DNA of 64,000 bases from Phaeotremella fagi (taxonomy: Eukaryota; Basidiomycota; Tremellomycetes; Tremellales; Phaeotremellaceae), in assembly GCA_001599715.1 (NCBI GenBank), contig BCHU01000002.1:1922001-1986000 (forward strand), written 5' to 3'. The translations under genes were made by a program, and so were the position numbers. Below, piece by piece: positions 1-64,000 of this stretch (within the stretch, counting starts at the first letter, position 1; each line of letters starts with the position of its first letter). Under the pieces are notes generated by a model, which saw nothing but the letters and a program-made list of their open reading frames with translations, was not told the DNA's origin and did not search any database.

Positions 1-1562
1 TATTATTCAGGATACACCGATCGAGTGATGAACGGTGAATCGTATTCTGGATATTCGATTTGGGATACTTTCAGAGCACAAACTGCTTGGTTGACTCTGT
101 TGGCGCCTGAACGTGTTGGTCCAATGATCACTAGTATGTTACAGGATTACAAGGAAGGTGGATGGTTACCTATGTGGAAAAATATTGTGGAAACTAATAT
201 CATGGTCGGAAGTCATGCTGATGTCTTGATTGCCCAAGCGATGAATGCTGGTATGTCAAGTCCTTTTCATTCTGATTGAGATTGACAATATCGGGTTTTA
301 GGGTTTAAAGACTTTGATTACGATCTCGCTTGGGAGGCTGTTAAGAAGAACGCTTACTTTCCTCCGGATAGGGATACGGAATTGACGTAGGTCCAAGTAC
401 ATTGATACTGTCTTTTAACTTTATGAACAGATTCTATGATCGAGAACAACGTACACCCCAAGAATCTCGAGCTGGCTTAACAGAATACCTGAAACTAGGA
501 TGGGTAGCAGCGGATCTTCACGCAGAAGCCGGAAGTCGAACCTTAGATTACGCTTGTGAGTTCCCATCAATGTATCCCAAACCATACAAAGAAGTGACAA
601 AACCAAGACGACGATTACGCAGCGTCAATAGTAGCTTCCCACGTTGGTCAACACGAACTATCTAAAAACCTATTGGAACGATCACAGAATTACCGGAAAC
701 TGTGGAACGCAGAGGAAGGATTCATGGCGACCAGAAATTACAGTGGTGGATGGGCAGGTGAATCTGCGTTGGCTACTGGTGAATGGTCAGGTGAATCTGC
801 TGGTTGGACTGAAGGTGATAAGTGGGCTTACAGTTTTAACGTCATGGTCAGTATCAGTTTATGGTTAGTTGATTCGATCAAACTGATAAAAAGTTTTAGC
901 ATGACGTGCCGGGTCTAATTGATCTTGTTGGTGGGAATCAGAAATTCATTGAATTTTTGGAAAAACATTTCGAAGGTGGTCATAATCTACATACAAACGA
1001 ACCTTCACATCATATAGTAAGCTATCATCATCTCATTCCTCCATGAAGAAATGAAAATTGATGATGGTATTCGTGATATAGCCGTATTTATATACTTATG
1101 CCAACGCTTCTCAGATTGGTGAGAAGAGGATCTTACAGATTGCGAGGGAAGATTATGATCATACAGCCGATGGGTTATCCGGTGTGAGTCTCCCAATCTC
1201 TCTTATCCTTTGATCTCATACTAAAGAGAGGTTAGAACGAAGACTGCGGGCAAATGTCTGCATGGTATCTCTTCTCCTCACTAGGTTTTTATCCAGGTAA
1301 CTAATCACATCCTTCCTCCCGAGACACTCAAAACTAACAATAAACAGTGAACCCGGCATCAGCAGAATATATCGTTGGCGTCCCATTCTTCCAAACCTTA
1401 AAAATGAAGTTCCCTAATTCAAAGAATACATTGAAGATCTCACGTCGAGGTGATGGAGATACCGTTACTCGAGTGTTGAATAACGGGGTTGAACTTGATG
1501 GATTTGTTTTAACTCAGAAATCTATACTTGAGGGTGGTGAGATTGTTTTTGAAATGATTTGA
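1..1562 (+). CDS. GH92 family alpha-mannosidase, 5' end missing
   Basis: Exo-acting alpha-mannosidase of glycoside hydrolase family 92, which in fungi trims alpha-1,2-linked mannose from glycans, usually outside the cell or in the secretory path. The window opens inside the gene in frame 1. Joining eight exons across seven short introns (for example 251-301, 387-430, about 556-607) gives a continuous reading with the family's hallmark blocks in order: YSIWDTFRA, NYSGGWAGES, NEPSHHIPYLY and NEDCGQMSAWYLFSSLGFYP. The Glu of NEPSHH corresponds to the known catalytic acid, and the Asp of NEDCG lies in the calcium/base region of the family. The gene ends with the usual C-terminal beta-sandwich segment and a TGA at 1560-1562. 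The signal peptide region is outside the window. It runs tail to tail with the DPP5 gene, 94 bp away. Confidence 0.88.
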
Positions 1563-1656
1563 TCTAGGATTGAATTGTAATACATATGCATGTTCATTTG
1601 ATGTTATTTTGTTTCTCACGATTATGGGCATAACGTTTTGACGATGACATCCAAGC

Positions 1657-4600
1657 TCAAAGATTTTGGATGACCAGTCTCCCTTCCTCAACCTCGTTCT
1701 CTGATACACGACCAACACCAACCCATTCCTCCAACCATCTAAACACTTCTTTCTATATGTCTGTCAGCCCCCTGATTCCATATACAATAACCAGACTTAC
1801 ATGCCATCTCATCGAATTCGACGCTTTCAAAACCCAATGATTTTCATCAGGGAAATACAACAAACGACTGGGCACGCCTTGTCTGTTGGGTCTGATTTAG
1901 CTCTGAATAGATAAAGGGAAAGGGGAAACTTACACTTGAAGAGCTGTGAAGGCGCCTGTGTTTTAATGTGAGCTTTTGATGCGTCAGCTCTGGTGAAAAG
2001 ACTTACCGATACCTTGCGAATCTACTAAACGATAATCTGAATCGTCGTTAGTTATTTTCCATCAAGGTGCGAGGACAACTAACCTTTACCACCGTGGATG
2101 ATTAGTTGTGGAGTTGACCATTCTGCAACGTGATTGACCGGGTTCCATCTAATATTCGTCAGAGACATATAGAAATCGTTGTGTTGTGCTCACTCCTCGT
2201 AATCCAATCGATTGGCGTACGGTGAGCCATTGTACTCCCTACACACGACATCAGTATCCTATTCTGTATCTGTGTCAAAAGTCGGACTTACTGAAGGGGG
2301 AACCATACTTCCTGAATGAAGGTTAGTTGACCGTATCATCAACCCCAACCATAGTACTTACCTCAGTCGAGAAGAACGTCTCGGTGGTACTGAAAACCCC
2401 ATCGTGGCAAATCAAAGCTTTGAACCCGAAATGATCATTATGACCATTAATCCAGTTGATCATGTATCCACCATAAGATGCGCCTAAAGCTGCAGTACGC
2501 TCCGGATCGATCTATACCAATCAGCCGAGTCGACAAAGAGTTCTTACCTCTGGATACAACTTTAATGCTGCTTGATAACCAGCTACTAAATCCTTGAATG
2601 GTCCTGGTTTGATGATGAGCAATGGGCGATTTACTTTGAGGTGTGGAGGACTTACGACCACCCCATTGGTTTTGGATTCTGTCTGTAAATTCTTGTCCAT
2701 ACCCAGTGGAACCCGTTGGATTGATCGCGATGACGAAATAGCCTGCTGAAGCGAATAGAGCGGGATTCCATCTGCACAAAGTCAGTTTTGGTTCCAATGA
2801 ATTACATCAACTGACCTGGTAGACCAAGAATCTTCCCATGCACCTGGTAAATTTGAGTGAGCTTTTACTTCTTCATGCATATCAGCCTTTCTGATGCACT
2901 CACCTTGTGGTCCACCACTATGGACGTCATCAGTACTGTATTCTTATTTTTGAGGATGGTTTGATTTTAACTCACTGGATAAAGAAGGCTATATTTTAAA
3001 CATAATCAGTAATCTAACTCCAACATCACAAAAAACGACCCACCCATTGGCCAGACCTTTTTCTCCCCTTTCTTCCAGCCCCGAGGTCTGATAGCCCAAC
3101 CCATAACTTTCCATCCTTCAGCACCTTCGAACCAAAATTCTTCGCCGGTTTGATCATTCAACCGACCTCCAATATGTTTACTAGACCAATCAGTCAATTG
3201 ATGAAGTCCATCCTTGGTATCAGGTTTCAAAATACTGGTCGTTTTCTCCTTATGAGTGTGAAGTATGAAATCGTTTGATGGGGATGTCAATGATGATTTT
3301 GATAGGAGTATGGTGGTACTGTTTATTAACGTTATTGAGCCTGCTGATCCCTTGAAATGAAGAGCTGTTGGAAGTGCGTCCTCCTTCTCAATGTGGTATG
3401 GAAGAATTCGACCTTGATCCTCAGCAAGGAAGTACAGAGACTTTGAGTCTAACGACCACTATTATCGAGTCAATTCATTGCATTGACCACTACACAAGAA
3501 AGCACGTACGGTGAGAGAGCTAGGACTCCTATCCCATTCATCAGTCCATCGTGTCGTCTTTCCTGGTACACCTTTCTTGGGAGACAAGTCATGTACCACA
3601 ATCACCCTTTTATCACTTTCATATCCGTCTTTCGCCATCTCCAACCAAGCGACTTTCTTGCCGTCAGGAGAGAATGTGACTGAGCTCACTGCACCTTGTC
3701 CACCTGAAGTGAGCTGGAAAGGTGGATTGGCGACAGTGGAGGTTGCAGATGAGGGCAGTGGAAGAATATAGACATTCTCTCTGGTGTGAGTTGCAACATT
3801 AAGATGAAGAGCTTTAACGGAAAATGCGATATCGGTATCTGAGATGGAAAAGGAATCGATGGGGTCCATTTGAGAGTACTATGTGCCTAAGTCAGCACCT
3901 AAATTGGATATAAGTCGTCTCGAACGTACGATTCCAGTCCCGTTGAGTACGTTGATAAATGTTTCGCCTTTGATCGAGTCTACGGAGAATTCATTTTCTT
4001 TCCTGCTGAGCCTAGTAACACCCAGTGTATAAACCTTTCCAGGTGTTCGCCAGGTGTCCCAATGTCTGCAAATAGCTGTCAGCTTCGGTATCATCTGCAT
4101 TCGGAAACAAGCTCACCTGATAAACAGCTCGTCGTAGACTTGCCCAGAATCTCCCCTCTTCTCGTACTTCTTGTCCCAAGCCTTGACATTCTCAAAACTA
4201 CCGTCCTGCCAGACGTTTGCTGAGAAAGCTAAAATACCAGTCTCGACATTGAACTGAAGAGCAGTTGGGTTTGTACCAGGTGGAAAGTCCAATAATTTTG
4301 TGCTATCTAGCTCATTGTTTGTATCTGACAAAGAAGAATAATAAAGCGATGAAGAATTGAGATAAGCGAAAGTATCTTCAGCTAGCCAAAAGAAACTGGA
4401 TGCTGAGCCTGGTGACGAAGTGAGAAGCTTTTTAGGTGAAGATGGGGCAGAGGTATTTAACGAAATCAGATAGACTTCACGAGTTGTACTAATCCGCTTA
4501 GTATTTGGGAATGGTTAAAACACTCACGAGCCATGCTTTGAATTCCAGGTATCTACTACGGAGAGAGCAACGGTTCCATCTGGATTAGCGATTGCAGGTT

Positions 4601-4712
4601 GAGGTCTGGGCGCTGTCAACAAATCCTCTGCGGTGAATCCAGCAGTCTTGGCGTATGTGAAGCCTAGTGATGCTATCAGAGAGAATAGCTGAAGTGTTAT
4701 TGATACTCTCAT
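1657..4712 (-). CDS. DPP5: Secreted dipeptidyl-peptidase 5 (S9 prolyl oligopeptidase family)
   Basis: Serine exopeptidase that removes X-Ala and similar dipeptides outside the cell. The chosen ATG at 4712 begins a classical signal peptide ([21 protein letters not shown]); upstream in-frame residues would bury it. A beta-propeller-like N-terminal part is followed by the alpha/beta-hydrolase domain: [21 protein letters not shown], the nucleophile elbow GASYGGYM (about 2461-2490), the Asp in [13 protein letters not shown] (about 2020-2120), and the His in [12 protein letters not shown] (about 1800-1870). The complete Ser-Asp-His triad is therefore visible. Roughly a dozen short introns interrupt it, and the product is about 740 residues, the usual size. 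The last exon ends LVIQNL with the stop at 1657-1659. It is divergent from the first KCC gene (349 bp apart) and convergent with the GH92 gene. Confidence 0.9.
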
Positions 4713-5060
4713 GGATGGAATCAGTTGTTTACGATCAAGATATAAGTTAGAGAGACGAGATACACCTTTGTTGCTCATACTGTACGAACGGATCTCTCCG
4801 GTGGAGGTCCTCATGACGAATTCAAAGTGGCATCGAGGATGTGGCTAGGATTTTGATCTCATTTCTATCGGTAAATCAATGACCTTTGATCCTGATGACA
4901 TTAGAAGAAGATGTTAGCGTAATACAGTGTATAGCCGTTATCTTTGTTCCATTTTGGAAGCTGTTAAAATGGAGAATGAAATCAGTGAAGGCGCAGGAAG
5001 GCTTAGTACGATAGTCCTGAACTTGCTCATTCTAACACCTCTCACCACCACAAAACCCCC
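4713..5060. other. Intergenic, divergent promoter region (DPP5 / KCC-1)
   Basis: This stretch separates the DPP5 start from the first KCC-family start and must hold both promoters. I see no convincing ORF, repeat or RNA gene. Short in-frame ATGs upstream of 4712 lie here on the minus strand but would place the signal peptide internally. Confidence 0.5.
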
Positions 5061-5528
5061 ATGACTGAAGCATCCATCATTGATACTCTAGATCTTTCCA
5101 AGTGCTGTTTGACATCCTTGAAGGAGGGGAAGCTACTAATAATCATGGCTCCCAGAATTCTTCCAGATGGATCACCTGGAATGAAACACGTCAAATGTAC
5201 TATCGACGATCTCAACCCGACACCTTTTGATACTTCAAATGTGGACAAGGACTCTGATCGTTGGTCAAAATTTGAAGAAGTAAACACCATATTACAGAAA
5301 GTCTGGGATGAGAAAATCGCAAAAGAAGTTTATTCTGCTTATCAAGCGAATGGAACTGCTTTTGCAGAGTCACTCATGATTTCCGAACTTACTCCTCACG
5401 CCCATCACCTCAACGACAACACAAGTTTTCACAACACTCATGTACATATCACCGATTACGAGAGGGCAGTACGAATTTCAAAAGCCTTGGGAGGGATCGA
5501 GCGAAAAACTGAAGCACTTCAACTATGA
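5061..5528 (+). CDS. KCC-family small protein 1 (unknown function)
   Basis: I do not recognise this 155-residue, intronless protein. It is the first of three tandem paralogues. Shared features are an N-terminal helix-like block, here LDLSKCCLTSLKEGKLL at about residues 10-27, with an adjacent pair of cysteines, and a C-terminal block with His/aromatic character (HNTHVHITDYERAVRISKAL). The middle is divergent and mixed charged. There is no signal peptide or membrane segment, so a cytosolic or nuclear product is likely. It starts 349 bp from the divergent DPP5 gene, and the ATG at 5061 is the only in-frame start before the conserved block. This copy is the most diverged at its C-terminus, lacking the ExCHFxxY form seen in copies 2 and 3. 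Confidence 0.65.
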   Translation: MTEASIIDTLDLSKCCLTSLKEGKLLIIMAPRILPDGSPGMKHVKCTIDDLNPTPFDTSNVDKDSDRWSKFEEVNTILQKVWDEKIAKEVYSAYQANGTAFAESLMISELTPHAHHLNDNTSFHNTHVHITDYERAVRISKALGGIERKTEALQL

Positions 5529-5730
5529 GGAAAAGTGCTACTTTCTGAGGGACTTTTTGGAAGAGGGAAGGTGATAAATGCTAGTGCACATGAATTAGCG
5601 GTCGATGCAAAGGATAGATTGTGAATGTTCAATGTTCCTTTGTGCAGTATGGCAGCATGTTGCCTTCGGTGCTAACGTTTCTTTTCTTTGACTCTCATCT
5701 CTTATCTACGAGATACCCAAATCATCCACT

Positions 5731-6168
5731 ATGGCCGATACCTCAGTAATAACTTCCCTAGGACTCTCAAAATGTTGTGAGACAGCTCTACTCACAGGAA
5801 AACTTCTTGCCTTGGTATCAATCAAGTTCAGTAAGAAATCAGAAACACAAGGTGAAATCAGTAAATATCATCTTGGAAACTTCATGGTCAATAGTCATGT
5901 CAAAAGTTGTTTCAGTGATAAGGAGTCCGACGAAGTAGAATTGTGGGCGAAGGAATCCATTTTTAAATCGGTGGAGGAGAATAGGCCTGAACTTAGCAGA
6001 AAAAGGTCATCGAGTTTCAAAGAATTCGTAGATGAGTTTAAAAGAGTTGTCACGAGTCATTTGGAAAGTTTGAACAATCATAAAAGGTATGAGAATTGTC
6101 ATTTTCATTTGTATGGAAAGAAGATGATTGAGATCATGGACGAGGCAAATGTTTTTGATAGTAGATGA
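5731..6168 (+). CDS. KCC-family small protein 2 (unknown function)
   Basis: Second tandem paralogue, 145 residues, no introns, 202 bp after copy 1. The N-terminus (LGLSKCCETALLTGKLLAL) matches copy 1 closely, including the CC pair near residue 15, then a poorly conserved Lys/Ser-rich centre. The C-terminal block YENCHFHLYGKKMIEIMDEA aligns with YEKCHFDMYDEKVDEVIDKC of copy 3. The conserved Cys and His residues at both ends could suggest metal binding or disulfide use, but that is inference only. No known domain is recognised. The downstream run of AGAAGAAG-rich sequence after the stop is non-coding. Confidence 0.68.
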   Translation: MADTSVITSLGLSKCCETALLTGKLLALVSIKFSKKSETQGEISKYHLGNFMVNSHVKSCFSDKESDEVELWAKESIFKSVEENRPELSRKRSSSFKEFVDEFKRVVTSHLESLNNHKRYENCHFHLYGKKMIEIMDEANVFDSR

Positions 6169-6644
6169 ACGCTTCAATGTAGAAGTCGGTAGCAGAGACG
6201 CTGCCACGAGTATTGGAAGAAGAGGAGAAAAAGAAGAAGAAGGAGAAAGAGAGTGATCAGGCATCCTACTGTACGGAATTTATTATACGATGTTCGGTTC
6301 TGTAACTAGAATACGTTTGCTAGTATATTTCTGATAGACGGTTGTTTGCTTTTTTATTTTGCGTTGCAGTTCTTTTTACTGTAGCATAACAGGAACCTTT
6401 CATCAGCAAGTGGGCTATGTATTTGGAGTGTGCCTTCTGTATATATAAACTGATCGAATATAGTAGTCTGCATCAATGTGTCGAACAAAGGCGACATACT
6501 GTATGCCTCCATTGTCAACGGTTGCCTTCCGGTCTTCGAACGAAATCACTTATTATCTGATGTCTTCTTGATATCTTTCTGACTCTTTCTTTCGCTTAGG
6601 ACCTTTACATATTTGCAAGCAAGAACGACATTATATCATACAAA
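6169..6644. other. Intergenic, promoter of KCC-3
   Basis: Non-coding spacer of 476 bp between KCC-2 and KCC-3. It begins with a purine-rich GAAGAA tract (about 6210-6255) and includes a TATA-like element near 6440. I see no gene here. Confidence 0.5.
6440..6449 (+). promoter_or_regulatory. TATA-like element upstream of KCC-3
   Basis: The string TATATATAAA lies about 200 bp before the ATG of KCC-3. It matches a TATA consensus, but distance and function are inferred and AT-rich matches occur by chance. Confidence 0.3.
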
Positions 6645-7121
6645 ATGTCTTCAAGTCCATTCATCGATGATCTACCTATCAAGGATTGTTGTAAAACAGC
6701 TTTATCTGAGGGGAAAGCGTTGATGGCCCTCGTATATCCTGTCAAGGGAAGTAAAAATCCCCAGCTCTACTACACCTCCCATGCTCTTGACACATCTCAC
6801 TCACAAGGGTTTATTTCCAAATCGGAGTTAAAGAACCTGCTCACTTCTTTCAGGACCTCTCTCCGTTCAGATAAAGAAAAGCACAAGATATCTATGAGAA
6901 TCGCCGCCCACTTCAGTGAGAGAGCTCACATCTTATCCTACAAACTCCTGTTCCGTCACCACACCTCCTCTCTCGCCTCTCAAGCCGAATACGAGAAATG
7001 TCATTTTGACATGTACGACGAGAAGGTCGATGAGGTCATAGACAAATGTTTTAAAAACCTTTCTAGAAACGTTTCAGATGAGACTATCGATTTGGAGGGC
7101 GTCGAGTTGGAGGAGGAGTGA
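6645..7121 (+). CDS. KCC-family small protein 3 (unknown function)
   Basis: Third tandem paralogue, 158 residues, intronless. The N-terminal block LPIKDCCKTALSEGKALMAL keeps the paired cysteines and the GK(A/L)L motif, and the C-terminal block YEKCHFDMYDEKVDEVIDKC is followed by a short acidic tail ending ELEEE. The central part is His/Ser-rich and differs from the other copies. There are no membrane segments or signal peptide. All three genes point the same way with spacers of 200-480 bp, the arrangement expected from repeated tandem duplication followed by fast divergence. The function is unknown. Confidence 0.68.
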   Translation: MSSSPFIDDLPIKDCCKTALSEGKALMALVYPVKGSKNPQLYYTSHALDTSHSQGFISKSELKNLLTSFRTSLRSDKEKHKISMRIAAHFSERAHILSYKLLFRHHTSSLASQAEYEKCHFDMYDEKVDEVIDKCFKNLSRNVSDETIDLEGVELEEE

Positions 7122-7582
7122 AATAGATATCTATCGTTTGCTGCTGGTAATAGGTTTCGAAAGGTGGCTCTGAAGAACGAGTGAATGTATATATAGTTAC
7201 TTCTTTTAGTTGTTTTCATCATGCACCACCGCATACTTTGCGGTGCAGTACATACAGTATGCAGGTGCTCCTCAAGCAGAAGCGTGTCGGAGTTTGGTAA
7301 GGGAAACTAATGTGCTGAACAGGACTCACTAATTTTGGTCGGCAAAAGTTAGGGGAAGCTGCTCATTGCCAAAAGTCGCAGCTGGGAAAACAGCAAGAGC
7401 ACGACCCTTTCTTGTTAAATACGCAGAAAAGCACTAGCTGGCAGACAGTGGAAATAGGCTTGCTTGCGGCTCTCCAAAATTGGTGCCACCAGCATCGGTT
7501 CTTACCGGTTGGAGTGGGTCAAGGCAATCGTCAATCTCATCTCTCCTTCTTCAACTCGTGTAAATCGTTAACATCTTCAATC
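7122..7582. other. Intergenic / probable 5' UTR of the MAPEG gene
   Basis: Non-coding between KCC-3 and the MAPEG start. A reading frame opens here with a non-ATG codon and is in frame with nothing conserved. The pyrimidine-rich stretch close to 7583 is consistent with a promoter or leader. Confidence 0.45.
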
Positions 7583-8449
7583 ATGTCAATCTCATATCTT
7601 CTATCAACAGTTGGTCTAGCTAATAACTACAGCATGTACGCAATTCCAGCTGCATGGGTTATAGCGTGAGTCCAAACACAATTACTCCACGTTGAGCTTC
7701 GAGCTGAAGCAGTTGGTTGCTTCAAGTCTAGCTCCTACTGGATGGGCATTGTCAGTGACTCATGGTATGGTGGATAACTCTGTAGGTCAATAATAGCTCG
7801 TTCAGTATTTTGCTAAATAACAATAGTGTCCCAAAGAATCTTGGAAGAAAGTAGATGAATTCAAGCTTGATCCCAAAGTAAGATTTCTATAACCCCTCTG
7901 GATTACCGTATGCTGATAATACGTAGACAATCTTGAGAGTCAAAAAGGCTCAAGCTTCTCAAGAGAATTCATTGATGTGAGTCAGCACATTGACAACAAC
8001 TCCAGGATGAAGAGCTGATTTCTCGCATCAGAAATCTTCCTCTTTTTGGTGAGACATTTTGACCACTACCGACAATATTGCTAACCTTTGGCTCGTGAAA
8101 CAGCTGCCGCTCTTGTGAGTCTCATTGCCTTTCTCAAGTCTAATAATACTAACGTATCACAGACCGCTGGTAATCTAGCTCGACTTGACGTGGATCTCCT
8201 TCATGCAACTGCCTTTGGTTATCTGGCCATTCGCACAGCTTACACCTTGGCTTACATCTTCATCGATGATAGTGAGTGCATGCCAGGAGAACACGTTATG
8301 ACTCGTCATGACGATCACATACTGACGACACCGGTGCAGATTCTAAATCTCTTATCAGAACTGGATTGTACCTTTCTGGAGTCGCTACTTGTATGAACCT
8401 CTTTATTCAAGTAGGCAACAAATTCTCTAGTTCTGCTGTCAACCTCTAG
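7583..8449 (+). CDS. MAPEG-family membrane protein
   Basis: Small integral membrane protein of the MAPEG superfamily (membrane-associated proteins in eicosanoid and glutathione metabolism), typically a four-helix ER or outer-membrane protein. The ATG at 7583 starts MSISYLLSTVGLANNYSMY, a first helix. Joined exons give ILRVKKAQASQENSLM, matching the family's R-A-x-x-N-x-x-E motif for glutathione-type ligands, then EIFLFLAAALTAGNLARLDV and the helix HATAFGYLAIRTAYTLAYI. About seven very short exons and introns give a protein near 150 residues, the usual size. The ending SAVNL is followed by TAG at 8447-8449. Enzymatic activity cannot be assigned from sequence; many fungal members are uncharacterised. 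Confidence 0.82.
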
Positions 8450-8674
8450 AACTTTAGACGTAGGTGGATTCCGTAGGAAATTGAAAATGGGCATTTGGTT
8501 GTAATCATTCCTAATCGTATTTCGTCTTGTAAATGCACTCATCATAACCTGAGCAATTGCATGTATCGCAACAGTCTGTTATACATTATTTGTTATGAGG
8601 ATATACGGTGACTGGATATATAAATAGGGTATCACCAAACCACAGGTATTCTCTGTTCTCAAAGTCCCAATATC

Positions 8675-9548
8675 TTAAACACCCCCACCATTCGGAGCAG
8701 GTGCATTCACCTCGCTCAAAAGAGGTGCACCTCCAGGAGCTGGATTTTCCAAAAGACTGACTTCTGTCTTCACGTCATCTCCATTTGGTTTTTCGTCCAC
8801 AGCTTCAGATGGTACAACATCGTGTTCCACTTTTACAGGTTGATGACGACGTTCCGGGAGTGGGATTGTTGGGAAGGATTCAGCAACAGCGTTATGAAGT
8901 TGGCGTCTAAAGCTCTGATGGCGATAAATTGAGTCAACAAACTTATCATTTTGGAAAAGTTGAGCAGATACTCACCTCTAAACCCAAAACTCGACCTAAA
9001 GCGTATTGATTCTCTCCAGTCGCTCGAGACAGAGCGTTTTTTGTGTAGTTATGAGGGTTTTTGTATTGATCGACATTACTTGAGTTTCGTTTAGTTCAAT
9101 CAACAGAAAGCGCAAATGGAACTATCGACTAACTCTACAACTTGTCTTGGTACTGAATCAGTCATTTGACTAGAAAGATTTGACAGCGTCACAAAAGATT
9201 GATTGATTCTCCATCTGATAACAATAATAAGTCACCATATCTAAAACAATTTCCACAAGCACAAACAACAGAACTTACAAATATTCTGGTACAGCTTCCT
9301 CTCTTCCCACACCAACTTCACCAGCGCAAACTTCCATCTCGTAAAGGTCCTGACTCAGTTTCAACAATTCTCTCTCGAGATCCTCTCTCAATTTCTCAGG
9401 CTCCATGGGGATGTTAGAATTGACAACATCGCCATTCGTCGTGTTATTGATAGGGAATGTCATGGTAACCGGAGTTGTTTGGAAATCCATAGGTGACGGA
9501 GCTGGGGAGGGAAGTGAAGTGTTTAATTGATGATTTGAATTGTTGTAC
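8675..9548 (-). CDS. MED10: Mediator complex subunit 10 (MED10/NUT2)
   Basis: Middle-module subunit of the RNA polymerase II Mediator. The recognisable part runs from MEPEKLREDLERELLKLSQD through the signature VDQYKNPHNYTKNALSRATG, which matches the VFEYID-QGRNPQLYTKECLERA region of animal MED10, then RRQLHNAVAESFP. The C-terminal extension is Pro/Glu-rich and ends PAPNGGGV with TAA at 8675-8677. About four introns are present. The first in-frame ATG I can support is at 9548 (MYNNSNHQ); reading frame continues upstream to 9634 only from a GTG that follows a CAG, so an additional upstream exon is possible. It is head to head with the F-box gene and tail to tail with the MAPEG gene. Confidence 0.83.
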
Positions 9549-9833
9549 ATTCCGATTGCTCTCTTGATTTTCCCATCAATCCTCACAAACTTTGATTCTT
9601 CTAAGTCGATCCTTAGTACTGGCGCATCAGTCACCTGTGACGATGAGTTGATTATTAATATGTAAGTAAGTATTTACTCAAAAAGTATCAAAGAAAGGAG
9701 AAGAAAGAATGAACAAATTGAAGGTTTACATATTCGGACCAAATAAAGATTCGTTGGAGATTGCCGGATTCTATTCTACTCTTCGACCAACTGAGCTAAT
9801 ATCATAAACCTCTATCTTCTACTTTCTACAACC
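9549..9833. other. Intergenic, divergent promoter of MED10 and FBXO9, with a tRNA-like segment
   Basis: Short promoter region between divergent genes. The minus strand at about 9722-9811 contains a perfect tRNA A-box-like string (TAGCTCAGTTGG), a weaker B-box-like string, and a 7-bp end pairing (AGGTTTA with TAAACCT). A full cloverleaf could not be folded by eye, so no tRNA gene is called. Confidence 0.4.
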
Positions 9834-11924
9834 ATGTCCACCCAAATCTATTCACCCTCACAAGCACACAGGCAGCTCACAGATATTGAAGGAGGACTGA
9901 AAAATCTTGGTCTCACTGACGACAGACAAGGAGAGACTGAGATCCCAGCACTTGACGATGATTTGGAGCGATTTCGAAGAGAATGGAAGAATGAGGTTCA
10001 AGCTAAGAAATCTGAGAAGAAGGTCAGAGGGGAAGATCCTGTCATCACCGTCAAATCGGACAGCAAACTGGTTTCTCCTGTGACTACAGAAATACCGCTT
10101 GATCCAGCGATACCAACTCCAACATTAGTCAGACGAACGACTCGATCGCCATCCACTTCCCCTATCTCAATCAGACAACCGCTTCCTTCAGACTTAGATG
10201 AGGATTTTGGTGGTCCCTCTAATCCTGTAACGTCAACGATTGCGTCCAAATCAAACAAAATACCTTTTAGATCTACTTTTCGAGCTCCACAGGTCAAGGA
10301 CAAGGATCGAGCTGTCCATCTCTATGCGAAAGCAGTGGAATGTGAACAGAGTGGGAAGCTCAATGACGCTCTGATGATGTACAGGAAAGCTTTCAAGCTA
10401 GATGGTGAGCTTAGACATAGTAGTAGCTTTTTTTAGACATAGTAGTAGCTTTTTTTCGGTTGCTGACAAATATCACAGAAAACGTTGATAAACTATATGC
10501 CAAATCACAGAACGCCATCGCTTCTGCAGAGATCCTCGAGGAGAAGGAAGCAGAGACGTCATCACCTTCTTCTAATGACATTGTATCCTCTGCTGTTCCA
10601 GTTGAAGCTCCCTACTCCTTCCAAAGACATATCCAAGTTCAACCAGATTACGAAAAAGTCCAACAACCTTTGATCTCTCAAACACCATTAGCAACAACCA
10701 CAATCTCGCGTTCATCACCATTGACGAATCTATTCAACTCCTTACCAATCCCAGCTCACGAATTAGAATTTTTAAAAGCGGAAGAAGAACTTCCAATACC
10801 CATTTCGAAACTACCTGCAGAATTGATTGATCCAATACTAGCAAATCTTGATGTGGCCAGTATAGAACGATTCGCCATGTCTTGTTGGAGAGCTAGGTTC
10901 CTTACTGCGTACAGTCGACGATGGATGACGATTGCTCAAGGGATCTATCGATCTCCGTCGATCTTCCCTGAAAATCGAGATATGAGAGATTTGGTGGGAA
11001 AACATCATGGAGAATGGAGGACTGCGTTGATAGAAGAAGAACGGGTTAGGATGGACGGTTGTTACATTAGTGTTTGTCATTATATGTGAGTTTGAGGAGT
11101 CTTGGCTTTGCATTAAACTGACTTCGACATGATAGTCGTCCTGGTGCTGGTGACCAATGGGTGACAGTAAGTCATCCCACAACATTTGATGTGCTCAGTT
11201 ACTGATTCCCCATGTTAGATAACTCACTTAAGTAAGCTCTATGCTCTCTCGACCATACACCGTACTTACAATCAACAGTCACATACCATCGATTTCTCCG
11301 ATTCTATCCAGATGGCTCAGTAATCTCCTTCCTAACAACTGATCAGTAAGTCGACCAAATGGCCCTAGCAGGAGTTCACGGAGTCACAATTACTAACAAT
11401 GAGATAGCCCAACGGAAGTTGTTCCACTTTTACGACCAACACTTCGAGGGAAAGGTTTACATTTCGGACGATGGCGTTTGATAAGATCAGACGAACCAGA
11501 TCCCGTGCATTCGGTACAACTCGATGGACTGAATCCAGCGTCTGCACCTGTGGAAAAGGAGAAGATCAGAAAAAGAGCGAAGATTCTCATTACGGACTTA
11601 TTGGAACCTGGATTTGACTCGCCTAAATACGAATTTGAGATGGAGCTGGGATTGAAAGAAACTGGTCGTGGAAAGTTAGTCAAATTCTTATTTAATATGT
11701 CTCCATATTTCATTCGATGAGAATGCTGACTTCGATTTCTTAGATGGAATAAACTCGATCTGGCATCTTATAATTCAATCAATCTGTCTACGGGCGAATC
11801 ATTGGCTTTATCGCTTAAACACCAGAAACCTTTCTATTTCTCAAAGTAAGTCTGATTATCTTGTATCGGTAGCATATCGGATCTAACAACAATCAGGGTG
11901 AAATCGTACAATCCTCCTTTCTAG
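9834..11924 (+). CDS. F-box protein, FBXO9/Hrt3 type (SCF ubiquitin ligase adaptor)
   Basis: Substrate-recognition subunit of an SCF E3 ligase. After a disordered Ser/Thr-rich N-terminus comes a TPR-like helix pair (YAKAVECEQSGKLNDALMMY) typical of FBXO9, then the F-box LPAELIDPILANLDVASIER at the middle of the protein, followed by the FBXO9-specific C-terminal domain: YRFLRFYPDGSVISFLTT-like sequence, LRGKGLHFGRW, and FEMELGLKETGRGKWNKLD. The end VKSYNPPF is followed by TAG at 11922-11924. There are seven or so introns and about 560 residues, close to the family's usual length. The first intron carries a 22-bp tandem duplication. The ATG at 9834 is the first in frame. Confidence 0.9.
10412..10455 (+). 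repeat. 22-bp tandem duplication inside an intron
   Basis: Two perfect head-to-tail copies of a 22-bp unit, TAGACATAGTAGTAGCTTTTTT, lie inside the first intron of the F-box gene. The junction creates a T-run followed by TAG, a second potential splice acceptor upstream of the probable true CACAG site. Confidence 0.85.
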
Positions 11925-12355
11925 CTGGACAGGGTCGATTGTTTTCGGTGTTTGAGTATACTGTCGAAAGGTGGCACAGCGCATCCCAACCGTTCGATTG
12001 CTAAAAATCTGCTTAAATTTTTGCATCTTGAAATGTATCTAGATTCCCAACTTTTGTAAAAGTTTGTTGAAATGTATCTTGTCAAAAATTGTCAAAGCCT
12101 TCGTGAAATCACCTTGTGTCATTTCAATCGAGCATGTCACCCTCCGAATCGTTTTAAGCCTTTCCAGCGATCACCACGATAAGTGTGACAATCAACCGAA
12201 GAGAAGACCGTTCCTTCTAAGCAAGTGAAACTGACATCATCATCGAAGGTCGTTGAACAACGTTCAACTCCGACTAAATTGACAATTAACAAACGAAAGT
12301 GAATTGACAGTAATTCATTCCATTTGACCTAATACCTCCAGAATCATCATAGCCA
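11925..12355. other. Intergenic region between FBXO9 and the next gene
   Basis: About 430 bp with 3' end sequences of the F-box gene and the promoter of the downstream unknown gene. I see no ORF, RNA gene or repeat that stands out. Confidence 0.5.
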
Positions 12356-13003
12356 ATGAGTGTCATCAATTTTCTCAAAGATCTCCGAACACAAAGTGTT
12401 CTGTTCAGCGAGAATGTCAACATGATGCGAGAAGATACTCTCAAAACCTCCAATCACCTTGATTTTCCAGATACCGAACTAGAAACCATAGCAACTTCGA
12501 ATTACGAGAATCTAACGTCAAAATACAATCTCAATTGTAAAAATGCAATTTGGTCTACGAAATCTGAATTCGAACATCATTTCAAACATCAAGCTCAACT
12601 CGAAAGCGATCAGAACTACAGCTACGTATTAAGTATCCCAGAGCCCCAAACCGAATACCATTCGATAACATTCGACGATATCGGGAAATGGAATTTATTC
12701 AGATATCTCTCATCGACCCGTTGTGAACTTCCACCCGAGCTCGAACAAGTGATTAACGAATGGGAGAAAGAGGAAGTTGAATATTTCGATTCGAAACTTG
12801 GGAAACTTAGACCGAAGGTGGATCTTCGTATTGATGTTGATAATGATAATGATGCTGGGGGTAGTCGGTCTTCTATTCAGAAAACCCCACCTGAAGGGAT
12901 ATCTGTTTCTGTTGCCAGTTCTTCTGCTACTTCTGATAAAGTTGGTTCTCCAAGTGTTCTTAGTCCTTTATTTAGATTATTCCAAAAGAACGAAGACTCT
13001 TAG
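12356..13003 (+). CDS. Hypothetical 215-residue protein
   Basis: Unrecognised single-exon protein. The ATG at 12356 begins MSVINFLKDLRTQSVLFSEN. The first 150 residues look folded, mainly helical and mixed charged, with aromatic-rich segments (FDDIGKWNLFRYLSS) and a Glu-rich helix (EQVINEWEKEEVEYFDSKLG). The last 60 residues are disordered and Ser-rich, ending FRLFQKNEDS. There is no signal peptide and no membrane span. It converges on the tail of HFM1. Codon usage resembles the neighbours. No function can be proposed from sequence. Confidence 0.65.
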   Translation: MSVINFLKDLRTQSVLFSENVNMMREDTLKTSNHLDFPDTELETIATSNYENLTSKYNLNCKNAIWSTKSEFEHHFKHQAQLESDQNYSYVLSIPEPQTEYHSITFDDIGKWNLFRYLSSTRCELPPELEQVINEWEKEEVEYFDSKLGKLRPKVDLRIDVDNDNDAGGSRSSIQKTPPEGISVSVASSSATSDKVGSPSVLSPLFRLFQKNEDS

Positions 13004-13413
13004 GTGTGTTCGTACATTACTGTAATTCTTTCGATGTATTGTTTGGCTCCTAATATTGTATCTTGACAATACTTGCTCATTCTCTGATAAGGGAGACACA
13101 TGGATGGATGTGTAGGTAGAAACATAGCATAAAATGTATGAGGAGAAAATGTAAGAGTATCTGATATATATATTGCACTAAATAAAAAGGATGATGACCA
13201 GCATGGATAATAGCGATAAAACGGGTGAAATAGATGAACGAAATGTTCAGCTACAACGTCATGAAAATAAAAGTACAGCATTGAGAGAATTAATATCAGG
13301 ATTTTCGAATCAATCGGAATACTTCAAGTGAACGAGTAAAAAGGACCGATGAATACTGTAAGATTTGGTTATTGAATATATGGTAAGTTTCTCCAAAAAG
13401 TGGTAGACCATAA
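13004..13413. other. Convergent intergenic region
   Basis: Region between two convergent 3' ends. It is AT-rich with TATATATATTG-like and AATAAA-like strings (the latter near 13180) that could serve polyadenylation. No gene is seen. Confidence 0.45.
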
Positions 13414-16400
13414 TCACACCCGATCACCAAATTCGAGGCGATCCATGATTGATCTATACGAGGAGGTTGAGCGGTGATCAAAGTCACGATGATTGTTGGT
13501 CTTGAATTGAACGGTACTTGGAACGGTTTCTAGATGATTTTCGAATACCGGCAAAACTTCTTCGTCATCAGAGTCATCATCGATATAATGAATGACGTGA
13601 TTGTCATTGTTAGAGTCGTTGGGTTCATGTAGATTGTTGTGGTTCTTATCTTCTCTGTTATTCATTTCCCAGTCTTGATCGAAGTCGTCTTCATATCCAC
13701 CTAATTGAGACCCGGTATTACGATTTCTTTCCATGATACCATCGTCTCCAAAATTCTCTTGGTAATTCCCATAGACCTCGTTCTCCATCGGGGAGTAATA
13801 ACCCATAGGATCGTCATCGTTCCAGTTGTTCGAGTGTTGACGAACATCTCCCTCTGGGTATGTAGGGAATGAATATCCATCATCGAATACCGGTGCATCA
13901 ACACCCTCATTGTCATCACCAAACTGAGGAAAAAGTTCGAACTCCTCTCTATCGACACCGCCCGCAAACGAGTTATCGATTGGAGATTGGGTTCCGTGAT
14001 CTTGAGTTACAACTTGACTATCTCCATTTGCTTCGAGATAGAAATCATTACCATCTTGTAGAGTAGCAGAAGACAAACCCTCCGTAAAATCATACACAGG
14101 TTCGAAATTCTCGTTATCCATGCTATCTTGTGAGTCGATTAAGATAGGATCAAATTTTCTACCATTGACGTTTGAACTAGTTGACGACGATGATGGAGGT
14201 GTAAGGAACAGCTTTTCAGTCACCTTGTTGATTTTACTTGACTCGGTGTCGTCTTGATGCTCGGTAAGTGGATCTGAGAACTTGACGCGTTTTGACGGTT
14301 TGGAAGATTTGTCAGTCTGGTCGTGATATTTGGATTTCAGAGAGGATGGTGGCGTGGTTGAGTTCTTCAATGGGGTGATGAGTGGTGGGTCTAGGAAAAG
14401 GAAAGGACTAGGTGATCGAGATTCGACCTGATCACCGTCATTAGTTGGTGTTGATTCATGAATCTTATCTTGTGGAATATCTTGTTTAGGGCGAGTGGTA
14501 TTTTTGTCTTTACCATTCTTGACGATTTGATTTGTGGATGAATGGAGACTTTTGACAGATTTGTCGGTAATTTTGATGGAATCATTCTTCTTGGATTTCT
14601 CCTTTGGTTTATCTTGAACCAAATAAATAAGTTCATCGATATCTTCGTCACTGGATAAGTCACCGTTAGAAGTAGCTTTGACATGTTTTCGTTTTCGGTT
14701 CTTCGATGAAGTGCCGTTGGTGGCATTTGAGGGTACGCCTATCAGAGAATCAGCATCTATATCCATGCTAAAATGTAAGAGCTTACTTGTACTAATTGGA
14801 GCGCCTTTGCCATTACCACTATGTTCAATCATTTCATTACCTCTTACGTCCTCCGCAACCCTATTTGGTGTACCAGCATCACTCATAGTACCTATTACAT
14901 GGTCAGGTGTCAAGTACTGCCGCTTTCTTGTCCTCAAACTCACCATTAACATCGCGATCACTCTTCTCTTCGTCATCCTTCTTGTACAAGTGAGGGTAGA
15001 TCGTCGGATCAGGAAAAGTGGAAGGATCCAATTCAGGATCATACTCTTGAACACTAGTACAACCAGCTACTTCATCGACTAGATGGATCGTAAGCACGTC
15101 GCTCAACCGAACTACCTACTTCCAACAATGATCTGAATTTTCGCCTCATTCTTCATTTGAAAACCAACTTCAAAAGTCCTGGATGAATCGTCCAGCTTTC
15201 TTGCCCTACGCAGATATCAGTCTTCTCAAAATCATTCACAGAAAGCTACATACTCAAGACGTCTGAAGTCGATGAATTGTCCATCAGAAGTGATAATGAT
15301 CACTGAAATGTTGTATTTGAGTACGAAAGCTGAACGCTTAGTTTTCTTCTCGGGTAAACCCAAAAGATCGATTGATATTTCGAGCTTCAATACCGGGAAT
15401 TGTCCTGCAACGATTTCCCGTTGGTCACGAAGCTCACTGATCAGTTAAAGTTGTCAGTTATGATCGCTAAGGTGAAGATTATTTAATTCACGTGTATTTT
15501 ACCCGGAGTCGAGGCATTTCTCGAGCTTCTTTAAGTACCTAAAATATAAGTGATGAAACCTTGCCTCTGACATACTCCAGCTCCAAAATGTGGACCACGA
15601 CCAAGTAAAGCTTCCAATTGTCCGGGATGCATCGCAATAAGTGCATCGAAAGCTGTGATCTGGGTTAGTGGGAGCTGCCAAGATCAAATGGGCTATGGGC
15701 TGACTCACAATAGATCCCTTCTTGGCCAAGCCTGACAATCGACTTGGGACCTAAAAAACGTTAGTTGATACACCAAGCTAAAGTCTGAAAACATTATCTT
15801 ACCAATATTGGCGATTTGACGAAAGATCGTCGAGGTTCCCTCCCAAGCTTTCCCTTGTATACACCGACTCAACTCCCACGCTGCGGCCATGGCACCTCCC
15901 CATTTCTTTTCAGTAGCAACTGCGGCAATGGCTACCTGAATGTCAGCTTCAAGGTAACACTGCCGAACTATTCTTCTACTCACCTTTCGCAATTCTAGGA
16001 GCCGCTCTGAAGATAGTGAGAAGGATGTGAGTTGGAGAAGAGTTTTCTGTTTGAGTCGCATATTCGTCCAGATTGATATTACCTAAACATATTTGGATAT
16101 AAAGAAAGACCTTATCACTAAGGAGTCCGTCAGTCAAGTCACGAATACGCAATATCATCAACTCACCCAGAAGTTTTCACATTGTGATCAAGTTTATAGC
16201 GGACATGGGGTCCAGCATTGAGCTTATTCAACATCTATGCCAGTAAGCTATACCGAAGTTCCTGCAACTTACCGTCGATTCCCCACTACGAACACGAATA
16301 TCCTTAAACCTACTCCTGATCAGGATGTACTTTAAACAAACATTCGCAGTACTTACTCTGCGGCTCCAGCCAACAATTCCAGCATCTCTTTTACTCCAAA

Positions 16401-19400
16401 ATATTCTTCCATGCACATGATTGACTTCATCTGAGATATTGTCAGCACAAACTTTGGAGATCCTTGTCAAAAACGTACCGTTTCGAAGCCTTGATCAATC
16501 ATGTCAGAAGTCCAGACATTAACTTGAACCATCTAAGACTCACAAACCAAGTTTCTACTCATGATGGAGCCATACCTTCCGAGAATTAGTCAAGTAGTAG
16601 ATACTGAAATCAACTCACTTTGTGGTAAGAATATGGCTATCCTCAGGATCAACAATCACAGTCGGTTCGGCTTCTAATTCAATTAGTTCAACCGCTTTCA
16701 ATTGAGTGATCGCATCCTATAGAATGTAAGTTGAGAGAAGTTATCAATCCTGATAATAACAACTTACTTGAACGTAATGGATCAACCAATCATTCCATGA
16801 TTTCAGCGATTTCTCCGTTCCCATAGCAGCTGAATAATGGTTTGGGTTTTGTTGAATGCGGATGTAGAGGAATGAGCTGTTCCAAGGTCGTTAATCGGTT
16901 TCAAGGTCATTGAAATCGAAGAATACTAACTTTCTCAACCAGGTTATCGCCGTATTGATGGACGTGATAGTCTGAAGTTCGATTTCACTATTAATGTGTT
17001 CTGTAAGATTGTCATGTCTGCATCAAATCAGTAACTGGATTTTGAATATCATCATTTGAGTAGCCATTGTTGCAGAAACTTACAGTGTGCTTTCCAAGGT
17101 AGTGGAAGATTGAAGCAATGCACGATACTGTAAGGCATCAGATTGGTCGCCGACACCGAAGACTCACCTTCGCAGTTTTTGATTGCTCACACATAACCTA
17201 TTAGTGTTAGCTATTTAGCTAATTAACAAAATTAAATGAAAGACAACCTACAATGACAGTCCCGGAAGTATCGAATTGAGGACGACCAGCTCGACCCATC
17301 ATCTGTTGAATATCGATATCCGAATACTCTTCCCATCCAGCACCTTGCCAGAACTTGGTTCCCTTGATGACGACAGTGTGAGCAGGTAAGTTGACACCAA
17401 CCGCCAAAGTCTTATTTCCTCAGCGCCAAGTGCTTTGCATAGTTACTCACAGAAGTCGAGACCAGAAGGAAAATCTGACCCTCCTTGAACCCCTTTTCAA
17501 TCACTTTTCTATCGGAAAAGTCTAGACCTGCATGATGAACAGATATTCCATTACCAGAAAGAGGGGCTAGTTTTTGGTCTCTCATGTCGAGCTTGCCTCT
17601 GGATAGCGAATTCAGAATTGGAGCATGTGAGGAAGTAATCTATGAGTAGATGTAAACTTACCGGGAATTACAGGGCCAAGGCAGGCGTTTATTTTTCGTC
17701 TTGTAAGCCTCGTAAGCTTCATTAATCGATTCTGCAGTACTCTGACAAGCTACGATGAAACAAGAGATCAGCAACAGCAATCATAACGATCGACTCACCT
17801 TTTCGAGTAGGACAAAATACTAAAACAGGTTGACCTTGACAATGTTTAACTAAAAGCGGCCAAAGATGTTCATCGAGTGACTTCATGAAACCCCAATCAT
17901 TAGACTCGGGATAACCATAAACCTCCCTGGTCAATTTAGTTGGTCGAAACTCTTCACCGAACTGGAGTTTAGTCTTGGTCATTTTATGTTACTCACCCGG
18001 AAGACCTTCGCCTTTGGCATGTTCTGGAAGGAGAACAGCTCCTCAACCAAATCTTCATCTTTACCGTTCGCGCCTCCGTTCTCATATACACCACTAGCTT
18101 CTGGTTCGAGTTTAGGCTGTCCGATCCATCGAGCAATGTCGTCAATGTTAGGAACCTGATTTCATCAGTAATGCTATCGATTCAGGAAGTTGACTTACTG
18201 TAGCGCTCACAGCTACAAAACGAATCATTCTCCCAGTATCATCTCGAAGTCGTTTGATTCTGGAAATAACAACTTCTAAAGTTGCACCACGATTTTCTCG
18301 TAACATATGAACCTGTGTACGTTCATGATGAGCGACCTTCATATGGATAGGATCCAACGACATACCTCATCGATCATGACCAATGATAATCTGTTGGCGA
18401 TGACGTCCTTAGTTTTCCCTTTTCTAGTCATCGAATCCCATTTCTCAGGCTGAAAGTTTGAGTCAGTTGAGGTACGGAAGACCCTAAACCAGACTTACGG
18501 TAGTAACGATGAGATCCGCACTATAGATAGCTTTGATTAAACTCTGAGTTGTAGAGGTGTCGCCAGTGATTTCATAACCTCGTGAATTAGTTCAGTGATG
18601 GTCACAAACCTACATTTCAAGTCGTCGAAAGTCTTCAGCTTCCCTGCCCAATCGGTAGCTCGCTCATTGCACAAAGCCTATAGTCAGTCGTTCAGTGAAC
18701 AGCAGATAAGACGAGTCTCAAGTACACACTTTCGTTGGAGCCATGTAAATAGCTAGAGGTCTGGTTCCTTCCAATGAGCTTGACCTGAGACGCAGGAATG
18801 TCAATTCAAAGATGGTAGTTTTACCCGAACCAGTGGGAGCTATGGATACTGATCAACTTCTTGGAGAATAACCAACTGAGATACTCACCTGATACCACCA
18901 GGTTCTCATCGGTTTCGTAAGCCTTGTCAGACGTCAGTTGAAGCCTTTTCATGAGATGTGAAGCGACTTACCGAATTGAAAACTTTACTCTGAACTTTAT
19001 TGAAGAAATTGAATCTGAAGAATTGCCGATGACGATCGGCTACATCTTGTCAGAACATCATCAAGCGATAGTGCGAAGATTGATAACTCACATAAATGTG
19101 TTAAAGGGACTGTTTCGATGTCATCATACTTGAGCTTGATGTTCTTATCTTTGTCTTCTACTGGTTTGGATTCTGATGCCTTTGGCATTTCTACCTTAGG
19201 TTTACCTGAATATTCGTTGAATAAAACGAAGATAGCAGTAGAAAGAGAAAGCTTACTTTCTGCCAATCTAGACTCGGCTGCTTCGACGTTTTCCAAAGCC
19301 TCCATGGCACCAGGTTCTTCCCATCTAGAATCGTCATATTCGTCTTCCTCAAGTACAGGTATTTGATTCGATTCTGACATCAATTGATTGACTTTATCAA

Positions 19401-19904
19401 CGGGTTGGTTTACAGTTTCTAGTACAATGTCCTGTTTGATTGGTTCACGATTTACATAGGAGGTATCGTTTGAACCGTAAACTACAGGTCCACGAGGTTG
19501 TCGTCTGGCACTGTATGATGTAGGTGTCCCGTAAATCGATCTATCGAAGTTTGGAGTTGGAGTGAAGTTGATTGTGGAGTATGAGGTATCAAGGGATTGA
19601 TCGAAGATGTGGTTCGTAGTGTAGTCATTTTTCATCGGTGTCCCGTATGAGTTTCTGATTGGGGTCAGTGGGAAATTGGGAGGTTGGATGATGGTATTGA
19701 AATGATTGGAACGAGTGGTGTATGGGGATGAGCCTGGGTTTGAGGAAGCTATGGTTGGATTTCAGTTCATTTACTCAGAATGCATGGAGTTAACTGACCA
19801 TCGTTGAACGGGAAGGTATTTTGACCAAACGAGTTCCCCCCAAAGACTGCGTTGAGTTGATCTCGCAGACCATCGTCTTGACGGTAAGTAGAGTTAGTCT
19901 CCAT
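13414..19904 (-). CDS. HFM1: Meiotic ATP-dependent DNA helicase HFM1/MER3 with long acidic C-terminal tail
   Basis: Ski2-like superfamily 2 helicase that stabilises recombination intermediates and promotes crossovers in meiosis. The start [12 protein letters not shown] is at 19904. In order: a disordered N-terminus, Walker [10 protein letters not shown] (about 18813-18840), DEVH split by an intron near 18363, then [18 protein letters not shown] (an HFM1 family hallmark), motif III VAVSAT, motif [18 protein letters not shown], a Sec63 domain and an Ig-like end. The Ig part can be read straight on through a 41-bp intron ([23 protein letters not shown]) and a second intron into an approximately 490-residue Ser/Asp/Asn-rich tail ending [10 protein letters not shown]. 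If the first of these introns is not spliced, the helicase stops at 15112 and the tail would be a separate gene starting near 14886. About 25 introns; near 1,700 residues as read. Confidence 0.85.
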
Positions 19905-20197
19905 GATGGAGAGGGATGGCTACTGCTAGTTTAACTTTATAAGAGGAGGATGATGTTGCTGATGTGAAGAATCATAAAAGAAAGAAGGATTAAAGAGTTA
20001 AAGAAAGAATGTTGAAGGTTGAAAGTGTTAAGTTGATTGATACGAGTGGCAAAAGAAAAGAAAGAAAGCCGCGTCACTCTGCCTAACATTACAGATGTAC
20101 TAGAAGTTAGATGTCAGGCTCATCTGCCAATGATTTCTTCGAACACTTTCCTCTCTTTAGCACCACAGCTTAACCATTCCTTCATCTGAATGATACC
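19905..20197. promoter_or_regulatory. Divergent promoter region HFM1 / SAM37
   Basis: A 293-bp region between two outward-facing starts. Purine-rich AAAGAAAGAAAG stretches (about 19965-20070) occupy the HFM1 side. No gene is seen. Confidence 0.4.
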
Positions 20198-21674
20198 ATG
20201 TCAACCCCACCCATCTTACTACACAGCACAGCTCCGTTATCACCACTACCATCATCAGATCAAGAGTCCATATATCTAGCAGCTTTACTCCAACTCTCAA
20301 CTCCAGGTAGATGGGCTGTTGTTCAAGGTGATTACACCTTGAATGGGGGTATGTCGTTCACTTTGTGTAAATTAAGGATAAGCTAAAGTACCGAAACACA
20401 ATAGGGAAACTACCTTACATCTCACATCTTCAAAACGTAATCCGTACGGACCAATTATATCATTTACCAGGATTCGAAGATCCAGATCACCTTCTTTCGA
20501 AGGAGGAATTAGCGGATTCATTAACCTGGAAAGCGTATATCGAACAGAATCTAACAGACTTAGTCGTACGTTTTCAGCCAGCTAGTTATATCTATTCATC
20601 TACGAGCTAAAGCTGACCGCATCACAGAATCACTCGTTGTACTCTCTCCCACCAAATTATCCAGAGACATTAGGTAAAGCTCAAACTTCAGTTCTAGGAT
20701 TTCCATCATCGCAATACATTCCTCAGAGGATACGTGGGATACAAAAAGCTAGATTACAGTATGTTGGATTATGGGGATTAGGGGGATTGAATTTAGGTAT
20801 AATTTGTTCCCCCTTTGCGACTAATTTCATCTGGTCATACTGACTATGCATCAGGGGATGCTGAGGACGAAGATCGTAAACGATTAGAAGAGAGTTTCAT
20901 TATCGGACCTGCTGGTACCACTGCACCGAGAGCATGGAGTGGATGGAGAGCTGGTAGGCAGAACGAAGAGAGACGTCGAAAATTCGGGGAAGAGGAGGTG
21001 AGCTAGAATGAGGCGCAGGAGACTGCTATTGAAACTGACGAATAATAGTTCACTCGTAGAGTCAAATCTGCTTTAGATCCCTTAGCCAGACGTTTAGGAG
21101 AAAAACCATTCTTCTTTGGTGAAAGGTCAGTTCGTTTCTCCAGGAGACCCCCGAAAAAGTTCTGATGAGGCATACCAGACCAACAACGATAGATATCACC
21201 CTCCTTTCCCAATTATCATTAGTCCTCGCTCCCAATCTCCCCAATCCATTATTTTCCAAAATAATCCGTGAAACCCATCCAACAATCGTTGAACACTATC
21301 GCAAAACCCTAACCCATCTCTTCCCAACGCCCCGACCAACGAATTCATCTCCATGGACTTTAGTCCCTCGAACTACTTTACCTGTTGTACCGAAGAAGCA
21401 TGTTTCGTATTTGAGTAGGCTGACTTCTTACTGGTCTAGTGAGGTTGATAAAGATAAGGCTAAGGGGAAGACGAAGAAGGATAGGGAGTTTGAGATGGCT
21501 CGGTGGCTTTGGTTTGGTGGAGTTGCTGTTAGTTTAATCACTTATATTTTTGCATCGGGATTGGTGAAAATCGAGTTTGAGAGTGAGGATGAGGATGAGG
21601 ATGAAGATGAGGACGATGAAAACGAAGAAGACGATGAAGAAGAGATAGTAGTTATAGAAACCGAAGCTATGTAG
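20198..21674 (+). CDS. SAM37: Metaxin/SAM37-like mitochondrial outer-membrane sorting subunit
   Basis: Likely subunit of the SAM complex, which inserts beta-barrel proteins into the mitochondrial outer membrane. The N-terminal thioredoxin-like part matches the metaxin/Tom37 pattern (LPSSDQESIYLAALLQLSTP, then GKLPYISHLQNVI), and the GST-C-like part contains LGEKPFFFGERP-TTIDITLLSQLS and the HPTIVEHYRKTLTHLF helix. A hydrophobic segment, WLWFGGVAVSLITYIFASGL, lies near the C-terminus and is followed by about 35 residues, almost all Asp and Glu, ending VVIETEAM. About five introns; near 400 residues. The start at 20198 is the first ATG. SAM35/metaxin-2 would be the main alternative, but length and the C-terminal anchor favour SAM37/metaxin-1. 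Confidence 0.75.
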
Positions 21675-21983
21675 ATGTAGAAGTAGCCAATTTGCTACCG
21701 ATTCCAGCAATCCAAAGCCGTTTGTGGCCGCGGCCGTGTCGATCAATTCAGGTGGCAAACTGAATTCAAACATCTAAATATCGTTCATAACCGATCCTAA
21801 TTTCCCGGAAAGTCGAAAGGTAACAATCAATTTTTAGCTGGTCTTACGTGAATTCAGTAGTGTGATTACTTTTGGTATTCAGTGCACCTGGGAATTGATA
21901 TATATGCATGTATACTCGTTTTCTCGAGTTCTTCTTCTACTAATACATTTGCGATTATCTTATAAAAACGAAATTGAACCATC
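21675..21983. other. Intergenic, promoter of MFS gene
   Basis: Non-coding spacer of about 310 bp. A TATAT-rich stretch near 21896-21912 and TTATAAAA near 21959 could be promoter elements of the following transporter. No gene is seen. Confidence 0.4.
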
Positions 21984-24335
21984 ATGGAATCTGCGCAGTC
22001 TTCCCTCTCACTTTCTTCAGAAACTACAGCCATAGCCTCACCAGAAGCTAATATCCCCCATGAAAAACCACCTCAATCGCGTAAAAGAACCATCTCAATC
22101 ACCAACCCCAACCCCACCACAACAACGCCAAACCTCAAACAAGGAATCCCGATCCACCGTCTAACCTCCCTCGAAACCAGCCTAGCAGCCCCCCTCACCC
22201 GCTACCTCTCAACCCCAGCCAACCCCAACCCCCGAATCTCAGAATCACCCATCCCAAACCCCTACCCAGGTGAAGGAACCCTCGAAAACCCCTATTTGGT
22301 AGATTGGTTACCCGAAGAACCAGCTAATCCATATAACTGGAAGAAATCTTTTAAATGGACTATAACGCTTTTGATCGCTATCGCTACGTTGTGTATCGCT
22401 TTCGCTAGTAGTAGTTATAGTGCGGCTGTTGGTGGGATTATGGTTAGTTTCCCGGGGACTACGGAGGAACAGGGTATAGCTGGGATATCCCTTTATGTTG
22501 TTGGTACGTCCAATCTTTTTTGATATCAATTTAGGTTTTGGTTTGACTGATGATGAATGTTAGGTTTCGGATTAGGTCCATTAATCTGGGCACCTCTCTC
22601 TGAAATGGTAACCCAATCCCTTACCTCAAAACTTACAGACCACAACTAATCCCCTCCTAGACAGGACGTAGATTCGCATTCAGCGCCTCTTTCCCCATTT
22701 TCTGTCTCTTCAACATGGCCGGAGCCCTTGCTCAAAACATCGAAACCCTCCTCATAGTCAGATTCTTAGCTGGCACATTCGGTTCTTCTTTACTTACCAA
22801 CGCCGGTGCTCAAATCTCAGATATGTGGGCGGCGTAAGTTAGTTCAATTCTATGATTTAGTTGAAACTGACGTTCTGGTCAGACATGAACGGGCTCTGGC
22901 AACTTCTTTCTTTGCTCTTGCACCTTTTCTCGGTCCAGTACTGGGACCGATAGTTGGTGGTTTCGTCGCTCAATCCGCAGGTTGGAGATGGATTTTTTGG
23001 GTACAATTCATATTCGCAGTGTAAGCCATCTGAATTACTTTAATCTAGACATCTGACTAAAACTCTACAACCAACAGTGTAATGTTAATCCTATCCATCG
23101 TATTCGTACCCGAAACCTACGCTCCAACCCTCCTCCGAAGAAAAGCTATCAAACTCCAACAAGAATCTGAGAAACTTGGAACCAACGAATATTTCATTGC
23201 TAAATATGATAAAGTCAAGAAAACTCGTGTTGAGATTATCAAGATTGGATTGGCTAGGCCGTTTCAACTGCTTTTCCAGGAACTCATTGTTTTTTGTTTG
23301 AGTATTTACGTGGCTATCATTTACGGAACGTATGTGTTATTTCTTTACAATCATTTTCAAGTCTTCGGGAATAGTACTGATGATGTGATTAGACTATATC
23401 TTTTCTTCACTGCTTTCCCAATAGTCTTCGAACAAGGTCGAGGTTGGTCAAGTAAGTCTCCCTCCCCCCAAATCCAATCTACACAAACTAACAAATACCC
23501 ACAGCTGGAATTGGAGGCCTAGCATTCCTAGGAATAGGAATAGGTTTAATCATCGGTAACATCCTCAACCCAATCGGGAACATAACCTACAGAAAAGCCG
23601 CTGCAAAAGCTGGACCAGGTCAACGGGTCCCTCCTGAATCCAGACTCCTCCCTATGCCAATGATCGGTAGTGTTCTCCTCCCGATTGGATTGTTCTGGTT
23701 CGCATGGACTTCTCAGGCTAGTGTACATTGGGTAGTTCCTATTCTCGCTTCTATTCCTTTTGGTTGTGGGTTCTTATGGATTTTTACTGGGATCACTATG
23801 TATTTGATCGATTGTTATACTTTATATGCGGCTTCCGCTTTGGCTGCTAACGCTGTAAGTCATTTGATCTCATTTACGACATGGACTGTTAACTAATACA
23901 CGAAAGGTTATGAGAAGTATCTTCGGTGCTGTCTTCCCATTATTCTCTACATATCTCTATGAGAACCTAGGATTAAACTGGGCCGGTACCCGTGAGTAAA
24001 ACAACGCCATCCATAGACTGTAGCAACCCAACTAAACCCATCCATCATTAGTTGTCGCATTCCTATCCCTCATCTGTACCCCAATGCCATTCCTCTTCTA
24101 TTACTACGGACCAGTCCTACGTCGTCGATCAAGATATGCACCTTCGGCACCAGCACCAGCACCAGCACCAGCACCAGCACCAGCACCAGCAACAGCAACG
24201 ACAGGCCCAGTCAACGAGAAAACGACTACACCAGAAGAATCTGGAAAGAACACTTTACGTGAAGATGAAGCTCTCGAACCTGAATTTGCGGCTGATGCTG
24301 GTGAACCTAGAATCAGTGAGGGATCTAGAGTTTAG
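21984..24335 (+). CDS. MFS transporter, DHA1 (drug/polyamine:H+ antiporter) type
   Basis: Twelve-helix major facilitator. The N-terminal ~110 residues are disordered and Pro/Asn-rich, ending in the family-typical [20 protein letters not shown] entry motif. Helix 1 ([21 protein letters not shown]) follows, then [19 protein letters not shown] (motif A), [44 protein letters not shown] (antiporter motif C), and the [16 protein letters not shown] loop after helix 6. The second half ends with [17 protein letters not shown] and a cytosolic tail with an Ala-Pro repeat (about 24143-24195). About nine introns; near 600 residues. This resembles fungal polyamine/multidrug exporters (TPO and related); the substrate cannot be decided from sequence. 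Confidence 0.9.
24143..24195 (+). repeat. Ala-Pro coding microsatellite (GCACCA)n
   Basis: A run of 6-bp units GCACCA/GCACCG encodes an Ala-Pro repeat in the transporter's cytosolic tail. Being 6-bp based it can vary in copy number without a frameshift. Confidence 0.85.
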
Positions 24336-24516
24336 ATGGACTTTTGAATTGGTTGTTTATACCCTCATTTTATACCTATCATTTAGAGATTCAATCTAAT
24401 GCATAATATATACAATAAACTTAGACATCAAATTTTCTCTCAAAACTTTCTTACAACACTGAACCAACACTAATCTTTTACGAACAAAGGAACTCTTTTA
24501 GTCATACTGTATTACA

Positions 24517-25384
24517 CTAAAGTACACCTAGAGCACCAACGTAAAGCGCACCAGCAACAGCAACAAGTCTCCAACCATCACTGACATACTCGACAGAACT
24601 TTGAGCAGAACTAGATGAGTTACCACCAGCACTAGAATTACCAGTCGAGACACCAGCCGAAGCTGATTGCGTCGATGTCAACGTAGCATTTGATACTGGT
24701 GCAGTTGGGATAGCTGGAGTCGTACCGGTTGCTGTACCGTTAACACTTGCGGCTACAGCTGCGTTTGAAGCGTTAGCGGTATTGTCACCGGAGCCAGCAC
24801 TTGCACCAGCGACGGATGCTGTGGAAACAGCTAATCCGTCGGTTTGGGATGGTGAACTGGGTGAGATGGTGACGGCTCCGGTGGGATTGGTTGCTATGTT
24901 GCTGTTTGAACTTTCGTAGATACTACCAGTGTTGTAGAATAGCTTTACGATGTTAGCGTTCGTTTGATAAATCTAGTGAAGACTTGACTCACTTGGATGA
25001 TGTATGATAATTGATATTGATTACCGATTGATGTGGTACTGTCACAGGTGTCACTAACGCATTGTGAAGCGCTTTGTTCGAGACTTGGACTAAAGGGAGT
25101 TTTCAGTGTTCAGTCGCTCTATGCCTTGGCCCTTGTTCTGTACTCACTTGGGAACAGTTGTCATGGAAGAATTGAAAACACCAGCACATCCGATTACTAT
25201 TACCCAAAGTCAACGTAGAAAGTAAAAAGGTAATGTACAGATACGTACCACAGTTATAATCGTTAGATACCCATTCAGGATAACCCGACGCAGCAGCAGC
25301 GGGCGATGAAGCAGCTGCATCTTGTGCAAAAGTAGGATTGAGATTCAAGAGTGGTAAAAGAAAGATGAGAGACAGAGTGATCAT
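24517..25384 (-). CDS. Predicted GPI-anchored, Ser/Ala/Thr-rich cell-surface protein
   Basis: Extracellular protein with a signal peptide at MITLSLIFLLPLLNLNPTFA (start ATG at 25384). The mature N-terminal domain is small and has six cysteines, including DYNC, MCWCFQFFHDNCSQ and QCVSDTCDSTTSIGN, spaced somewhat like but not identical to CFEM domains. A long low-complexity Ser/Ala/Thr/Asn stalk (about 120 residues) follows, with N-glycosylation sequons. The C-terminus WRLVAVAGALYVGALGVL is hydrophobic, fitting a GPI-attachment signal. Three introns; about 235 residues. This is a common layout of wall or plasma-membrane proteins in tremellomycetes. CFEM assignment is not supported, since two cysteines are lacking. 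Confidence 0.72.
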
Positions 25385-26079
25385 TCTTGCTGTATCAAAG
25401 AACACAAATGTATTGGGGGAGGGGAATGCTTTGGTTTGTTCTTGATATAAGTCTTACATTTTCTCTTAATCTCATATCGTCATCATCATCACCATCCACT
25501 TTCTTTTGGTAATAACTCCTTAAAGGTGACGATCAATTCCAACTCCTCAAGGAGAAATTGACAATGGAACGTGATGGGATGCCACAATGATTGGGGTTAG
25601 ATGTGTATGTTTCAAGTTCATTAAAGGGGTGGGGTTTGGGGTTTGGGGTTTCGGGGGTCTGGATCTGGATCTGTGCAAATGGATCTGGATATCATCTGAC
25701 TTACTAAAGTACCAACCGTACAGCTTTGCTCTATCAAGGGGTAGGTTTGAACGTGAGAATTGAAAATTGAATGAAATGCAACGCCACCCAGCTTGGGACA
25801 CGTACGTCATCCGAACGTAAGCTACTAATTACTAAGTTAAGGATTAAATTTGATCCCGCTAATAAGATCTGAAGGTGGCCAATTTAAAGTTACTTAGTAA
25901 ACCTTAGTAAACTCGATCATTTCATCCCCACGGGCTCGGGGTTGCTCTTGATTTGTACACATCATCATCATCACTCATACAAATAAGTCACTTTACAACT
26001 TCTACATCCATCTCTCCTATTCACATCTCAGTCAATAAATTAAATAAACCTATACCCTCACTCACATCCACTCCACCCA
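25385..26079. other. Divergent intergenic region with G-quadruplex motif
   Basis: A 695-bp promoter region between the GPI-protein gene and the acyl-CoA synthetase gene. It contains a strong G-run cluster (25626-25657), a repeated GGATCTGGATCTG element (about 25660-25693), and a pyrimidine/CA-rich leader just before 26080. No ORF with family support was found. Confidence 0.5.
25626..25657 (+). promoter_or_regulatory. G-quadruplex-forming motif
   Basis: Five tracts of at least four guanines (25626-25629, 25631-25634, 25638-25641, 25645-25648, 25653-25657) are separated by loops of one to four bases, mostly TTT. This fully satisfies the intramolecular G4 pattern. Its place upstream of two divergent genes suggests but does not prove a regulatory role. 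Confidence 0.6.
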
Positions 26080-28636
26080 ATGGCTCCAAGAAAAGGAAAC
26101 GAACCGGCCTCTTGGGAGGTTGACGCTGATAAACCAAAACCTGAAGGTGAAACTAGAGCTCGAAGATCTTACTGTGTTAAAGATCTAGTTACGCGTAAGT
26201 GTTGCATTACAATCTCCCAAATCCATTTCATCCATCATTCAACACCCCCACCTATCTACCAGAACTGACGCCTTCTTTCTTTACCCTCCCTTCACCCACT
26301 TGACAACCACCACCCCAAACAGAACCAGCACCAGGTATAGATACCATCCACGACGTACTCCTCTATGCAGCCCGAACCCACGGTTCCAAAAAGGCTTTCG
26401 CCTCTCGTGAAATCGATAAAATCATTTCAGAAGAGAAGGAAGTAACCAAAATGGTCGGTGGCAAAGAAGAGAAACAGATGAAAACATGGAGTTATTTCAA
26501 ATTGAAACCGTTCGATTGGATTTCTTATGATGAAGCTTTAGTTGCTACCCGTGAGATTGGTAGTGGATTAAGAGAATTAGGTAGTGGAGGTGAAGGTGAA
26601 ACTTTCTTCAATATTTATGGTCAAACCAGGTAAGTCTACTCTGTCATGTCCGAGGACAAACGTTCCATTAGTTGATGTTTTTGGCATAGTCGCCACTGGA
26701 TGTTGGTAGCTCAAGCTTGCGCTTTCAACGCAGTTCCCATCTGTACCGCATACGATTCATTAGGTCCAGACGGTTTAGCTCATTCATTAAACGAAACCTC
26801 TGTCAGAGGAATGTTCACCAACGCGGATCTGCTAGGTACCTTGGCTAAGATTCTTGGCAAATGTGAAACAGTCAAATTGATCGTTTACGACGGTGAGGCT
26901 GATCAGGCTACTTTGGAGAAAATCAAAGCTGTCAGAGAGGGTATCAAGATCGTTACCATTGATGAGGTTAGAAGTTTGGGTAAAGAAAAACCAAAAGAGG
27001 CTATTGCTGCCAAACGTGAGGATGTATACTGTTGCATGTATACATCAGGTTCAAGTGAGTTATCATCATATGATCGTCGAGTGTTCAATTAATCTCTTCT
27101 TTTCAGCTGGTACACCAAAAGGTGTCCTTTTGACACACGGAAACGTCGTTGCAGCCAGTAAGTGATTGGCCGAGTAACACAAAACTACGTGCTCATCCTC
27201 CTTTCTTCAGTCGGTTCCGTTTGGAAATTGCTTTACGAATTCCTTACCACCAAAGATACTTATCTTGCTTTCCTTCCACTCGCTCACATCCTCGAATTCG
27301 TTGTCGAAATGTCTTTCGTCTTCGCTGGTCTTCCAATTGGTTATGGCCGTATTAAGACCCTCACAGAAGCTAGTGTTAGAGAATGTAAAGGTGATATCCA
27401 AGAATTTAGACCAGTATGTTCGAGTCAAAATCTGACAATGTGACACACTAATACAATCGCAGAGTATCATGGTCGGTGTTCCGGCTGTCTGGGAATTAAT
27501 CCGTAAAGGTATCCTAGCCAAGGTCGAATCTTCTGGTGGTCTCAAGAAGGGTGTTTTCAACTTCGCACTCCGTGCCAAACAAGCAGCGAACGATTATTCG
27601 ATCCCATTCGTTGCTGGTCTCACAGACGCTGTTGTCTTCAACCAAGTTAGAGCTCAAACCGGTGGTAAATTGAAGATCATGTTCAACGGTGGTGGTGGTA
27701 TCTCAAGAAGTACCCAACAGTTCTTGTCTACTGCTTTGGTCATCCTTATCCAAGGTGAGTCATTTACCTCTGTCAAGGATCTTTGAACTAACCACCGTGT
27801 TAGGTTACGGTCTTACCGAGTCAGTCGCCATGGCTGGTATCCTTCATCCAGATTGGATGCAATACGGTGCAGTCGGTGGACCAGTTCCAGCCGCTGAGAT
27901 CAAACTTGTCGATTCCCCAGAAGCAGGTTATTTCTCCACCAACAAACTCCCTCAAGGTGAAATCTATATTCGTGGACCAGCAATCTTCAAGGGATACTAC
28001 AAACGACCAGACCTCGACGCCGAAGCCTTCGATAAAGATGGATGGTTCAAAACCGGAGATGTCGGACAATGGAACAAAGACGGTACATTATCGATTATCG
28101 ATCGATTAAAGAACTTGGTCAAATTAAGTGGTGGTGAATACATCGCTCTAGAACATTTGGAATCAATCTATAAATCTTGTCCATTAGTCGCTAACGGTGC
28201 GATCATCGCCAACGGCGAACACAACCAACCTATGATGGTCGTCGTTGCCCATCCAACCAATTTCCCAGCCTTCGCCAAAAAACAAGGTCTAGGTGAAGGA
28301 GAGGATTTGGAGCATCTGTGTAAAGACGAGAAAGTCGTTGACGCCGCTTTGAAAGAGTTGAACAGTGTTGGTAAGAAGGCTGGCTTGAAGGGAATGGAAT
28401 TACTCGAAGCTATCGTTTTGACTGCTGATGAATGGACTCCGGAGAGTGGTTTCCTTACCGCTGCTCAAAGTGAGTTCGGACTTGTTCTGGTTGAACTCTA
28501 TATGCTAATCCCGTTTTTAGAACTGCAACGTAAAGTCATTGAGAAAGAGTACGAAGACAGAATCAAGGTGAGTTTCTACGGCATGATCAATCGGGCGTTT
28601 TACTGATACACTCCCAAAAAGGCCGTCTACAAATAA
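26080..28636 (+). CDS. FAA1: Long-chain fatty acid-CoA ligase (FAA1/FAA4-like)
   Basis: ATP-dependent long-chain acyl-CoA synthetase, which activates fatty acids for lipid synthesis and beta-oxidation. Domains in order: N-terminal extension with WSYFKLKPFDWISYDEA, the split AMP-binding P-loop YTSGS-TGTPKGVLLTHGN (an intron lies inside it), LAHILEFVVEM, FNGGGGISRSTQQF, the adenylation motif GYGLTESVAMAGI, and the hinge and fatty-acid signature DKDGWFKTGDVGQWNKDGT...LKNLVKLSGGEYIALEHLE. The C-terminus EYEDRIKAVYK is followed by TAA at 28634-28636. About eight introns; near 685 residues, the size of yeast Faa1. Yeasts with several FAA genes make exact orthology uncertain. Confidence 0.92.
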
Positions 28637-29093
28637 AGGAAACGATTCTCGAGTTATTTTCATGTTCCCACAACCTGTTCATCCATCGTCCACCCTTCAT
28701 CCTTTAATCACGTCTTGCTCAATCACTCAAATCCCAAAACAATAAATATGAAAAAGCCCAAAAAAAATTTACATTCGAGTGATGTCCGAAGTTTAGGTTT
28801 CCAACGAAGAGTTTCCGTTTCCTATCTTTCAACTTTTCACAGTTCAGTTTTTACGTTCTATTCGCTTTATTCATTTTCATACCCAACCAAACCCTTTTCA
28901 GTCAGTAGTGCAAATATGATTCGAATGTAACTTGTACAAGTTTGCTCTCTCAACATTAACATTGAAACAAGTGGGGGTATGCATTCCGAAGGAGAATTAA
29001 AGACATTAAAGAGAACAAAATACGAAAATTGTAAATTAAACGAAAAGTGTCACCATCAAAACGACAAAGGAGAAAAAACAATCAATCTAACCC
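28637..29093. other. Convergent 3' intergenic region
   Basis: AT-rich stretch between the 3' ends of the acyl-CoA synthetase and USO1 genes, with AATAAA at about 28740. No gene is seen. Confidence 0.5.
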
Positions 29094-32000
29094 CTAATCA
29101 ATTTCATCACCTTCCTCGTCATCCTCATCATCTTCATCTTCACCTTCAGAAACCTCCATTCCTTTAGCTTTCATCTTGATCTTATCGTTTTTACGTTTAA
29201 CGCTCAACTCCTCTAAAAGAACCAACAGATCTTCCTGCTCCTTCTCACCTTCTTCACGTTTCGATTTCTCAACTTCCAATTCACCGGTAACAGTTTTCAA
29301 CGAATCTTCTAATTCCTTGATCCTCTTTTTATCCGCTTCATTCGAAGCTGAAGCCGAAGCCGCAGCCGCAGCTGCGGGTTTAGGTTGTTTGTTGGAACTA
29401 GCTACAGCTTTCGCTAACGATAGTTCTGATTTCACTTTTTCGTAATCGTCAATCAATGATTTATGGGTTTGTTTGAGTTCATCTAATTCTTTGGATTTTT
29501 GGGTCAACAGAGTTAACTCTTCCGCTTGGGTTTTCGTCAACGTCTGTTGCTCGTTTAGTGTTGTTGTTAGATTCGTGATTTCTGCGGTTTGTTTTGTTGA
29601 GAGGTCGTGTGATTGTTGTAAACTTGCTGATAGGGTTGCTACCTGTTCTGAAAGTGATTGAACCTCCGATACCAAGGTGTTACGCTTTAGACATCGTCAG
29701 TATCACCTTTCAGATTATTTCACGAAGGAAATTTTGTCTCACCTCGTCGAATTGTTCTTTCGTTATGGAAGTCAGTTTAGAATTCAACGCCATGACCTCT
29801 TCATTCTGTGTCTTCAACTTATGACGAAGTGTCATGATGATAGCTGCCGTTTCTCCATCGTCACCTCCAGAGTCTAAGCCTTAGAGTCAATCCCGCTCAA
29901 AATTTGTTTTAGATAAAACTCACTGGCAGTCCCACGAACAGCATCAGGATCAATAGCGATCGATCTTTGAATAGTATCTACAGGCCGACATCAACATGAA
30001 TCCATTTCCCCAAGTGAAGGAATTGACACTCACAATAATGATTCTTCCAGAAATCAACAAACGCCCAATCAAACCATAACTCCAATCCTTCATCAACTTC
30101 GTCACCAACATCAGCGCCTAACGGTGTCGCATCCGTGCCCTCAGTCTCAAATGCGTCAGGTTGGACAGCTCTGAATCGTGGATCTTCACGAAGTCTTGCC
30201 ATTCTCGAGACGAATTGATCAGGTCCTATCCTAGAATGAAGGATGGGGTGCAGGGTTGCTCTGAAAGTGGATTCATCAGCAAATCGACTGAAACGATAGT
30301 AATAAAAGACGTACCTGGTGATTTCTCCAGGTTCTCTGTTGAATTCATAACAAACACCAAGAAGGAATGCACATAATCCTTGAACTAATGGATCAATACC
30401 TGTAGCTTGAGTGATAGGTTGAATAAGCTAAGAGAAATCCAGTCAGTCTCGACTGTATCTTCATCAACACCTGAACTCACTACTTGTAAATTCGCACTCT
30501 CCTTCAAAAACTCTTTGACAGTTTTAGGACTATCCCACAACCAAGTACATAACAGCACCAAATAACCAACCATAACCCTTGTCCAATCTTCCTCATCACT
30601 AACTCCAATAACTGTTTTCCCCTCTTTAGCAATTCGATTAGCAGCTTCCTGTTGTTCCCGAGCAGCCATCATCAAATTTCCAACGACCACCTGAACCAAA
30701 GAAACTTTATCGTCTTCATCTGCGATGGCTGATTCCGAATCTCCTCCTGAAGGTAGTGATATCTCTCTAGCTAATTTTTTGGCGTGTTCGGAATTCCTGA
30801 CTAAGTGGGCTAGGAGTAGACATGAGAAGAGGGATTTGTAGGGGTCGAAAGCTTCGCCGGAGGCTGCTGATGGGAAATCCACTAGACCTGATAGGATTAG
30901 AGAGCCTGCTGATTGAGGTGGTAGGGGGAACGCGGTGTTTGGATTATCTGCTGGTGGTGGGACCATTGAAGAGAGAACTCCTATCCTGGCGTCATCATTT
31001 CCAGTGACGAATGCCTAGAAAAATCAGCTTTTGGTCGCCCATGAGCTCATCTAGTACACACCTCGAACATGTTGACTCCAGCTGCACGACCTCGCAATCC
31101 TCTTCCACCAAGTGTGTCCTCACCAAGAATAACCGCTGATACCAAAGCCACTGCAGCAGGTTGAATTGGTATTCTAACAAATCCACCATTGGGGTGTTCA
31201 GCATCGGCATGGACAGCTACGAGTGGTGAGAGCATCAATGTACCCAGAAGATTTTGATTGGGAACAGAGGACAACAGGATTGGGGTGAGGGTATTGAGAG
31301 CTTGAGCTTTCAGTCCGTTAGGTGCGTTTGAAGCCAGAGCTAATTCAAGTAGACATCGTGTAACTCCAGCACCGACCATTGCGGACTGTCTCAAATCAGT
31401 ACACGTCGTTCATGAAGTACGACTTGCTCACCTGATTTCCACCTCCTGGTCCACCAACCAACATTCTGATCAAACCCAAAACTATTCCTGCGTTATATAT
31501 CTTCTGTTCTGGCCAGAATTGTAAAGCAAAATCGTCCGGAGATGGGGCATCGATTGCCAAGGCTGAAGGGAAGGCGAGAATTGGTGGAATGGCTGGGATA
31601 AGAGATAACTCTCTGAAGTAGTTCTGAAAATTGTTATTAGCTAGATGTCCAATCATGGGAGCTACGCAACTAACCTGATTTGAAACATTGAACCTCAGTA
31701 AACCACCAACAACGGTCAAAGCATCCTGAACAACGATACCACCATCAGTTCCACCTTCGGCGTTGATGATTTCGAATAATTTCTCAAAAGCCCCCGAGAA
31801 GGCAACGATTTTTTGTAAATCTGCATTCCCAGCCAAAAGAACTGGGAACAACAGTAAAGCTTCATTTCGAAGCATTTCACCTGCACCTCCACCCATTCCT
31901 GTTGATGCTGATGGTCCTGCTGCTGTTGGTATAGTGGGTGCCTTTGGATCTAAGACTGATAGGATACCTTCAACACCTGGAGGTGGAGCAGACATTATGT

Positions 32001-32670
32001 AGGATTGAGCCATTCCTGGTCGTGAGGTTAAAAGTTGAGAGAGAAATTGGAGAGTGTAGAATCGGGGATAGAATGATGGTGATGTCGAAAGTAAGGAGAG
32101 GAGGGAGTGAAGAGGTGCAGACGTCTTTCTAGTGAGCACAATTCTACTGTTTTGACTTACAGCCAGGAATTCATCAGTGAATTTCAACCCCAAGTCGTCC
32201 TTCGTTGGCTGGACAAGAGTCAATTTATGGACATATCGTGTCAAGTCAAAACCTCTTACCTTCTCAGCAGTTTCACATAATTGCATCAAAGTTTCCAAAG
32301 CAGCTTTAGCGATTTCCGGATCGAAAGGTGCATCATGTTGTAAAACAGCAACTAAAGAAGGTAAAGCTCGACTTCCAACATCCTAGTCGAAGTCAGTTGG
32401 GATTACAATTCAGAGCATCCATTCCAAACATACCTGCTTCCAATCCCTACTCAACCCTTTCAAACCTAATACAGCAGTACGTCTATCTTCAACAGCAGGA
32501 GAAGTTTGAATTTTTTCGACTAATTTATCGATCGTGTCAGTTGCAGTTTGTGGTGCACCTAATTCCCCTCTTAAAGCGGTATAAGCTGAAGTGAACCTTG
32601 AAGTGAATAATGAAGCCATGTTGTTAGCTGCACCTGCTAGATCTTGATTTTGGGGTATAAGAGAAGTCAT
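29094..32670 (-). CDS. USO1: Vesicle tethering factor USO1/p115
   Basis: Golgi-associated coiled-coil tether that captures ER-derived COPII vesicles. The ATG chosen is at 32670 (MTSLIPQNQDLAGAANNMAS); an upstream in-frame extension exists only from a TTG. The N-terminal two-thirds is the armadillo-type head: DRRTAVLGLKGLSRDWKQ, GSRALPSLVAVLQHD, LTLVQPTKDDLGLKFTDEFL, LRNEALLLFPVLLAGNADLQ and a WFDWAFVDFWKNHY segment at the end. A coiled coil (VQSLSEQVATLSASLQQSHD and heptads through KKRIKELEDSLKTV) follows, and the tail is strongly acidic (EGEDEDDEDDEEGDEID), as in p115 and yeast Uso1. About eleven introns; near 1,000 residues, close to animal p115 and much shorter than Saccharomyces Uso1. Confidence 0.9.
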
Positions 32671-33226
32671 GACAGAAGGAGTTGGTGATATAAGAAGGTT
32701 AAGAAGAATACTCTGTCCTACCAAATCAACGTGTAGCTAATAAACGGCCAGCGCGTCCAAACACAACGCACGGAATCAATTTGATTTCTTCGTAGGGTGG
32801 CCATATTCAAGTATGATGATCCATCGTCAAAAACTATCCAATCTAGTATATATCAGCTTGGTACACTCGTGACTTTTCCACTCTTTGATTTCTGCTTCGT
32901 ATAGTTCTACCGATGATCTGAGCAGTTACCAAAAAAATAATCAAATTACGCAAACCCACTATATCTTATCTGATCGATCTGTCCTCCGTCGCTGCCGCCA
33001 CAAGGTGGCACAGGTGAATTGCGTACGAAAAGAACGGGAACAGTAAGATTTCTGGAATGACCTTATGAGTAATGCAGCATATTTCCTATTGGGTGTCAGG
33101 TATCACCTGCCATCCTGGATTTGCACGGAAGAAGTCAAACTGTAAAGTCTCTGTTTCCGCATCTATATTAAGACTGGACAAATCAGTTCCAAGACATCAT
33201 GAGTCTCAATTGAAAGATTATACGAA
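32671..33226. other. Divergent intergenic region USO1 / secreted protein
   Basis: 556 bp between two outward-facing starts. Nothing coding was recognised; short ORFs here start at non-ATG codons or lack conservation. Confidence 0.45.
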
Positions 33227-34219
33227 ATGTTACACAATATCCTATATGCCCTCTCTCTCATTATCCTCGTATCATCCAACGCAGTTTCAGCTTCGACATG
33301 CTGGGTTAATGGTCTGCAACCAGTAGGTACCATACAACAATGCAAACCAGTCGAAATCAAATGGACAGAGGGGAATCCACCATACAAATTAACAATGGCG
33401 AGATCCATGGGTACAGAAAATTCATGGGATTTCCTCACTGAAATCTTCTTGATCGATTCAACTAGTTTTATTTGGTATGTTAACGTACCTGTCGGACCCC
33501 TTGTTGTCATGCTTGATGATAAAGATGGGCAATCGGATTGGGATACTGATGTACTGGTGGTATCTGGTGATCAGGATTGCGAGCTAACGTGAGTTTCCGT
33601 GACTACGATAGAGTAGCTGTTCAAAGCGGTTCTCCAGCTCTCATTATTCTTGTTACGCAAGAGAGGAGTACGTTGCACGATGTGGTGAAAAAGAACGTAA
33701 GCTTGATAGGTTCCTCAGTCGAATCGTCCACTGAAGCTTGGATAAATTAACAGATAAATCCAAAGGTAAGCGAAACATCATTCATCCAATAATCGTCTAA
33801 CCATAGATCAAAGAACAAAATCCTTGCTCCACGATTACCCCTTTTCCATCCAGTACTTCTTCAATCTGTCCCACATGTCCAGCATGTCCATCATGTAAGT
33901 GTCTAAATTATCAAACATATGTTCAAGTACTACACTGATCTCTTACAACTCAGCTAACTCCACTTGCACTCTAACGTGCCCTTCGACCGCATCATCTTGG
34001 GCAGATGGAACTGTGGCTAAGATACTCATACCCATTTTTGCAGCTGTCATCGGGGCTATTGCAGGTATTATGTCGCCTCTCGCAACTTGGTGGCTTAATA
34101 GGCAAGCTGAGCAGAGGACTCAAACTCAAACTCAAAATCAAACTCAAACTCAAACTCAAGGCGGTGATGAAGGTGGTGGAACAGCGACTGGAACGGGGGA
34201 GCGAGTCAAAATAGATTGA
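33227..34219 (+). CDS. Secreted type I membrane protein, fungal wall-protein-like
   Basis: Unnamed protein with a signal peptide (MLHNILYALSLIILVSSNAVSA) and an extracellular domain that begins CWVNGLQPVGTIQQCKPVEI then WTEGNPPYKLTMA, the pattern of a widespread basidiomycete family of Ser/Cys-rich membrane proteins related in layout to Kre9/Knh1-type N-termini. After four introns come a Cys/Pro/Ser segment (PTCPACPS) and CTLTCPSTASSW, one transmembrane helix (ILIPIFAAVIGAIAGIMSPLA) and a short cytosolic tail with a Thr-Gln repeat (about 34122-34160). About 265 residues; start at 33227. Function is unknown; the surface location is inferred from topology. Confidence 0.72.
34122..34160 (+). repeat. 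Thr-Gln coding hexanucleotide repeat (ACTCAA)n
   Basis: Tandem ACTCAA units encode a TQ repeat, interrupted once by AATCAA (Asn-Gln), in the cytosolic tail of the secreted membrane protein. Confidence 0.85.
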
Positions 34220-34391
34220 GAAGACTTTTGCAAGGTAAGATGTCAGAATGGCTCTTTGATTTTATTTGGTTCTTCGGATACTCTTAGTGAGGCTTTCGTT
34301 CATGTACAGTATGTATAGTTAGATCAAGATTTTCGAATAAAATCTCGCTATCATCAACGCATGAGCTTTACAAAACAAATTCCTCCTCTTC

Positions 34392-34832
34392 TCAAACATC
34401 CCTATGATCAAATATAGAGATAAGGGTTTCGATCACTTTGGAACTAACAGCACCTTCATGATATGCTTCCAAAGTCAACTGGCGAAGTCGTACACCTGAT
34501 ACGAATAATCTCGAATTTTCTGGCCCCTCGAAGAAGTAATGTTTGACTTCCTCTTCGTTCTCCAAAGAATCACCTACGTAAACCGCTAAACGATCGATTT
34601 TTGTTCCTTTACTGAAAATCACCTCAGAATGTTCGGTTCGAGTTTGATATTCCGTTTGAGATTCATCATCTTTGATAGATAAAATGACACCGACGTTTAG
34701 AGTTGCTGTTACCTTTTGGCGATCGAACCAGGATGGTGTGAATTGAGTTAAAAACTTCCGGTTATTGTACCAATTTTCAGCTTCCGTTGGAGTGGCTTTC
34801 TTGAAATTTGTGTTCTTGTAGACTTCGGACAT
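34392..34832 (-). CDS. YKNT-family small protein A (unknown function)
   Basis: 146-residue intronless protein that I cannot match to a known family. It starts MSEVYKNTNFKKATPTEAEN with the family's N-terminal YKNT motif, followed by W at residue 21, a hydrophobic strand (LNVGVILSI), then VIFSKGTKIDRL and a later hydrophobic/aromatic block (LRQLTLEAYHEGAVSSKVI) ending ISIFDHRDV. The same order of blocks recurs in five other genes in this window. No signal peptide or membrane segment. It is divergent from copy B, with starts 213 bp apart. Confidence 0.68.
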   Translation of the reverse strand: MSEVYKNTNFKKATPTEAENWYNNRKFLTQFTPSWFDRQKVTATLNVGVILSIKDDESQTEYQTRTEHSEVIFSKGTKIDRLAVYVGDSLENEEEVKHYFFEGPENSRLFVSGVRLRQLTLEAYHEGAVSSKVIETLISIFDHRDV

Positions 34833-35045
34833 GACTGATTTCTGATATTTGTTTCTAGATGATCAAGTGGAGAAAGTTGGAAACGATAAAGTGGGTTGAA
34901 ATTGAGAATAATTGAATCTCCTCTTATGTGAAATGAATGGATGTTGTTGGATCAATGGAAGCGACATGGTGTCTGTGCCACATCTGGAAGCAGGTTTCGT
35001 TTCCGCAAGGTGAAAAGTACAGTAGGTACTGTGGGTAGACCAATC

Positions 35046-35514
35046 ATGCCAGGATATAAAGGTACTGTATTCCACGAAGTCACAGATCCAACAGAAGCTC
35101 GCAACTGGTCTACAAACGGTGAAATCTTATCCCCTTTTAAGAAACTTCCTCTCCGTTCAGATTCAGCAGAGCTTCAGGTCAGTGTGATTCTTCATCGCCT
35201 CATCGGGCCATTTGGATTCCGTCGTGATTTAGTTCTTAGTCAAGGCTCAAAAAACTAAAAATAAATTCTCGTCATATTCTAATGGCCACAGAACGGGTTA
35301 TCTTTTCGAGCCATCTGGTCGTTGTAGCGGAGGGTATAACCTAAAAACTTATGAGTTGAAAGCATGGTTTGATGGGCCCGTCGACGTTCGCTCAGTTTAC
35401 GAACAGATGGAGGAGTTTGATAGAAGAAGTCTTGCTGAAGGAGCCACCTCGCAAAGTTCTGCAGGTGGTGAAGAGGATTTAGACGATGCTCAAGCTCTGT
35501 GTGGTGATGAATGA
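35046..35514 (+). pseudogene. YKNT-family copy B, frameshifted
   Basis: A plus-strand copy of the YKNT family. The first part reads MPGYKGTVFHEVTDPTEARN and continues to DLVLSQGSK, matching copies C and D (NWSTN.EILS; VILxxx; VLSKGT). A one-base offset near 35250-35260 then brings TAA in frame. The homologous second half resumes in the next frame with TGYLFEPSGRCSGGYN and YELKAWFDGPVDVRSVYEQM, and stops at 35512-35514. I see no usable intron (the only GT-AG choice would be about 21 bp), so the break looks like an indel. Because both halves are otherwise well preserved it is recent or a sequencing error in the A-rich run. Confidence 0.6.
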
Positions 35515-36219
35515 TGGGAGATGAGAAGGGCTATTGAACTATTCTTTGGTGGTTGAGTAGTTTGAAAGTACTCGTCATCGAGTTGCCAGTGGTAGTCTGT
35601 TATGTAAACCATTATCGTTCTTGCAGTTATTGAGTCGATGAAGCAGCGTCGCAGTAGCATTTGAATTCGTGCCAAATGAAGCTAGCGGGGTTTCTCATGT
35701 CAAAGACTTCGTTGGTTTGGGATTCAAGGCACCAGTCAGTGGTGTAAGAAACGATTCATCATTGCTTCTCTTCTATCCATTCGACAAAACAAGGTCCAAA
35801 CTACGGAAAAATAGGATTTGTTACTATTACCGATAGCGTCAGACTGAGGAACTGGTGGCAAAAATTGGATGTTAAGATGAGAATATTCTTGAAAGTTGAT
35901 TTCCCTGTTCATATCGCTCAAGATATGAAAGGATTCTATCGACAATCGAGCATTTTAAATAAAGTGGAGCGGGATATATCAATGATCAATGGATTTCCAT
36001 GCTTATCGGAAATCCTTTGTTCACTGTCGTTTCGAGTACAGTGGCAGATTCACATAGCAAAACTTTTGCCACTGATCAATATTCCAAAAAAGAGAATGTA
36101 GACGATTTTAGTATGAGGAAGACAGAAACGAGTGGAAATGAGACACAAGACTGACATTTTGAAAGTACAAAGTTATCAAGAGAATAGGGATACTGTACGA
36201 GTTCCAACAAAGACTAAAC
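35515..36219. other. Intergenic spacer inside YKNT cluster 1
   Basis: About 700 bp with only short, unconserved reading frames on both strands. No further recognisable YKNT copy was found here by eye. Confidence 0.45.
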
Positions 36220-36690
36220 CTAATACAAAGAACCATCTGGCTCTTGTGGCAACTTACTGTCGACTGAATTCTCCTCATCATAGTCCCTGAAACATCTATA
36301 AACATTCTCTATGTCTACAGCTCTCCCCTTATATGCCTTCATCGTATAGTGGGACAGCGGAATACTCCCAGTATGATATTCTCCCCCACTTGACGAAATG
36401 AAAACATAACCTTTGCGATAGGGAGTTCTCTTTGATGTTGATTTACCATTTTTGTCTAAATACTCATTCCATTTATCTTTGATACTGGTACCCTTACTCA
36501 AAACCAAATCCTCGTGTGAATCCGGGTCCTCCAGAATGATACTTTGGTTAAGCACAGCACATTTGGAGCCACCGAAAAGGGGTTTTGTGAATTCCGACAA
36601 GATTGAGAGGTTGGTAGACCATTGTTTCCCTTCTTCCTCACTGACCTCTCTGAAGCCAGCGTAGGTGTATCTGGAAGAATAATAGCTCAT
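36220..36690 (-). CDS. YKNT-family small protein C (unknown function)
   Basis: 156-residue intronless paralogue. N-terminus MSYYSSRYTYAGFREVSEEE; the YKNT position has drifted (YTYAGF), but EEEGKQWSTNLSILSEFTKP matches the ARNWSTNGEILSPFKK block of copy B. LNQSIILEDPDSHEDLVLSK then GTSIKDKW, YRKGYVFISSSGGEYHTGSI and MKAYKGRAVDIENVYRCFRD follow the family order. The tail is Asp/Glu-rich. The ATG at 36690 is the only start before the conserved block. Soluble; function unknown. Confidence 0.66.
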   Translation of the reverse strand: MSYYSSRYTYAGFREVSEEEGKQWSTNLSILSEFTKPLFGGSKCAVLNQSIILEDPDSHEDLVLSKGTSIKDKWNEYLDKNGKSTSKRTPYRKGYVFISSSGGEYHTGSIPLSHYTMKAYKGRAVDIENVYRCFRDYDEENSVDSKLPQEPDGSLY

Positions 36691-37590
36691 GACAGCGATC
36701 AGAAATTTACTGTTGGATGAAGAAATGAAGGATCAAGTCCTAAAACCTGTGGATATAAGTCAGCTAAATGTTTACAAAGGATCGTCAGGTGAAAGGTTAC
36801 AGTTCCTTTCCAAAAGCTCCACTTAGTACAGTCATGTGGCATTCTTGGCTCCACCTTTTTTCTCCATGAAGTGCCTCATGAGAGATCCGACGAAGGCATG
36901 TTAACCTCGATTGTCTTCCAATCTTTGAGAGTCCCACGACCAGCATGATCAGTCCAGAATTCATGAGAATTTCCCACATACTTGAGATGCTGCAACCGCC
37001 TCCCTAACCCTCTCGAAAGCTTCTTTGGGCTTACCTTAATTGTTCCAATACGTAGGTAGTGACTTCGGTACAGATGATAGTACTGTAGGTCGATGAATGC
37101 ATTAGATATCACATTGTGTCCTACAAAGTCCTTGTAAGGTAAAAGGTTTGATTTCTGAGCCAGAGGCTGCTGAGCTTCATCTTTTTACTTTATATCCAGG
37201 ATGTGTGCCTCTTGTGAACGTTACTTGTCGCAGCCGCCATGATGTCGATGCAATAAGTAGCCTCGATCGACTACCCTCATGGATGCTCTACTTTGATCTT
37301 CTTTTAGTAGATTAACTGAATCGTCAAACTTAGTACGGTAGCACGCATGTTCAGTCATGCCAAACATACCTGTGTGCAAAATTTGGCGTGACGAATGATA
37401 CAGTGTGTGCTGGTACGGACAGATGTTCTCAAATATGTAGCATCCCCCACAAAACTACGACATCCATTACGTTCACTAAAACGGGCGATAAAAGGACTAT
37501 AAACAAATCAAGACGAATACAAGGGGAAGGAATCAAAATACATAGACCACCATCAAAAGCCTCCTCGTTTCTCCCCATCTCATCGCCACC
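36691..37590. other. Intergenic spacer inside YKNT cluster 1
   Basis: 900 bp, the longest gene-free stretch in the window. A minus-strand frame near 36880-37110 was inspected but shows neither an ATG-initiated conserved product nor family blocks. No repeat or RNA gene is recognised. Confidence 0.45.
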
Positions 37591-38070
37591 TTAAAATGTT
37601 CCCCCTGAAGAAGTACCAAAAATCTCACGCTGTTTTCGGTCGTAAGTCACTATGGTGTTCTTCGTACTTTCTATATCCTTATCTTCAACTGATTTCGTAG
37701 CTTTCAAGATATAATCTTCGAGGGGAAAATTTCCCGTAGTGTACTGACTGTAGTTCTTATCTGGGGGAGTGAAGCGGTAACCGATCATCTCTATTTCCTC
37801 TCGCTCAGATGACGGAGCCCATCCTCTCTCTTTTTCTTGTCTCGAAACCCCAAACAGGTTTTCAACCATAGTCCCTCTACTGAAGACCAGGAGACTTTCG
37901 TCTTTCTTGGGGGATTGTAAGATGACACTAGAAGTCAGCTTGGCTGATGATGGGCTGTGGGTGAAGCGGTGTGACTTTGGTTCTGATATAATGTTTCGAT
38001 TCGTCTTCCAATTTCGTCCATCCTTAGCACTAACTGCTCTGTAGTCGGTACCTTTGAAGAATTCTGGCAT
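37591..38070 (-). CDS. YKNT-family small protein D (unknown function)
   Basis: 159-residue intronless paralogue. The preferred ATG at 38070 gives MPEFFKGTDYRAVSAKDGRN with FKGT at the family motif; an in-frame ATG at 38163 would add 31 hydrophobic/aromatic residues that no other copy has. Block order: NWKTNRNIIS, LTSSVILQSPKKDE, LLVFSRGTMVENLF, GYRFTPPDKNYSQYTTGNFP, YILKATKSVEDKDIESTKNT, then a short basic/Gly-Ser tail. Closest to copies B and C by eye (FKGT, NWxTN, SRGT/SQGS). Soluble; function unknown. Confidence 0.66.
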   Translation of the reverse strand: MPEFFKGTDYRAVSAKDGRNWKTNRNIISEPKSHRFTHSPSSAKLTSSVILQSPKKDESLLVFSRGTMVENLFGVSRQEKERGWAPSSEREEIEMIGYRFTPPDKNYSQYTTGNFPLEDYILKATKSVEDKDIESTKNTIVTYDRKQREIFGTSSGGTF

Positions 38071-38448
38071 TGTTGAGTTTGGGAAAGACAAGTGAAAAAT
38101 GGGTGGCAGAAATGTCTTAAGAAATTGAAATTCAAGTAAAATGAATGTTTTATTTATGTGCATTAGAGTACTTCAGAATCAAAGGGTGTTTTGGAGAAAG
38201 GAAAGAACATTATACCGTGGCTCCCTTGTATCTGTGGGGCTTTGCTATATTCAAACCTTTCATACATTGATGAGAAACCTGTTTTGCCACGACCCATGAC
38301 TGCCACGAAGGTGAAAGTGGAGGTGGAGGTGTATACGAATGTCACCATCAACTCTACGGCCATGCATCAGAACGGGAGGGGGAGGTGTAGGTGTACTATA
38401 CTATGGATACGTAGCTTCTCATTCATACTTATATTTCATGGCATCTAA
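38071..38448. other. Divergent intergenic region (YKNT-D / quinone oxidoreductase)
   Basis: Promoter region between the oppositely oriented genes. It includes an in-frame ATG extension of copy D (to 38163) that is probably not used. No other gene is seen. Confidence 0.4.
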
Positions 38449-39988
38449 ATGTCATTGACATCCACTCTTCATCTTCATCTATCAAGACAAATCCTCAAGA
38501 AATCAATCAGACCTTCTATATCTACAGCCCAACTGCGTCCCATTCCACCAAGCGTTCACCACATCCACCTAAGATCATCTCCATTCCCACAACGAGCATT
38601 CACAACAACCCCACGTACACAGAGCAAAATGAAAGCAATCCTAATCAAAGATGGTAAAGGTCCAGCCGAGAACCTATATCTAGGAGAGGAGGAGACACCA
38701 GAACCCAAATCTGATGAAGTTCAGATTAAAGTTAAAGTCAGTTTCCGCTTCCGATAATTATAAAGTACGGTTAACTGACAAACAAGTCAGACGTTCGGAC
38801 TCAACAGAATGGATATCGTCCAGCGTGAAGGGAAATATCCACTTCCACCTCAAGCTTCAAAAACTATTATGGGAGTTGAGTTTTGTGGTGTGGTCACCAA
38901 GATTGGAGATGGGATTAAGAAGTATCAAGTCGGTGATGAAGTCCTCGGTTTGACCTATGGGGTAAGCTGGTAATCCTAGGTCCTTGTTCCATCAGCTTAC
39001 TGTTGCTCCAGGGCGCTTATGCGGAATACGTCGTCTGTAATGAAGTCATGCTTCTACCTAAACCTAAAGAATTGTCATATGTAGAAGCCGCTGCTATTCC
39101 TGAAAATTGGTTGACTGGTAAGCTCTGTCGATTTTTGATATTTCATAGCTTACACCTTCCTCACAGCTTTCCAAGCTTTGTTCGTAGAAGGTAAATTCAA
39201 AAAGGGACAGAACGTTTTGATCCACGCTGTAAGCTGAAAACTGTACTCGAGCGTTTACACCACATCTGACATATAGAATAGGGTGCATCAGGTGTTGGTG
39301 TAGCCGCTATCCAACTAGCTCGTATGTTAATCAGCTTCATGTTGTTCGAACAGTTGTTCAGTCACTGATTATGACTTCAAAGTGCATGTTGGAGGTGCCG
39401 GTAAAGTGTTCACTACTTGTGGTACCGATGAGAAAGTCAAATTCCTCGAGAAACTGGGAGGAAACACTGGTAAACTCCATGCGTTCAATTACAAAACACA
39501 AAGTAAGCAATCTCATCAACCAAATTCAATCACTAAGAGTAAAACCTCCACAGATTTCGAAGAGGAAATCAAGAAAATCGATTCAGGTGTAGACCTTATC
39601 GTCGATTTCATCGGACGCAACTATTTCAACATGAACGTCAATCTCCTCAATCGAGATGGAACCATGATCTTCCTAGCTTTCCTCTCTGGACCATCACTCG
39701 AGGGAGCGAGTTTGGCTCAGATACTGTTCAAGAGATTGACGTTACGGGGATCGACTTTACGTTCTAGAAGTGAGGAGTATCAGGCTGATCTGTTGGATCG
39801 ATTCAAGAAGGAGGCACTGGGGTTGATCACTAGTGGTGAAATGAAGGTTGAGGTTCATGAGGTCAGTTCCTGGTTTTTTAGGGATTGATCTTGGTGACTA
39901 ATACGTGAATTAGGTCTTCCCTTGGGATAAAGTTATTGAAGCTCATAAAGAAATGGAGGCGAATAAGAACAGTGGAAAGGTTGGTTGA
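38449..39988 (+). CDS. NAD(P)H quinone oxidoreductase, PIG3/TP53I3 type (MDR superfamily)
   Basis: Medium-chain reductase that reduces quinones with NADPH. The core begins at MKAILIKDGKGPAENLYLGE (about 38630) and continues through the family marker TFGLNRMDIVQREGKYPLPP, MGVEFCGVVTKIGDG, VGDEVLGLTYG, AYAEYVVCNEVMLLPKP, IPENWLT, the nucleotide-binding GASGVGVAAIQLA and HVGGAGKVFTTCGTDEK, then VDLIVDFIGRNYFNMN. The structural zinc cysteines are absent, as expected for quinone reductases. The ATG at 38449 adds about 60 residues rich in Arg, Ser and Pro and almost lacking acids, which looks like a mitochondrial presequence. About seven introns; the end is at 39988. Confidence 0.87.
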
Positions 39989-40351
39989 TGAACAATTCTC
40001 TTCTAAAGATTATCCAACTAACTCAAAACTTAGATCATTTTCGAGATTCCACAATGAATATCCTTCTGACTTATATTTTCATTTTTCTAGAAGGTTTATG
40101 CAGAGTCGGGTTCCAGGATAGGTAGTGTATTTATTTTGATGATGACTGCAATGTAGATTTTTACATGGACCAAATTTGAATCCATCGTTTGGACAGGATG
40201 TACTCGCATCATTTGTGACGACTAAAGCGGAGTGATGTGATTCATTAAAATGATATGATGCCCTATGCAATACTAATCTACAAATACAATTGATCCAACC
40301 AATCCTCTCCACACAAGAATCTCTCAATTCCCCCCAAAAAATCAAAAAAGT
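39989..40351. other. Convergent 3' intergenic region
   Basis: About 360 bp between the 3' ends of the oxidoreductase and the MDL1-COX10 gene. AT-rich; no gene recognised. Confidence 0.5.
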
Positions 40352-43300
40352 CTAAATCAAAACCTTATCCTTCTTCTCCTTCCCACCATCAGATTCCTCC
40401 TCATGAGAACCAACGAATCTCCCCACCCATCCCCGAAGATTTTTATGAACCATCATCAAACCCAACACGACGGGTAGATACCATAAACTAACCCAAAAAC
40501 ATCGTCTGGCCGTAATCTCATTGGTCGATTTCCAGAATTTCCACGCTGAATCCACGAAAAAGGCGTTAGGGATCGCACTGGTCAATGCGAATGACCAGTC
40601 CACCGATCCACTTAATGGAGCCATGAGACCGCAGACTGGGAGTAGGATGACTGCGTGTCTCAAAGAGACTAAGGCGTTTAATCGGGGTGAGAGGACTGAG
40701 AGCATTGGATAACCGCTTAAGGCGTAGAACGGTCTGATCATGTGGGATAACGCGTTGAAATGAGGGAATTGCCATGAGAAAAGTAGAACGAATAGTGTAT
40801 AAGCTGTTAAGGGGTTTGGAGTGGTTGAGGTGTTGTCGTCGGTGAATGGTAAATAGAAACGAAGGGGTTGATCTTGAGTCGGGAATAATGATCCGCCTGT
40901 GGCTGTCCATCCCATAAGTGGAGTGATTGCTCCGACAACTGCTCCAACCCAGGTGTTTGCTACTGTGAATCTTTTCATTGGGGTGTAGATCGCAGAATAG
41001 AGGATGAGATTACCGATTCCCAAAGCTGCTGTTGTGGGATTACATCCGAAATAAAGGAAAGTGCCTCCAATGATCGTACACACCATACCGAACATTGCAG
41101 CATGGAAGACACTGATTCGTCTAGATGCCAAAGGTCGAACTCTGGTTCGAGGTGTTTGAGCATCTAATGGAATTTCAAGAATCTGGTTGAACGTATTCGC
41201 AGCAGCTGAAGTTAGGAAAGTTCCTATCGTGAGATTGAATAACAAAGGCACAGATAGGGGTAATGGTGATAAAGCCAACCCAGTAGTAGCTGTAAGTGTC
41301 ATCAAGATGGATAAGTTCCTTTTGGACAATTGAGAATAGATGACCACAAGACGTCGAAGGTTCATAGGTGGGTGAGGTCGATATGCTGAAAATGGAGCAC
41401 TGGGTGCAGTCGGGACTGGGAGGTTCAAGTCGGGAAATACTGTCGGCTGAGCATTGGCAGCCTGTCGAACAGTTGTAATTTCACTCAGTCGAGATGTGAA
41501 GAATGTTTGAGATGAATGATCGATAGCTTGAGAATGACTTCGTCTTTGAGTATGTATAGATCGTTTTTGGCCATTAAACGGTGAAGGCGCTTGGATGGGT
41601 AGTCGACGAGATGACGAGGCCGACACCGTAGCAGTAACGGGTTGAGGAACGTGATGGTCTTCAGTTTCCGTAGCAATTGGTTCTCCAAGTTTTGCCATTT
41701 GACCCTCAACCATCTTCCTAAATCTTCCTTTTGGTCTGGAGATGAGTTCATCGTACGAACCATCCTCAGCGACTCTGCCGCCTTCTAGTAGAACGACTCT
41801 TTCAGCTTGAGCGATGGATGATAGTCGATGGGCAATGAGAATGACAGTAATGTCAGAATTGGAGAATAGATTGTTGAGAGCTTTGTTTACCTGTGTGATG
41901 TCAGTCAACATTTCACTTAGATCTCGAACTACTTACAGCAGCTTCGGATTCAGAATCAAGAGCACTAGTCGCCTCGTCCATCAACAGTACTGCTGGGTTC
42001 CCAACTAAAGCTCTAGCAATGGCGACTCTTTGACGTTGACCACCGGAAAGACTAGCTTTGGTAACTACATATCAGCTACCGGCATCCGAAACAAAACTTA
42101 CTAATAGTTTCATAACCCTCTGGCATGTTCTCAATGAAATCACAATGGGCGACTTCAGCAGCTTTGACAACCTCCTCTCGTGTAGCTTCTGGATGACCGT
42201 ATTTAATGTTCTCTTCGATCGTGCCACCGAACAGTATAGGGTCCTGTGGAACCACGCCGATTCTGGCTCTCCATGATTCCGGAATGAAATCCTTGATTGT
42301 TCGTCCGTCAAACGTCACATTACCTTCGGTTGGATCGTAGAATCGTAATAAGAGGAGTTGAATTGATGATTTACCACTTCCACTTCCACCGCTATAGTAG
42401 GTTTAGTGAAGCGAACTTCGACTGTTTGAAAGGACTCACACTAAAGCTAATCTTTCGCCTTTATCGATTCGTAAATTCAACCCGTTCAAAACTTTAACAT
42501 CTGGTCTTGAAGGATACGCAAAAGTAACATCGCGAAGTTCGATAACACCATCACGTTTTGGTACGGATTCTCCGATAGAAAGAGGTATAGGGGAGGGGAG
42601 GTTATGCAGACCGATGATTCTTTGACTCGCTCCTACACCTTTCATGAGACCAGTAAAGAATCCGGCGAGAGCTGGTGCAATCAGCATGATAATGCAGTAT
42701 TGGACTTACTGTTCAAACTCCATTCTATCCAATTCACATAGATGAACAAGGATGTCATGTCACCAACTGATATTTCTCCTCTTCGAACCAAAACACCTCC
42801 ATAGATTAACAACCCGATCATACCGATATCACCAGCGACTTCATTCCCACCTTGGAACACCCCGTTGGCGAAAGTCTCCTTCTTCTGTAGTTTGAAAACG
42901 TCATTGACCTTGGCAGCGAATAAAGCGCGTTCAGAAGTCTGTGTATTGGATGCCGAAACTGTTCGATGAGCCGATAACCTTTCCTCAGCAAGTTTACTCA
43001 TGTTTCCTAAAGCTTCTTGCGTTTTCAAAGAAAGTGTTCGAATATATCTACCGTAGTAGAACGACCCAATCGATATTGGTGGTATCACAAACAACATGAT
43101 TATGGTCAAACTTGGTGAGATGACATACATCATTCCAATACCGACAGCAGCACCAAGAACCGCCTTGAGACCTTCTCCAAGATTTTCTGAGAGAGATTGA
43201 CCAACTATTGATGTATCTTGTCCAAGCCTTGAAAGCGCATCACCGACACCCGAAGTTTCGATATGAGAAGGTGGGAGGGATAAGAATTTACCATAAGTTT

Positions 43301-44114
43301 TGTTTCTGATAGCAACAACAGTTCTTTGTCCAGCTAACCTCAAAGCAATACTTCGACCTGAATTAGCAGCAGCTCCAATAAGTAAGATGACAAACAAAGC
43401 TGCCGTAGCTTTTTCTACAGGTAAACCGAAAAGTAAAGTAGCTTCAGAACCAGGCGCGAAGAAATCAATGATTCGACCAATAACCCATGGAATAGCTAGA
43501 TTAACACCGGTGGAAATAGAGAGACAAGCTACTCCGAGTGTGATCAGTCGCCATTGAGGTTTAGCTAACGATACGAGTTTGAGAATAGACGATGCGTCAG
43601 GTTTCGGATCTGTTTTGGCGGGTACAGAAGCTTTTTCAACTGGTGTTGGAGTTGCTGGAGGTGATAGTGGAGTGGTGACAGGAGTTGTAGTGGTTGCAGT
43701 TTCTACGGGTTTCTGATTTGCTTGATTTGAGTTATGCCGTATAGGAATTGTCCGCGCGAATACCGAGTGAACAGAGTGATTGTTGATACCAAATGAACGA
43801 GTGTAAATACCCTTCGAATAAAGATCATAAAGTCTGGTACTCGAGAAAGATCTTAATCCGACAGAACCAACGAAATTAGAAGGTCGAACTTGAACCCCAA
43901 CAAATCGACTTTGCTGTAAGAGAGAGGTCAGACCGAGGGGCCGAGCTATAGCTCCTCGGACTGCCATTGCCATTGTTGGCTTATGATATTTGGGTGAAGA
44001 TTTGAGGTGAGATTGTCTACCGAATCTTGAAGAATTTTGAACCCAATTTCTAGAAATAATTAATTGAGAGATGGTTTCACGGAAAAGTCGAAAGGATATT
44101 GTTGGAAAAAACAT
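40352..44114 (-). CDS. Fusion: mitochondrial ABC transporter (MDL1/ABCB10-type) joined in frame to COX10
   Basis: One reading frame carries two enzymes. N-terminal: mitochondrial presequence (Arg/Ser-rich from 44114 or the ATG at 43973), six-helix ABC membrane domain, Walker [10 protein letters not shown] (about 42361-42395), [17 protein letters not shown], signature [15 protein letters not shown] (about 42005-42055), Walker [13 protein letters not shown] and H-loop LIAHRLSS, as in MDL1/ABCB10 half-transporters. Without any stop the frame then crosses a Ser/Arg/Pro-rich linker (about 41341-41671) into COX10, protoheme IX farnesyltransferase, which makes heme O for cytochrome oxidase: [39 protein letters not shown] (prenyl-diphosphate motif), [35 protein letters not shown], ending KEKKDKVLI. 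Four introns, all in the ABC half; about 1,190 residues. Both parts look intact. Confidence 0.9.
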
Positions 44115-44194
44115 ATTACGTAAGAGTTTAAGAGGTGCATACCACTGGAGTTATTGCTGTCAATTTAGACACAATCCATATTCATCTATCCTTC

Positions 44195-45403
44195 ATGCAG
44201 TATAAACCTTCAGTAACTGCTGTTAAATCAGCTCAATCAGCTGCTAATTCAAGGCATGCTCTAATAAATCTAACTAGATTGGTTAATTCCCTTTCGGTCA
44301 GATTAGATATCAACGTGGAAGATGAGTCCGAGTCCACGTCAGAGGAATGGGTGGTGGTGAGGAAAGATTGGGAGGTAAGCTGGATTCCTTAGAGCGCTAC
44401 TTCAGGCATCAGCTGATTGGCTATTATAGACTGTCTTATATGCTCGAGCTTTACTGGAAGCTGTTCGTAATGTTAATGAACAGTATGTCTGCTCGGTCAC
44501 AAAAAGACTTTGCTGACTTGGCGTTCAGATCTTCGTCAGCTACTTCAACGCTGGATACTCTTTCTGAAACATTGAGCCAAGTAGAAATTAGATATAAAGA
44601 ATCCTTAGACGTTCGTCTAATATATCTTACATTGTTGAAATGTATCACTGACGAGATCCATCAGAAATCGAATCCACCAAAAATACTACCACCCCTCCCA
44701 GAAAGTCCCATATCGAGTCCATTAATCATACCCAAAACCCCACTCCTTAACATCCCAACATCAAATCTACCACCCCTATCACCAACAATACCAGCACCAC
44801 CTTCACAACGCCAAAGACATTCTTCAACTTTCACCTCCACCCCTTCATCCACTAGGGATTATTTGGCCATACGAAGAGAAGAGGATAATCAAGGTGATGA
44901 AGTTGGATTATTACCTTTGAAGATCGTTAAGAAAGTGGCAGGGAAGAATGGTGTTAGTGATAAAGATAGTTTACTTGGTTCGGCTAGGGGTGGTGGGGTT
45001 GGTTCTGCCCAATTACATGATGAACTAGGTGGTCAATTGGCGGAGGTATGTTGGATGCCTGTGGATCAGATTGTGCGAAAGCTGATTGTGTTAGATGTCT
45101 CACCGATTGAAATTGAATGCGTTGCATTTTGCTACATCATTAGAAGAGGAGAAGACAATTCTTGACTCTTCAACCGGAGTGTTAGAAAGTATGTAGTGGG
45201 CCTTACCACAGATGATTCAGTATGTCGAATTGCGTCGCTGACCACAGTATCCTGCAGAAAACCTCAGTTCTACTCGTACTTCCAAAGCTCAATTGGCTAC
45301 TGTGTCCAAGAAGGGTAGAGGTACAACTTGTCTCACTTTGGGTGTTGTCGTCTTGGTGATATTCTTATGGATGTGGATGTACATGTTGATACGATTTACG
45401 TGA
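44195..45403 (+). CDS. USE1: USE1-like ER SNARE
   Basis: Tail-anchored SNARE for Golgi-to-ER retrograde traffic. Five exons are joined using GTATGT/GTAAGC donors. The N-terminal half is helical (MQYKPSVTAVKSAQSAANSR; ALLEAVRNVNEQ; VEIRYKESLDVRLIYLTLLK), the middle is Pro/Ser-rich, and the SNARE-like helix is LHDELGGQLAE-MSHRLKLNALHFATSLEEEK-TILDSSTGVLE, matching the 'ML.LA..LK...L' pattern of Use1. The C-terminal anchor TCLTLGVVVLVIFLWMWMYM is followed by LIRFT and TGA at 45401-45403. About 330 residues. The start is only 80 bp from the divergent MDL1-COX10 start. Confidence 0.78.
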
Positions 45404-46039
45404 GGTGATATGTACACGATGTATGTATTTTTCCTATCTAATGTACGGTATTCCTATGGTTCACGAATAAAGCGTGCTGTGATATCAATAATGGGTAGTG
45501 TATTTCTCCACCCTCTCATTCAACATCAAGACAATGAGGAAGCGCAGATGGATCCAACGAAGATATTCGTAATGATAGGACTATCGTCATGCACTTAACG
45601 GCCAGACTCCTCTTTGTTCGCAAGGATAAACACAGTATCTTCGTATCATTCTGACGTGGTGGACTGTGGTAGTTGGTGATTGTGGGCATTACAGAAAGAC
45701 AACAATGGGGAAACGTCTCTTTTTCTAAGGATAAACGTGAAAGGACTATTCTACGGGTCTTCTTGCTGATTTCCAAAAAGACTGCAGCGAAAAAGGATCG
45801 ATAAACAGCACATTTCAGGTGCACAGCACTGGTGGCCAGTCACAAATGGGGTGATAGGGAGACCTAACATTCAGGTACTCTTCTCATCGAATTATTATCT
45901 GTACTTTGACGCAATTTGAGATTGCACACTGAACACAAACGTAACATCACTTCATCATCGAACAACTATCAAACTGGACACATCACTAATAACGAACAGA
46001 AACTACAGCTAAATTTGGGGAAGAGAAGATTCCCGCCAC
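45404..46039. other. Convergent intergenic region (USE1 / YKNT-E)
   Basis: About 640 bp. Short ORFs on both strands lack ATG starts or conservation. No family member, repeat or RNA gene is recognised. Confidence 0.45.
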
Positions 46040-46441
46040 CTATTTATCTGAGTTACCGCTTCCTTCTCCCTCCCCCGTGATCTGACTTTCATCCCAAGCT
46101 GAGAGTACACTATAAATAGCGCTGGGACTGACCTCTTGTTCTGTATAACCCTTTAAAATCGCTCTATTTGAGTAGATGAATTGGATTGTATTCGTTTGCG
46201 GATGTTTAACATGATATATTTGAACGGAGGTATATCCACTCATACAAACACCCATGTCACTGACTTGGGATCCTTTAGGGAGGACTATCTCTTTACCAAC
46301 CTCCTTTTCAATGATTAGACTGAGAGGTAGCTCCGGACATTCGGAGCTAGGACTTGGCCAGAATCTTGTTTTTCCCATCCAACCCGCTAATTCTTGTATG
46401 CTTGGGATAGTGAATTTGGTGTTTTTGTAGGATTCTGACAT
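46040..46441 (-). CDS. YKNT-family small protein E (unknown function)
   Basis: 133-residue intronless paralogue in a second cluster 8 kb from the first. It starts MSESYKNTKFTIPSIQELAG, nearly the same opening as copy A (MSEVYKNTNF). It then has W at residue 21, LPLSLIIEKEVGKEIVLPKG (compare copy F LPWSLIIEFADEPGEVVY), YIYH-like strand VQIYHVKHPQTNTIQFIYSN, and ILKGYTEQEVSPSAIYSVLS ending near WDES. The Gly/Ser/Glu tail is disordered. Soluble; function unknown. Confidence 0.66.
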   Translation of the reverse strand: MSESYKNTKFTIPSIQELAGWMGKTRFWPSPSSECPELPLSLIIEKEVGKEIVLPKGSQVSDMGVCMSGYTSVQIYHVKHPQTNTIQFIYSNRAILKGYTEQEVSPSAIYSVLSAWDESQITGEGEGSGNSDK

Positions 46442-46674
46442 CTTACGATTGATTGATTTGTTGATGAGTATCTGTTTGTTGGGGGGAAAAAATGGTTGTT
46501 AAGAAGACAAGAATTGGGACGATAACTTGGACATATATGTTTTGGAGCGAGAAAGGATTGGACTGGTCTTCTGGGGTGAATTTCAAAGAGACATGACACT
46601 GAAAGGATTACATAGTCATTACATATGGAGCTAGAACGAATGAAAAGAAGGATTTAAGTAATGGTTCAATGACG

Positions 46675-47097
46675 TTATAAACTATCTAATTCACCCTCCT
46701 TGTTCACTGTAGCAGAGGTATCTTCAACATGACTCTTATTCCAGTCATCGAGTAGACTTTGAATAAACTCAACATCAACCTCCTCGACTGTAAAAGCCTT
46801 CAGACTTGTAACCTCAAGAAAATTATAGAGACGAATCTTATCGTCGCCCAAGTTGTCACCCATGATATGAATCCCTTGAGCTCGTTTCCAACCTTTCAAA
46901 TACACTTTCTTGACTGTACTACCTATATTATAGACCACTTCACCAGGTTCATCGGCAAACTCAATGATAAGACTCCAAGGTAGAGTAGTTTCTTTCCGCG
47001 ATCTATCTTTCAGGAATCTTTTTGCTTGTTTCACCAGATTAGCAGAGTCTTTTTCACTGGCGGTTAAGAATCCAGTGTTTTTGTATGTTTTTGGCAT
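46675..47097 (-). CDS. YKNT-family small protein F (unknown function)
   Basis: 140-residue intronless paralogue, same strand as copy E and 233 bp upstream of it. Opening MPKTYKNTGFLTASEKDSAN carries the YKNT motif, then a Lys/Arg-rich helix (VKQAKRFLKDRSRKETTLPW), the SLIIEFADEPGEVVYNIGST strand pair (equivalent to the EIVLPKGSQV block), and a C-terminal LEVTSLKAFTVEEVDVEFIQ followed by DDWNKS, equivalent to LKGYTEQEVSPSAI...AWDES of copy E. E and F are each other's closest relatives by eye. Soluble; function unknown. Confidence 0.66.
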   Translation of the reverse strand: MPKTYKNTGFLTASEKDSANLVKQAKRFLKDRSRKETTLPWSLIIEFADEPGEVVYNIGSTVKKVYLKGWKRAQGIHIMGDNLGDDKIRLYNFLEVTSLKAFTVEEVDVEFIQSLLDDWNKSHVEDTSATVNKEGELDSL

Positions 47098-47480
47098 TTT
47101 TCGGAGTATCTGAGTGACTTGGGTGTTATTGTGATTTTTGGGGGAAAGAGAAGGTTTTTGAGTTGTTCTGGAGTTTTTGACTTCATCTTAGTCGTTGTTT
47201 TTGGATCTTGAAAGGACTTCATGATTTGGGTTTAAATAGGTGTCTTAGAAGGCATTCAAATTGAGTTGCGGAGTATAAGCATACTGAGTAATCGTTCAGT
47301 AGAACCAATGATGAAACAGTATAACGCAAACTCCTTCAACTTTTGCCACCTCAACAACGCCACAACGAAATCTTGGAGGTGTTGGAAAGGAATGGTTCAC
47401 CGCCAGCTCTTTGAACTTTGAGCTTCTATCCACTCGTTCTCATTTCAGTATTGACCCCAAATGATACCCAAAGTCACCAG
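47098..47480. other. Divergent intergenic region with an overlapping uORF
   Basis: Promoters of YKNT-F and the METTL14-like gene. A 7-codon reading frame (ATG at about 47460, MIPKVTR) ends in a TGA that overlaps the main ATG at 47481 (ATGA), an arrangement that could modulate translation. Confidence 0.45.
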
Positions 47481-49255
47481 ATGACAACAACCCTCCAGAA
47501 CCATCAGGCATTCTTGAATGATATCCTCCAAAGACAAAAAGAACGAAGAAAAATAATCGATCCAGAATATAGTCCACGAATTCCAAATGAAATTTCACGG
47601 TTTCTTCAATTGAAGGATAACGACGATAAAGAACAGAGTCAAACTAACGTACCATCTAAAAGTAATATCATCAATTATGTAGCTGAAGAGGAGACTGTTA
47701 GAAACGATTATTCGGATTGGTATGGGGTGTCGAGTGAATTTGGTAGTAACCATATCTTAGGTGCAGGAGATGAAGAGATCTGCGAGGAGTGAGTAAAGTC
47801 ATTATCACTATCTACGAAAACAATCTCTAATAATACCCCTTATAATCCTAGATACCCAGCATTGAAAAGATTAATGAATCTGAAAAAAGAACAAATAAAC
47901 CATCTCTCCCATAAACCGATATACCACCATCTCCCGCACCACACACCAGCGAACGTAGCGACCACCCTCTCCCCAAATAAATTCGACGTCATTCTCTTAA
48001 TCCCACCAAAAGAATTATCATGGGACGAAATCTCTTTGATCCCGATTAAACATTTATCAGCTGATCCCGGTTTCGTTTTTCTTTGGTGTGGGAATGGGAA
48101 TTCTATAGGGTTGGAGAGGGGACGTGAATGTTTGGCGAGATGGGGATTCAGACGGGCGGAGGATATCGTCATTGTTAATACTAACAGGATGGATAAAAAT
48201 GGGGTAAAGGAGGGTGGGGAGATGGGTGGATTGTTTTCTGGTCAGAAACTTCATTGTTTGATGGGTATACGGGGGACTGTGAGACGTTCGACGGATTCTC
48301 GATTCGTTCACTGTAACGTAGACACTGATGTGATTTTATGGGATGGAGGTAAGTTCTGTGAATACTATTTATGTAGTACTGATCGAACTTGTCATCTGTC
48401 CCCACAGATCCAAATGACAAAATCCCAAAATACCTCTATACTCTAATTGAGAGTTTCTGTCTTGGAACCCGTAGATTAGAATTATACGGTTCACCCGAAA
48501 CCTCAAGAAAAGGATGGGTAACAACGGGAACTACCTCCATCCCTCCAAACCTATCTGAAGAAATCATCAAATTCGAAACCAACAGTTATCAAAGTTATCT
48601 ACCGGATAAAGAAGATGGGAAATCGATTTTACCGTTTCATAACGAGATTGATAATCTTCGACCTAAATCTCCACAGAGACGGGCGAGTAGATTACCGAAT
48701 ACGACAGGAGGTGGTGGTGGGGGAGGTAGACCGCAGAATCCTGGAACTCCGACTGGTCAGAATTTCAGATCATTCAGACCGGTTCCGAATCGACCATATG
48801 GTAACCAACAACAACGTCAACAACCACAACCGCAACCGCAACAATTGATTCGTATGGGGAATTCAAATCCTCAACAACAACAGAATATACCTTTCAACAA
48901 CCAATATAACAACCACAATCAAATGGGAATGGGAATGGGGATAGGGATGGGGATGGATCCAAATATGATGATGGCGATGATGAACATGAACATGGGTATG
49001 GGTATGAACGTGCCTATGGGGATGGGGATGGGAATGCCTATGGGCATGGGCATGGGAATGGGGATGAATCCATATATGGATCCGAATCTACAGTACCAAT
49101 TCCAACAACAACAGCAACAGCAACAGTATCAAATGATGCAAAATGGGATGTACGACAATAATCAACAACATCAAGGTAGTGGTCCATCTAACCCTGGTCA
49201 AGGGCAAAATCAAGGTCAACCAAATCAATATTGGCAAGGTGGATGGGGACAATGA
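47481..49255 (+). CDS. METTL14/Kar4-like MT-A70 family protein, probably non-catalytic
   Basis: Member of the MT-A70 family, whose METTL3-METTL14 (Ime4-Kar4) pair installs N6-methyladenosine in mRNA. The N-terminal helix QAFLNDILQRQKERRKIIDP is typical of METTL14/Kar4. The Rossmann core has FDVILLIPPKELSWDEISLI where the catalytic partner would have DPPW; the change to IPPK argues for an RNA-binding, non-catalytic partner. Further marks are GFVFLWCGNGNSIGLERGRE, FSGQKLHCLMGIRGTVRRST, DSRFVHCNVDTDVILWDG and TLIESFCLGTRRLELYGSPE. Two introns (about 47789-47852 and 48350-48408). The last 170 residues are low complexity: Gly-rich, Gln/Asn-rich and a Met-Gly repeat. About 555 residues. Confidence 0.85.
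48924..49070 (+). repeat. Met-Gly coding repeat (ATGGGN)n
   Basis: Tandem ATGGGA/ATGGGG/ATGGGT hexamers encode an irregular Met-Gly(-Met-Asn/Pro) repeat in the tail of the METTL14-like protein, flanked by CAACAA-coded Gln/Asn-rich stretches (48805-48910 and 49090-49240). Confidence 0.85.
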
Positions 49256-49480
49256 TTGTAGTATCTGTTTGTGTGGATATGTCGAAGGATTATTGTATTT
49301 TGTTTGGTTACTGCGCAAAAATCTAGATAGGGTTATAGCATGTTGTATCGCCTTGAAGTTGTACTGTATATAAACTACGAGAATGAAATGAAAATCATGT
49401 CAAGATCCCAACGTCAACGATGGTGGTTTCGTTTGATAAGAATGTATATACATCTCAACTTCATCCTACAGCACCACAAC

Positions 49481-52264
49481 TCAAACCACCTCGACACTCC
49501 TAACATCCCCACTCAAAGCCTCAATTCTACGTTTCATGGATTCATCCCTCAAATCCTGAATACTCAATTTATCTTTATATTTCCGTTTCGTTTTCGTTTT
49601 CGTAGTAATTCGTAAAGCCAAGGTAGTGATTGATTGTGATTTTGATGATGATTTTGATCTGGAAAATCGATGATGTGATGAATAAGAAAAAAGAAGGAAT
49701 GGGTTGGGGGTGAAGCAGAAATATAATACATGAGAAAAAAGATGATATTGGACAGATAGATAGACAAGGGAAGTTAAAAAGGGATTCAAATTGGTTTCTT
49801 ATCTTGATGTCGTCAAGTATCTCGACCCCTAACGAAAAAAAGGAGATTGTTCATCAATCTAACTTCTTTGGATTGCCATGAAGAGAAAAAAAAACATTGT
49901 GGGGGTGGAGATGAAGTGATTGATTAGGAAAAAAGAAATAAAACTTACTTGGTGACGACAGCCCATCCTTCTCCAGGTTCGAAATCTCCCGGATCTTCGT
50001 CATCCAATAAAGGAGATTTCGGTGTTTTCCTCGTTGAAGATCGTTTACTGAGTCCAGAGGATGGTGCCGATGGTTCAACTTCCAAACTAGCTCTGTTTGG
50101 TGGGGTCGTATCTTCGACTATTTCTTTTGTTTCGATAGGTTGTGGTAAAACTTTTGAATCGTCAAGGTGAGTAGGGGCGATGGGTGAAGGTGAATCACCT
50201 GGTCCGGGATGTGTGATGATTGGTGTTTCGGTCATGACTTTGGTTACATCTGTTTCAGCGGTGGCTAGCTTTGATGTTGATACCTTTGGCGAAGTTGACG
50301 TGGTAGCTTTTACTGGTGTTTGATGTGGTGTAACATGGATTTCAACTCTTGGTTTCTCCTCATCAGGAACTTCAGGGAAGGATTTGAAGAAAGTTGGATC
50401 TACCGGTGTGGATGCTGTACTTTCTTGCGAAGTTGGGATTGCTGTAAGAGGTTCAGCGGGTGTAGGCGGAGATGGGTCAAGTTCATCCGGATCTGAAGTG
50501 GGTGGGACAGGGAAGTTTGGTGATTCGACAGGTTCAGATGGTTGCTCCAGAACAGGGGTTTTATCATCCTCACTAGACTCGGTCGGTGCTATAATCTCTT
50601 TTGTGTCATGTTTATCGATTGTCGATTCAGGTTCTGCAATTGGGGCGGGCTCGATGTGGACCTGAATTGGTTTATGAGTTTTGATAAACTCATCGATTGG
50701 TTCTGAGATAATAGGTTCTTCAGATTTAGTGACCAACTCGGTCGGTGCAGAGGGAAGATGATTAACCTTGTCCTCAGTCGTTTCTGATTCGTGTTCCTCG
50801 ACCAGGGGTTCCTCCTTGCCTCGAGCTTCAGTCTCAGCCTTGGGTTCGTCTGCACTCTCCGTAATACTGGGGACAGGAGTTGCTTCCTCTACCCGAACAT
50901 CTTCGAGATCTTGTACAGCTTGCGCTGGAGTCTCCGGATCGACAACCTCATCAGGTTTCTCAACTTCAACTAATCTCTCTCCAGCCCTACCACCTTGTTC
51001 CTTTTTCTCCTCTGGTTTGATGACAGTTTCATCAAGGTTTTGAACAAGAGCTGCATTAGCCATGTCACTAATCGGTTGTCCTGTTGTATGAAGCGGTGAA
51101 TGTGATTCAGTTCCGAGATTTCCTTTCTTTAGCGATTCGAGGTCATCATCTTGATTCGAGACTTCATCATTAAGATTGACAATTTCACCTGAACCTTCTT
51201 GAGGCTTGATCGCCTCTGGAGTTCTCTCCTTTTCGACATCTAACCCTTCAAGTCTTTCACCTAGATCACCTAAATCCCTGTCCCCCTCCTCATCACCCAT
51301 GACACTACCTTCTCCTCTTACACTTCCCTCCAGATCTTTTCTGGCGACACGAGGTGTTCCCATAGGTGTACTGACACCACTAACGTCTTCCATCATTTGA
51401 ACTTGTTCACCGTCTCCACCTGAACTAGGATTCCATTGGGACTGAAGAGAAGACGAGATGCTAGGTGCGAAATTTGGTGTGGGGATTGATGAACTGGATG
51501 AACCACGAATCATGTCTGGTGCGGAATTCAATGTGAGATTACCATGTGACAAATCATCTGGTGCAGGACCAGCTATAGGTGTTGAAGGGACTGATAAATC
51601 CGTTGGAGGATCTTCACCAATTTCAGCCATAGTTGATGAAGGGGTCGCATCACCTGGTCCATGACTACCGGGTAGCGTTGAAACTAGTAACTGAGGTGGT
51701 AACTCGTTAGTGATACCAGGTGATGTAGGTGGAGAAGAGACTGTCGAATCAACAGGTGAACCAGACGATTCAGCGTTCCCCGAAATCACAGAAGAATCCT
51801 GTGATCCAGCTGGACTAACTGATCGACCACCAACACTCTCAGTCACACTACCACCACTAACGTTTCTAAAGCTATTACCACTAGGCAACCTATTCCCCCA
51901 AGGCGTAGTTTTATTATCAGAAACCTTTCTCGCACCTTGTGCACCCAAAATTGCAGATGATTTAGGATCCAAAGAAGGGATTCGATTCCCAATCATCCCA
52001 CCACTACCTTTGGTGGTTGTCGACGAACCGATTGGACCTGAATACCCAAAAGGTCGAACTGGTACTAGAGGGGGAGCAGAGGGATTGTTGAATTTCGCTA
52101 TACGATCTTTGAGTGAGCCAGGGAGTGGTTTCGATTTATCTGTTGAAGAACCGATGTGAGGGTTGGGTGAGGAGGAACGGGTTGAGTTGGCTGATTGAGG
52201 TGGGGTTTCGGAGGCGTTTGACCTGGGGCTTGTTAGTGGGGGTTTGGGATTTGAAAACTTACAT
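49481..52264 (-). CDS. Large disordered Pro/Ser/Glu-rich protein with split start codon
   Basis: Unrecognised, about 800 residues, almost wholly disordered. No ATG precedes the open frame in its main exon. Instead a GTAAGT...CAG intron (52223-52262) joins AT (52263-52264) to G at 52222, making the start MSNASETPPQSANSTRSSSP. The first 70 residues contain the best candidate for a conserved element, PGSLKDRIAKFNNPSAPPLV, resembling short motifs in fungal actin-patch/SH3-ligand proteins (weak inference). The rest is acidic with many PEST-like repeats. The main exon reaches DPGDFEPGEGWAVVTK and a stop at 49945, but that stop lies in a GTAAGT donor. Splicing a 290-bp intron (49659-49948) adds a basic exon ending at 49481 (SIQDLRDESMKRRIEALSGD). 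Confidence 0.62.
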
Positions 52265-52688
52265 TTTGATAGATGAATGAAATCAGATGAGATGTGAATT
52301 AAGCGTGGGAGTGATAGACAAGGACGATGAGTACAAAGGACAGAGTTTATGATTTTATCGCACGGATCAAAGGAGTGACGTTGAATGATTCGCAGGTAAA
52401 TGGTAGTATATCGTCTCTAGCTAGATGACAAGACTCCTCTTTCTTCTGTTCTGCTTGGTCTTTCTGTTCTTCTCTACTTTTTTTCCTTGTGGTCTGAATT
52501 GAAATTAGAATTGGAATTGGAATTGAAAGATGAAAGAAGTTAGCTTGGTGAAATGGAGTGAATGGTGATGCCAATAATTACCCAAAGAGGAAATAAATAA
52601 ATCAAGTCGCGTGGTCAACAAGTCACCAAATAACAACAACAACAATTTCAACTTCACATTCACATCCACATCCACATCAACATCCACA
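52265..52688. other. Divergent intergenic region (disordered protein / NNF1)
   Basis: Holds both promoters. It includes repeated ACATCCACATC and TTGGAATTGGAATTG-like strings (about 52500-52690) near the NNF1 leader. No gene is seen. Confidence 0.45.
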
Positions 52689-54106
52689 ATGCCAGTACAA
52701 AGAACACCCCCCCCTCATCTACAGAAGCAGGCTCTATCACAATCGCAATCCCAGCCTACACCATCCAAGCAAACCCAACTACTACCATCAGAACCAGAAC
52801 CGACCTCCCCTTCGGCAATCTTCAAACCAACTCGTCAACCTGTTCGTCGTTCGTTACCCGATGGAACTCTACCTCCTACAGACGTTCACCTCCAACCCGT
52901 CCCAGAGGCTGAAGCAGAAGTAGAAATTCAGCCCATAGCTTCAACATCAACGTCAACGTCGACGTCGATGAACCCAATTCCAATTCCACAAAACGACGTT
53001 GAAATGGATAACGACGAATCCCAAACCGAAGCTGAACTAGTCGTTGACATCGAGGACGAAGAGATGGATGAACCAGAACCAGAAGCAGAACCATCCCCAT
53101 CCCATCCAAATCCAGAAGAAACTGAACCACCCGCCGTCCCAATAACCCCTAAACGACGTCAATCACGTCGACAAACGGTAATAGAAGCTCCTCCACCTAT
53201 CCCCATCGAATTTGAATCTGGATCTGGGTTAAAGGAAGAAACTGATTTCGGTAGACATCATGAAGTCTTGTTACAGGCTTTGGAGGTTGCTGTTAGGAAA
53301 GGCGCTAATAAATGGTCGTGGGTAACATTTTTGGTTCTGAGCAATTGGTCTCTTTTACTGATGAGACGTTGGTTTCTCTAGGGCTTCAGACTTGAAGCAG
53401 TGTTTCCCCATCTTGGCAGCTAGAGAACCAGCGGCGTTAGAAGCTGTCTGGGCTAGATCGGCACAAAGAATCAGAACCGCTATCCTAGTACGTCAATCGT
53501 CTTCTCATCAAGAGTCAGAAACTAATAGAATGTGGCTAGAACGAAGCAACGTCTTTGTTTGATCATTATAAAATGGGACCATCACTTTTACTCCTTAATC
53601 AGACTATCAAAGAAGCCAAAGAATATAGATCAACTTCAACGCAACCAAGATCCGATCGATGGAGGTGAGTCCCTACGCAACCTTTTCTCAAATTCAATTT
53701 GAATTAATCCTTTGGTTAGACCTGATATCACACCGGCTGCTTTGACGGCTGCAACGAATTTACCAGCTTACGACGAAGCTTATGAGAAATTAAGAAAAGA
53801 ATATATTGATGTACGTCTAAAAAATTACAATCCAAATCATAATTAATCACCAAACGATAAGTTACATGAAGATTGCGCTAAACTTTACACATCGATTAAC
53901 ACCAAGAAAACTGAATTGACGAATCTAGAAGAATCAGTTTCGGAAGGTGTAAAAGATTTAGACGAGGTACGTTTGAAGTCAAGATTTCAAGTTGAATACT
54001 AATTAACACTGTGTAGACGATCAAAGTACTTAATGGGTTCCCCACTGAAGGCATGTTATCGTGGACAGAGGAGATGCAAGGTAAATCAGAGGATTTGAGG
54101 GTGTAG
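52689..54106 (+). CDS. NNF1: Kinetochore MIND/Mis12 complex subunit NNF1
   Basis: Subunit of the Mis12 complex linking centromeric chromatin to the KMN network. The first ~170 residues are disordered and Pro/Glu/Ser-rich, with a Ser-Thr repeat and basic patch (KRRQSRRQTV). The conserved C-terminal half reads ALEVAVRKGANKWS, ASDLKQCFPILAAREPAALE, then NEATSLFDHYKMGPSLLLLN, TIKEAKEYRS, LPAYDEAYEKLRKEYID, LHEDCAKLYTSINTKKTELT and DETIKVLNGFPTEG, the helical order seen in Nnf1/PMF1 (DHY...P.L..L; W.P...A; LHEDCA). Six introns; about 360 residues. The ATG at 52689 is the only ATG in this frame before the disordered region. Confidence 0.82.
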
Positions 54107-54327
54107 ATCAGGTTTGGGTTTGGGTTTGAGGATGAGTTTGTGTATCGTAAATAGATATTGAGTTTTGGAAGTTATTTTTTGGGTTATATTACGGTTTGTT
54201 TGATGTATGATGAAACGATTGATAGTTTCGATGAAATGACGATGAAAAGGACAAAAAGGTCGTGAATAGACCATCATATTGTACATCCATTATCGTACAC
54301 AAGATAAATCTTACAAGAACCCAGTAA
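54107..54327. other. Convergent 3' region of NNF1 and the EGF-like gene
   Basis: Short convergent spacer, rich in TTTGGGTTTG strings at about 54110-54135. No gene is seen. Confidence 0.4.
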
Positions 54328-57300
54328 TCATATGAACCCATGTAAAACCCTCTCAACCCTTGGCCTACCAAAATCAATCCCCTCATCACGACTACGATCA
54401 ACATTCAAAACAGGCCACAACTCTCTCAAATCCAATGAATCCACCGAATCACCCGCCCCACCGATCCTAGAAACAGATCTCTCATCCAACAAGACAGACC
54501 TGAAATGGCCCGAAGAAACCAATTTCCTAGGTGGTGGATTTAACCCGTTAATCGTGGTGGGTTGATGAAAAGTAGAATCTGAAGGTGACCCCATAGAGAT
54601 GATTTTAGTTTTGGTACCAGGTAAAAAACCCTTGGTTGTTGGTGATAAACTCGAACTCGTTGTTGGATCATAAGGTGGTGGAGGGAGGAACCAATTTTCA
54701 TTAATGATTGAACGTCTCGACTCGAATTCATCATCCAGCTTTTTCATTTCGTGTCCAACCCTTTCCCTATCCCTATCGTTAACTGATGAAAGCATTTTAC
54801 TTGGCAACAACAATTCTCTAAGTTTCTTATTATTCCCACCCCCACCCCTGTTGTGGTGGAATCTCTGTTGAAACCGATTCATACCAAAGACGTTTTCGAA
54901 TCTTGTCATCATTTTAGTGTTTCTTCTCTCGTCCTCGTTATCATCGTAATGAACTTGGGTATGGTTGTTCTGTCTTTCGATCATTGTCTGTTCGAAATCG
55001 AGGGTATCGTTCCGAGTTTGAAGTCGTTCTTTACGGATGTACCATCGTCCCATTAATCCAATCATCACCACCAAGATTACCAAAAACACTAACGGCCAAA
55101 GATGAACATCTTTAACTGGATCAACCAACTCTGACAAACAAATGCCGAATCCAGGTATATAACCGTTCGAATCGCATTGAATCTCCAAACAAGTTCCCGC
55201 GTTCAAATAAAAACCATCTGAACATGTGGTACATTGATTCACCGTCCCTCCAACACATCCAGCACAAGACGAATCGCAAGATTGACAACTACCAGAAGTT
55301 GAATTGAAGTATGATTTCTGTGGACAGTAATCTAAACATCTTCCGTTGGAGAGGATAGGATATTGTGTGGAACAAGTTAGGATGCCGGTTGATGTGCAGG
55401 TTGCCGCGTCTTTGGGACAGGATTGACAAGTCCCATTGAGGGGAAAGGTGTCTGATGGACAGATTTGTTGGGATTTACCATTGAACGCGAATAATGGTGT
55501 GGGACTTTGGGTACAGTATGTCGAAGATCCTGTACATTTTATGCAACTTGAATCGCACGCTGTAGTTTGTTTAGTAAGACACTTTTTGAACGGAATCGAA
55601 GACTCACCTTGACAGGTCCCGTTTGTGGTTGCACTGCCAGTTGGAAGGTAGAAACCATCAGAACACGACTCAACACAGTCACCGTTTTGCAATAACCAAC
55701 CCTCCTGACAGGATGTGGAGACTACCGCAGAAAAGGAGGAAAGACTTGAGAAATTTGGGATATGACATGAAAGACTTCCAACGGGGCAAGCTGTTGCAAA
55801 GTTTCGTCAGTTCATATCCCAATTATACTTTGGGTGCTCGAGAACTCACCATCACATTCATTCTTTTGATTATCAACCACGAATTGACCGTTCAACCCAC
55901 TCAAGCTGGAATCACAGATCCCAGTTGAGCCGTCATAAGCCAGGCATGATCCTAGTAAGTTCACTCGAGGTGATGAACAGATCAAACAATCGTTGGTATT
56001 AGGACCAAAACAGGTTTGGCATGCGGGTGAACAACTTTGTTTTGTGCATCTTAATCAGTTTTTTTCGATATTGAAAAAGTTGATACTTACCTCGAACATA
56101 CCCCTGTGGAATTATCGAAATACTGTCCAGAAGAACATGTACCTTGTGAGATACAGGTTGCGGGATCTGCTGTTGATAATATTAGACCACCAGTGCAGGA
56201 GGTACATATTGGAGTGTTGGTGGTTCCAGTCTTCAGTTGGCAGGATTTACATCCCAAAGGGCAGACTATGAATTGAAATCAGCTTATGCCCCCTTCACAT
56301 TGCGAGTTTGATTAAGCTGACAACAACTCACCTAAACAATTGTTCGATGAATCCTGGAAAAAGCCTGGTTGGCATGTTGAACATAGCGAGGTTCCGTTAT
56401 TGATCCATCCTGCTGCGCAGGTACAGGTATTGGTGGAGCCACAAGTCCCATGAAGACAATTACAACCTTCAGAGTGTTAGTTGCAATCATAAATCAAACG
56501 AAAAGTAAACTAACCTTGAAGTGAGGTAGAAGCGGTTCCAAGACAACTACCACTTCCTTGATAACCGTCATCGCAAAGTGAACAATTCAATGGACAAGCT
56601 AAACATCTGGTCAACTCTGATCTGGAAAATGACAACATACCAGTACATGACGTCCCAAAATGACCTGGTAAACATTCATCACAACTGACCCCACCCCATC
56701 CAGGTTGACATACACAAGTTGGATTGGATGTATTTGAAGCAGAGCAGATTCCATTTGACGAACAAGGTGTACTACATCCAGCTAATTTGTGTTAGTCTAC
56801 CACAGAAAGATTGGACATACAAGAAGCAACTTTCGTGAACCCATTTACTGAGATAGGTAATTCTGAAGAATCAGGAACTGATCCCCAAAGAACCAAACCA
56901 TTCCCTATAACACCGTAATAACCCGAAGCCAAATATGTGCTTTGCCAAAGATCTTCACCACTGACGGAACCAGAATATTGTTTACTGGTGAAGAAAATTG
57001 GCTGAGGTGGTGGAGTGATAACTAGATAAGTCGATAGATGGGTGATAGTTTGGTTAGTGTTTGATTCGGGTTGGAGGGAGGCTGTGTCTAGTTCTGTTGA
57101 AGTGTAGGTTCCGGGTGTTAGGTAGGTTGAATGGCTTGGATCGAAGGCTAGGACTTTGATGGTATCAGATGGATGATTTGGGTTTTGGACTTACGTGGTG
57201 AAGACGATGTTCCGGTTATACAACCTGATGGTGAACAGAGTTGAGAGGCGAGGACTGTGACTGTCAGCTAGAGTCTACTATGCTATAGCTTACCTAGTCT

Positions 57301-57342
57301 CGTGCTGAGAGTGAGTATGAGAGTGAGCAGGAAAGCTATCAT
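54328..57342 (-). CDS. EGF/furin-like cysteine-rich type I membrane protein
   Basis: Large surface protein, about 860 residues. The ATG at 57342 begins a signal peptide (MIAFLLTLILTLSTRLG). An N-terminal region with a beta-rich look precedes an EGF/laminin-like module (CSSNGICSASNTSNPTCVCQ-PGWGGVSCDECLPGHFGTSC), then repeated furin-like CxxC modules: NCLHGTCG-STNTCTCAAGW, CDSSCIKCTGSSTYC, CQSCPKDAATCTSTG, CQSCDSSCAGCVGG, CTTCSDGFYLNAGTC. One transmembrane helix (HLWPLVFLVILVVMIGLM) is followed by a basic stop-transfer and a ~220-residue disordered cytosolic tail. About nine introns. The layout resembles a receptor or adhesion protein, without a kinase domain; such proteins are known but uncharacterised in tremellomycetes. 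Confidence 0.8.
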
Positions 57343-57739
57343 GGTAACGATGAGTTAGAGAATAACGATAAGAGTCAAAATTAGTATTTATATTGTCAGT
57401 AGGTCATGGCATCCATCCATTTGAGCACCGCTCTTTTTGTCAGTGTATATACAGTCTGTTTCACTGTTTCATGATCAATCAAATAGATGGTGACCGTTGA
57501 ATGGGACACCTTTCATCCAACCCCAAGACCCAAGTTGAACAATAAACATTCGAAGAAAGATGAAAACAAAAGGAAAATTCAGTCAACATGATACACCTGT
57601 TTCAGCTTTGACAGTGGAAAGAACGGAGCTGGGGAGATCTCCACTCCACTCGGATGAATGTTATCCGAATATTGACATCTTCTAAGATTGAGATCTTAAC
57701 TTCTTCACTGTACGAGTACACATTTCCTCACTTCATAAG
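57343..57739. other. Divergent intergenic region (EGF-like / LRR)
   Basis: About 400 bp between outward-facing starts. No conserved ORF, repeat or RNA gene was recognised. Confidence 0.45.
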
Positions 57740-59712
57740 ATGGATTTATTTGGCTTCAACTCAACTCAAGATACAGTACCAACTCCAATACAAGGTTCAG
57801 CCTACATCCAAAAACTACACAAATATCTCAAAGCGAATCTATCACGCTTATCACCATCCAAACAACCAACCAACGGTTCATTCCTCCAACAATCCTACAC
57901 CCTCCTCACCCTAGGTCTAGATCCAAATTCAGTTCCACTAAGCAGGAATGTCAAAGTACCTCTAACACTTGGATTTGGTACTCCTTCCGCTCCCTCATCA
58001 CCACAGAAACTTATCACCAAACCTCTGATACTTCGATTACCGCCTGACAGATTGTTATATCTTTTATTGCGTTGGCAATCTTTACCTCAGAATTTACCTT
58101 ATGTGGGTAAGACTGATGTACCGATTGCTGTCGGGGTACCGGTAGCTGCTAGAGGTGCACGTGTAGATTCGAGAGAGGTGAGAGGTGATGGTGATGTTCA
58201 AAGTGTTAGGAGTTGGGTTGGATCGATGAGAAGCGTTAGTATGGGTAGTATCAGTCGGGATAATATACCTGGTATGGGTTGGTTTCGTAAGAAGGAAGAA
58301 GTGAATGAAGGTATGTTCTGACAAGGGTGTTATCTGATCAAAAGACACCATATTATTAGCGTTATATTCGGTGTTTTCCATTCTGCCATCTCTCCTCATC
58401 CATCCACCTTTCACATCGGATCGACCATTACAGGATTTAATCGATGTTGGAGGATACACTCAACTTGGTGGCATAGACGTTAGAGTACCTCTAGACGTTC
58501 TAAGGAATTTACAAGTGTAAGCTAAATACCTATATGGCATAAAGCTGATTTTCTAGATTGGAATTGGAATCGTACGATCCTAGAGGTTTGCTAATCCCGT
58601 TCAACGCTGGAATGCGGAATTTAACGGTGAAAGATGTTCAAGATGGTGATGATTGGATTCAGGAATTATTGACGTTAGAAACTTCAAACGGTACAGATTC
58701 GAATACAACGACAGAGGATCAACCTCGTTTCCCAAATCTTCGACATTTATCACTGCAATCGACATCTTTATTAAACTTCCCTTCCTTACCACTACAGAAT
58801 CTAACCAGTCTCGATTTATCATCAAATCTACTAGACGCGATACCTTCATCACTATCAACACTCCACTCCCTTCAATCGATCAACCTTTCCAACAACGTCA
58901 TAACGTCCCTAAGAAACGCCCCCCAAGTTTTAGGCAACATAACATCGTTAAACCTATCCAAAAACCGTATAGACTGTTTAATAGGTTTAGAAAGAGTCCT
59001 AGGTCTAGAAAGAGTGGATGTAAGAAGTAACCTATTGAACGAGTTCAGTGAAGTCGGACGGTTATCAGTTTTACCCAACGTGAAAGAAATATGGTGTTCG
59101 AACAATCCGTTCGATAACCAAACTCAAACATTAGTCTTGGCAGCCGGTGTTGAAGATTGGAGAATTGAGTTAGGGGTTACGTTCAGTGTTGAAGGTCATG
59201 GAGATATCTTGATTGACGACAAACCATTCAGTTGGAACGAAAGTCGGAAAATCGAAAGTGTCATGTCTAGTCGGGGACAACGTGTGAGAATCCCAGGAAA
59301 GGAATCGACAATAGCGGCGAGAAAATTCAGTTGGACAGATTCAACCAGATCACAACCTGCAACAGACCACCATCAACATCAAGTGGTAAAAAGTAGTAAA
59401 CCCGAAACCAAAATCCAATCACCTACCCCGTTCACTCTCCCATCACCGACTCCATCTCCATCACCAAAACCTCAATCCACCTCTTCAACCTCAACCCCGA
59501 TCCAGAAGAAACATAAAACCAAACCTAAAAGAAGAGTCGTCAATCTCGATCAAAACGATTCTGAAGATTCACCTGAACCATCGGTTGTCGGTGGTAGTTT
59601 GAGGACGGAGAGGGATGATGTGGTTGTGGATCGGGATAGGATGAAATCGAAAATTAGGAGAGCTAGGGTTTCAGCTTCGATGTTTGAACCTTCGACTTCG
59701 ACGGGGAATTGA
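57740..59712 (+). CDS. Leucine-rich-repeat protein (unknown function)
   Basis: Cytosolic protein of about 620 residues. The start MDLFGFNSTQDTVPTPIQGS is at 57740; introns lie at about 58312-58360 and 58517-58557. A novel N-terminal domain (YIQKLHKYLKANLSRLSP; ITKPLILRLPPDRLLYLLLR) precedes about six LRRs: FPNLRHLSLQSTSLLNFPSL, LQNLTSLDLSSNLLDAIPSS, LHSLQSINLSNNVITSLRNA, NITSLNLSKNRIDCLIGLER and VLGLERVDVRSNLLNEFSEV, ending with the LRR cap NVKEIWCSNNPF. A Ser/Pro/Lys-rich disordered tail with a basic patch (KKHKTKPKRRVV) ends the protein. It resembles basidiomycete LRR proteins of SDS22/dynein-light-chain-1 style; function is unassigned. Confidence 0.8.
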
Positions 59713-60034
59713 ATGAATTTGGTTTGACATGGGGTTTCTTTGGATTTGTATAAACGGATTGTACTTGGTATTTTTGTTTGATTAGATTGCATGGCATGTA
59801 TCCGACTTGGGTTGCATTTTTGGTGGTCACGAAGATTTCAAGGGAATCCATAATCAATATAAACACACAACGACGGATGAAAAATAAGTAAACTATTAAC
59901 AATGTCCAAAGAAAGCTTCTATATACGGTATAAACTCGAGTCAATGGTATAAATCCCAACCAAAAAGATACGTTATCAAGATACTGTACAAAACCTATTT
60001 ACAAACCCAGAAAATCAGACGCAATTGACCAAAC
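59713..60034. other. Convergent 3' intergenic region
   Basis: About 320 bp between the 3' ends of the LRR gene and the downstream unknown. AT-rich; no gene seen. Confidence 0.5.
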
Positions 60035-61967
60035 TCAGATTTTGAGAGGTTTAACAACCTTCTTCAACCAACCACCACCACCACTATTCTTCTTAACAAC
60101 AGGAGTCAAGGGTTCGAAATAACTAAACTCGCCAACAGTCGATTTAGACGGTTCCAAGCGTCTAGGTCGAATACCGACGTTAACGTTAACGTTGACGTTG
60201 ACGTTTTTAGATCTGATAGGCGATTTCGGTGGGACGGGTGGGACAGGTGATCTCGGCGGAGGTAATGATGGTGAAGTGATTAGGATTGGGAGTTTACGGG
60301 TTACAGATACTGGATTCGGATAGATTTTGAGAGGTGGTGGACGGGTTTTGGGTTTGGTCTTCGTCTCGTGGGAGGTGGGTTTGATGGTGGTATCGGAGTA
60401 GGAGGTGGCTTTGTCGTGAGATGAAATTCTTGGTGGTGGGATGATAAGATTATCTTTGTAATTCGGGTTTGAGTTTGGGTTTGACGGTTGATCTTTAAGC
60501 TCCCCCTTATCCCCAGATCTAACAATCTCAATCCCACTTCTCGTCTTCTTCCCCTCAACCCCACCATCATCACCATTATAATTATAATTCAATTTCAACT
60601 TCTTCAAAGCCAAAACACTAGTAAACGTTTCCATCCCCCATAAATCTCCGTTTCCCTCATCTTCAAAAAGGATTTCCTCGTCGCCAACAGCGTTTGCATT
60701 AGAAACAGTCGACGAAGAAACATTCGCAGCATTGATGATTTCTGACATCAACCAAGCGAATTCCTGTTCTTCCTCTAGATCCATCCATAGATTCCCATCT
60801 TCACCGATGTAGCCTAGGGATTTACCTGAACCGATTGATCGGTTTGAGATATCTTTGATATCAGATTCGTTAGGTTGTTTCGAGGAAACGGGTTTTGAAT
60901 TTGGTTTTGAACTTGATTTTGAGATTGGCGGTTTACTAGGTTTATGCGGGACGCTACCGAAAAACCTTTCTATCTCGACAAGAGTTGACGAAGGTAACGG
61001 ACGATAATGATCGACTTTCTTCTTAGTTCTAACAATCGGAGTATGATAATTCGATTGCGAAGAAGAAGTCAAACCAGATTTCTTAGATGATCCATTGGTA
61101 CCGAGCAATTCGATAGCTTTTCGAGGAGCACGACTAGGTGTCAACGGTGAAACCGGCACTCTCCTTCTTGGAGCGGAAGTTGAGACACCTTTATGTGGGA
61201 CGTTGAACTGTCTTTTCGTAGGTGAATTAACTGGTGAGATCGGTGGACTGGGTCCAGGTCTGATAGTTTCGTCGTAGACGTTGAATCTACCTAATCCGAG
61301 ATGCAGATCTGATGGGGATCGGTTCTTACGTGTGACAGGTTTTAGATCGGGAGAGGTGGAAGGCGACATAGTTTCAACTGATAGTTGTAAGAACAATTTA
61401 GAGATTGTTTGATGGGGATGAGGTGATTTTGGTGAAGGTACACCTGGGGAAAGTGGAGTTCGAGGTGTATGGGGTAAAGAAGAAATCGTTGATCGTCTAC
61501 TACGTCTAGTACCTAGCCCATCTCTATGTCAGCCTAACGATTGAAATCGCCCCCCAAAAAACTAAAGACCACTTACCAGATAAAGAATTAACCCTAACCC
61601 GACTCTTCTTACGTCTAATTTTCAAAGGTTTCGTATTCCCCTTAAATTCAATTTCATCAACGAAACCACCCGAACCCAATCCTGAACCAGGTGAATCGAG
61701 ATATAGAGCTTTAAAAAAATCGTGTCCAATGGTAACAGGTTGATGACCGATGTTGGAATTCGAATTCGAAGACGACCCGTCGACGTCAACGTCGACGTCG
61801 ATTGTATCAATGGTTTGTGGAAGCGAATCACCAGATTCCTGTGATACCAAAAAATGAGAATCTGGATCAAGAGGACTGATAGGTTCTTGGGTTAGATGGA
61901 AAGAATTGAATAATTCAAGTGGGGTCGTTAGTTGATCATGATCAGTGGTATCGTTTCTGGTTGTCAT
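60035..61967 (-). CDS. Hypothetical basic/Pro-rich protein, two exons
   Basis: Unrecognised, about 620 residues. Exon 1 starts at the ATG 61967 (MTTRNDTTDHDQLTTPLELF) and ends at SRVRVNSLS; an intron of about 65 bp (61512-61577) leads in frame to GTRRSRRSTISSLPHTPRTP. The N-terminus is acidic with a DVDVDVDG repeat; the centre is Lys/Ser/Pro-rich with several SP sites; one aromatic-acidic patch (LWMDLEEEQEFAWLMSEIIN) may be a short folded or binding element. Near the C-terminus an NVNVNVNVNV repeat precedes GGGGWLKKVVKPLKI, whose basic amphipathic end could bind membranes (inference). No known domain. Confidence 0.72.
60182..60208 (-). repeat. Asn-Val coding repeat
   Basis: Tandem hexamers AACGTT/AACGTC (seen as GACGTT/AACGTT on the plus strand) encode a five-unit Asn-Val repeat in the unknown basic protein. 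Confidence 0.75.
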
Positions 61968-62436
61968 TATAAATAAATTCGTTAGAGTTAGGAATGGGGT
62001 TAGATCGTTATGGAAGGCGTTAAGAAGTTGACGGATGGAGTAAGATATCTTGAATCAGTTATTCCCATATCATCTTATACCTATACCGTACTGATACCAG
62101 TCAAAACGGTCAGGTTTAACTTGAAAGCACAAGCCCAACCGAACAAAAGTGTATCATAAACGGTGGAGAAAATCGTTTTGTTTGGTTGATGTTTTGGGCT
62201 TAAGCTTTGGTAAGTATTGAAAGTCAGTAAAAACGCCATCCCGGTTGGATCCATTCTTGGTTTTAATGGAACAATAAGAAAGATGGAAGATGGAATTGTG
62301 AATTGAGGAAAGAACAAAAAGAAAAAGGAGACATTTTCAAAACTTGGTACCTTCGATCCGTGTGGTGGCGTTATGGCGTCTAAAACACCGTTTGGATGCA
62401 TAAAGAAATTAATCCGTCAACAGCTTACAGCTACAG
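61968..62436. other. Intergenic, between the hypothetical gene and POP1
   Basis: About 470 bp between a minus-strand start and the POP1 3' end. It must hold the promoter of the hypothetical gene. Short minus-strand ORFs were not supported. Confidence 0.45.
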
Positions 62437-64000
62437 TTAACTGACCAGAATCAATCTAGCTAATCTACAAACAACTCCATCTGGATTCCTGACCTTGACC
62501 AAAGCCCAACCATCGAATTCCGCACCAAAAGCCAATTTGACAGATTCCAAATAATTTTTCAAAAAGACTTGACCTAAAGCGTGACCTTTACCTCTTAACA
62601 AAGAGAAATTACCTGTCAGGACGAATCCTATCATGTTGGAGTTTGATGCAGTTATTTCACCCATCTTTAAAGGTTTTAGCATAACGACAGCAAAATTGAT
62701 TTCTCGGACTTACGCGTTGAATCTCACTTTTATCAAGTAAAGAACCGTCTTCAACTTTGCTCAACGCCTTTAACCATTCTCCGCGTTCTTCTTTATCCAT
62801 AGAGTAGATGACAGCCATATTACCAGGTGAACCCCTATCCAACATTTCAAGTCGGACATTAACAACAGCAGTGTCAAACAAACCAGTCTGCGATAAACCG
62901 AAAGGCAAAATATCCATTGATCGTTGTTGTCGGAAAGTATTGATAATCTTGATCAAAGTCTCGGCTGGATCTGAAGATTTCTCTAAGACCCCGATAAATT
63001 CAATGACAGGCGAAGTGATCAACCAAACCCTTCCACCTTCCTTGGATCCATTGATTAATTCCTCTTCAACTGAGTCAGAACCGTTGTTGAAGATCCCTTG
63101 AAAATCAGGATAAAAGGGTGAAACAGTCCCCAAACTCCCATAAGAAGCCCTCTTAGCCGGCGGTTTCCTCTTCCAAACCTCTTCAAGCTCCTTACTAGTC
63201 TTCACACAAAAATCATTAGAAGCTTTACTGACACTTCCGAAATGTTCTGGGAAAATCGGTACACCAGCTTCTCTGTAATGTGACCTTTTCTCAGAGATTC
63301 CGATGACAAGTGTTGAAGTGTAAACCATTGATTGAAGGATGTAATTTGACCAACCTGCTGGGAAAAGAATGGTGAAACCATGAAATCCTTGTTCTTGTTC
63401 TTCGTTTGTTCTGGATTCGATGGAGTTCTGGATGATCATTATTGGAATACGATCATCCTTGGCTAAAGGTCGTAATTTGTTCCCAGGTAAGTGCAACTGT
63501 ATAACCTTGTCAGCTGGAACTTTCTCTCTGTGACAACAGCTAAATCACCTTTTGTCTCCTTCTGTCTAAATCCGATTTCTTATATGTAGGCTTTGAAAGT
63601 CTCTCCCTCAAATCAGGATCCCATAGTAAACTCGAACAAAGATCTTCTGAAGGTTCGACAGATACCCCACGAAGTATCCCATCGGTCCCAACATTATGAT
63701 CATCAGCTGACAACATAGGAGGTGGGAAACTGGTCGTGTTAAATCAGTGCATTTTCCCTCAGTGATTCAATAAGGAATCAAAAAAACATACTGTAGTCGG
63801 GGATCATAAACCTGTAGACCGACTATCATACCATCAGGAATTTCAGCTGGTTGAATTTGACTCAAACTATCGAAAAACTAATGACATCAAAAAGGTCAAC
63901 AAATGAAGTTTCCTCCAGCAAAGATCATTCGTTACTCACTCGTTTTTTAACCCCAGGTTCTGATCTACAAACCCTGAAAATCCTTTTCAAAACTTTTCCA
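62437..64000 (-). CDS. POP1: RNase P/MRP subunit POP1, C-terminal part (5' end outside window)
   Basis: Largest protein subunit of RNase P and RNase MRP, nuclear, needed for tRNA and rRNA processing. The visible exons carry the POPLD region and C-terminus: GFTILFPAGWSNYILQSMVY, ISEKRSHYREAGVPIFPEHF, FLPFGLSQTG-like LPFGLSQTGLFDTAVVNVRL and the end IGFVLTGNFSLLRGKGHALG followed by VKVRNPDGVVCRLARLILVS and TAA at 62437-62439. These match the POP1 C-terminal pattern (PAGW, G..TG.FS..RG.G.A.G, VRN....YR.A). Introns lie near 62683-62715 and 63497-63545 and more upstream. The gene runs off the right end of the window, so its N-terminal Pop1 domain is not seen. Confidence 0.87.

Follow-up and report, generated by a model that had tools for sequence, protein, structure and literature searches.

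In the window, that is, the whole stretch of 64,000 nucleotides analysed, the minus strand from 44114 to 40352 carries one five-exon gene whose 1197-residue product comprises, in order, a leader, an MDL1/ABCB10-type half-transporter, a 113-residue linker and a complete COX10. Two mitochondrial proteins are encoded in one open frame behind a single N-terminal leader. In the preferred reading, to which we assign a probability of roughly 70% from sequence and by analogy, the chain would be imported by means of the transporter leader and cut by the mitochondrial processing peptidase (MPP) into a transporter and COX10. The original prediction that an MDL1-type transporter and COX10 form one polypeptide is well supported by the frame, by both domains and by conservation.

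A half-transporter and COX10 in one open frame

The last exon (41890-40352) spans the ABC H-loop region (LIAHRLSS) through COX10 and is stop-free; the stop-to-stop open frame on the minus strand runs from 41932 to 40352 and comprises 526 codons. The single frame predicted from the H-loop (about 41890) to 40352, with no stop and no splice needed, is borne out by frame and gene model alike. The four introns, all of the minus strand and all GT-AG, are very short (37-48 nt), and lie at 42672-42709, 42392-42439, 42065-42101 and 41891-41936. Exon 1 (42710-44114; gene model, Pfam and N-terminus comparison) encodes the mitochondrial leader and most of the MDL1/ABCB10-type transmembrane domain, and exon 2 (42440-42671; gene model and Pfam) encodes the end of the transmembrane part and the start of the nucleotide-binding domain (NBD). 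The gene model places the Walker A (GGSGSGKS) and Q-loop (VVPQDP) region in exon 3 (42102-42391), and the ABC signature (SLSGGQRQR) with Walker B in exon 4 (41937-42064). Exon 5 (40352-41890), identified by frame, gene model and Pfam, carries the H-loop and C-terminus of the transporter, the linker, the complete COX10 and the stop. The true start may perhaps be Met48 or Met50 (43973 or 43967) in place of Met1 at 44114, because many relatives begin like MAVREGLG and a similar stretch is found there in the window. On the plus strand, the neighbouring frame at 39331-39885 matches ADH_zinc_N (8.5e-16), a zinc-binding dehydrogenase domain, and a divergent open frame of 279 residues, which returns no Pfam match, adjoins the start of the fused gene at 44326-45162.

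Pfam analysis of the 1197-residue product reports ABC_membrane at residues 192-460 (2.8e-50), ABC_tran at residues 530-676 (4.6e-31) and UbiA at residues 884-1153 (3.4e-48). The transporter half contains an ABC transmembrane domain and one NBD carrying all five ABC motifs, at residues 547, 592, 647, 667 and 703, which we take to be, respectively, the Walker A, Q-loop, signature, Walker B and H-loop strings; it is therefore a half-transporter. A search of this half against solved structures returns ABCB10 (3zdq) at 6.4e-128 versus ABCB8 (5och) at 9.7e-86, and ABCB10 is the closest mitochondrial half-transporter of known structure among the best 60 of 585 matches, where ABCB7/Atm1 is absent; the full-length chains of ABCB4/ABCB1 outscore ABCB10 (best 513 bits). 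The leader-like N-terminus is in line with the predicted location of the fused transporter in the mitochondrial inner membrane. An R-x-phi-[HSN]-[ST] motif occurs in 17 of 24 transporter N-termini (shuffled mean 4.2), at least one of these instances, in C. wingfieldii at residue 121, lying beyond the leader.

The UbiA/COX10 catalytic domain (residues 884-1153; 40487-41296, minus strand) is recognized by Pfam and by a heme O synthase model, the COX10 part scoring 218 bits against a cut-off of 210.3 for TIGR01473 (NCBIfam heme O synthase equivalog). Two other heme O synthase models, NF003349 and NF003348, are not passed. With its full domain, the COX10 part is a predicted heme O synthase. No other COX10 was found in the source genome (22.6 Mb, 24 contigs), in which one match to the COX10 protein was returned and the remaining UbiA-family pieces are grouped on one contig, C5.

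The same genome returned, with the transporter as query, a series of pieces 38-68% identical to it (G000:C4:49301-51130), and a free-standing MDL1-type half-transporter gene lies on this other contig (L042, G000:C4:48500-52000). Because this gene exists besides the fused one, the genome carries two MDL1-type genes. The free-standing gene has a leader-like start (MPVRLGLTT...). Its protein, assembled along Mrakia P0161 (585 residues) by an approach biased towards that query, is 66% identical to P0161 over 578 residues; the fused transporter is 51% identical to P0161 over 572 residues, and the two transporters are 52% identical to each other. A 21-row tree gives the fused transporter clade a long stem (1.82, 100/100) and sets it apart from the free-standing gene. 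Judged by sequence, the genome seems to pair an ordinary MDL1-type gene with a derived paralogue, the fused transporter. The original label MDL1 thus stands as to the type of half-transporter; as an exact name it does not, given the second gene, and should read MDL1-type.

Spread, age and apparent splitting of the fused gene

The original prediction had asked whether related tremellomycetes share this arrangement, and they do. The linker plus COX10 region was searched against proteins of 658-2095 residues, the 8000 candidates sharing most words being scored, and both UbiA and ABC_tran are present in 52 of the 62 matches (P0001-P0052). Species names are attached to 24 of these 52 fused proteins: 13 belong to Kwoniella, three to Cryptococcus (wingfieldii, depauperatus and sp. 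DSM 104549), two each to Vanrija and Cutaneotrichosporon, and one each to Naematelia, Kockovaella, Cryptotrichosporon and Tremellales sp. Uapishka_1. Five fused proteins re-run against Pfam all have the same domain order. A sequencing error that removed a stop codon, the objection raised at the outset, is excluded in practice by the recurrence of the architecture in 52 of 62 matches. Since the 24 named species and unnamed environmental sequences share it, chance is ruled out, as is an assembly or gene-model artefact, the probability of which is negligible. Cryptotrichosporon belongs to the Trichosporonales and Cryptococcus to the Tremellales, and on the usual assignment of the remaining fused genera the fusion is kept across two orders. 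The other 10 of the 62 matches are COX10 within longer proteins, listed without an ABC domain. Long COX10 predictions lacking this domain include P0055 (Jaminaea rosea), P0053 (Mycena kentingensis) and P0058 (Polycauliona MAG), which may represent further fusions or gene models run together.

A second search covered shorter proteins, full-length fused proteins being outside its length range. Among its best 120 of 1258 matches, COX10 is unfused in Naganishia (Filobasidiales), in Phaffia (Cystofilobasidiales), and in several mushroom rows, presumably Agaricomycetes; the unfused COX10 rows inspected carry their own N-termini. In a COX10 tree of 46 rows, the fused rows form one clade (100/98) that excludes both Phaffia and the Naganishia group. 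This tree omits P0088 and P0092 from the 48 rows chosen, as well as P0018, P0019, P0034 and further environmental rows, and includes the flagged long branches of Jaminaea, Phaffia and Fomitiporia, Phaffia being joined with other unfused rows. The closest named row to the fused gene is Tremellales sp. Uapishka_1, in this tree as in that of the transporter, which places the organism among the tremellomycete yeasts. Three changes of the fused/unfused label are required by the COX10 tree, in our reading a single gain and a pair of apparent losses. Of the latter, Dioszegia P0078 probably reflects a truncated gene model, since the frame of the 90% identical P0077 runs through the linker. Independent fusion in several lineages was considered and rejected on this reading of the tree. 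As the fused rows form one clade that leaves the Naganishia group and Phaffia outside, the data fit best a single fusion predating the split of the sampled Tremellales and Trichosporonales. The transporter tree comprises 27 rows, P0187 being left out, and its label is not clearly more clustered than when shuffled (scores as low in 83 and 93 of 500 shuffles), as just 4 of its rows are unfused; of this tree, only the placement of P0159 is relied on. The Tremella mesenterica transporter P0160 is labelled partial and carries no weight either way.

The Cryptococcus gattii group has separate halves, COX10 P0070 (485 residues, 66 members, C. bacillisporus) and transporter P0159 (725 residues, 49 members, Cryptococcus), for each of which Pfam reports one half; from the cluster sizes, we infer that the separation reaches the whole pathogenic clade. 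P0070 is nested within the Cryptococcus-Kwoniella clade of the COX10 tree (100/97), and P0159 among the fused Cryptococcus of the transporter tree (100/97 and 96/86), being joined with C. wingfieldii at 100/99 in the 21-row tree. P0159 retains an acidic tail that resembles the first half of the linker and then ends, while P0070 retains the second half, with QKRSSHS. The N-terminus of P0070, MISRKGLGFAANIL, resembles those of the transporters: the 16 N-termini most like its first 15 residues all belong to fused or MDL1-type proteins of the clade, among 225 compared that are matches from the present searches and not random proteins. P0159 ranks first (score 43), the best N-terminus outside the clade being that of Mrakia P0161 (score 12), and BLAST of the first 15 residues gives an E value of 0.012. 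The leader of P0070 (residues 1-15) looks MDL1-type, an apparent footprint of gene fission. Because both P0070 and P0159 fall inside the fused clade and this leader matches the MDL1 type, the C. gattii group probably results from a later split of the fused gene. Such a split would have proceeded by duplication of the fused gene and complementary loss, COX10 being left with the leader of the transporter. A first exon shared through alternative splicing is unlikely, the two N-termini being identical at 9 of 15 residues and diverging after residue 15, in a comparison of cluster representatives possibly from different species. This apparent split provides a natural comparison for the fused state.

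The linker and the fate of the chain

The linker (residues 751-863; 41357-41695, minus strand) consists of the transporter tail, a basic stretch, and the COX10 N-terminal region. It contains a proposed MPP site inferred from its motif, QKRS/IHT (the slash marks the predicted cut; residues 793-799; 41549-41569, minus strand), from which the predicted mature COX10 would start at residue 797, followed by a second R-x-x-H-S copy, RRSHS (residues 801-805; 41531-41545, minus strand); second copies are also present in the linkers of some relatives. A script extracted 70 linkers, measuring 109-173 residues, from 236 sequences (235 proteins and that of the window). All 70 linkers contain R-x-x-H (shuffled mean 13.1, maximum 23, of 70), and 66 of the 70 contain [RK]-R-x-x-H-[ST] (shuffled mean 0.26, maximum 3, of 70), these linkers being related sequences and not independent draws. 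Outside the 70, the motif is seen by eye in P0027 (KRSVHT) and P0052 (KREMHT), which belong to the 52 fused matches. Its R and H are the only 100% columns among the alignment columns with less than 30% gaps. The acidic residues D and E amount to 20.7% upstream of the site, 1.8% around it and 5.4% after it, and the basic residues K and R to 9.8%, 15.4% and 8.0%, respectively. Position-wise counts were made on 69 linkers, P0077 being left out: position -3 is R in 54 and K in 13, including the window; position +1 is A in 27, N in 19, M in 9, L in 8, I in 5 and Y in 1; and position +3 is T in 52 and S in 15.

The sequence QKRS/IHT is close to the engineered minimal MPP site RRA/FHT. FHT or FST after the cut is described as most efficient for MPP, the double site RGGGRRAFHT being the one chosen, and with K at position -3 shortened peptides are cut inefficiently while an 11-residue peptide with K and FHT is cut efficiently (PMC10450427). 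An MPP-type site and a presequence-like make-up are therefore found between the two halves, with a residue at +1 and a K at -3 that are not ideal. Cleavage could be partial, because +1 is A or N, not F, in 46 of 69 linkers, and because of the K at -3. In a protein that stays uncut, the conserved R-x-x-H could serve some other function. The stretch after the site (RPFFSAH and similar) resembles the N-terminal region of the unfused environmental COX10 P0091 (FFSAHH), for which reason the second half of the linker is probably a retained COX10 N-terminus.

Alternatively, the fused frame might be incidental, and the last exon might contain an internal promoter or start codon from which COX10 is produced on its own. 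This is quite improbable, even though the Dioszegia model P0078 begins within the linker (MSRPFFSAH) and 11 of 69 linkers have a Met ahead of the site. In the other 58, the segment from linker residue 3 up to the site has no Met. As this segment is also acidic, COX10 is unlikely to have a start of its own with a leader; in most linkers no Met stands where a basic COX10 leader could begin. Moreover, so variable a frame would hardly stay open in 70 linkers if untranslated, and the P0078 start is undercut by P0077, as noted above. In a weak test, codon usage of the linker read in frame scores 0.066, above its other five frames and below one downstream-control frame (0.113).

The reading of import followed by cleavage is preferred because the linker motif resembles an MPP site and because the S. 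pombe Rsm22-Cox11 precursor offers a precedent. One mRNA would give one chain of roughly 1150-1200 residues, which the N-terminal leader of the transporter would carry whole into mitochondria. The former COX10 presequence region, now internal, would be cut in the matrix by MPP at [RK]-R-x/x-H-[TS], to release COX10, the heme O synthase, from the MDL1/ABCB10-type half-transporter. Most simply, the cell would gain by expressing and importing the two inner-membrane proteins together, at a fixed ratio. The fusion would have arisen once, from a derived MDL1-type copy, before the sampled Tremellales and Trichosporonales diverged, and would have been undone in the C. gattii group lineage.

If the chain stays uncut, it would be a covalent transporter-enzyme in which COX10 is held at the matrix side by the ABC domains of the transporter dimer, allowing a hand-off of heme or a related substrate. 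The topology fits, since the ABCB10 NBDs are in the matrix (PMC10090120) and the COX10 active site is predicted at the matrix face (PMC7140478). ABCB10 is listed among the ferrochelatase partners in PMC7140478, which states that how heme b gets to COX10 is unknown. Retention of the fusion across two orders also speaks for an uncut chain. Against it stand the conserved MPP-type site and presequence-like make-up of the linker, and the C. gattii group, which manages without the tie; we consider an uncut chain unlikely. The original prediction had offered either a physical tie between heme handling and farnesylation or mere co-expression. Co-expression comes close to the preferred reading, to which co-import and cleavage are added, whereas a lasting covalent tie is not favoured, in view of the conserved site and of the separate genes of the C. 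gattii group.

The partnership of ABCB10 with ferrochelatase and the stated gap in heme b delivery make the fused gene suggestive for heme. Any direct heme role is putative, since peptides are the reported cargo of yeast Mdl1 and biliverdin that of ABCB10 (PMC10090120). It is conceivable, as a rather speculative proposal, that a derived MDL1/ABCB10-type copy, retained next to the ordinary free-standing gene, is dedicated to COX10 and joins ferrochelatase in a heme metabolon; newly made heme b would be handed to COX10 there, with the linker cut or uncut. On this proposal, the fused transporter would be a missing part of heme b delivery to COX10. The gene fusion, which involves a distinct copy of the transporter, offers a testable hint on how heme b reaches this enzyme.

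Comparison with known systems

No description of an MDL1-type-COX10 fusion was found among the titles and abstract openings of the open-licence papers that literature searches returned. The sequences are already in databases, annotated for instance as protoheme IX farnesyltransferase or mdl1, and the fused arrangement appears undescribed. Many fused proteins of ~1180 residues are named only protoheme IX farnesyltransferase, a warning for annotation, as this name hides the transporter half. The list of mitochondrial tandem precursors is short, and the fused gene adds a widely conserved and apparently undescribed case, in which a single chain joins two polytopic inner-membrane proteins and an MPP-type site is kept in 70 of 70 linkers.

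Taken separately, the halves resemble known proteins. The transporter shares with ABCB10 and yeast Mdl1 a leader, an ABC transmembrane domain and an NBD with ABC motifs, and differs from them in having a whole second protein at its C-terminus and in belonging to a long-stemmed clade. The COX10 half resembles COX10 and the bacterial CyoE-CtaB in its full domain, which scores above the cut-off of the heme O synthase model; unlike them, it lacks its own N-terminal leader, the presequence region having become internal. Among composite precursors, the partners of Rsm22-Cox11 are not both known to be polytopic membrane proteins, whereas both are here; the partners also differ, and cleavage is here predicted from sequence. 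What they have in common is that a single precursor joins two mitochondrial proteins, of which one is a cytochrome oxidase assembly factor; the S. pombe precursor is cut after import (PMC12375894). Yeast Arg5,6 is cut internally by MPP, and Atp25, S. pombe Etp1 and rice RPS14 are further composite precursors (PMC8847149). All share with the fused gene an internal presequence-like stretch and an MPP site between two functional parts, which in our case are an ABC transporter and a prenyltransferase. Lastly, in the engineered Nif polyproteins cleaved by MPP in yeast mitochondria (PMC10450427), a similar motif releases several proteins; those are man-made, and the fused gene looks like their natural counterpart.
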